Below are positions 1 through 33,998 of a stretch of DNA of 33,998 nucleotides, piece by piece. Positions within the stretch are counted from its first letter, which is position 1. Each line of letters begins with the position of its first letter. The translations under genes were made by a program, and so were the position numbers. The notes under the pieces are model-generated. The model was not told the origin of the DNA and searched no databases. It saw only the letters and a list, made by a program, of their open reading frames with translations. The DNA comes from Candidatus Zixiibacteriota bacterium (lineage in GTDB: Bacteria; Zixibacteria; MSB-5A5; GN15; FEB-12), in contig JAJRTA010000244.1 of assembly GCA_024278515.1 (NCBI GenBank), forward strand, positions 1 through 33,998. Direction: 5' to 3'.

Positions 1-2
1 CG

Positions 3-500
3 GAAGAGTTTATCAACTCGCTGATCATGAATTCAAGGCTGAACATGAAACAGGGAAAGTTGAAAACATCCGGAGCTGCCTTCGAGCTGATCAACAGCCT
101 TGCTTCCAGACTGGGGGAGAGTTTTTCTCAGGAGCAGGCGCGCAAAAACGCCGCGACAAACCTGTACGTCAAAGAAGGTAAGGTGGGTATAGACAAGCTG
201 AAGACCAGACTGGGGGATCTGGGCGATCTCGAACTTGACGGCTTTTACGGTATCCTCGACGGCGGCCTCAGTTACCACGGTACTATTTTGCTCTCGCAGG
301 AACGATCCAAAAAACTGCTGGGCGGGCTGGGGTCATTTTTCGGAAGCGGCAACACGGGCCGGGTCAAACTTCCGCTGACCGTCGGCGGCACTGTCGAAAA
401 CCCGAAATTAAGTCTCGACCTTGGCGCTATTACGGACAACATCGGCGACGATCTCAAGAGCCGGGCCGAGGACGCCCTGAAAGGACTGTTCAAAAAGTAA
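3..500 (+). CDS. AsmA-like protein, C-terminal fragment (5' end outside window)
   Basis: The reading frame is open from base 3, so the true start lies upstream and only the last 166 residues are visible. The pattern matches the C-terminal region of AsmA/TamB-like proteins: a stretch in which a regulatory-looking segment (KEGKVGIDKLKTRLGDLGDL) precedes alternating beta strands, and a closing LPLTVGGTVENPKLSLDLG, the usual last strand of AsmA C-terminal domains. Family members are long periplasmic, inner-membrane-anchored proteins linked to outer-membrane lipid transport or assembly. The internal ATG at 27 is not preceded by a ribosome binding site and lies inside the domain, so I do not treat it as the start. 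The stop codon overlaps the ATG of the next gene by one base, suggesting cotranscription with the exported protein that follows. Confidence 0.7.
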   Translation, partial: EEFINSLIMNSRLNMKQGKLKTSGAAFELINSLASRLGESFSQEQARKNAATNLYVKEGKVGIDKLKTRLGDLGDLELDGFYGILDGGLSYHGTILLSQERSKKLLGGLGSFFGSGNTGRVKLPLTVGGTVENPKLSLDLGAITDNIGDDLKSRAEDALKGLFKK

Positions 501-1636
501 TGTCGCACTCGCGCCGAAAACCGGTAACAGCAGACGTTTCCCCCCGGCCCCGGATGCTTTTGTTCGTACTATGTTTTCTCTTGAGCGCATCTTCCACCGG
601 CGCGCAGACGCATGGACATCAACGCGCAAACCCGAGCGAACTCCGAACGGTACCGCCGGTACAGATCCGGTTCCGCGGCGAACTCAAACCGGACTCGGCT
701 ATTGCCCGCGGGCTGATGGAAATAGAAATCACCAACCGCACCGATGACACCATTCCGGCTATACGGATGTTCGCCGGTGTTCCGATCATCTCGCCGATGG
801 ATACGCTCGCTCACGAACCGCCGTATCTCAAACTCGATTCCATGCTCTACCGCGGGGTGCCGCTCTCGCCTGATGAGCTGACCATCGACAGTCACACTCT
901 CACCGTCAATCTTCCGCAACCGTTGCCGCCGGGCGAACGAGCCTTCTTCATTACCACTTTCACCACGAGAATGCGTAACAAACCCGGCCCGGGCGGAGTC
1001 GTCTATACCGGCTGGTATCCCAATGTCGCCGCCTGTTGTGACACGAGTCGGCTCACCCATCCGGACAGTGTGAACGCTCTGCCTGCGACAATGCTCGCCG
1101 ATTACACCGTCGCCCTCACCGTGGACTCGGTCTGGCATCTGGCCCACCCGGGGGAACTGGTGAACGACAAAGATCATTACGGCCTGCTTCCACCGGCCCA
1201 TAACGATTCAATCTATATCGATATAGTCCATGAGTATCAGCAGGAATTCATGGGGCGAAAATACCGGCCTTTCTTTGAGAGCGGCCGGAAAACTTACCTG
1301 ATCCGTTCGTTAAGCGATATCGACTTTCCGATAGTTGCCTGGGAAGGTCTGCTGCGTGACCGCGCTTTCGTTGACAGCCTGATCATCGAGGTTTGTTATC
1401 CGCCGAAGCTGGCCGATGTCTGGGCCGGACGCATCGTGAGAGCCGCTCTGAAGTTTGCGCGAAAGATGACCGCGCAGTTCGGTCCTGCCCCGATAACATA
1501 TTTACGAATAGCCCCGGCTGACTGTCTTGTATCGGATGTACGCTCACGACAGATCATCACTCTTCCGTATGATGTACGCGAACCTGATTCACTGACGGCG
1601 ATCCTGGAGAAGAGTTTCTCGAAAGGCCTTAAATGA
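500..1636 (+). CDS. Exported protein resembling M1 aminopeptidase N-terminal region, no catalytic motif
   Basis: 378 residues. Residues about 18-36 form a hydrophobic export signal ending at a probable cleavage after AQT. The mature part looks like the beta-rich N-terminal domain of M1 gluzincin peptidases: a strand pattern ending in GERAFFITTFTTRMRN, then YTGWYPNVAACCD near residue 170 where M1 enzymes have their WYP segment, then a PGELV strand. Near residues 312-326 WAGRIVRAALKFARKM and FGPAP resemble the helix that precedes the M1 active site. The protein then stops: no GAMEN and no HEXXH are present, and neither is found in other frames just downstream. It may be a degenerate or non-enzymatic binding protein. 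It overlaps its upstream neighbour by one base and the next gene by four (ATGA), so translation is probably coupled. The family assignment is inference. Confidence 0.55.
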   Translation: MSHSRRKPVTADVSPRPRMLLFVLCFLLSASSTGAQTHGHQRANPSELRTVPPVQIRFRGELKPDSAIARGLMEIEITNRTDDTIPAIRMFAGVPIISPMDTLAHEPPYLKLDSMLYRGVPLSPDELTIDSHTLTVNLPQPLPPGERAFFITTFTTRMRNKPGPGGVVYTGWYPNVAACCDTSRLTHPDSVNALPATMLADYTVALTVDSVWHLAHPGELVNDKDHYGLLPPAHNDSIYIDIVHEYQQEFMGRKYRPFFESGRKTYLIRSLSDIDFPIVAWEGLLRDRAFVDSLIIEVCYPPKLADVWAGRIVRAALKFARKMTAQFGPAPITYLRIAPADCLVSDVRSRQIITLPYDVREPDSLTAILEKSFSKGLK

Positions 1637-3648
1637 TGAATTTTAATTGCACAAGACTTGCCGGAAACTGGTCGAGGACTTTTTATCTGTTGCTTGCAAT
1701 ATCGATTCTACTGGGGACAACGATCTGCTACGCGCAATCTCCTGTAAACAAACTCACCCGCGAAGCGCGATCAAGGGCCGCCGCCGGGCCGTACCCGAAT
1801 ATATACTGGCTGTTTGTCGACAGTACGGCCGTTGCCGATCAACCGATCCCTTTGACCATACGCGCCCATCTCAGACGGGCCAAAGCGGACCCGGACAATT
1901 TACTCCGTGACAATCGCGATTACCCCATCTCGGAAACCGCGCTGGATGATATCCGCAACCTCGGCCTGACCATTCGTCACGCCTCACGTTACTTAAAAGC
2001 GGTCGCGGTAATCGCCGACCCGGTGCAGATTGCGGAGGCGGCAAACCTGCCGTTCGTGAAAAAAGTAGACATCCTCCGCACCCTGGCCGCGCCGATGCCG
2101 GAGGAAGCCGGGAAGATCGAGGAGCCTTTCCCCAAATCGGCGGTAGATTTCGGCTATGGTTTGTCTATCACGCAGAACCGGATTATCCAGGCCGACCGCT
2201 TACACCAGTTGAATATCACCGGGGCGGGAGTTATGATCGCCATATTCGACACCGGTTTCGATCTCGATCAACCGGTGCTGGCCGACGCCTCGATTGTCGC
2301 CACCTACGATTTCATCAATCAGGACAGCACGGTCAGCGAAATCGAATGTACGGATAACAACGCGCAGAACCGTCACGGCACCATGGTGTTCGCCGTGATA
2401 GCGGCGATGGCTCCCGATACATTGATCGGCATCGCTCCCGACGCTGATTTCATCCTGGCCAAAACTGAAATCGTCTGCGACGGCACCGAAATAAAACTTG
2501 AGGAAGACAACTGGATCGCCGCCGCCGAGTGGGCCGACTCCATCGGGACTGATATAATCACCTCATCGCTCAGCTACAGCGAGTTCACCGACAGCGGCAG
2601 TTATACTCTCGATCAAATGGACGGCAACACCGCTCTTATCACGCAAGCCGCCGATATTGCCGCTTCCAAAAACATCGTTGTGATAACATCAGCCGGAAAC
2701 AGCCGCGGCCATGACTGGGGCCGTATCGCCGCTCCGGCCGATGGCGACAGTGTGCTGGCTATCGGCGCGGTCAATCCGGATTCGACCCTGGCCTCCTTTT
2801 CTTCTCCCGGTCCGACGGCTGACGGCCGTATCAAGCCCGACATAACCACAATGGGGACAGTTGTTCTCACTATCCGGCCAAGGCCCGACACCGGTTACAC
2901 TTACGCAAGCGGGACTTCGTTTTCGGCCCCGATTACAGCCGGAGGGGCCGCCCTGGCCCTGCAGTTCGATCCGACCATGACAGCCGAGCAGTTTCGCCAA
3001 CTGGCCCGCTCTACGGCCAGCCAGGCCGACACTCCCGACAACGATTTCGGCTACGGTTTGTTCAACGCCTTCAGAGCCTCCGGTATCGCCACCCTTTCGG
3101 AAATAGACACGATCAAAATCGAGGTTGGTGAGATCATCGAGATACCTTTTGCCGTCTCCGGCAGCAGTGACGGCCCTCCGGAACTCAGTTTGAGATTTCC
3201 ACTGGCCGGGGTGGAGCTGATTGACTACGGTGACGGCAGCGGCCTGTTGCGAATCACCGGGTCATCCGACAATCCGCCCGTGGCGAGCTTTCGCCTGGTC
3301 GCCCAATTTGACACCTATTCAGACAGTACAACAATTCACCTCGAAACATTTGTTCCGACCGACCGGCAGATTTTCGCCGGGCCGAACCCGTTCACCGATT
3401 CGGTCCGATTCTATATCGACCCGCAGGCCGGAATGCTCAATTCCGTTTCAATATTCAACGTTAACGGTGAAAAGATATGGGAAAATGTCAACTCGAAGTC
3501 CGGTTCGACCGATAGCAATAGAGAATGGATCATGTTGGTGTGGGACGGCCGCAACCAGCAGGGACAGCCGGTTTCATCCGGTGTCTACATGGTTGCAGTC
3601 AACACCGACAGGCAACAAGTGGTCCTGAAATTGCTGAAGTCTAACTGA
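1633..3648 (+). CDS. Secreted S8 subtilisin-like serine protease with FlgD-like C-terminal domain
   Basis: 671 residues. A signal peptide covers residues about 15-35 and ends in CYAQS. Residues about 95-150 look like an inhibitor-type propeptide. The peptidase core carries the full triad: Asp206 in AIFDTGFD, His248 in NRHGTM and Ser429 in SGTSFSAP, with the oxyanion Asn356 in TSAGNS. From about residue 580 to the end lies a FlgD/CHU-type immunoglobulin-like domain (GPNPFTDSVRF, WDGRNQQGQPVSSGVYMV). This is common at the C-terminus of secreted proteins in FCB-group bacteria, where it can act as an anchoring or sorting domain. The start overlaps the stop of the previous gene (ATGATGA), and twelve bases separate its stop from the kinase gene. 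The protease fold is certain; its substrate is not visible. Confidence 0.93.
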   Translation: MMNFNCTRLAGNWSRTFYLLLAISILLGTTICYAQSPVNKLTREARSRAAAGPYPNIYWLFVDSTAVADQPIPLTIRAHLRRAKADPDNLLRDNRDYPISETALDDIRNLGLTIRHASRYLKAVAVIADPVQIAEAANLPFVKKVDILRTLAAPMPEEAGKIEEPFPKSAVDFGYGLSITQNRIIQADRLHQLNITGAGVMIAIFDTGFDLDQPVLADASIVATYDFINQDSTVSEIECTDNNAQNRHGTMVFAVIAAMAPDTLIGIAPDADFILAKTEIVCDGTEIKLEEDNWIAAAEWADSIGTDIITSSLSYSEFTDSGSYTLDQMDGNTALITQAADIAASKNIVVITSAGNSRGHDWGRIAAPADGDSVLAIGAVNPDSTLASFSSPGPTADGRIKPDITTMGTVVLTIRPRPDTGYTYASGTSFSAPITAGGAALALQFDPTMTAEQFRQLARSTASQADTPDNDFGYGLFNAFRASGIATLSEIDTIKIEVGEIIEIPFAVSGSSDGPPELSLRFPLAGVELIDYGDGSGLLRITGSSDNPPVASFRLVAQFDTYSDSTTIHLETFVPTDRQIFAGPNPFTDSVRFYIDPQAGMLNSVSIFNVNGEKIWENVNSKSGSTDSNREWIMLVWDGRNQQGQPVSSGVYMVAVNTDRQQVVLKLLKSN

Positions 3649-3660
3649 GACGCGAGTTGA

Positions 3661-5568
3661 ATGACTGTTAGTACGCTGACCGGTATAACCGGACTCTGCC
3701 GCTGTGCCGTATGCAAGATCGACCTGCGCGGTCGGTTTGTATTCATCGACGCACAGACCGAAGAACTCTTTGGCTATGCCTCCGAAGAGTTGTTCGGTAA
3801 ATCGATCCAGGACTACCTCGACAATGAATCATCCGCGATTATAGACCAGGCTCTGGGCGAACGAAATCACTACGAGACCCACTACGATCACGCTGTGCTG
3901 ACGGTGATCGATAAAACCGGCGCGAGGAAACAGGTGGATGCCACCATCTCTCTTTGTTTCGCCGCGGGGAATCCGGTAAATTACCAGCTCATACTCAGGC
4001 CGGGTTCGGCGGCTGTCGCCTCGACTGCTTCGCAACCCCCTGTCGGGATGTCGGTGGAGTCGTTTGTTGAACGTACTGTCACGATGGAACCGGCCAACCG
4101 TTTCCGCGCCCTGGCCGAACTCCTGTGCGAGTACACTTCGGCTGAACAGGTGGCGATTTATCTGACCGGTAACGACAGGCTCGAACCGCTGGCCTGCTCG
4201 GCTGAACGTGACTCCGACCGGATCAGTTTCGATGCCGTCAGCGATCCGACCGAGTTGCACCTGCTGGTTGCCCGCAGCGGTCAGGAATACGACTGGACCG
4301 GTTTCACAAAAGGACAAACGGACGGGCTAAACCGTCCGCCGGAGTTCGTGGCCTGCGCTTCTATCGATGGCCGTGACTGCCTGGTCCGTTTCATCTTTGA
4401 TGGGAACCTTGCTTCTGACCTGAGAGCCGGTCTTGTCGAACGATCACGTCTGGCTTTACGGATTGTCGGCCATATTTTTGGTCCCGAGTCGTCCGGTGAT
4501 GCAGCCGACCCCGGTATAGATATGAAATTCACCATCGGATTTCTGTCGGCGCTCGGTTTTGGCGCCCTGTTGACCGATGCTGACGGTTGTATCATCGGAT
4601 ATAACCCGGCCCTGTTGGAACTTCTTGAGGGCAAGCCGCCCGGAGAAACCAGCCGTGAGTTTGTCGGTCTTCTCGAAGGCGGCAACAGTTCCGCCTGGTC
4701 GGCCCTGATTCACGAACAGTTTCAAAAGGCCGACACCGATGATCTGCGGATAGAATTGACGCTTCCCTCCGGAACACCCTGTCATCTGGTCATCGTTCGT
4801 CTGGCCGTAGAATCTGACGATCAGACCGCCTGCTGGGTTTTGATACCCGGTTCACGGACAACTTCGGAGTCTTCGGACTCCGAATATGAGACATCCGTCT
4901 GGTCCTGCCTGGTCGATGGTCTCAAACCTGCCCTCGACGAGGTCGCCTCCGGAGCTGAAGAACTCAGCCGCGATTACTGCCGGCAAGTGAAGAAACTTGA
5001 TGATGCTCTTCTCAACCGGTTGCATGATGCCGTCAGAACAGTCCATCAGATACTTCACGAAGGGTCACTTCTGCGCTTCGGACGCAGTCGGCAACCTGCC
5101 ACGGTATGGGTCGACCTGAACAGTCTGGTCGAGGATGCGATTGAGAACGTACGCGGACAGTTCCCCGATGTCGAAATCGACTGTGAATGGGATGACCTGC
5201 CGTCGGTTCACACCTCACGAACCCGCTTGCTGGCTGTCCTGTCGAACCTGATGGCCAACTGTGTACGACATAACCTCTCCGACAAGGTCAGCCTGTCCGT
5301 AAACGTCGGCATACATGCCGACCGCTGCCGCATCGCCGTCACCGACAGCAACTCAGGCATGTCGCGACATCAGTTCAAACAGTTGTTCGACTTTTATCTC
5401 CCGCCATCGGATTCAGACAATTCAAGGCGCAACGGCGGCCCCGGCCTGGCCCTTGCCCAACTACTGATCAGTGACCTTGGAGGTAAGCTGACCGGCGCTT
5501 CCAAAGAAGGTGTCGGAACCCGCCTGTCGGTGTTGCTTCCCCGGGAGAAAGTATCCGAGGAACGGTAG
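3661..5568 (+). CDS. PAS-domain protein with histidine-kinase ATPase domain but no phospho-acceptor His
   Basis: 635 residues, no membrane segment, so probably cytoplasmic. A PAS domain spans about 12-113 (DLRGRFVFIDAQTEELFGY). A GAF-like segment follows at about 145-270. A second PAS domain spans about 290-397 (LLTDADGCIIGYNPALLELL). The C-terminal ATPase domain (about 484-628) has an N-box with Asn529 and Asn533, a G1 box with Asp562 and Gly566 though the usual middle Gly is Asn564, and a G2 box at Gly593-Pro-Gly595. Where a dimerization helix should carry H-E-x-x-x-P, the sequence reads VDGLKPAL (418-425), with Asp419 in the histidine's place. The stop codon directly abuts the ATG of the next gene, which encodes a His-containing helical hairpin without an ATPase domain. 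I infer the two work as one kinase. Confidence 0.85.
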   Translation: MTVSTLTGITGLCRCAVCKIDLRGRFVFIDAQTEELFGYASEELFGKSIQDYLDNESSAIIDQALGERNHYETHYDHAVLTVIDKTGARKQVDATISLCFAAGNPVNYQLILRPGSAAVASTASQPPVGMSVESFVERTVTMEPANRFRALAELLCEYTSAEQVAIYLTGNDRLEPLACSAERDSDRISFDAVSDPTELHLLVARSGQEYDWTGFTKGQTDGLNRPPEFVACASIDGRDCLVRFIFDGNLASDLRAGLVERSRLALRIVGHIFGPESSGDAADPGIDMKFTIGFLSALGFGALLTDADGCIIGYNPALLELLEGKPPGETSREFVGLLEGGNSSAWSALIHEQFQKADTDDLRIELTLPSGTPCHLVIVRLAVESDDQTACWVLIPGSRTTSESSDSEYETSVWSCLVDGLKPALDEVASGAEELSRDYCRQVKKLDDALLNRLHDAVRTVHQILHEGSLLRFGRSRQPATVWVDLNSLVEDAIENVRGQFPDVEIDCEWDDLPSVHTSRTRLLAVLSNLMANCVRHNLSDKVSLSVNVGIHADRCRIAVTDSNSGMSRHQFKQLFDFYLPPSDSDNSRRNGGPGLALAQLLISDLGGKLTGASKEGVGTRLSVLLPREKVSEER

Positions 5569-6291
5569 ATGGATTCGCACCCCGTTATTTTGATAGTCAG
5601 CGACGACGGCGACGCCGCAAACTGTCTGGTTGAAGAGATCACAGCGCTTTTTGATAGTCCCAGGATTGAAATAACCGAAACCCGGTCCGCTGTTCAGGGT
5701 TTGAAGGCAGGCCGGTTCGATATCTGTATAGTTCATTCAGAACAAGGCGATCCCGGCCTTGTTGAGTCAGTCTCACAATTACGCAAAGCGGCCCCCGACC
5801 TGACGATACTGGTCTCGCTCCCTGAAGACAGCGATATCCCGACCGACCGGCTTGAATCTTTCGGTCGGGTATATTGCTTCACTCGCAACACCCGATCCCC
5901 GATAGCCGTAACTACTATTATAGAGGAAATTGTTCGCCAACCGTCGTCGGTACGGTCCGGTTGGGTGGGAAAGACGAAAGCGGCGGGTGGTGGACAGACG
6001 GAAATCATCAGGACGGCTGCCGGGGTTTTGTCCCATGAGATCAACAATCCGCTCATGACGATTCTCGGGGTTTCGGAATTGCTTTTGAACGAAATCGGTA
6101 ATAAAAAGAACCGCGAGCTGGCTCAGAAAGTAACGATGATTCGCAAATCCGCCGAACGCATAGAATCGAGCCTGAAGCGGCTGTTAAATATCGCCGAGAC
6201 ACAGTTTCAATCAACTCAGTCCGACCGGATCGCCGAGGTGGAAACCATATCGGACACCCGCAAATCCGGCAATTCTCGCTCCATACGCTGA
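5569..6291 (+). CDS. Degenerate receiver fused to HisKA phospho-acceptor domain, no ATPase domain
   Basis: 240 residues. Residues 5-123 have the alternating beta/alpha pattern of a response-regulator receiver (VILIVSDDGDA at the start), but the phosphorylation site is lost: DICIVHSEQ puts His56 where the acceptor Asp should be, the first acidic residue is Ser11, and the conserved Lys is replaced near CFTRN. Residues about 147-215 are a HisKA dimerization domain with a textbook H-box, LSHEINNPL, His156 being the likely phosphorylated residue, followed by the second helix (AERIESSLKRLLNIAE). The protein ends 25 residues later; there is no N, G1 or G2 box here or in the following 69 bases. The start abuts the stop of the preceding ATPase-domain gene with no gap. 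It probably supplies the phospho-acceptor for that protein, an inference from domain complementarity. Confidence 0.82.
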   Translation: MDSHPVILIVSDDGDAANCLVEEITALFDSPRIEITETRSAVQGLKAGRFDICIVHSEQGDPGLVESVSQLRKAAPDLTILVSLPEDSDIPTDRLESFGRVYCFTRNTRSPIAVTTIIEEIVRQPSSVRSGWVGKTKAAGGGQTEIIRTAAGVLSHEINNPLMTILGVSELLLNEIGNKKNRELAQKVTMIRKSAERIESSLKRLLNIAETQFQSTQSDRIAEVETISDTRKSGNSRSIR

Positions 6292-6297
6292 AATCGG

Positions 6298-6325
6298 TTG
6301 ACAAATAGTCCGGAGGCTCTATTTT
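6298..6325 (+). promoter_or_regulatory. Candidate sigma-70-type promoter for the yicC-gmk-rpoZ-topA block
   Basis: A perfect -35 hexamer TTGACA at 6298-6303 is followed after 16 bases by TATTTT at 6320-6325, a four-of-six match to a -10. A transcript starting near 6332 would have a leader of about 28 bases before the YicC ATG at 6360. It is the only gap in this region large enough for a promoter. Prediction by eye only. Confidence 0.5.
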
Positions 6326-6359
6326 TGACCGCGATCCGGCAGACTTGAAACGAGGTATT

Positions 6360-7235
6360 ATGTATTCAATGACCGGCTTTGGCCGCGCCGAGATAACAAC
6401 AAAGTACGGGAAGTTCACCACCGAGGTAGCCAGCGTAAACAACCGCTTTCTGGAGATTTCGGTACGTTTGCCCCGTTCTTTTTTCATGTTTGAGCAAAAG
6501 GTTCGTCAACTGGTCTCGTCGAAACTCGATCGCGGTAAAGTGCATCTTTTTGTAAACTTCGAACTGCCTGACGATTCGCCTGAGAAATACCCGCTGAACC
6601 AAACGGCCGTCCGTTCATATTATAAACAACTGAAAAAACTCAATAAAGATCTCAAACTGGTTGATGATATCAAACTCAGTGATCTTTTGGCCCTGCCGGA
6701 AGTCTGTAGTTCGCCTTCGGAAAACGGCGATCCCGACAAGTTGTGGCCGTCTTTGAAGCGGTGTGTCGACAAAGCGATCGTCAATCTCATCGGTATGAGG
6801 CGGGAAGAGGGCAAAGCGCTGGCTCAGGATATGACCAAACGGCTTACTATTATAGAGCGTCTCAACGCCAGGGTTCTGAAAGCCGCTCCGAAGGCGGTTC
6901 GCCAATATCGGGAGAAGCTGGCTGTGCGAGTTGAAGAGCTGCTGGAACGTCCGGTGGGCGACCGAAACCGTCTTGAGGAAGAAATAGCGGTATTTGCCGA
7001 AAAAACCGATATTTCCGAAGAATGCACACGGATGGTCAGCCATATCAAGCAGTTCCGCTCGACCATGAAACAGAAAGGCTCTATCGGGAAAACGATCAAT
7101 TTCATATTGCAGGAAATGAACCGGGAAGCCAATACAATCGCCTCGAAAGCCTCGGAAATCAACATAACCAGAACTTCGATAGCCATCAAAGACGAAGTGG
7201 AGAAACTACGCGAGCAGGTTCAAAACGTTGAGTAG
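6360..7235 (+). CDS. yicC: YicC family endoribonuclease-like protein
   Basis: 291 residues from the ATG at 6360, which gives the family's typical beginning MYSMTGFGRA. An upstream in-frame TTG at 6345 would add five residues, but the GAGG at 6352-6355 is placed for the ATG. The N-terminal YicC domain continues through NNRFLEISVRLPR. The C-terminal half is the DUF1732 region with the well-conserved FILQEMNREANTIASKA and ITR segments and a closing EKLREQVQNVE. Escherichia coli YicC has been described as an endoribonuclease involved in small-RNA turnover; the role here is by family. It overlaps the gmk start by eight bases and heads a block with gmk and rpoZ, a gene order seen in many bacteria. 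Confidence 0.93.
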   Translation: MYSMTGFGRAEITTKYGKFTTEVASVNNRFLEISVRLPRSFFMFEQKVRQLVSSKLDRGKVHLFVNFELPDDSPEKYPLNQTAVRSYYKQLKKLNKDLKLVDDIKLSDLLALPEVCSSPSENGDPDKLWPSLKRCVDKAIVNLIGMRREEGKALAQDMTKRLTIIERLNARVLKAAPKAVRQYREKLAVRVEELLERPVGDRNRLEEEIAVFAEKTDISEECTRMVSHIKQFRSTMKQKGSIGKTINFILQEMNREANTIASKASEINITRTSIAIKDEVEKLREQVQNVE

Positions 7236-7884
7236 CAAGAGCATAAAAAAGTCTCTCCGCCCTCGACTGGAAAAGCCGGGGCGGATTGTCATAATCTCCT
7301 CGCCGTCAGGCGGCGGCAAAACATCAATATGCCGGCGTCTCCTGAGTCCGGCCCGGAAGCGTCTGGGCTGGCAGTTTTCGGTCAGTTATACCACCCGTCA
7401 AAAGCGTGCCGGTGAACGTCAGGGCCGGGAGTACTATTTTGTTACGGATTCAGAGTTCAGGAAAAAAGCGAAAACAGGTTTTTTTGCCGAACAGTTCAAG
7501 GTTCATTTGTGCAATTATGGAACGCCGCGAAAACCACTGGAAAAAGTGCTGAAACAAGGCGGCGTCATGCTTTTGGATGTTGATGTGCAGGGAGCACAAA
7601 GGCTCAGGCGGGTTTACAGGGAAGCGATCACAATTTTTATTATGCCGCCGTCAATTCGTGTGCTCAAAGCCCGCTTAAAACAACGAGGCACGGAGACAAA
7701 AGAACAGTTGAAAGTTCGTTACCATAACGCGCTCAAGGAGATGAAGCTGTTCAATAAGTTTGAATATGTAGTGGTGAATCAGGATCTCGATCGTGCTGTG
7801 GATCAGGTGCTCAGCATTATCAAGTCACACCCCTGCCGTACCGAAAACCTGAGTGCGGAACAAAAAAAGAAGTTTACCCGTTAA
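7228..7884 (+). CDS. gmk: Guanylate kinase
   Basis: 218 residues. Guanylate kinase phosphorylates GMP to GDP with ATP in the cytoplasm. The P-loop reads SSPSGGGKTS (about 24-33), the GMP-binding part SYTTRQKRAGERQGREYYFV, and the core strand MLLDVDVQGAQ is typical. Further conserved positions include the lid region RLKQRGTETKEQ and the closing YVVVNQDLDRA. The only plausible start is a TTG at 7228, overlapping the yicC stop by eight bases, with a weak GAGCAGG upstream. This gives an N-terminal extension of about 15 residues before the usual beginning. The C-terminal tail after residue 200 is basic. It sits between yicC and rpoZ and is almost certainly cotranscribed with them. Confidence 0.95.
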   Translation: MSSKSIKKSLRPRLEKPGRIVIISSPSGGGKTSICRRLLSPARKRLGWQFSVSYTTRQKRAGERQGREYYFVTDSEFRKKAKTGFFAEQFKVHLCNYGTPRKPLEKVLKQGGVMLLDVDVQGAQRLRRVYREAITIFIMPPSIRVLKARLKQRGTETKEQLKVRYHNALKEMKLFNKFEYVVVNQDLDRAVDQVLSIIKSHPCRTENLSAEQKKKFTR

Positions 7885-7911
7885 CCTGATAGTCTTGTCA
7901 AAGGAGATAAT

Positions 7912-8139
7912 ATGCCGAATTTTTCGATTGAAGGGTTGAAAAAAATTGAACTGAACACGTACGAGGCCGTGATTGTCGCCTCGCAACACGCTCGTCGGTT
8001 GAATACTAAGCGGTTGGCTCAGCTGGAACGACTCGGTGAAGATCCGTCGGTCGATCTGGAAACACGTAAAATTACCGCTGTCGCATTGAAAGAAGTTTTG
8101 GAAGGAAAGGTAAAGTTTATCCGTTCGGATTCGATGTAA
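7912..8139 (+). CDS. rpoZ: RNA polymerase omega subunit
   Basis: 75 residues. Omega helps fold and assemble the beta-prime subunit of RNA polymerase. The recognisable pieces are NTYEAVIVASQHARRLN in the first half and KITAVALKEVLEGKVKF at the end, matching the two helices that grip beta-prime; between them lies a short charged insert (ERLGEDPSVDLETR). A strong ribosome binding site, AAAGGAGAT, lies just before the ATG. Position directly after gmk (27-base gap) is the usual genomic setting and supports the call for such a short protein. Confidence 0.9.
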   Translation: MPNFSIEGLKKIELNTYEAVIVASQHARRLNTKRLAQLERLGEDPSVDLETRKITAVALKEVLEGKVKFIRSDSM

Positions 8140-8174
8140 TAAGGTAAACATCGGATAACTGTTTTTTTGGAAAT

Positions 8175-10457
8175 ATGCCTAAAAACCTCGTCATAGTCGA
8201 ATCCCCCGCCAAGACCCGCACGTTGAGTCGTTTCCTGGGTAAGGATTATGAAATCCTCGCCACCGTGGGACACATTATCGATCTGCCCAAGTCTAAGATC
8301 GGTATCAATGTCGATGACGGGTTCAAGCCGGACTATCAGGTAATCAAGGGGAAAGAGAAAGTGATCGCCGCGCTCAAAAAGGCTGCCAAAAAAGCAACGA
8401 CCATTTATCTTGCCCCCGACCCTGATCGCGAAGGTGAAGCCATCGCCTGGCATGTCGCCAATTCCATAGATCAGAAAAACAGCCATATCGTACGGGTGGC
8501 TTTCAATGAAATCACCGAATCGGCGGTGCGTGAGGCGATCAACAATCCGCGTGAGATCGACATGAACAAAGTCAACGCCCAGCAGGCGCGCCGGGTGTTG
8601 GATCGCATCGTCGGATACACAGTTTCACCTTTCCTGTGGAAGACTGTCGCCCGCAATCTGTCGGCCGGGCGTGTTCAATCGGTCGCCCTGCGTTTGATCT
8701 GTGAACGCGAAGCCGAGATCAAAGCGTTCAAACCGCAGGAATACTGGCAAATCACCGCCGATCTGGCCACCAAAGATAAAGAGAAATTCACGGCCCGTCT
8801 TTACCAGATCGACGGCAAGTCGGTTGTGCGCCCTACCGAGACCGGGGCCAAAAAGATTACCATCGGTTCGGAAAAAGAGGTCAATAAATATCTCGACGAG
8901 CTTAAGCAGGCCGAGTTTTCCGTTGACAGTATCAAGAAGACACAGCGAAGCCGCAAACCGCTGCCGCCGTTTATCACCTCGACACTACAACAGGATGCCG
9001 CGCGGGTTTATCGTATGTCGCCCAAAGCGACCATGGCCACAGCGCAAAAACTGTATGAAGGGATAGAGATCGGTCAGGATGGGCCGACCGGATTGATTAC
9101 TTATATGCGTACCGATTCGGTGCGTGTCTCAAACGAGGCGCTCACGGCTGTGCGCAAACATATCGGTAAAGAGTACGGCAGGGAATACCTGCCGGCCAAA
9201 CCGGTACCATACGGCAAAAAGAAAAGCGCGCAGGATGCTCACGAAGCAATCCGCCCGACCTATCTTGACCTGCCGCCGGAAAAAGTAAAGAAAGCATTAA
9301 CACCGCAGCAATTCAAACTGTATTCTCTGATCTGGAACCGGTTTGTCGCCTCCCAGATGAACCCGGCCAAATTCGATGTCGAAACAGTCGATATCAAAGC
9401 CGGTCGTTTTACTTTCCGGGTAACGGCTCAGAAAATGGTGTTCGACGGTTTCCTTAAAGTCTATCACGAGACCAAAGAGCCGGATGAAAACGGTAACGGC
9501 GACAAAATCTACAACCTGCCGGATCTTACCGAAGGTGATCCGCTTAATCTGGTGAAACTCAACTCCAGTCAGGCATTTACCAAACCGCCGGCCCGTTTCT
9601 CCGAGGCGATGCTGGTCAAGGAACTCGAAGCAGACGGGATCGGGCGGCCGTCAACTTATGCCTCGATTATTTCAACCCTGAAAGATCGCAAATATGTCGA
9701 GTCGGAAGAGCGTAAACTTGTCCCGACCGAGCTGGGTACGACCGTAAACAAGATTCTGGTCGAAAATCTCCCGGACATTTTCAATGTCGATTTCACCGCC
9801 AACATGGAACAGGACCTCGATCAGATCGAAGAAGGCGCCGAGGACTGGGTGTCGGTGATGCGTAGTTTCTATGATCCGTTTGTGAAAACGATCAACCACC
9901 TGAAAGGCCGGGAGAAAAAGATCAAGGAATCGATGGTCGAGACCACCGACGAGAAATGCGAAAAGTGCGGCTCACCGATGGTTATCAAGTGGGGACGCAA
10001 CGGCCGTTTCATGGCCTGCTCCGCCTATCCCGAGTGTAAAACGACCAGGCCGCTGCCGGGTGAAGAGGCTCAGATGGAGACCAACGAGAAATGTGAAAAG
10101 TGCGGCTCGCCGATGGTGGTCAAGGTCGGTCGGTTCGGACGATTCCTCGCCTGTTCAGCCTACCCCGACTGCAAAACAACTAAGGCGATCACCCTCGGTA
10201 TCGACTGCCCCCGTGACGGATGCAAGGGCCAGATCACGGAAAAACGAACCCGGGGCAAAAAGATTTTTTACGGTTGCTCAAAATATCCCAAGTGCGACTT
10301 CGCCTCATGGGACCCGCCGACCAAAAAGAAATGCCCGGAATGCGGCAACCCCTACATGGTCCAGAAAACTTCCAAGCGCAAAGGGGATTTCCTCCGTTGC
10401 CCGCAGTGCAAACACGAGATTATCGAATCCCCGGAAACTGCCGACACGTCAGTCTGA
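8175..10457 (+). CDS. topA: DNA topoisomerase I (type IA)
   Basis: 760 residues. It relaxes negatively supercoiled DNA by single-strand cleavage. The Toprim domain begins at once: Glu9 in VESPAK and the DxDxE set Asp82, Asp84, Glu86 in PDPDREGEAIAWH. The cleavage tyrosine is Tyr310 in GLITYMRTDS. The core ends near residue 590 and is followed by four C-terminal zinc-ribbon-like units: two near-identical ones at about 593-622 and 638-667 (CEKCGSPMV), a third starting CPRDGCKGQ, and a fourth CPECGNPYM ending CPQCKHE. The first two units are close duplicates at DNA level (9951-10043 and 10086-10178). The start has only a weak GGA upstream, 35 bases after rpoZ, so it may be read through from the same promoter. 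Confidence 0.97.
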   Translation: MPKNLVIVESPAKTRTLSRFLGKDYEILATVGHIIDLPKSKIGINVDDGFKPDYQVIKGKEKVIAALKKAAKKATTIYLAPDPDREGEAIAWHVANSIDQKNSHIVRVAFNEITESAVREAINNPREIDMNKVNAQQARRVLDRIVGYTVSPFLWKTVARNLSAGRVQSVALRLICEREAEIKAFKPQEYWQITADLATKDKEKFTARLYQIDGKSVVRPTETGAKKITIGSEKEVNKYLDELKQAEFSVDSIKKTQRSRKPLPPFITSTLQQDAARVYRMSPKATMATAQKLYEGIEIGQDGPTGLITYMRTDSVRVSNEALTAVRKHIGKEYGREYLPAKPVPYGKKKSAQDAHEAIRPTYLDLPPEKVKKALTPQQFKLYSLIWNRFVASQMNPAKFDVETVDIKAGRFTFRVTAQKMVFDGFLKVYHETKEPDENGNGDKIYNLPDLTEGDPLNLVKLNSSQAFTKPPARFSEAMLVKELEADGIGRPSTYASIISTLKDRKYVESEERKLVPTELGTTVNKILVENLPDIFNVDFTANMEQDLDQIEEGAEDWVSVMRSFYDPFVKTINHLKGREKKIKESMVETTDEKCEKCGSPMVIKWGRNGRFMACSAYPECKTTRPLPGEEAQMETNEKCEKCGSPMVVKVGRFGRFLACSAYPDCKTTKAITLGIDCPRDGCKGQITEKRTRGKKIFYGCSKYPKCDFASWDPPTKKKCPECGNPYMVQKTSKRKGDFLRCPQCKHEIIESPETADTSV

Positions 10458-10566
10458 TTTTTTCCATCGCACCCTGATTCAAACATTATCCCTTACATCT
10501 TTCTGTTGAATTCAGCCGAGTTTGCTGATGTGTTCTTATGAGGCTGACCGTTACGTTATCGCTCCC

Positions 10567-10602
10567 AAAGAAAACAGCGGGTCCGATAATGGACCCGCCA
10601 CA
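10567..10602 (-). terminator. Intrinsic terminator of the 4Fe-4S membrane protein gene
   Basis: An eight-base-pair stem GCGGGTCC / GGACCCGC (10577-10598) encloses the loop GATAAT. Read on the - strand the stem is followed by TGTTTTCTTT, a U-rich tract. It lies 40 bases past the stop of the - strand gene. On the + strand the sequence after the stem is not T-rich, so it is a weaker stop for topA transcripts. Confidence 0.7.
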
Positions 10603-10641
10603 GTATCTTCGTGTCTTCAATTTTCGACAGTTTTTTGAGGC

Positions 10642-11736
10642 TTACTTTTTGAATTTGAAGCTGATTGCATCCTCCGGGCAGACGGGCGCACACTCTCCGC
10701 AGGACGTGCAGTCCGGCAGTGTTTTCATGTTCTGCTCGACCAGCGGCATTATCGTGGGACAGGGGCTGGCCTCGTAACAGTCCTCGCACATGGTGCATTT
10801 TTCATGATCGATCCGAATACGGCCGGGGGCAACTTTCTCAAGCAGCCAGGTCAGAGCGCCGATCGGACAGATCAGATAGCAGAACGGACGGTACAATATC
10901 AGGCTGAACAGTACAATCAGAGCCAGCAGTACGAACCAGCGCACACTGTTCATACTCCAGTGCAAAAGCTCGAAGAAATTGATCGGATCATACAAGCTGT
11001 AAGAAGCAAAAGCGGTCCAGGTATTCTCGGCATCACCCAGACCGACCTGCCCCCCAAGAAACTCGATATGATCCTTGACACCGAAGAAAGTGAAGATAAA
11101 AGCCGCCAGCAGCACCATACGGGCGGTATTGAACAGGGTGAAGTTGAACCTTTTGAAACGCGGTTTGAACGGAATCTTGTTGATCAGATCCTGAAACGCC
11201 CCGAGCGGGCAAACCCAGCCGCAAAACAGTTTACGCCCGATCAGACTGGGAATCATCATGGCGAGGAACAGGGCCACGAACGCCGGAAAAAATTCCCCCC
11301 AGGTAAACTTGAACATAAACAGCTTGGTCACCGCGCACAATGGTGAAGGGTGCAGGGGATAAAAGTAATCAAGTCCGAACAGCACAAAAGCGACCAGCAA
11401 CAACGTTATCCGCACCCACAGGCGTGACCACCGGCGGAACAGAACTACCAAGCCGAGAATCATCAGTACGGCAAATCCAAGGAATTTCCCGGTCAACATA
11501 AAATCTATCGGTCCCGGCGGGGTACGTTCGCCCGGTTTTTCTCCCTCGACAACCGGAGCGGTTTCACTTGTCGAAGCGGCGGGCTCTTCGGATCCTGAGG
11601 CCATGTGAGTCCCCAGGCTGTCTTCAGGGGTCGGCAATGAATCCTGCGCTGTTATCGGCGCAACCAGAACAAGAAGCCACACAGCGGCTAAACAGAGAGC
11701 GGCCGGGGCATACCAGTGGGAGTCTTTTATCTTCAT
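10642..11736 (-). CDS. Membrane-bound 4Fe-4S protein of the NapH/NosR/CcoG type
   Basis: 364 residues from the ATG at 11736; an in-frame TTG at 11757 would add seven. A signal sequence or first membrane segment (about 10-28, ending in PITAQ) is followed by a low-complexity Ser/Glu/Pro linker (32-78) and about five more membrane segments. Two CxxxCP motifs, FCGWVCPLGA (Cys172, Cys176) and FCYLICPIGA (Cys286, Cys290), are the hallmark of NapH/NosR-type electron-transfer proteins. The C-terminus has two ferredoxin motifs: Cys314, 317, 320 and 326 with an unusual five-residue last spacing, and a regular set at Cys343, 346, 349 and 353. It probably passes electrons between the quinone pool and an exported redox enzyme; no partner is encoded nearby. 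It is divergent from the CDF gene and has its own terminator. Confidence 0.85.
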   Translation of the reverse strand: MKIKDSHWYAPAALCLAAVWLLVLVAPITAQDSLPTPEDSLGTHMASGSEEPAASTSETAPVVEGEKPGERTPPGPIDFMLTGKFLGFAVLMILGLVVLFRRWSRLWVRITLLLVAFVLFGLDYFYPLHPSPLCAVTKLFMFKFTWGEFFPAFVALFLAMMIPSLIGRKLFCGWVCPLGAFQDLINKIPFKPRFKRFNFTLFNTARMVLLAAFIFTFFGVKDHIEFLGGQVGLGDAENTWTAFASYSLYDPINFFELLHWSMNSVRWFVLLALIVLFSLILYRPFCYLICPIGALTWLLEKVAPGRIRIDHEKCTMCEDCYEASPCPTIMPLVEQNMKTLPDCTSCGECAPVCPEDAISFKFKK

Positions 11737-11842
11737 GCGGCCAAATATAGCCGACAATTCTCATTCGTCAACACAGCAATCCGACGTTTTTTCGATTTCT
11801 GCAAACAAGGCCATTTCGGATTGTTACTATCCGGATATTAAG

Positions 11843-11870
11843 TTGCGCCTCGAGTTTTTGCAGGTATCTT
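11843..11870 (+). promoter_or_regulatory. Candidate promoter for the CDF transporter-rlmD pair
   Basis: TTGCGC at 11843-11848 and TATCTT at 11865-11870 are separated by 16 bases, 32 bases before the chosen ATG at 11903. Both hexamers are four-of-six matches. The gap between the divergent genes (11737-11902) must hold promoters for both directions; I could not pick one for the - strand gene. Confidence 0.3.
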
Positions 11871-11902
11871 ATTCGCAGAGAAATACTGAAACGAGTAAAT
11901 AT

Positions 11903-12817
11903 ATGAGCAGCGATCACGATCATAGTCACGTCTCAGGCTCCAAGCTTTTCTGGACGATCATATTCAACCTCGTTATTACAGCCGCCGAGTTTGCCGGTGG
12001 TTTGATATCCGGCTATCTGGCCCTGCTGGCCGATGCCGTCCATAATTTGTCCGATGTTGCCGCACTGGTTCTGGCCTGGCTCGGGGCCAAAGGCTCGGCT
12101 ATGCCCTCAACCAAAAGATCGACTTTCGGGTTCAAGCGGATAGAAGTAATGACCGCCCTGATCTCGGCAGTGTCGCTGGTTGTAATAGCTTTCTTTATTA
12201 TTCGTGAAGCATACCTGCGTTATATCAGCCCGGAACCGATCACGCATCCGTGGCTGTTTCTGTCCATTGCCGTTATCGGCCTGATCGGTAATATCGTTTC
12301 GGTCTGGTTGTTGCACACCGAGAAAGGCAAGTCTCTGAATATGAAGACGGCCTTTCTGCACATGGCCTACGACGCGGCCTCTTCAGTTGCGGTCATAATC
12401 GGAGGTATCATTATAATCTTAACAGGCTGGGTAATGATCGATATTATCCTTTCCTGCCTGATTGCTCTGGCCATCGTTTATTCTTCATATTCAGTCATCA
12501 AGGAGGCGATGCTGGTTTTTCTCGAGGCTGTCCCGGACGGCATAGACTTTGACAAGGTTAAGCGAACCATAAAAAGCATCGACCGTGTCAAGGACTGCCA
12601 CCATCTGCATATCTGGTCGCTTTCATCGCGAGAGGTCGCCCTTTCCTGCCATGTCTGCCTCGATGAAGAGGACATGAAAAACGGTCCGGAGATCATCGTA
12701 GAAATAAATCGCATACTTGCCCGGGAACATGCCATCGGACACGGCACGATTCAGATTGAACGGACCTGTTGTGAGACCGACGATCTCAACTGCAACCATC
12801 AGGAGTCGTCCTGCTGA
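11903..12817 (+). CDS. Cation diffusion facilitator (CDF) metal exporter, CzcD/ZitB type
   Basis: 304 residues from the ATG at 11903, which gives the typical His-rich beginning MSSDHDHSH. Upstream in-frame ATG codons exist (to 11735), but that part lies in the intergenic region and does not look coding. Six membrane segments lie between residues about 14 and 205. The two metal-binding pairs of the family are present: His47/Asp51 in ADAVHNLSD and His153/Asp157 in HMAYD. The cytoplasmic C-terminal domain (about 210-290) has the dimer-forming fold with DCHHLHIWSL, and the tail holds further Cys and His residues. Such proteins export Zn2+, Cd2+ or Co2+ in exchange for protons; zinc is the likeliest substrate given the double HxxxD. 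The stop overlaps the rlmD start (TGATGA). Confidence 0.93.
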   Translation: MSSDHDHSHVSGSKLFWTIIFNLVITAAEFAGGLISGYLALLADAVHNLSDVAALVLAWLGAKGSAMPSTKRSTFGFKRIEVMTALISAVSLVVIAFFIIREAYLRYISPEPITHPWLFLSIAVIGLIGNIVSVWLLHTEKGKSLNMKTAFLHMAYDAASSVAVIIGGIIIILTGWVMIDIILSCLIALAIVYSSYSVIKEAMLVFLEAVPDGIDFDKVKRTIKSIDRVKDCHHLHIWSLSSREVALSCHVCLDEEDMKNGPEIIVEINRILAREHAIGHGTIQIERTCCETDDLNCNHQESSC

Positions 12818-14178
12818 TGATTTCGGACGACAAACTGGTCACGCTGGAAATTGTCGATCTTGCTTTCGACGGCAAATCGGTCGCCCACCGGGACGGGAAA
12901 GTGGTCTTTCTCAAGGGAGGACTTCCCGGTGAGACAGTCGAAGCGGAAATAGTGCAAAACCGGCGCCGGTATGACAAAGCATTGGTGCGGCGTGTCATCA
13001 GGAAATCGGAGCACCGTATCGAGGCGCGCTGCTCGCATTTCGGTCAGTGCGGCGGATGCACCTGGCAGGACCTCGATTACCAGCAACAGCTTCGATTCAA
13101 ACGCAAACAGGTGGTCGACTGTCTTGAACGGCTGGGCGGCTTCAAGGAGATTGAGGTCGCCGAGTTGCTGGGCGTAGAGGAACCGTTCTTTTATCGCAAC
13201 AAAATGGAGTTTTCGTTTCATGTCGATGATGACGGCACGCTCCGCCTTGGTCTGCATGAACGGGGCCGGTTCGACAGGATTTTCGATCTCTCCGAATGTT
13301 ACCTGCAATCGGAACTGTCCAACCGGATTGTCCGGTTCATGCGTGAATTTGCCGTAACGAACGGCATTCCCGCGTACAATGTAAGGACGCACGAAGGTTA
13401 CCTGCGCTTTTTGGTCATCCGTCAGGCTGCCCGCACCAGGCAACTGATGGTCAACCTGGTAACAAATCTGGGGGATTTTTTCGATGTCGACAAGCTGGTG
13501 ACGGATATGACAGCGGCCGTTCCTGAAATTACGACGATCATCCACAACCGCACCGGCAAAGTTTCCAATATCGCGGTGGGTGAGACGGAAGAGATATTGT
13601 ACGGCCCCGGGTATATCGAAGAAGAACTATCCGGCCGGAGGTTTCAGATTCGGGCCAACTCGTTTTTCCAGACCAATTCCCTGCAGGCGGAGCGGTTGTA
13701 CGACCTCGCTTTCGAGATGCTCGACCCTCAGCCGGGTGAGCGGGTGCTCGATCTATACTGTGGCGCGGGAACAATCGGGATTCTGCTGGCCGACCGTGTA
13801 GCCGAAGTAATCGGAGTAGAGCTGGTAGCGGATGCTGTTGAGGCCGCCCGCTTGAATGCGCAGCGCAACGACATCGGCAATATTTCGTTTTTCTGCGGGC
13901 ACGTGCGGGATTTCCTTCGGGAGACACCTGCCGAAAAGCTTGACCATCCCACAGTAATCGTCGATCCCCCAAGGGCCGGACTGCACCCCAAAGCAGTTAA
14001 ACGAATAATAGAAATCCAGCCGGAAAAAGTGCTTTACATTTCCTGCAACCCGGCCACTTTCGCCCGTGACGCCAAACTTTTCACCGAGGCCGGTTACATT
14101 CTTCCGGTAGTCAGGCCGGTTGACATGTTCCCACACACCATGCACATCGAACTGGTAGGTCGGTTTTATCGTATCTGA
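12817..14178 (+). CDS. rlmD: 23S rRNA (uracil-C5)-methyltransferase, RlmD/TrmA family
   Basis: 453 residues. A TRAM RNA-binding domain covers about 1-60. An iron-sulfur cluster is predicted from Cys72, Cys78, Cys81 (CSHFGQCGGC) and Cys161 (LSECY), the spacing found in RlmD. The SAM-binding motif is VLDLYCGAGTIG near 309-320. The PPRAG motif (VIVDPPRAGLHP) follows, and the catalytic Cys410 lies in ISCNPATFARD. RlmD makes 5-methyluridine at position 1939 of 23S rRNA; the family also includes tRNA U54 and U747 enzymes, so the exact target is by similarity and by the iron-sulfur motif. It starts one base inside the stop of the CDF gene, so the two are translationally coupled, though no functional link is evident. 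Confidence 0.93.
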   Translation: MISDDKLVTLEIVDLAFDGKSVAHRDGKVVFLKGGLPGETVEAEIVQNRRRYDKALVRRVIRKSEHRIEARCSHFGQCGGCTWQDLDYQQQLRFKRKQVVDCLERLGGFKEIEVAELLGVEEPFFYRNKMEFSFHVDDDGTLRLGLHERGRFDRIFDLSECYLQSELSNRIVRFMREFAVTNGIPAYNVRTHEGYLRFLVIRQAARTRQLMVNLVTNLGDFFDVDKLVTDMTAAVPEITTIIHNRTGKVSNIAVGETEEILYGPGYIEEELSGRRFQIRANSFFQTNSLQAERLYDLAFEMLDPQPGERVLDLYCGAGTIGILLADRVAEVIGVELVADAVEAARLNAQRNDIGNISFFCGHVRDFLRETPAEKLDHPTVIVDPPRAGLHPKAVKRIIEIQPEKVLYISCNPATFARDAKLFTEAGYILPVVRPVDMFPHTMHIELVGRFYRI

Positions 14179-14231
14179 AAACAACTGCAACCTGGTAAAG
14201 GATTTGCCGATCATTAATTGAAGGAGACAAA

Positions 14232-15947
14232 ATGCTTCGCAGAGTTATAATCAGTTTCACCGCGGTCTGTCTTGTCATTGGCCTTACCGCAGGACCAGCC
14301 CAGGCCAAAAGAAGTCGAACCTTTCAGGATCTGTGTTCGGAAATACTGGAAAGGCTGCAATCGTTCTACCCGGTACGGGCCACCGAGATGGGAATACACG
14401 CATACGATTTCCACCTGACCGATTACTCTTCGAAGTCGGTAAAGAAAATGATAGGCGATCTGAAGAGTTTCGAGAAAGCGCTTTACAAGTACAAAAAATC
14501 CAACCTTGAGGACTATCAACGGCTGAACTATAAGCTGGTGAAATCGTATGTCGATATCGCGCTTCTGGACCTTGAGCGTATCAAATGGCACAGGAAATCG
14601 CCCCAGCTTTATGTCGATGAAGCAGTGCAGGGTTTGTACCTGCTGACTATCTCTCGTCATGCCCCCCTGTACGAAAAACGGGTGGCTATGATGGCGCGGA
14701 TGAAAGCGGTCCCTAAGCTGTTCGCCGCCGCGCGGAAGAACCTCAGGAAGCCGCCCCCTGTCTATATCGAGGCCGCTATGGAATCACTCGAATCAGCCCA
14801 GGTTTTCTACCGGAATGTGGCCGGCGACCTGATGAACAAGTTCCCCGAGCAGGCGAATGAAATCCTGAAAGTTTCAACCGCCGCCCGGGAGGCGATGTCT
14901 TCTTTCGCTGCATTTTTGGCTGAACTGACGCCGGGTGATTCCGTATCGTTTGCGATCGGCAGGAAAAACTTCGATTACAAGCTGTCGCACGAGTATTTTC
15001 TCGACTACGACTCAGATTCCCTTCTGGCTATCGGACAGGCGCTTCTGGACGACGCTGATTCCGCTTATCGTAACTACGAAACTTATATTGAAGAGCATTA
15101 CCAGAACGGTTCGGACTCGATATTTGTACCGGCCAGTTTCTGCCGTCAGGATGTGCTGGACTACTATAACTGGGAAACCGCCCAGGTTAAATTGTTTCTG
15201 GAAGAATCCGGGTTCATCACCGTGCCTGACGACATCGCACCGGTGAAAGTGATCGAGACACCGCCTGTCCTGCGCTCCATGATCAACGGCATAGCCTATC
15301 AACCGGCCGGCCCTTTCGACAGCCTGCAGGAGGGAGTCTTCTATGTCCGTCCGGTTCCCGAGGATATGGAACGACGCGCTGTCGAGGCTCGCTTCAGATA
15401 TGTCCACCGTCGCGGTTTCCGGGGTTCGGTCGTGCATGAGGCCTATCCGGGACATCACCTGCAGATGCAGATTGCGGGACGGCATCCCGATCCGGTCCGT
15501 CGCTGGGCATCCAATCTGATGATGATCGAAGGCTGGGCGCTCTATTGTGAAGAGGCGATATATCAGCATGGTCTGTTCGGTGAGGAGGATCATGTCCAAT
15601 GGCTGGGGATTCTCGGCGGCATACGGTTTCGCGCCATGCGGGTTGTAGCTGATGTCATGCTTCACACCGGAAAGATCAGCTACGAAGAGTGTGTCAAGTG
15701 GGCATGGGATGTTCTTCAGGCCTCAAGCGAGTCCGAGAAAGAATACCTTCGTCGCGAGATCAGAAAATACACCATGCGCCCGACCACTCCGATGTCGTAC
15801 CTGATGGGGAAACGTGAGATCATGAACCTGCGCCGGGCGGCAATGGAGCGCGATGGAGCGTCATTTGACTTGCAGGCGTTCCATGATGCTCTTCTGGCCG
15901 AAGGATCCGTCCCGCCTATCCTGATGTGGGACGTGCTGGGGCTGTAG
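14232..15947 (+). CDS. Exported DUF885 family protein, probable metallocarboxypeptidase-like enzyme
   Basis: 571 residues. A signal peptide spans about 5-25 (AVCLVIGLTAGPAQA). An excellent ribosome binding site GAAGGAGAC precedes the ATG. The N-terminal two thirds are helical. The catalytic part carries the DUF885 version of a zinc motif, HEAYPGHH (His402, Glu403, His408), with a second conserved segment EGWALYCEE beginning at Glu433, together resembling the ligands of M32-like gluzincins. The C-terminus has the family's typical RMAMRV-like and MRPTTPMSYLMGK segments. Members are annotated as hypothetical or as dipeptidyl/carboxypeptidase-like enzymes; the substrate is unknown. It appears monocistronic: 53 bases separate it from rlmD and 144 bases follow before the next gene, with no clear terminator seen. 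Confidence 0.85.
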   Translation: MLRRVIISFTAVCLVIGLTAGPAQAKRSRTFQDLCSEILERLQSFYPVRATEMGIHAYDFHLTDYSSKSVKKMIGDLKSFEKALYKYKKSNLEDYQRLNYKLVKSYVDIALLDLERIKWHRKSPQLYVDEAVQGLYLLTISRHAPLYEKRVAMMARMKAVPKLFAAARKNLRKPPPVYIEAAMESLESAQVFYRNVAGDLMNKFPEQANEILKVSTAAREAMSSFAAFLAELTPGDSVSFAIGRKNFDYKLSHEYFLDYDSDSLLAIGQALLDDADSAYRNYETYIEEHYQNGSDSIFVPASFCRQDVLDYYNWETAQVKLFLEESGFITVPDDIAPVKVIETPPVLRSMINGIAYQPAGPFDSLQEGVFYVRPVPEDMERRAVEARFRYVHRRGFRGSVVHEAYPGHHLQMQIAGRHPDPVRRWASNLMMIEGWALYCEEAIYQHGLFGEEDHVQWLGILGGIRFRAMRVVADVMLHTGKISYEECVKWAWDVLQASSESEKEYLRREIRKYTMRPTTPMSYLMGKREIMNLRRAAMERDGASFDLQAFHDALLAEGSVPPILMWDVLGL

Positions 15948-16091
15948 AACCATCCGCCCGGCGAGTGTATTTTAACCCGCCGCGACTGCTGTTTCGGCCA
16001 TACGGAAATCGGTATCCTCTCCCGTGGTTTTCACGTATAATTGAATAACCCCGGACTATGGGTCAGCTATATCCTATGGTGAGCCGATAAC

Positions 16092-16751
16092 ATGTATGTG
16101 ACCGGATTTATTTTCATACTGGTTTTGTTGTTTGTCGCCCTGCTGCTTTTGCGGCTTAGAGTGCGGTTCGAACTCAGCGGCGATCACCGGCTCCTGTTTG
16201 CCGGGTTGGGACGAACCGGAGTGGAAATTGACTTCAAAAACGGCCACAGGAAAATCCGGCTGTTCGGTCGCTCGCTCAAAACCGGTCCGCTGAGATCGGC
16301 CAGACATAAGGATGATCAGGAAGCAGAAAAGAAACCGGATAAGAAAAAGCCGAAGGCTGAGAAGCCGGGCCGGGTCAGGGCCTATGGGGATATTCTCAGG
16401 ACTGTACCGGCTGTGATGAGTGCGTTGTGGCATTACTCGACAGGTCTTCTCGGATCGCTGATTATCGAAAAACTGGAGGCGGAAATCGAGGCCGGTTTCG
16501 AAGCGGTTGACCTTACCGGGCAGGTGTACGGCTACTACCAGGCCGCCCTGGCCGCGGCGCCGTCGGTGGTCGGCCGTGTCCGATTCAGGCCGGACTGGAC
16601 CGACGCTTCGTTTGATGGCAGCGCTCATGTCGCTGTGGCCCTGCCGGTGTACCGACTGGTATTTTGCACTCTAATGCTTATTTGGCGATTACCGTTAAGA
16701 CAGATACTGAAAGTGGCGATAGGAAAAAAGAGAGGAGGCCAGGATGGCTGA
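16092..16751 (+). CDS. DUF2953 family membrane-anchored protein (YtfI-like)
   Basis: 219 residues. One hydrophobic segment at about 4-22 anchors it, with a short basic stretch after it. Residues 28-65 form beta strands (RFELSGDHRLLFAGL, FKNGHRKIRLFGRS). A highly charged Lys/Asp/Glu/Pro linker spans about 72-98. The second half (SLIIEKLEAEIEAGFEAVDLTGQVYGYYQA) matches the DUF2953 core, which in Bacillus stands next to the GerW-family gene as ytfI-ytfJ. A further hydrophobic segment lies near 192-206. It overlaps the following GerW gene by eight bases, reproducing that pairing. No enzymatic motif is visible and no function is established. Confidence 0.75.
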   Translation: MYVTGFIFILVLLFVALLLLRLRVRFELSGDHRLLFAGLGRTGVEIDFKNGHRKIRLFGRSLKTGPLRSARHKDDQEAEKKPDKKKPKAEKPGRVRAYGDILRTVPAVMSALWHYSTGLLGSLIIEKLEAEIEAGFEAVDLTGQVYGYYQAALAAAPSVVGRVRFRPDWTDASFDGSAHVAVALPVYRLVFCTLMLIWRLPLRQILKVAIGKKRGGQDG

Positions 16752-17184
16752 TAACAATGTAGTCGAAATCCTTAAAGGCGTTGTCGGCGAACTCAGAGAG
16801 ATCGCTCGCTCCGAGACTATTATCGGTGAAGCGGTCACGGTGGGCGATAAAACCGTTATCCCCATTGTAAAGATCTCATTCGGCTTCGGCGCCGGCGGTG
16901 GTCAGGGGGATGACCAGAAACGGACCGGCTTCGGCGGCGGCGGAGGAGGAGGGGCCAGGATCGAACCGGCCGCGTTTATCATTATGGATGACACCGGAGT
17001 CAGTTTGCTTCCGGCCGGTAAAGGGAAATGGGATACGATTATCGACGCCATTCCCAACATCGCCAAAAAAATATCCAAACTGAAAGAAAAGTTCACAACC
17101 GAATCGACAAGCGATGAAGCTGATACGGATTCGGATGATTCGGAAGAACCCGAAGTTGACATATCTGACAGCAACAAGGATTAA
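16744..17184 (+). CDS. GerW family protein (YtfJ-like)
   Basis: 146 residues. The start has GAGAGGAGG just upstream. The order of elements matches the GerW family: an N-terminal helix (VEILKGVVGELREIARSE), the strand GEAVTVGDKTVIPIVKISF, a glycine-rich stretch split by a charged insert (GFGAGGGQGDDQ, then a run of seven glycines near 61-67), and PAAFIIMDDTGVSLLPAGKG. The tail is acidic (Asp/Ser/Glu-rich from about 120). In Bacillus subtilis GerW (YtfJ) is needed for spore germination; nothing else in this window suggests spores, so the role here must differ. It overlaps the DUF2953 gene by eight bases and is followed by a terminator. Confidence 0.85.
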   Translation: MADNNVVEILKGVVGELREIARSETIIGEAVTVGDKTVIPIVKISFGFGAGGGQGDDQKRTGFGGGGGGGARIEPAAFIIMDDTGVSLLPAGKGKWDTIIDAIPNIAKKISKLKEKFTTESTSDEADTDSDDSEEPEVDISDSNKD

Positions 17185-17225
17185 GCGGACAACAGGTATC
17201 GGATACTTTCATCATATATCATGTC

Positions 17226-17251
17226 AGGCCGGCTCGAAGTCGGCCTTTTTT
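17226..17251 (+). terminator. Intrinsic terminator after the DUF2953-GerW pair
   Basis: Arms AGGCCGGC (17226-17233) and GTCGGCCT (17239-17246) pair over eight positions with one G-U wobble, enclosing TCGAA, and are followed by a run of T (17246-17251). It lies 42 bases after the GerW stop and just before the convergent CYTH gene. Confidence 0.85.
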
Positions 17252-17264
17252 AGATCGAAACCGG

Positions 17265-17900
17265 CTAAAGTTTCGCTCGTTTGAGGGCGCGTGAAAATTT
17301 GCTCTCGGTCTGGATTTCATACGGGATAGCCAGTGATGAAAAGATCCGCCGCAGGCTGTCATCGACTGTTTCCAGCCTGCTGATATCGGGCAGTTCCACT
17401 TCGAGCTCGTAATCGACCGACCCATCACCGAACTCGGTCTTGTCGATCTCCAGAAGGTAGTTGAAATCACCAATACGGAAAAATTTCTTCTGGCGAATGT
17501 TCTCGAATTTCACCAGGATCATCACATCCACCCTGCCGACCTTCTCGATCAGGTACTCAATCGGCAGCACCGGCTGTTCCATCACGTCGGACTGCAAAGC
17601 CAGAATATCCAGGGCCACCGAGCGGTTGATCTCAGCCTCGACTTCCTGCCGGATGAACGCGCTGCCGGACTCACGGGCAATACTCTTGATAGTGATCAAC
17701 CCCCGCTGGTTCTCGGCCCGCACACGCAACGCCCAGCCGGCCTGGGAAAGCTTACGGTCTTCCGTATCGAAAAAGGCGTTGAGATGCCGTTCTTCTTTCT
17801 CCGTCTGCCCGAGAAAACCCATCAGCTTCAGGTAGTTGGTGAAAGAGCCAAGATCGAGCTTGATTTCGATCTCATGATTGATTTGAGGTGACTTAAGCAT
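17265..17900 (-). CDS. CYTH domain protein (class IV adenylate cyclase / triphosphatase fold)
   Basis: 211 residues. The family signature ExExK is present as Glu10, Glu12, Lys14 in HEIEIKL. Further tunnel-wall charges follow in the expected order: RHLNAFFDTEDRKL, ALRVRAE, ITIKS, EVEAEI, FRIGDFNYLLEIDKTEF and YELEVELPD. The domain covers nearly the whole protein and there is no CHAD partner. CYTH proteins act on triphosphates with Mg2+, as CyaB adenylate cyclase, thiamine triphosphatase or inorganic triphosphatase; the sequence alone does not tell which. No ribosome binding site is visible before the ATG; a TATAAT lies only eight bases upstream, so the message may be leaderless. Confidence 0.85.
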   Translation of the reverse strand: MLKSPQINHEIEIKLDLGSFTNYLKLMGFLGQTEKEERHLNAFFDTEDRKLSQAGWALRVRAENQRGLITIKSIARESGSAFIRQEVEAEINRSVALDILALQSDVMEQPVLPIEYLIEKVGRVDVMILVKFENIRQKKFFRIGDFNYLLEIDKTEFGDGSVDYELEVELPDISRLETVDDSLRRIFSSLAIPYEIQTESKFSRALKRAKL

Positions 17901-17908
17901 GGCATCAT

Positions 17909-17914
17909 ATTATA
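17909..17914 (-). promoter_or_regulatory. Consensus -10 element very close to the CYTH start
   Basis: On the - strand TATAAT ends eight bases before the ATG at 17900. A transcript starting the usual six to eight bases downstream would begin at or next to the start codon. No good -35 hexamer lies at the matching distance. Suggestive only. Confidence 0.35.
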
Positions 17915-18020
17915 ACGAAAGAAGAGCAGGGATGGCACTATATTTTTTTGAAAGCTATCAGGCACTATAATGGTCTTTGATGTCCGGCTGTTGTCATTTC
18001 GTTACACCCGATTCTTTTTG

Positions 18021-18049
18021 TTGGTGTCCGCGGCGGGACCGATTATGCT
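18021..18049 (+). promoter_or_regulatory. Weak candidate promoter for the small membrane protein-BlaI pair
   Basis: TTGGTG at 18021-18026 and TATGCT at 18044-18049 are 17 bases apart, 30 bases upstream of the ATG at 18079. A perfect TATAAT at 17966-17971 is an alternative -10, but it lacks a good -35. Either could serve; the call is uncertain. Confidence 0.25.
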
Positions 18050-18078
18050 TGAGTCGCAATTTATTCGGAGGTGTTTTG

Positions 18079-18237
18079 ATGTTCTTCGGCATTCTTTTGA
18101 TAATAATGGGTGTCCTGATGTTACTGGATCAACTGGGAATCCTGCATGGAGATATGTGGGACTATTTCTGGCCCACGGTTATCATTGCAATCGGTGTATC
18201 TATGATTTTCAAGAATAAAAAGCCACGCCTGCCCTGA
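18079..18237 (+). CDS. Small LiaI/LiaF-like transmembrane protein (DUF5668 type)
   Basis: 52 residues from the ATG at 18079, which is preceded by a strong ribosome binding site GGAGGTG (18067-18073). An in-frame ATG further upstream (17977) would add a Cys/Arg-rich piece that does not look like protein. Two hydrophobic segments are visible: FFGILLIIMGVLMLLDQLGI and FWPTVIIAIGVSMIF, with the D.....FWP turn typical of the two-helix unit found in LiaI/LiaF and phage-shock-like proteins. It ends in a basic tail (KNKKPRLP). It shares one base with the next start (TGATGA), so it is coupled to the BlaI-type regulator. The function of single-unit proteins like this is not known. Confidence 0.75.
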   Translation: MFFGILLIIMGVLMLLDQLGILHGDMWDYFWPTVIIAIGVSMIFKNKKPRLP

Positions 18238-18563
18238 TGACCAAACCGTTTTATTTCGACCCGACCGCCGAAGGACTGGCTGTGTTCATGGGGCCGACCG
18301 AAGCGCGTTTGATGGAAATCGCCTGGGAACATCAGAGTCTGACCGTCAAGCAGGCGTTGTTTCATCTGGGCGACACCAATAAGCCGGCCTACACGACGGT
18401 AATGACCGTGCTCAGCCGGCTGGCCCGGAAAGGGTTTTTGACTCGAGAGCGCGACGGGCGCGGCTTTGTTTACCGGCCTAAAATCCAGCGGGAGGAATTT
18501 ATCGAATCCCGGGTCAGGATGGTTACCGATTGCCTGAAAAGGAATTTCTCCCGAAAGAGCTGA
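18237..18563 (+). CDS. BlaI/MecI/CopY family transcriptional repressor
   Basis: 108 residues. A winged-helix domain spans about 18-80: LMEIAWEHQSLTVKQAL, then the recognition region PAYTTVMTVLSRLARKGFL and the wing RERDGRGFVYRP, all close to the BlaI/MecI consensus. The C-terminal dimerization part is short (about 28 residues), a little less than BlaI itself. Family members repress antibiotic-resistance, copper or protease genes and are often inactivated by a BlaR1-type membrane protease. No BlaR1 gene is encoded in this window. The start overlaps the stop of the small membrane protein, so the repressor may control its own pair. Target and signal are unknown. Confidence 0.88.
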   Translation: MTKPFYFDPTAEGLAVFMGPTEARLMEIAWEHQSLTVKQALFHLGDTNKPAYTTVMTVLSRLARKGFLTRERDGRGFVYRPKIQREEFIESRVRMVTDCLKRNFSRKS

Positions 18564-18623
18564 CCTCTGCCGGTCTCAAACAGGGTCGTTGCGAAATCCC
18601 GAAGATTCGTCGATAAATAACCT

Positions 18624-19274
18624 ATGACCTTAATCCGAACCATTATTTTGCTTCTGTTGCTTTGTGCGACGGGAGCAGCCAACGACCTGATCCGGGCCGC
18701 CGAACAGATACGAATACCTCTTCCCGAAACCTGGCTGGCCGCCGGTGACACAATCGGGTTCCCGGTAAATCTGGTCAACGAAGACCTGACCGCGGAGTTT
18801 CAGATTTTCAAAAACGAATTGGCCAAAGAAGATGCCATCACAAACCGTGAGCAACTGCGCGCCACGGTCGACGGTATTATCGAAGAAGTCATCATGGAAA
18901 TGCCCAACGCCGAGATCCTTACCAACACCGGATATCAGGACGGTAACTCCGTATGGTTCGTGCTTGAATTCACCTCCGAAGACATGGAAGCCGGGGCGCA
19001 AATCAACCATCGGCTGGCCGGAGTATTATACCGACTGACCGACGACTCCCAACTTCTATTCACTCTCTGGGGCAAGGCCGGTCCCGAAGCACCGAGCTAT
19101 ACTTCGTACGATTTTCGTACCATGCAGACCGGGTTCGAATACATGGGAGAAACCGCCGCCACACCTTTTACCGACTCTTCTTCGAGTTACTGGTATCTTT
19201 TCAGCGTCGCCGCAATCATTCTTCTTTTGCTGGCATGGATACGCCGGGGCAAAGAGAAACATAATCCTGCTTAA
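18624..19274 (+). CDS. Exported protein of unknown function with C-terminal membrane anchor
   Basis: 216 residues. An N-terminal signal (about 3-20, IRTIILLLLLCATGAAN) precedes a globular part that opens with IRIPLPETWLAAGDTIGFP and continues through FQIFKNELAKEDAITNREQL and VWFVLEFTSEDM, a mixed alpha/beta pattern. A Ser-rich linker leads to one membrane segment at about 188-206 (YLFSVAAIILLLLAWI) and a short basic cytoplasmic tail (RRGKEKH). So the domain probably faces the periplasm, held at the inner membrane. The opening strand with P..W resembles the PsbP/DcrB-like fold, but I cannot assign a family. Its 3' end is part of a large inverted repeat shared with the convergent epimerase gene. 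Confidence 0.7.
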   Translation: MTLIRTIILLLLLCATGAANDLIRAAEQIRIPLPETWLAAGDTIGFPVNLVNEDLTAEFQIFKNELAKEDAITNREQLRATVDGIIEEVIMEMPNAEILTNTGYQDGNSVWFVLEFTSEDMEAGAQINHRLAGVLYRLTDDSQLLFTLWGKAGPEAPSYTSYDFRTMQTGFEYMGETAATPFTDSSSSYWYLFSVAAIILLLLAWIRRGKEKHNPA

Positions 19275-19306
19275 ACTCTCCCGGCCGCCGAACAGAGTTA
19301 AGCAGG
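19266..19306. terminator. Large hairpin between convergent genes, probable bidirectional terminator
   Basis: The left arm (19266-19279, beginning CCTGCTTAA) and the right arm (19294-19306, ending TTAAGCAGG) pair over 13 bases with one bulged A, around a 14-base GC-rich loop. The stop codon of the + strand gene lies inside the left arm and the epimerase stop is 17 bases beyond the right arm. No long T-run follows in either direction, so termination is inferred from position and stem strength. Confidence 0.55.
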
Positions 19307-19322
19307 TGCGCAGAACCCGATA

Positions 19323-19739
19323 TTACTTCGGTTTCTCCTCAAGCTCGATCAGCACACCATTGGTAGAAGTCGGATGAACGAAGGCTATCCTGTTGCCCTC
19401 GGCGCCAATCCGCGGAGATTCATCAATCAGCCGGACTCCGCCTGCTTTCAATCTTTTAAGAGTCGCCTCGAGATCATCGACATAGATGCAAAGATGGTGC
19501 AGTCCCTCCCCTTTTTTATTGAGGAAACCGTCAACAGGGCTGTCCTGTGAAACAGGAGCCACCAGCTCGATTCTTGAGGCGCCTTCTGCATTACCGGCGA
19601 ACATGGCAACTTTCACTTTCTGGTCGGCAACTTCAGCAATGTGGTCCGGATCCCGGCCGGTCAGCAGGCGAAAACGAGCGATGGCTTCATCGAGATCCGC
19701 TACAGCTATTCCGATATGCGAAATCAGGTGATCGGTCAT
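19323..19739 (-). CDS. mce: Methylmalonyl-CoA epimerase
   Basis: 138 residues from the ATG at 19739, the usual family length. Longer in-frame starts reach into the previous gene and are not needed. The enzyme converts (S)- to (R)-methylmalonyl-CoA. It belongs to the glyoxalase/VOC fold: two babb units with metal ligands His8 (SHIGIAV), His82 (LHHLCIYVDD) and Glu132 (VLIELEE). The segment SRIELVAPVSQDSPV and NKKGEGLHH are typical for epimerases rather than glyoxalase I. The start is one base after the stop of the putative lipoprotein gene. It is the last gene of the propionate operon and links the carboxylase product to the mutase. Confidence 0.93.
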   Translation of the reverse strand: MTDHLISHIGIAVADLDEAIARFRLLTGRDPDHIAEVADQKVKVAMFAGNAEGASRIELVAPVSQDSPVDGFLNKKGEGLHHLCIYVDDLEATLKRLKAGGVRLIDESPRIGAEGNRIAFVHPTSTNGVLIELEEKPK

Positions 19740-19740
19740 T

Positions 19741-20322
19741 CTACCAGTCATCCTCGGTGTCCTGATCTGCCTTGCGGATAAGTTCGTCATATTCAAGTTG
19801 ATGTTCGATTGTGGCGACATAGGGGCGTATCCAGTGATTGTCGCGCCGGTAGAGCATAAGCAGCATCGTCTGACCGGGATCGGTTTCTTTCATCCCGGTA
19901 AAATAAAACTCGGTTTTGGCCAGCGCGGAATCCATATCAAAGAACTTTATGTCCAGAAGATCAACGCGGATCAGGCCGGTGACATTGGCCCATTGTACCT
20001 CACCCCGTTTCAGGTAATCATCGAAGTTCTCGCGTTCCCTGAGATATTGGAACTCGTTATCCCATAGGCCCGATTTATCGCGGTATTTCATGCGGGTAAG
20101 CACTTCATCAATGAGCCTGATTATCTCAATCCAGTCGGCTTTTCGGTCGCCCCACTCGCTGGTATCTTTGAGCACCCGAATATAGGTGAACCCGGATTGT
20201 TCTTCGTCCGGAGATTCATCGGTGATTTCGGGCAATTCTGTTTCCGTTTCTCCACCGCATTGAACCAGATGAACAATTGAAACGATTAAAATCGACAGCA
20301 ACATACGGTTAATTATGCGCAT
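19741..20322 (-). CDS. Putative lipoprotein inside the methylmalonyl-CoA operon
   Basis: 193 residues from the ATG at 20322, which has GGAG eight bases upstream; a start at 20343 is possible but less well placed. The N-terminus ([25 protein letters not shown]) is a hydrophobic signal followed by a Cys with Gly-Gly after it. The lipobox LVQC is imperfect because of the Gln, so lipid anchoring is likely but not sure. An acidic linker precedes a compact domain of about 130 residues ([15 protein letters not shown], then a run of beta strands ending HWIRPY) that could be NTF2-like; I do not recognise a family. It starts 14 bases inside the end of the mutase gene and abuts the epimerase, so it is firmly embedded in a cytoplasmic metabolic operon. 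Confidence 0.7.
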
Positions 20323-21871
20323 GATATTCACTCCATACGTCACGGAACTGATCCGATATCTCGCCTACCGTAACATAGTTTTCTACAGCTTCAACCACCG
20401 GTTCGACAATATTATCCGAGCTTTCGGCGGCTTTTCTCAGATTCTCAAGACAGGCGGCGACCCGGATGTTGTCGCGTGATGCTTTGACCTCGGCCAGACG
20501 CTTTTTCTGGTTCTCTTCAAGTTCCGGGTCCACTTTCAGGATCCGGGGGCTGTTCATTTCTTCATCAGCGAACCTGTTGACCCCCACCACTACGCGTTCC
20601 CCGCTCTCGATCGCTTTCTGAGCGGCATAGGCGGCCCGTCCGATCTCATTGCGATAGTAGCCGTTTTCGACACAGTTTACAGCTCCCCCCTGCTTTTCTA
20701 TTTCGTCCATTATCGCAAGCACCCGTTTTTCCATCTCAGCGGTCAGGTATTCCACGTAGTGGGAACCGGCCAGAGGATCGGCTGAATCGGCGCATCCCGA
20801 CTCATAGGCAAGGATCTGCTGAGTACGCAGGGCTATCTCGGCCGCTTTCTCAGTCGGAAGCGAAAGTGCTTCATCGAATGAATTGGTGTGTAAAGACTGC
20901 GTTCCGCCAAGGATAGCCGACAACGCCTGCACAGTGGTGCGGACGATATTGTTCTCCGGCTGCTGGGCTGTCAAAGTAGAGCCGCCGGTCTGAGTGTGAA
21001 ATCTCAACAACATCGATTTTTCGTTGGTCGATTTGAAACGGTCTTTCACCGTGCGCGCCCAGATCGTGCGGGCAACACGGAACTTGGCCACCTCTTCAAA
21101 CAGGTCGTTGTGCGCCGCGAAGAAAAACGACAACCGCGGCGCGAACTTATCGATATCAAGCCCGGCCTTCAAAGCGGCCTCGCAGTACGCGATACCGTTG
21201 GACAGGGTGAAGGCCACTTCCTGAGCCGCGGTTGAGCCGGCTTCGCGAATGTGATAACCGGATATCGAAATTGTGTTGAATTTCGGCAGATGTTTGTCGG
21301 CATACGCGAAAATATCGGTTATGATCCGCATCGAGGGCAACGGCGGGAAAATATAAGTACCGCGGGCAATAAACTCTTTCAGAATATCGTTCTGGACAGT
21401 ACCCATCAGTTTCTCCGGTGACACTCCCTGTTTTTTGCCTACCGCTATGTACATGGCCAGCAGAACCACCGCCGTTGAATTGATGGTCATCGAGGTGGAT
21501 ACTTTATCAAGAGGGATACCGTCGAAAAGTGTCTCCATGTCGGCCAGTGTGTCAATAGCCACACCGGTGCGGCCGACCTCTCCCCGGGCCATCGGGTGGT
21601 CGGAATCGTAGCCGATCTGCGTGGCCAGATCGAAAGCGACCGAAAGACCGGTTTGGCCGCGTTCGAGCAGATATTTGAAACGCTGGTTGGTTTCGGTGGC
21701 GGTGCCGAACCCGGCATACTGGCGCATGGTCCAGAGCCGCCCGCGATACATGTCCGGATAAACCCCTCGCGTAAATGGAAACTGCCCGGGTCTGCCGGAT
21801 GATGTATCGGCTCCGGCAACCACAGGTATTTCGATACCGGAGCCGTTGAGTTTTTCAGGCGGAGTCATCAC
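20309..21871 (-). CDS. mutA: Methylmalonyl-CoA mutase, catalytic (large) subunit without B12 domain
   Basis: 520 residues. The enzyme isomerises (R)-methylmalonyl-CoA to succinyl-CoA with adenosylcobalamin. The TIM-barrel part is complete ([60 protein letters not shown]). Residues that set substrate choice match methylmalonyl-CoA mutase: Tyr52 in RQYAGF and Arg170 in IARGTY, 118 residues apart as Tyr89 and Arg207 are in the Propionibacterium enzyme, plus His207 in GYHIRE. There is no C-terminal B12-binding domain, so it needs a separate subunit; the only one in view is encoded about 6 kb upstream in the same operon. The start (ATGATGA) overlaps the biotin carrier stop. Confidence 0.93.
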
Positions 21872-22380
21872 TCGAACTCCAGAATAATATCACCTTTCTC
21901 GACCGAATCACCCCGGGCGACATTGACCGATTTCACCGTCACATCCGCCTGGGCCTTAAGAACATTTTCCATTTTCATCGCCTCGATAATCACCAGCGGA
22001 TCATTTCTGGCCACCTTCTGCCCGGGTTCGACTTTGACCTCGAGGATCAAACCCGGCATCGGAGCCCGCAGGTTTCTGGCCGCGGCGGATTTGGTGGTCA
22101 TACCAGCACGCTTGCGAAGTTGGGCCAGATTATACTGTTCCACTTCGGCGTTTATCTCAACACCCAGCATGAAAACAGTACGCCCTTCCTCATGATTATT
22201 CGGGTGCACATCGACCTCGAACGAACGATCATTAACCAGCAGCACCGAGCGAGTTGCTCCGATCGAATGACTCTTCACATCCACATTCTGCCCGTCAACC
22301 ATGACGTTGAAACCATCGGCATGATAGCCGATGTCTATATCAAACTCACGTCCCTCTACTTTGACCAGATAGCGCGGCAT
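21868..22380 (-). CDS. Biotin carboxyl carrier subunit of propionyl/acetyl-CoA carboxylase
   Basis: 170 residues. The C-terminal biotinyl domain (about 104-170) carries the attachment site EAMKMEN with Lys136 as the biotinylated residue, preceded by [18 protein letters not shown]. The N-terminal 90 residues form a beta-rich domain ([33 protein letters not shown]) like the linker domain between carboxylase and biotinyl domains in fused propionyl-CoA carboxylase alpha subunits. So the alpha subunit seems split into two genes here. It overlaps the biotin carboxylase stop by one base (TGATG) and the mutase start at the other end. Confidence 0.93.
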
Positions 22381-23912
22381 CAGCTTTCCCTTTCGAATTT
22401 GCGCAAACGGTCACGTCGATGATGATTCCGCCAGAGCGATACGGCGCGACGGTTGCCGTCCCCAGAATTCAAGGCGATTTTGCGTTCATGCGTAAACTTG
22501 TCCAGGGCGGCGGCAATAGCGGCCGACCTCAGAATATCATCATCGAGAATCTCGTACTTGTTGTCCGGGTACTCTTCAGTAAGAAAACTCGTCGAGAGAT
22601 CGCCTTTGACGAATCTCTCGCTGGCCAAAACCGCCAGATGAAACCCGATAGTCGTTTTCAGCCCTGAGACCCGGTATTCCTGCAGGGCGCGCCGGGTTCG
22701 GGCAATCGCTTCAGCGCGATCACTGCCCCAGACGACCAGCTTGGCGATCATCGGGTCGTAGTAGATAGGTATCTCGTTATAAATAACAACTCCGGAGTCC
22801 ACCCGCACACCGGGACCGGCCGGGATGCGATAGTGCTGCAACCTTCCCGTTGAAGGCGCGAAACCGTTTTGCGGATCCTCGGCGTAGATCCGGCATTCAA
22901 TGGCGTGACCATCGAGTTTGATGTCTTCCTGTGTGTACCGCAGTTGTGTCCCCTCGGCTACGGCAATCTGTTCCCTGACGAGATCAACACCGGTGACCAT
23001 TTCAGTAACCGGATGTTCCACCTGCAGGCGGGTGTTTACTTCGAGAAAGTAAAACGACAAATCCTGAGCCACCATGAATTCAACCGTTCCCGCCCCGACA
23101 TAGCCGGTTTTCAGCGCAATGTTGACCGCCGCTTCTCCCATGCGCTGTCGTAATTCAGGCGTAACCACCGGCGACGGTGACTCCTCGATCACTTTCTGAT
23201 GGCGTCGTTGAATCGAACATTCCCGTTCGTTCAGATGAATCGCGTTGCCGTGCTGATCGCATAGGATCTGTATTTCGATATGGCGGGGACGCTCGAGATA
23301 TTTTTCGATATAGACCCGTCCGTCACCGAACGCGGACCTGGCTTCGCTTGACGCCCGTTGTAAGGAGTTTTCAAACTCGTCGGCCCGGTGAACAACACGC
23401 ATCCCTTTCCCGCCGCCGCCTGCGGCCGCTTTGATCAGGATCGGGTAGCCGACTTTATCGGCTTTTGAGATGGCCGTTTCGAGGTCGTCTCCCTCGATGG
23501 TTTCCCCCGGCACTACCGGCAGTCCGGCCTCGAGCGCCGCCGCCCGCGCCTGCAGTTTGTCACCTAACAGTGAGATAGTCTCCGGCCTGGGACCGATAAA
23601 GATGATTCCTTCATCGGCGCAGCGTTGCGCGAACACGGCATTTTCGGCGAGGAAACCATAACCGGGATGGATGGCCTCGGCTCCCGATCGTCTGGCGGCG
23701 TCGATTATCTTATCCTGGTTGAGATAGCTTTCCGACGACGGCGAGGCGCCGATATGAAAAGCCTCGTCGGCCAGCCGCACATGGTAGGCCGCCCGGTCGC
23801 AGTCGGAAAAAACCGCCACCGAGGTTATTCCAAGATCACGACAGCCGCGGATTATCCGCACGGCGATTTCACCCCGGTTGGCGATCAGTATTTTTTTTAT
23901 TTTATCCGGCAT
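22380..23912 (-). CDS. accC: Biotin carboxylase subunit of propionyl/acetyl-CoA carboxylase
   Basis: 510 residues. It carboxylates biotin with ATP and bicarbonate. The protein opens with KILIANRGEIAVRIIR, has the ATP-grasp glycine-rich loop AAGGGGKGMRVV (about 164-175), the RHIEIQ segment, RECSIQRRHQKVIEE, and the catalytic FLEVNTRLQVEHPVTE. A C-terminal stretch of about 60 residues after the standard domain is charged. GGTGG lies before the ATG. Either acetyl-CoA or propionyl-CoA carboxylase could use this subunit; its place between a propionyl-type carboxyltransferase and a mutase favours propionyl-CoA. The gene symbol follows the domain, not a proven role. Confidence 0.93.
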   Translation of the reverse strand: MPDKIKKILIANRGEIAVRIIRGCRDLGITSVAVFSDCDRAAYHVRLADEAFHIGASPSSESYLNQDKIIDAARRSGAEAIHPGYGFLAENAVFAQRCADEGIIFIGPRPETISLLGDKLQARAAALEAGLPVVPGETIEGDDLETAISKADKVGYPILIKAAAGGGGKGMRVVHRADEFENSLQRASSEARSAFGDGRVYIEKYLERPRHIEIQILCDQHGNAIHLNERECSIQRRHQKVIEESPSPVVTPELRQRMGEAAVNIALKTGYVGAGTVEFMVAQDLSFYFLEVNTRLQVEHPVTEMVTGVDLVREQIAVAEGTQLRYTQEDIKLDGHAIECRIYAEDPQNGFAPSTGRLQHYRIPAGPGVRVDSGVVIYNEIPIYYDPMIAKLVVWGSDRAEAIARTRRALQEYRVSGLKTTIGFHLAVLASERFVKGDLSTSFLTEEYPDNKYEILDDDILRSAAIAAALDKFTHERKIALNSGDGNRRAVSLWRNHHRRDRLRKFERES

Positions 23913-23932
23913 CTGTATCCACCATGCGCCGA

Positions 23933-25483
23933 TTACAGCGGGATGTTCCCATGTTTCTTCGGCGGGTTGCTGTCTTTCTTCGTCTCGAGCATCTCAAAAG
24001 CGCGAATCAGACGGGGACGAGTTGTTTTGGGTTCAATTACATCATCAATATAACCCCGGGCCGCCGCCTGATACGGGTTGGCGAATTTCTCCCGGTACTC
24101 GTCGGACTTTTTCTGCAGTTCGGTCTCCGGATCTTCGGCCTCGGAGATATCCTTTTTGAATATGATCTCCGCCGCCCCCTTGGAGCCCATCACCGCGATC
24201 TCAGCCGAGGGCCAGGCGTAATTCATGTCACCACGAACATGCTTCGAGTTCATAACGTCGTACGCACCTCCGTACGCCTTGCGTGTAATCACCGTCACCT
24301 TGGGTACTGTCGCTTCGCAGTATGCGTACAACAGCTTGGCCCCGTTTTTGATAATACCGCCGTGTTCCTGATCCATGCCGGGTAAAAAGCCGGGGACATC
24401 TTCAAAAGTCAGGATAGGGATATTGAACGCGTCGCAGAACCGGATAAACCGCGCCCCCTTGGTCGACGAGTTAATATCCAGCACCCCGGCCAGCACCGCC
24501 GGCTGGTTGGCTACTATACCGATCGACCGGCCGCCGAGGTGCGCGAAGCCGACCACGATATTCTGCGCGAAATCCTCATGCACTTCAAGAAAAGCACCTT
24601 CATCGACAACAGCCCGAATAACATCTTTAATGTCATACGGCACATTAGGGTTGTCCGGCACAATCCTGTTCAACGATTCGTCTTCGCGATCAGGCGGATC
24701 ATCGGTATCGCGCCACGGCGGGTCCTCGCAGTTGTTCTGCGGTATGTACATCATCAGCTTCCTGAGCCGCGAGATGGCGTCGGCTTCGTTCTCGCAGGCG
24801 AAATGCGCCACACCCGATTTTTCGGCGTGAACCATGGCGCCGCCCAGTTCTTCCGATGTCACCTGTTCGTGAGTGACTGTTTTTACGACATTGGGGCCGG
24901 TCACGAACATGTACGAGGTACCTTTGGTCATAAAAATGAAGTCGGTAATGGCCGGGCTGTAGACCGCGCCCCCCGCGCATGGTCCCAGTATCAGCGACAA
25001 TTGCGGCACTACGCCCGAGGCGAGAGTGTTCAAAAGAAAGATGTCGGCATAGCCTCCGAGCGAGACCACCCCCTCCTGAATACGAGCGCCGCCGGAATCG
25101 TTCAGCCCGATCACCGGAGCGCCGACTTTCATGGCCATCTTCATGATCTTGCATATCTTCTCGGCGTGCGCCTCCGACAAAGAGCCGCCGAACACGGTAA
25201 AGTCCTGCGAAAAGATATAAACGATCCGGCCGTTGATCTTACCGCAACCGGTGACGACACCGTCGCCGAGCACTTTCTGCTTGTCAAGACCGAAGTCGTG
25301 CGAACGGTGCGTTACGAACATGTCGAATTCTTCGAATGAATTCTCATCAACGAGAAGTTCGATCCTTTCGCGCGCGGTCAGTTTTCCCTTGGCGTGCTGA
25401 GCGTCGATCCTCTTTTGTCCGCCGCCAAGCCTGGCCAGGTTGCGCTGCTCTTCAAGCCTGTTTAGTTGTTCCTTAAGTGACAA
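23933..25483 (-). CDS. pccB: Propionyl-CoA carboxylase carboxyltransferase (beta) subunit
   Basis: 516 residues, the normal length for the family. It transfers the carboxyl group from biotin to propionyl-CoA, giving (S)-methylmalonyl-CoA. Both crotonase-like halves are present: [20 protein letters not shown] with the oxyanion glycines in the first, and [18 protein letters not shown] with [14 protein letters not shown] in the second. The Asp409 in GGAYDVM corresponds to the residue that in Streptomyces PccB favours propionyl-CoA, where acetyl-CoA-tolerant enzymes have Ile. The start is a TTG at 25483; no ATG occurs nearby. Twenty bases separate it from the biotin carboxylase gene. Methylmalonyl-CoA decarboxylase subunits look similar, but no decarboxylase membrane subunit is encoded here. 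Confidence 0.93.
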
Positions 25484-25508
25484 TCTGCACCCGACTTATC
25501 TAAAATGT

Positions 25509-26345
25509 TCATGCTTCCACCGGCACGGCTTTCATTCGTTTACCATCGGAAACAATTCGAGCCAGCGGGGCGGATGTGTCGTGATCGAATGCCATTATTA
25601 CATCCTGATCGATAATCAGCGGCAAGGTCCGTCGTTTTATTTCCATCGTGTCCGTCGGGTAGAGATCGGTCGCAGGGACATAAGCCACCCCCATGTGAGC
25701 GGAGGTGCAAAAAATATCCGCGTAATAAAAGACTTTCTCACCCTCGGACTCTATTTCCAGAGCAAAATGCGAAGCGGTATGCCCGCCGGTAAAGACCGCC
25801 CTGATTCCCGGAAGAATCTCGGTATCGCTGTCGATAAAATCAACCAGTCCGGCATCGCTGAGCGGTTTCAACCGATCGGGGACATATACCGCCGAGGTAC
25901 GTTCATCCGGAGTCATGGCCAGATCCCACTCCCGCTGCCCCACGACATGCCGCGCCTTTGGGAATCGTGCCGTGTACTGATCGTCCAAAAGCTTCACCGC
26001 GCCGGCGCAATGATCGGTGTGCAGATGGGTCAGCACGACGTAATCGATATCATCAGCGGTCAGCCCGCACGTTTTCAATCCTTCATCCATATAGGAGACG
26101 CCCTCGGTGCCGTAGATCTTCTTTTCGCGGTCACTCAGGGTGTCCCCGAGACCGGCATCGAATATGATATTCCTGTCGTGCGCTTTCAACACGAACAGGT
26201 TGGTGACCATCGGAATCAGGTTGTTTTCATCGGGTGGGATCAACCGCTGCCATATTGATTTCGGAATGACTCCGAACATGGTCCCGCCGTCGAGCCGGAA
26301 TTTCTGCTCGACAAAAGTCTGAATTTCGAACCGACCGAACTTCAT
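25509..26345 (-). CDS. MBL-fold metallo-hydrolase
   Basis: 278 residues. The metallo-beta-lactamase signature THLHTDH gives His107, His109, Asp111 and His112, with the other ligands at His189 (FTGGHTASH), Asp210 (YYADIF) and His255 (AFDHD), so both zinc sites are intact. There is no signal peptide. The overall pattern (SNLFVLKAHDRNIIFDAGLGD and a VVGQREWDLA segment) is that of the AHL-lactonase/quinolone-type MBL group, which includes lactonases and thioester hydrolases. It starts one base inside the acyl-CoA dehydrogenase stop (TGATG). Position between an acyl-CoA dehydrogenase and the carboxylase suggests a CoA-thioester or lactone substrate; that is inference. Confidence 0.88.
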   Translation of the reverse strand: MKFGRFEIQTFVEQKFRLDGGTMFGVIPKSIWQRLIPPDENNLIPMVTNLFVLKAHDRNIIFDAGLGDTLSDREKKIYGTEGVSYMDEGLKTCGLTADDIDYVVLTHLHTDHCAGAVKLLDDQYTARFPKARHVVGQREWDLAMTPDERTSAVYVPDRLKPLSDAGLVDFIDSDTEILPGIRAVFTGGHTASHFALEIESEGEKVFYYADIFCTSAHMGVAYVPATDLYPTDTMEIKRRTLPLIIDQDVIMAFDHDTSAPLARIVSDGKRMKAVPVEA

Positions 26346-27487
26346 CAGCGCCCGATAACATTTCCGGCGATCACTAAACGCTGCACTTCAGAAGTGCCTT
26401 CGTAGATTTCAAGCACCCGCTGGTCGCGGTAGAGTTTCTCGATCTGCGTGAACTCTCCGATAAATCCGTAACCGCCGTGAATCTGCATGGCGCGATCAAC
26501 GCAGAAATTGGCCGCCTCCGAGGCGTACAGTTTGGCCATGGCCGCTTCGACCGAAAACTTTTCACCCCGGTCCTGCATCATGGCCGCTTTGTAAGTCAGA
26601 GCGCGGGCCGCTTCGGTGCGGACAGCCATATCGGCGATCATCCACTGAATCGCCTGAAGTTTGGCTATCGGCGCGCCGAAGGCGATTCGTTTCTTGGCGT
26701 AGGCGATTGATTCATCCAGCGCCCGTTGCGCGATGCCCACTCCCTGAGCGGCGACGCCCACCCGGGCCGAATCGAGCGTCGACATGGCATAACGAAAACC
26801 GCGGCCCACCTCGCCGAGCAGGTTTTCTTTGGGCGCTTTTACATCTTTAAGAAGGATATGACCGGTAGTGGCGGCCCGCATACCCATCTTGTTGCGCAGG
26901 GTACGGGCTTCCCATCCGGGCTGGTCGGTCTCTACAATAATAGCGGAGAGTTTCGGCTTGCCTTCGATCTTACAGAATACGACACCCAGGTCGGCCACAT
27001 CGCCGTGCATGATAAAAGTCTTCTCGCCGTTGATAACGTAACCGTCGTCGGTTTCGACCGCCGTGGTGGTGAGCGAGGCGGCGTCGGAACCGGCGTTCGG
27101 TTCGGTCAACACGAAGGCCGGGATCCGTCGTCCCATGGCACAGTCCGGCACATACTTTTTCTTCTGCTCATCGTTACCGAAATGAATGATCGGGTGGGTA
27201 GCCAGTTCGGCGACCGCCGCGAGCAGTCCTATCGCGGCATCGTGATAGCAGAGTTCCTCTACAGAAGTGATATACTCGAGGCTGGATTTCCCCTGGCCTT
27301 CATACTCGCTCGGCATGACAAACCCGATATAACCGGCGTCGCCCAGTTTCCTGTAAAGTTCACGGGGGAATTTTCTCGGTTCCGGCATTTCATCCAGTTC
27401 CCGCGAAATCGGGTACATCTCTTTTTCGGCAAATGCTTTGACTTCATCCCTGATTGCTTGCTGGCGTTCATCAACATTCTTGTTCAT
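26345..27487 (-). CDS. Acyl-CoA dehydrogenase (short/branched-chain type)
   Basis: 380 residues from the ATG at 27487, which has a strong GGAGG six bases upstream; an upstream ATG at 27517 has none. The FAD-dependent fold is complete: FVLTEPNAGSDAAS for flavin contact, MGMRAATTGHILLKDV, and the C-terminal IHGGYGFIGEF and EIYEGTSEVQR. Glu363 in YEGTSE is the likely catalytic base, the position used by short- and medium-chain enzymes. It would oxidise a saturated acyl-CoA, passing electrons to ETF. Next to an isobutyryl-type mutase the likely substrates are isobutyryl-CoA or butyryl-CoA, which is inference from context. Confidence 0.92.
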   Translation of the reverse strand: MNKNVDERQQAIRDEVKAFAEKEMYPISRELDEMPEPRKFPRELYRKLGDAGYIGFVMPSEYEGQGKSSLEYITSVEELCYHDAAIGLLAAVAELATHPIIHFGNDEQKKKYVPDCAMGRRIPAFVLTEPNAGSDAASLTTTAVETDDGYVINGEKTFIMHGDVADLGVVFCKIEGKPKLSAIIVETDQPGWEARTLRNKMGMRAATTGHILLKDVKAPKENLLGEVGRGFRYAMSTLDSARVGVAAQGVGIAQRALDESIAYAKKRIAFGAPIAKLQAIQWMIADMAVRTEAARALTYKAAMMQDRGEKFSVEAAMAKLYASEAANFCVDRAMQIHGGYGFIGEFTQIEKLYRDQRVLEIYEGTSEVQRLVIAGNVIGR

Positions 27488-27577
27488 ATTTCCTCCGGTC
27501 GGTCCTTGCTCGGACATTATTGGAATAATGTTGTAATCGTATCCGAATCTGTTCTGATATGCCTTCCGTACGCGCAG

Positions 27578-27982
27578 TTATTTCCGTTTTTCTTCAATGG
27601 CCTTGCGTAACCACTTGATCGCTTCTTCGGTCGGCGCGCCCGGCGTGAAAATCCGGGCGACTCCCATCTTTTCCAGTTCCTGTTTGTCACTGTCCGGAAT
27701 TATCCCGCCGCCGAACAGCAGGATATCCGATGCGTCCCGCGCCTTCATTTCATCAAGAATGGCCGGGAACAGGGTCATGTGGGCGCCGGAAAGAATCGAC
27801 ACTCCGACAGCGTCCACATCCTCCTGAACCGCGGCATCGACAATCATCCGGGGTGTCTGCCTGAGTCCGGTATAGATTACTTCCATCCCGGCGTCGCGAA
27901 ACGCCGCGGCAATCACTTTGATCCCGCGGTCATGACCATCGAGGCCCGGTTTTGCCAACAGTACTCTGATTTTTTCTGACAT
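27578..27982 (-). CDS. icmB: Cobalamin-binding small subunit of an acyl-CoA mutase
   Basis: 134 residues, a free-standing B12-binding domain. The DxHxxG signature is Asp15-Gly-His17-Asp-Arg-Gly20 in [10 protein letters not shown]; His17 would ligate cobalt from below. The rest follows the Rossmann-like pattern: [12 protein letters not shown] and LFGGGIIPD near the nucleotide tail of the cofactor, and [13 protein letters not shown] near the end. Length and position beside the 565-residue mutase match the IcmA/IcmB arrangement of Streptomyces isobutyryl-CoA mutase. It is the only B12 subunit in the window, so it may also serve the second mutase 6 kb downstream. The ribosome binding site is poor. 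Confidence 0.9.
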
Positions 27983-28063
27983 CTGAAATCTATATTTTAA
28001 GGTCCATCGAATTCATTCAACCAGGTATGCGTTACACGTTCCATTCTGCCTTTTTGCAGTCCC

Positions 28064-29761
28064 TCACGAGGCCATCATCGCCGAGGCCGGTTCGACATAT
28101 TCACCCCACTCTTCGCGCAGGACATCGCACATCTCGCCAAGCGTAACATAAACACGGCTGCAGTCCAGAATCGCCTCGAAAGTGTTACCTTCACCGCGCG
28201 CCACCCGGCGAAGATTGTCCAGTGTTTCTTTGACCGCGGTTCCGTCCCGCTCGGCTCGGATTTTCTTCACAAACGCAACCTGATCGGTTTCCACCTGCTT
28301 GTCAATGTACAGAATGGGGATTTCGATCTCTTCGTCATCTTCTACATAGTCGTTGACGCCGACAATGGTTCGTTCTTTGGTTTCGATTTCACGCTGGTAT
28401 CGATAAGCGGATTTGGCCAGTTCACGCTGGAAAAATCCTTCCTCGATACACTGAAGAACCCCGCCGCGACGTTCGATCTCTTCGAAATAGGCTTCGACCT
28501 CGGCTTCCATCTTGTCGGTCAGCGCCTCGACGAAATACGAGCCGGCCAGAGGATCGATAGTATTGACCACGCCGGATTCATGCGCGATTACCTGTTGAGT
28601 ACGCAGGGCGATTTTGGCCGCTTTTTCAGACGGCAGGGCCAGTGTTTCATCCATCGAGTTCGTGTGCAGCGACTGGGTTCCGCCCAGAACACCGGACAAC
28701 GCCTGCAATGCGACCCGGACGATATTGTTCTCCGGCTGTTGTGCCGTGAGCGAGCATCCGGCGGTCTGCGTATGGAACCGCATCAGCCAGCTCCGTTCCT
28801 TCTTCGCCCCATACTTTTCTTTCATGTATCGGGCATATATCCGCCGGGCAGCCCGGTATTTGGCGATCTCTTCGAAGAAATCGGAATGGGCGTTGAAGAA
28901 ATACGACAGGCGGGGCGCAAACTCATCAACATCCTGCCCGGCTTCAATCGCGGATTCGACATACTGGAAACCGTCGGCCAGCGTAAAGGCCAGTTCCTGC
29001 ACCGCCGTGGCCCCGGCTTCACGAATATGATAGCCGGAAATCGAAATCGTATTCCACTGTGGCACGTGTTTGGTACAGTATTCCATCATGTCGGTGATCA
29101 GCCTCAGCGACGGACGCGGCGGGAAGATGAACTCCTTTTGCGCAATGTATTCCTTGAGGATATCATTCTGAAGAGTACCGCGCACCTGATCGAACGGCAC
29201 CCCCTGCTTTTCAGCGACACAAAGATACATGGCCAGCGCCATCGAGGCGGAAGAGTTGATGGTCATTGACGTGGAAACCTTTGACAGGTCAATGCCGTCG
29301 AAAAGGATTTCCATATCGGCCAGGCTGTCGACCGCCACGCCGCACTTACCGACCTCGCCGAGTGAGCGTGAATGGTCGGAATCGTACCCCATCAGGGTCG
29401 GCAGGTCGAAGGCTGTCGAAAGACCGGTGCCGCCGCTTTTGAGAAGATACTTGAACCGTTCGTTGGTCTGTTTAGGGGTTCCCATACCGGCAAACTGGCG
29501 CATCGTCCACAGCCGCGTGCGGTACATCGTATGATGTACGCCGCGCGTATAGGGATACTCGCCGGGCAGGCCGATTTTGTCAAAATAGTAATCATCGTTT
29601 CCTTCGGTATTGATTGATGCCGGCGTGTACAATTCGTCGATATCGACACCGGATACCGTAAAGAAACGAGGTTTGGATTTTCTCTGTCGGGTCTTCTCGG
29701 CCGTCTTGTTCCAGTTGATCAGACGGGCGTTCAGATTGTCCATAAAGCTCTTTGTAAACAC
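28064..29761 (-). CDS. icmA: Acyl-CoA mutase catalytic subunit with isobutyryl-CoA mutase signature
   Basis: 565 residues from a GTG at 29761, chosen because GGAG lies seven bases before it; an ATG 18 bases further in (29743) is possible. Length equals that of Streptomyces IcmA, including the N-terminal arm ([14 protein letters not shown]) missing from the other mutase here. The residues that separate isobutyryl- from methylmalonyl-CoA mutase are both changed to the isobutyryl form: Phe90 in RQFAGM for Tyr, and Gln208 in IAQKEF for Arg, spaced 118 apart as Phe80 and Gln198 are in the Streptomyces enzyme. His245 in GYHIREAG is kept. It should interconvert isobutyryl-CoA and butyryl-CoA. It needs the B12 subunit encoded 81 bases downstream. 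Confidence 0.88.
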
Positions 29762-29775
29762 TTTTTTTCTCCACT

Positions 29776-29821
29776 ATATCACACGGCCTGAAAAGATATG
29801 TAAAGCGCGCCATAAAAGCAA
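29776..29821 (-). promoter_or_regulatory. Candidate overlapping promoters for the mutase-carboxylase operon
   Basis: On the - strand, TTGCTT (29821-29816) and TATCTT (29798-29793) are 17 bases apart, and TTTACA (29804-29799) and TGATAT (29781-29776) are also 17 apart. Either could drive the operon headed by the GTG at 29761. The gap between the two transcripts (29762-29924) is the only sizeable one before this operon. Confidence 0.4.
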
Positions 29822-29823
29822 GC

Positions 29824-29844
29824 CGGTCGGTTCACTTTTGACCG
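29824..29844. promoter_or_regulatory. Short inverted repeat upstream of the operon promoter
   Basis: CGGTC at 29824-29828 and GACCG at 29840-29844 form an inverted repeat with an 11-base spacer, 16 bases centre-to-centre. It sits immediately upstream of the candidate -35 of the mutase operon, a fitting place for a regulator. Five-base arms can occur by chance. Confidence 0.22.
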
Positions 29845-29924
29845 TAACAGCCCGCCTTTAACATTTTGGTTATCAATAGCTTATTGCGCGGCTCCAGCGA
29901 ACTGGCGGATTCTGACCCTTGAAT

Positions 29925-31472
29925 TCATCGATCCGGCTTATTCACGCGGTCGGTGACATCTTCCAGAAGATAAGGGGTGCTCCATTCCGAGAAGAAACTT
30001 CGGTTGGGCAGTATTTCATACTCGGTCCGGAAATATCTGTTGAGAATAACTCTGAAAGTATTTACCGGCGTAAGATTTTCAGGTATCGAATCCATATTCC
30101 CCTCAGGTAAGTACAGCGCGTTGAGAATCGAGAACTTCTCTTTATAGAAGAGACTGTCCGCGGCTTTATCGCGCGGGAAGAGGGAACCATGATCGCCCTG
30201 AATGATAATAACCGGTTCTGTTTGGGAATTAAGCCTCAGACTGTCGATTATAGCAAGCATCCGGTTGTTGAGGAACTGCACCTGTTTCACATAGCTCTGC
30301 TGGTCATCCTCGGTTGCCGGCCAGATGCCGTTTTTACCATGAGCCAGAACCTGCACGCCGCCCGACTGAGTCGCGCTACCGTCACTTTCAAAAACGAATG
30401 GCGGGTGAGGGCATATTAAATGCGCAAAAACAAATTTCGGAGACTTGTATTCATTTCCCCTGCTCAGGTGATCCAGATTGAACAGTATCCGCCTGCGATG
30501 CTGCTCGACAGATTTCATTTTACGAATGATTACCGGTACCGGGGTGGTATTCAGCAGGATTTCTTCAAATTCATTCAATCGCCCCGGCAGGGTGATCAGA
30601 ACATCGGCGTTACTGATCTCCGTGCCGTAATAACCGGATGAATAAACTATCATCCTGTAGCCATAGTTTGCGAGGAACGATCTTATCCTGCTGTTCCGGA
30701 TTCCTTCGATCAGTTCTTTTCTGTCCGAGGAGTTCTGTTTGTTCTCAAGCGTTGCCGAGTCGAGATACGAATAATTGAGAGATGAAAACAGTGAAAGAAT
30801 TGTCTGGCAATAGTTGGATCGACTGGCGGACAATACATCAAACCCTTTGGACTCCAGTGAATCGGTGAAGGCTGTATTGTCGAACCCGAACTGCGTATCC
30901 AGAATGTCATTGCCGCAGTAACCGTCAAGGATGAAATAATAGATATCCGGTTTGCGGGAAATTTTTTCATTTATGTCAACAGCCTCAGACCTGTCGGATT
31001 CGTATTTCCGGCTGAACAATGAGGGCAGTATTGTCATAAGTGAAACACTTATCAGTATCGAGGCTGTGATATTCAGAAAATACGATAACCCCGCCTGTTT
31101 TGTCCTGGCTCGAAATACCAGGAATGCGGCTATCAGAAGCGATACCCCCCACACCGGGATCAATACGGTGTTGGGATACAAAACGAATGACCCGATATAC
31201 CATCTGAAGTCCGGAAGCAACATCCTGATATGACCGTAGGAAAAAAAGAAGATCAGAAAAACTGACACCAGCCCGGCGCTTCTGTGGCTGTCACCAAGAA
31301 CCAGCCTTAACAAAAGGAACAGAATCGCGGTGCCTCCGATCACCAGAATCAGGGGACGTAAGATATCCACAAAAGACAGGACATTCATGTTGGAGCCGAA
31401 CAGGAACAGTATCGGGTAGATTGCGAATATTACAGGATGAAGAAACGCGGATTTCAGGATTCTATCGATCAT
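29925..31472 (-). CDS. Membrane-anchored sulfatase-fold hydrolase/transferase
   Basis: 515 residues. Five hydrophobic segments fill the first 150 residues, as in lipoteichoic-acid synthase and phosphoethanolamine transferase-like proteins. The catalytic domain starts with PDIYYFILDGYCGNDIL (about 175-191), where Asp183 should bind metal. The probable nucleophile is Thr224 in SNYCQTILSLFSSLN. Further on come FVFAHLICPHPPFVF and IIIQGDHGSLF, whose Asp-His pair completes the metal site. The order fits the alkaline-phosphatase/sulfatase superfamily with the active domain outside the cytoplasmic membrane. It overlaps the preceding methyltransferase gene by 11 bases and closes a three-gene cassette. 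A role in surface glycan or lipid modification is likely; substrate unknown. Confidence 0.82.
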   Translation of the reverse strand: MIDRILKSAFLHPVIFAIYPILFLFGSNMNVLSFVDILRPLILVIGGTAILFLLLRLVLGDSHRSAGLVSVFLIFFFSYGHIRMLLPDFRWYIGSFVLYPNTVLIPVWGVSLLIAAFLVFRARTKQAGLSYFLNITASILISVSLMTILPSLFSRKYESDRSEAVDINEKISRKPDIYYFILDGYCGNDILDTQFGFDNTAFTDSLESKGFDVLSASRSNYCQTILSLFSSLNYSYLDSATLENKQNSSDRKELIEGIRNSRIRSFLANYGYRMIVYSSGYYGTEISNADVLITLPGRLNEFEEILLNTTPVPVIIRKMKSVEQHRRRILFNLDHLSRGNEYKSPKFVFAHLICPHPPFVFESDGSATQSGGVQVLAHGKNGIWPATEDDQQSYVKQVQFLNNRMLAIIDSLRLNSQTEPVIIIQGDHGSLFPRDKAADSLFYKEKFSILNALYLPEGNMDSIPENLTPVNTFRVILNRYFRTEYEILPNRSFFSEWSTPYLLEDVTDRVNKPDR

Positions 31473-32856
31473 TTTTTTTCATCAGGTACAGGGTTCTCTC
31501 GGACCCTGAAACAGCCGAAGACTCGACAATATTGAAATAGTTTGAAAATGTCTTCTCAAACATCTCTTTGTCATACCGGTCGAAGATATCCTCACGCGAT
31601 GTCAACAGCCGCTGAACCTGGGAGTCTTCTTTCGGCACAAACTCTATTATCAGGAACTCTTTTACAATACCTGAAAGGAACCCGGCTATTTTCTCAAAGG
31701 GGAGGTTGTTTGAAATAGCCAGATGATGAATCAGCGCCAGAGCCATAACAGTGTCGGCCGGGCCGCGATCGATAAAAGAGCTTCGTTCGGTATTTTGCCA
31801 GCCTCGTCCGGGAGTGGGGTTGGTCAGGTCAAGCACCAGAGGAAGGATATGCTTCTCGTTTCTGCTTCTGACCAGCCGGTAATTTTTCTCAACGGCAACC
31901 GGATCTATGTCGAATGAAACCGTCGAAATCCCCATGTCGGACGCCACCCGGCTGAACTCACCCATGTTGGCGCCTATATCAAAAACAGTTCCGGGGGATG
32001 CTTTAGTGATAAACATTTCCACGAGTTTCTTCTTCTGCTCAAACGAAGTCCGCGAATAATTAGTGTTGTCATAATAATCACCCCATTCGGTCGATGTCAT
32101 TTTCCATCTGAGGTTCGTAACCGCCGACTTAAGACTGTCAATCAATCCGAGCAGGGCCCGCAGGGTCATCTTTCGATTATGGCTCGGGACTTTCAACTGC
32201 TTCCCGGAGTAGCGCTTCTGACTCCTGGCATGAAGATGAATATGGGTTAAAAGTGAGAAGCTCAATTTCGTTTTCGCAGGCAGGAGCCGCGATGTGAGAT
32301 CCAGCGGAAGGCCGTCGATATAGATTTGTTGCAGATGCCCGATTCTGGTATCCACATGGCTCATAAGGGCCAAAGGCGCCAGAAAATGCTGACAGAATTG
32401 ACGGTAAGCAATCCAGATCTGCCCGTCGGTATATTTATCAAATGACAGAGTATCAATAAAAACAGGCTTGCCGTGGTGAAACTGTATGTTGTAGGCCGAC
32501 GCATCTTTCAGGATCATGCCGTGATTCAGCGCAGTTTCCTGAATGGCAAGTGTGGTCAGGGCGGCGTCTTTTAATTGTGAAAAACAGAATTCATAAGGAT
32601 AGCTGATGAATTCAACCGGTTCGGGTTGTATTACTTTGAAAGCCTGATCGGTAACGCCGGAATCATCGGCGACTTCTTCGTGAGAAATCAGGAGGCCTTC
32701 ATCCGTCAGCTTTCGATAAAGCCCCGAATCGATCAGTAACCTGTAGTTTTCTTCGTAGATTTTGTTGATCTGCCGGAACAGCCGCCCGTTCCTTTTGAAA
32801 ATAAAACCGCACGGATCACGAAATGACCCCGGGTTGTATTCAACCGGATGTGTCAT
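31462..32856 (-). CDS. SAM-dependent methyltransferase with kinase-like N-terminal half (NoeA-like)
   Basis: 464 residues from the ATG at 32856, which has AAGGTGAT ten bases upstream; a GTG at 32871 would add five residues. The C-terminal part (about 265-440) is a class I methyltransferase: TVFDIGANMGEFSRVA as the SAM-binding loop (Asp293, Gly295, Gly299), VSFDID as the acidic second motif, and ALALIHHLAIS in place of motif IV. The N-terminal 200 residues look different: ILKDASAYNIQF followed by KPVFIDTLSF resembles the catalytic loop and metal-binding Asp of kinase-like folds (Asp118, Asn123, Asp135). The whole architecture reminds me of rhizobial NoeA-type proteins. It overlaps both neighbours. 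Confidence 0.75.
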   Translation of the reverse strand: MTHPVEYNPGSFRDPCGFIFKRNGRLFRQINKIYEENYRLLIDSGLYRKLTDEGLLISHEEVADDSGVTDQAFKVIQPEPVEFISYPYEFCFSQLKDAALTTLAIQETALNHGMILKDASAYNIQFHHGKPVFIDTLSFDKYTDGQIWIAYRQFCQHFLAPLALMSHVDTRIGHLQQIYIDGLPLDLTSRLLPAKTKLSFSLLTHIHLHARSQKRYSGKQLKVPSHNRKMTLRALLGLIDSLKSAVTNLRWKMTSTEWGDYYDNTNYSRTSFEQKKKLVEMFITKASPGTVFDIGANMGEFSRVASDMGISTVSFDIDPVAVEKNYRLVRSRNEKHILPLVLDLTNPTPGRGWQNTERSSFIDRGPADTVMALALIHHLAISNNLPFEKIAGFLSGIVKEFLIIEFVPKEDSQVQRLLTSREDIFDRYDKEMFEKTFSNYFNIVESSAVSGSERTLYLMKKNDR

Positions 32857-33079
32857 TCTGACTGTTATCACCTTTTGAGAACATTCTTGAAACAGCTCCC
32901 TTCAGCTTCCGCCAGTAAACTTTCAAGGCAAACAGCGCGCCGAGAATACCCGCCAGCAATATCTGTAAAAAATAACTGCCGGTTGATGGATCGATATAGC
33001 CGTACGCGGGTCTCGAGTCAATCAGGATGAACAGGACAGCAAGGGTCGATAAATATGCCGCTCTTCTTAGTATATGCAT
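32840..33079 (-). CDS. Small membrane protein with YIDPxTGS motif
   Basis: 79 residues. A hydrophobic segment at about 6-22 (signal or first membrane helix) ends before the motif YIDPSTGSY (28-36), which leads straight into a second membrane helix (FLQILLAGILGALFALKVYW). The basic WRKLKGAVSRMF and a polar tail follow. I recognise this layout from small proteins found next to similar methyltransferase and sulfatase-fold genes in other bacteria, but no function is established. GAGG lies seven bases before the ATG. It overlaps the methyltransferase start by 17 bases, so the three genes appear to be translated together. The 148-base AT-rich gap upstream separates it from the reductoisomerase-like gene. 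Confidence 0.78.
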   Translation of the reverse strand: MHILRRAAYLSTLAVLFILIDSRPAYGYIDPSTGSYFLQILLAGILGALFALKVYWRKLKGAVSRMFSKGDNSQNDTSG

Positions 33080-33227
33080 ACTACCTCTTCAAGAGTTCTC
33101 CAATAACAACAATGCGATTAAACTACCATATCTATATATCTGTAAAAACATCCCAAATATCAAGATTTCAGGGATAATAGTTCCTGGTTAGTCCTGCCGG
33201 CGACAGTCCGCTTCAACTTAGCCCCGA

Positions 33228-33998
33228 TCAACAGGAATCCGAATATTTGCGAGCCTGTCTTTCAAAAGCGGGTGATGTCAACCTCTTCAGCTTCCCCTCA
33301 AGTTCGGCAATGTCACGTTGTGTGAGTCGGCTTAGTTTTCCGGGAAATTCGCCCGAGGCCACCTGATCAAAAACTTTTTCCATATTCTTACGGACGGAAT
33401 TGTCGATCAACTTAGGACCGACCTGTACGGCGCCGTAACGGGCGGCGACCGAAATGCGTTTCAGCATTCCTTCAATCCCGTGCTTTTTGATCAGGTTCAC
33501 GATCAGGTCAAGCTGGTAGGCTACTTCAAGGTAAGCGTTTTCTTCGGGCAGGCCATGTTTGACCAGGGTCTCGAACCCGAGCTTCAGCAACATGGGCACC
33601 CCCCCGCAGAGGATCGCCTGCTCCCCGAAAAGATCGCCCAACGCCTCATGCTCAAAGCTCGTCTCGACCAGACGGTTCCTGTCAAACCCTATCCCGCGGG
33701 CGATCGCCCGGGCGGTACGCTCGGCGTTACCTGAGTAATCCTGATCTACTGCAACGAACGCGGAGAGAGCTTTCTTTTTACCGTACGCTTCACGCACCGT
33801 CACCCCGGGCGCGTGCGGCGCGATCATGATTACATCACAGTCGACGGGCGGAATCACCTGATCGAAATGAACCGACATCCCGGCCAGGAACATCAGAGTC
33901 TTCCCCGGCGCAAGCTGCGGCTTTATCTGACTTGTATATACCGAGGCATGAAGATGGTCCGGGAAAGCAAACACGATCACATCATTATGAGCAACGGC
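33228..33998 (-). CDS. Ketol-acid reductoisomerase-like protein with altered active site (N-terminus outside window)
   Basis: The frame is open to the window edge, so the protein is cut at its N-terminus; 256 residues are visible, covering the end of the NAD(P)-binding domain and the whole helical knot domain. The fold is clear from NDVIVFAFPDHL, DVIMIAP, GDLFGEQAILCGG, GFETLVKHG, ISVAARYG and VGPKLID, in the order found in IlvC. Asp and Glu of GDLFGEQ are kept. Other catalytic positions differ from IlvC: the His of AHGFNIHF is Ala (33882-33884), the Lys of APKGPGH is His (33813-33815), and the second metal-binding Glu of the knot helix is Gln (33513-33515). It is either a diverged IlvC or a paralogue with another role. 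Confidence 0.8.
   Translation of the reverse strand, partial: AVAHNDVIVFAFPDHLHASVYTSQIKPQLAPGKTLMFLAGMSVHFDQVIPPVDCDVIMIAPHAPGVTVREAYGKKKALSAFVAVDQDYSGNAERTARAIARGIGFDRNRLVETSFEHEALGDLFGEQAILCGGVPMLLKLGFETLVKHGLPEENAYLEVAYQLDLIVNLIKKHGIEGMLKRISVAARYGAVQVGPKLIDNSVRKNMEKVFDQVASGEFPGKLSRLTQRDIAELEGKLKRLTSPAFERQARKYSDSC

Follow-up and report, generated by a model that had tools for sequence, protein, structure and literature searches.

Two adjacent genes in a Candidatus Zixiibacteriota genome encode proteins, here P1 and P2, that together contain the parts of one histidine kinase. Do they form a single enzyme divided between two polypeptides? A preliminary description of the DNA proposed that they do, with sensing and an ATPase domain on P1 and the phospho-accepting histidine on P2. 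The window analysed here is the whole 33,998-nucleotide stretch that carries the pair, and its relevant features, with residues numbered within each protein, are as follows.

1633..3648, + strand: subtilase (Peptidase_S8) gene, syntenic, upstream of P1
3661..5568, + strand: P1, 635 amino acids; PAS, GAF-like, PAS, His-less DHp and HATPase_c domains; candidate sensor pseudokinase
3703..4002, + strand: PAS 1 of P1, residues 15–114; Pfam PF00989 (8.9e-11), model pLDDT >90 over most of it
4054..4479, + strand: GAF-like domain of P1, residues 132–273; from predicted fold and Foldseek
4522..4848, + strand: PAS 2 of P1, residues 288–396; second Pfam PAS stretch, also in the model
4870..5070, + strand: DHp-like helical hairpin of P1 without phospho-acceptor, residues 404–470; from model helices and alignment to the H-box of family f2
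4915..4917, + strand: Asp419 codon of P1, at the alignment position of the missing phospho-acceptor His
5218..5547, + strand: HATPase_c domain of P1 with N-box Asn533, G1 Asp562 and G2 Gly595; from Pfam, and from Foldseek to ZraS and HK853
5566..5571, + strand: P1 stop TAG abutting P2 start ATG; a translational-coupling layout, with a gap that varies in relatives
5569..6291, + strand: P2, 240 amino acids; degenerate receiver and stand-alone HisKA/DHp domain, without a CA domain
5569..5949, + strand: degenerate receiver of P2, residues 1–127; homologues match Response_reg, and from fold
6019..6195, + strand: HisKA/DHp domain of P2, residues 151–209; Pfam PF00512
6034..6036, + strand: His156 codon of P2 in LSHEINNPL, with Glu157 and Asn160 conserved alongside
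6196..6288, + strand: C-terminal tail of P2, with no CA domain there; the family motif T-x-x-G-x-M/L-I/V is degenerate here
6360..7235, + strand: syntenic gene downstream of P2 that we take, from its sequence, to be yicC; followed by gmk and topA, an order conserved in relatives

The locus was compared across 80 genomes of one order of Candidatus Zixiibacteriota. A tree built from four syntenic neighbour proteins in 67 of these genomes contains three clades used throughout: f1, to which the window belongs, f2 and f4.

Pfam searches confirm the division of domains between the two proteins. P1 has two PAS stretches and HATPase_c (E 1.6e-14) and no HisKA match, whereas P2 has HisKA (PF00512, E 1.3e-10) and no HATPase_c match. 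The PAS–GAF–PAS sensor arrangement proposed for P1 holds at the level of Pfam for the PAS domains and the ATPase domain that follows; the middle domain has no Pfam match and is assigned as GAF-like from the structural model and Foldseek. An AlphaFold model of P1 residues 1–402 (36 sequences, mean pLDDT 84.7) contains PAS, GAF-like and PAS folds in that order, and its best PDB fold matches are PAS/GAF sensors, including photosensor and DosP-type proteins. PAS 1 is the best-conserved part of P1. Within it Cys15 (codon 3703–3705) is invariant in the P1 alignments and Cys18 is near-invariant in f1, in the motif C-A-V-C-K-I-D, possibly forming a putative redox or cofactor site.

The DHp–CA half of P1 matches solved kinase cores such as those of ZraS and HK853 in Foldseek. 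The family alignment places the phospho-acceptor His of the f2 H-box (AHDLRAPL) at column 419, which is Asp in the window, as the preliminary description had it. The N, G1 and G2 boxes that it also listed are present as Asn533, Asp562 and Gly595, but the G1 box is partly degenerate, because it reads DSNSG in place of DxGxG and so lacks the first Gly. The HATPase_c score is 54.7 bits in the window versus 97.7 bits in f2. Alignment of the window's P1 reveals no acceptor His that had been overlooked. In 22 of 32 f1 P1 proteins a His lies exactly 18 residues past the lost acceptor, five helical turns on, in a motif like L-x-H-E-F-Y-N-x-L, with no clear link to an intact ATPase. This His is absent from f2 and from the window's clade, where the position is Arg or Ser (Arg437 in the window), and was rejected as an acceptor for the window's P1.

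P2 has the clean H-box and lacks the ATPase domain, as first described, and ends 31 residues past its HisKA match. The motif T-x-x-G-x-M/L-I/V ends 39 of 43 P2 proteins, and the tail of the window's P2 does not fit it. The preliminary statement that no receivers are encoded nearby stands for functional receivers only, since residues 1–127 of P2 are themselves a degenerate receiver: the f2 homologues match Response_reg at E 1.1e-19, and this half of the window's protein forms five β–α units in the AlphaFold model. In the window's clade (G000, G001, G002, G003 and G006) the receiver's phospho-Asp is replaced by His (His56, 5734–5736) and its Lys by Arg; the Asp is present in f2 and most of f1. 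The window's P2 may be drifting, because it lacks the tail motif and has lost the receiver Asp and Lys.

P1 and P2 share a reading frame, divided by a single TAG, and, as noted earlier, no base separates stop from start. About 68 bases then lead from the end of P2 to the ATG at 6360, against the 69 first counted. The gene order subtilase–P1–P2–yicC–gmk–topA is retained in f1 and f2, and only its subtilase–P1–P2 part in f4, so that the subtilase gene is directly upstream of P1 in all three families. Elsewhere in the window, the minus strand at 20312–29761 carries a cluster with two methylmalonyl-CoA mutase genes, biotin carboxylase, carboxyl transferase and acyl-CoA dehydrogenase genes.

A single TAG between in-frame genes could arise by sequencing error, stop read-through or breakage of a fused gene. 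These origins are ruled out by the relatives. P1 and P2 are two genes in every genome that has both, with no fused, intact version among them; the spacing between them covers every frame and varies between −190 and +130 bases, and P1 ends in TAA, TAG or TGA.

The adjacent pair sought in related genomes proved to be conserved across the order. P1 is present as an open frame with the same synteny in 69 of the 80 genomes and P2 in 51, with some contigs ending before the expected place of P2; the 11 genomes without P1 include one from the same genus as the window (G005). A search for related loci with a single P1 sequence found nothing, and one with the P1 alignment recovered 41, nearly all from Zixiibacteriota. 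Outside the order the searches for the locus returned generic kinase ATPase matches only.

This distribution allows the idea of a split histidine kinase to be examined directly. Under that explanation the P1 ATPase would phosphorylate His156 of P2 in trans and P2 would pass the phosphate to an unlinked response regulator. All the required parts are present across the two proteins, as the preliminary description stated, and neither would autophosphorylate alone in the classical way: P2 has the DHp domain with its His and P1 the ATPase domain. The genes abut, and a precedent exists in CheA3/CheA4 (PMC3591291). P1 retains the ATPase Asn and Asp in the window, in G002 and in G004. If the P1 ATPase serves the P2 His, however, both should be kept or lost together.

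They are not. We scored the P1 ATPase as intact where it has the N-box Asn as well as the G1 Asp, a criterion of two residues only. The P2 His is present in 43 scored genomes, just 17 of which have an intact P1 ATPase. Within f1, 10 genomes have both features, 5 the ATPase only, 16 the P2 His only and 13 neither (Fisher p 0.53), and the P2 His is unchanged in about nine of ten independent ATPase contrasts on supported branches, a small number. With two-residue scoring and so few contrasts weak coupling may exist, but no association is seen: the P1 ATPase and the P2 His vary independently.

Individual lineages depart from coupling in both directions. In G001, G003 and G006, which form the sister clade to the window plus G002, P1 ends right after the DHp domain and the ATPase is deleted; many further lineages combine a P2 His with a lost or degenerate ATPase. 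Genus g36 shows the reverse pattern, with a canonical P1 ATPase and a lost P2 His, replaced by Arg in three of its four genomes. G050–G053 have a canonical ATPase with a lost or altered P2 His box, G020 has a P1 with canonical ATPase and no P2, and G067–G069 have neither an intact P1 ATPase nor the P2 His. The ATPase-less clade is nevertheless constrained: dN/dS values by the NG86 method are 0.062/0.232 for P1 and 0.029/0.233 for P2, and 0.018/0.325 (about 0.06) for the P2 DHp domain between G001 and G003. Both proteins of this clade, including the P2 His domain, are under purifying selection. For G000 against G002 synonymous sites are saturated, which makes the ratio uninformative.

The history of the pair also argues against two halves of one enzyme. 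In f2, P1 has both the AHDLRAPL H-box and a canonical ATPase (His in five of six cases, Cys in G070), and P2 has a full receiver with its Asp and Lys, followed by HE-x-NNPL and no ATPase domain. In f1 the P1 acceptor His is gone in every readable case except G016, where the contig stops partway through the ATPase domain; in f4 most P1 proteins are reduced to PAS/GAF. We infer that the complete P1 kinase of f2 is ancestral because a canonical H-box is unlikely to arise anew; change counts on the tree do not root this trait. Loss of the P1 His would then be the later event, since the f2 P1 is an ordinary kinase beside a receiver–DHp P2. P2 thus already had no CA domain at the stage when P1 was complete, so P1 and P2 are not fragments of one enzyme, and the proposal of complementary halves fails on this point as well as on the independence of ATPase and His.

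As an account of the pair, the split kinase is therefore unlikely; the window's own P1 adds the missing first Gly of the G1 box and the low Pfam score against it. Trans-phosphorylation of P2 by P1 is possible in this genome. As judged from the comparison of sequences, it is not what the pair has been conserved for.

The reading that we prefer, to which we assign a probability of roughly 0.5, is that the locus is a rebuilt, lineage-specific two-component pair in which P2 would be a stand-alone DHp protein steered by P1, with its phosphate partners elsewhere. The ancestral form would have resembled f2, a complete sensor kinase P1 beside a receiver–DHp P2 already without an ATPase domain. In the window's family P1 would have lost its His and turned into a pseudokinase sensor, with the P2 receiver additionally losing its phospho-Asp in the window's clade; the parts retained are the first PAS domain of P1 and the P2 H-box (HE-x-N-N-P-L). 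P1 would sense a signal and steer P2 by direct contact, and His156 would receive its phosphoryl group from partners encoded elsewhere, or hydrolyse it or pass it to them. In the window, G002 and G004 the P1 ATPase might add direct phosphorylation of P2. An AlphaFold prediction of the P1 DHp–CA region joined to P2, with the TAG read as Gln, contains the domain folds, at a pTM of 0.45 that makes the arrangement unusable for P1–P2 contact.

The residues around the P2 His fit partners in trans. In HisKA kinases the acidic residue at +1 is needed for kinase activity and a Thr or Asn for phosphatase activity (PMC3510030). Glu is found at +1 in all 45 P2 proteins with the His and Asn at +4 in 43, and both are present in 27 of the 28 His-bearing P2 proteins without an intact P1 ATPase. 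That pairs without an ATPase keep these residues suggests continued encounters of P2 with a CA domain or receiver encoded elsewhere. The conservation of Glu157, the kinase-specific acidic residue that the split-kinase explanation would also invoke (PMC3510030), points to some ATPase domain working on His156 in trans, a situation compatible with a split kinase broadly defined. Such partners are available, because the genome contains about 30 HisKA, 30 HATPase_c and 44 receiver matches.

P2 is not the only DHp protein of this kind in the genome. A 253-residue GAF–DHp protein (L211:1644-2405; G000:C159:35143-35904) has an NHEINN box and no ATPase domain. Of 132 Zixiibacteriota genomes, 109 contain this family, almost always as a single copy; those members whose complete sequence was read lack a CA domain, and the family shares a C-terminal motif, Y-x-[DE]-G-x-K-M-[IL]-x-L, in a tail similar to that of the P2 family. 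DHp-only proteins are a recurring kind here, given the spread of this CA-less family across the phylum. A third, a 293-residue GAF–DHp protein without ATPase (L217:2267-4934, − strand, G000 contig C3), adjoins a 590-residue kinase with a good H-box (HisKA 3.7e-17) and a degenerate ATPase without a HATPase_c match; receivers follow. We tentatively raise the idea that P2 and the phylum-wide GAF–DHp proteins might form one class of stand-alone DHp proteins, with a short conserved tail in place of the ATPase and a His that kinases or receivers charge in trans. They would act as hubs collecting phosphate from several kinases, with P1 as the dedicated sensor for one hub.

A purely allosteric pair, like DivL or RetS, would need no phosphate between P1 and P2: the P1 DHp would bind P2 or another kinase and change its activity, and the P2 DHp would be a docking or dimerizing surface. 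P1 is in a DivL-like state, with the acceptor His replaced and the ATPase fold kept (PMC4211667), and genus g42 retains both genes with the P2 His changed to Asn and a degenerate P1 ATPase. Retention of His156, Glu157 and Asn160 together in P2 of 43 of 51 genomes exceeds what a scaffold needs, however, and makes this explanation improbable. That the pair is what remains of an old two-component system in decay and on its way to being lost might be read from the repeated losses of the P1 His, ATPase, receiver Asp and P2, from the changes counted on the tree (12 in ATPase state, 6 in P2 presence) and from the genomes without P1, but is very improbable and already disfavoured, since 69 of 80 genomes keep the frames open and the synteny fixed and dN/dS is well below 1 in the ATPase-less clade.

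Split kinases, pseudokinases and HisKA proteins without ATPase are all kinds of protein already known. What is new is that the evolution of such a pair has been traced, and that DHp-only proteins with a tail motif are conserved across an order and a phylum. Across the tree of 67 genomes a sensor kinase loses its acceptor, and often its engine, while the neighbouring protein keeps an acceptor box intact. Natural pairs with and without the ATPase make the origin of pseudokinases and of ATPase-less HisKA proteins testable, and neighbouring genes can carry complementary kinase parts without making up a split kinase.

Among characterized systems LvrA/LvrB of Leptospira, a receiver-controlled histidine kinase pair, also consists of adjacent genes for an upstream sensor kinase and a receiver–DHp protein. 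LvrB is a REC–DHp–CA kinase switched on by the upstream kinase, with an active receiver (PMC13269768, PMC5863495). The best NCBIfam match of P2 and of its f2 relatives is LvrB (3e-8 and 2e-20), and a P2 profile matches the LvrB structure, PDB 8vc9, at E 3e-17. The LvrB-type order of REC followed by HisKA/DHp is seen in f2 P2 (Response_reg and HisKA) and, with a degenerate REC, in the window. Because LvrB is its nearest named relative, P2 looks like an LvrB-type protein whose CA domain was lost or never present. P2 departs from LvrB in that it is without a CA domain of its own and, in the window's clade, has a dead receiver; the pair also differs from LvrA/LvrB in that P1 has no acceptor His.

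Established split kinases include CheA3/CheA4 of Rhodobacter sphaeroides and Hik36/Hik43 (PMC3591291, PMC7656254). CheA3/CheA4 resemble our pair in placing phospho-acceptor and ATPase on two proteins, but they have CheA-type domains and proven phosphotransfer (PMC3591291), whereas the P1 ATPase and P2 acceptor evolve independently. The halves of a split kinase would be expected to be kept or lost together; the P1 ATPase and the P2 His are not, with G001/G003/G006, g36 and G020 as counter-examples. P1 has the hallmark of histidine pseudokinases, a DHp–CA core with the His replaced (Asp419, with the fold match to kinase cores). DivL of Caulobacter is likewise PAS-bearing, with a replaced acceptor and a retained ATPase fold (PMC4211667); it differs in having Tyr at the acceptor site, in sensing DivK~P and in controlling CckA.

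For P2 the counterparts are Spo0B, ChpT and PhyT, which have a DHp-type domain with a His and no functional ATPase. In overall build ChpT is like a complete kinase core, and PhyT carries an ATPase domain that is degenerate (PMC3433190, PMC5898713), whereas P2 has a short tail and no CA domain. The CA-like fold that follows the DHp in these proteins is absent from P2, and the likeness is one of domain type. HisKA proteins without HATPase_c make up 3.66% of HisKA proteins in SMART, and 1.7% carry the HE/DxxN/T phosphatase motif (PMC3591291). P2 and the GAF–DHp proteins belong to this class, and P2 also has the motif. The class is a count rather than a characterized family (PMC3591291), and neither members conserved across an order or phylum nor the tail motif are described there; P2 and the GAF–DHp proteins supply both.
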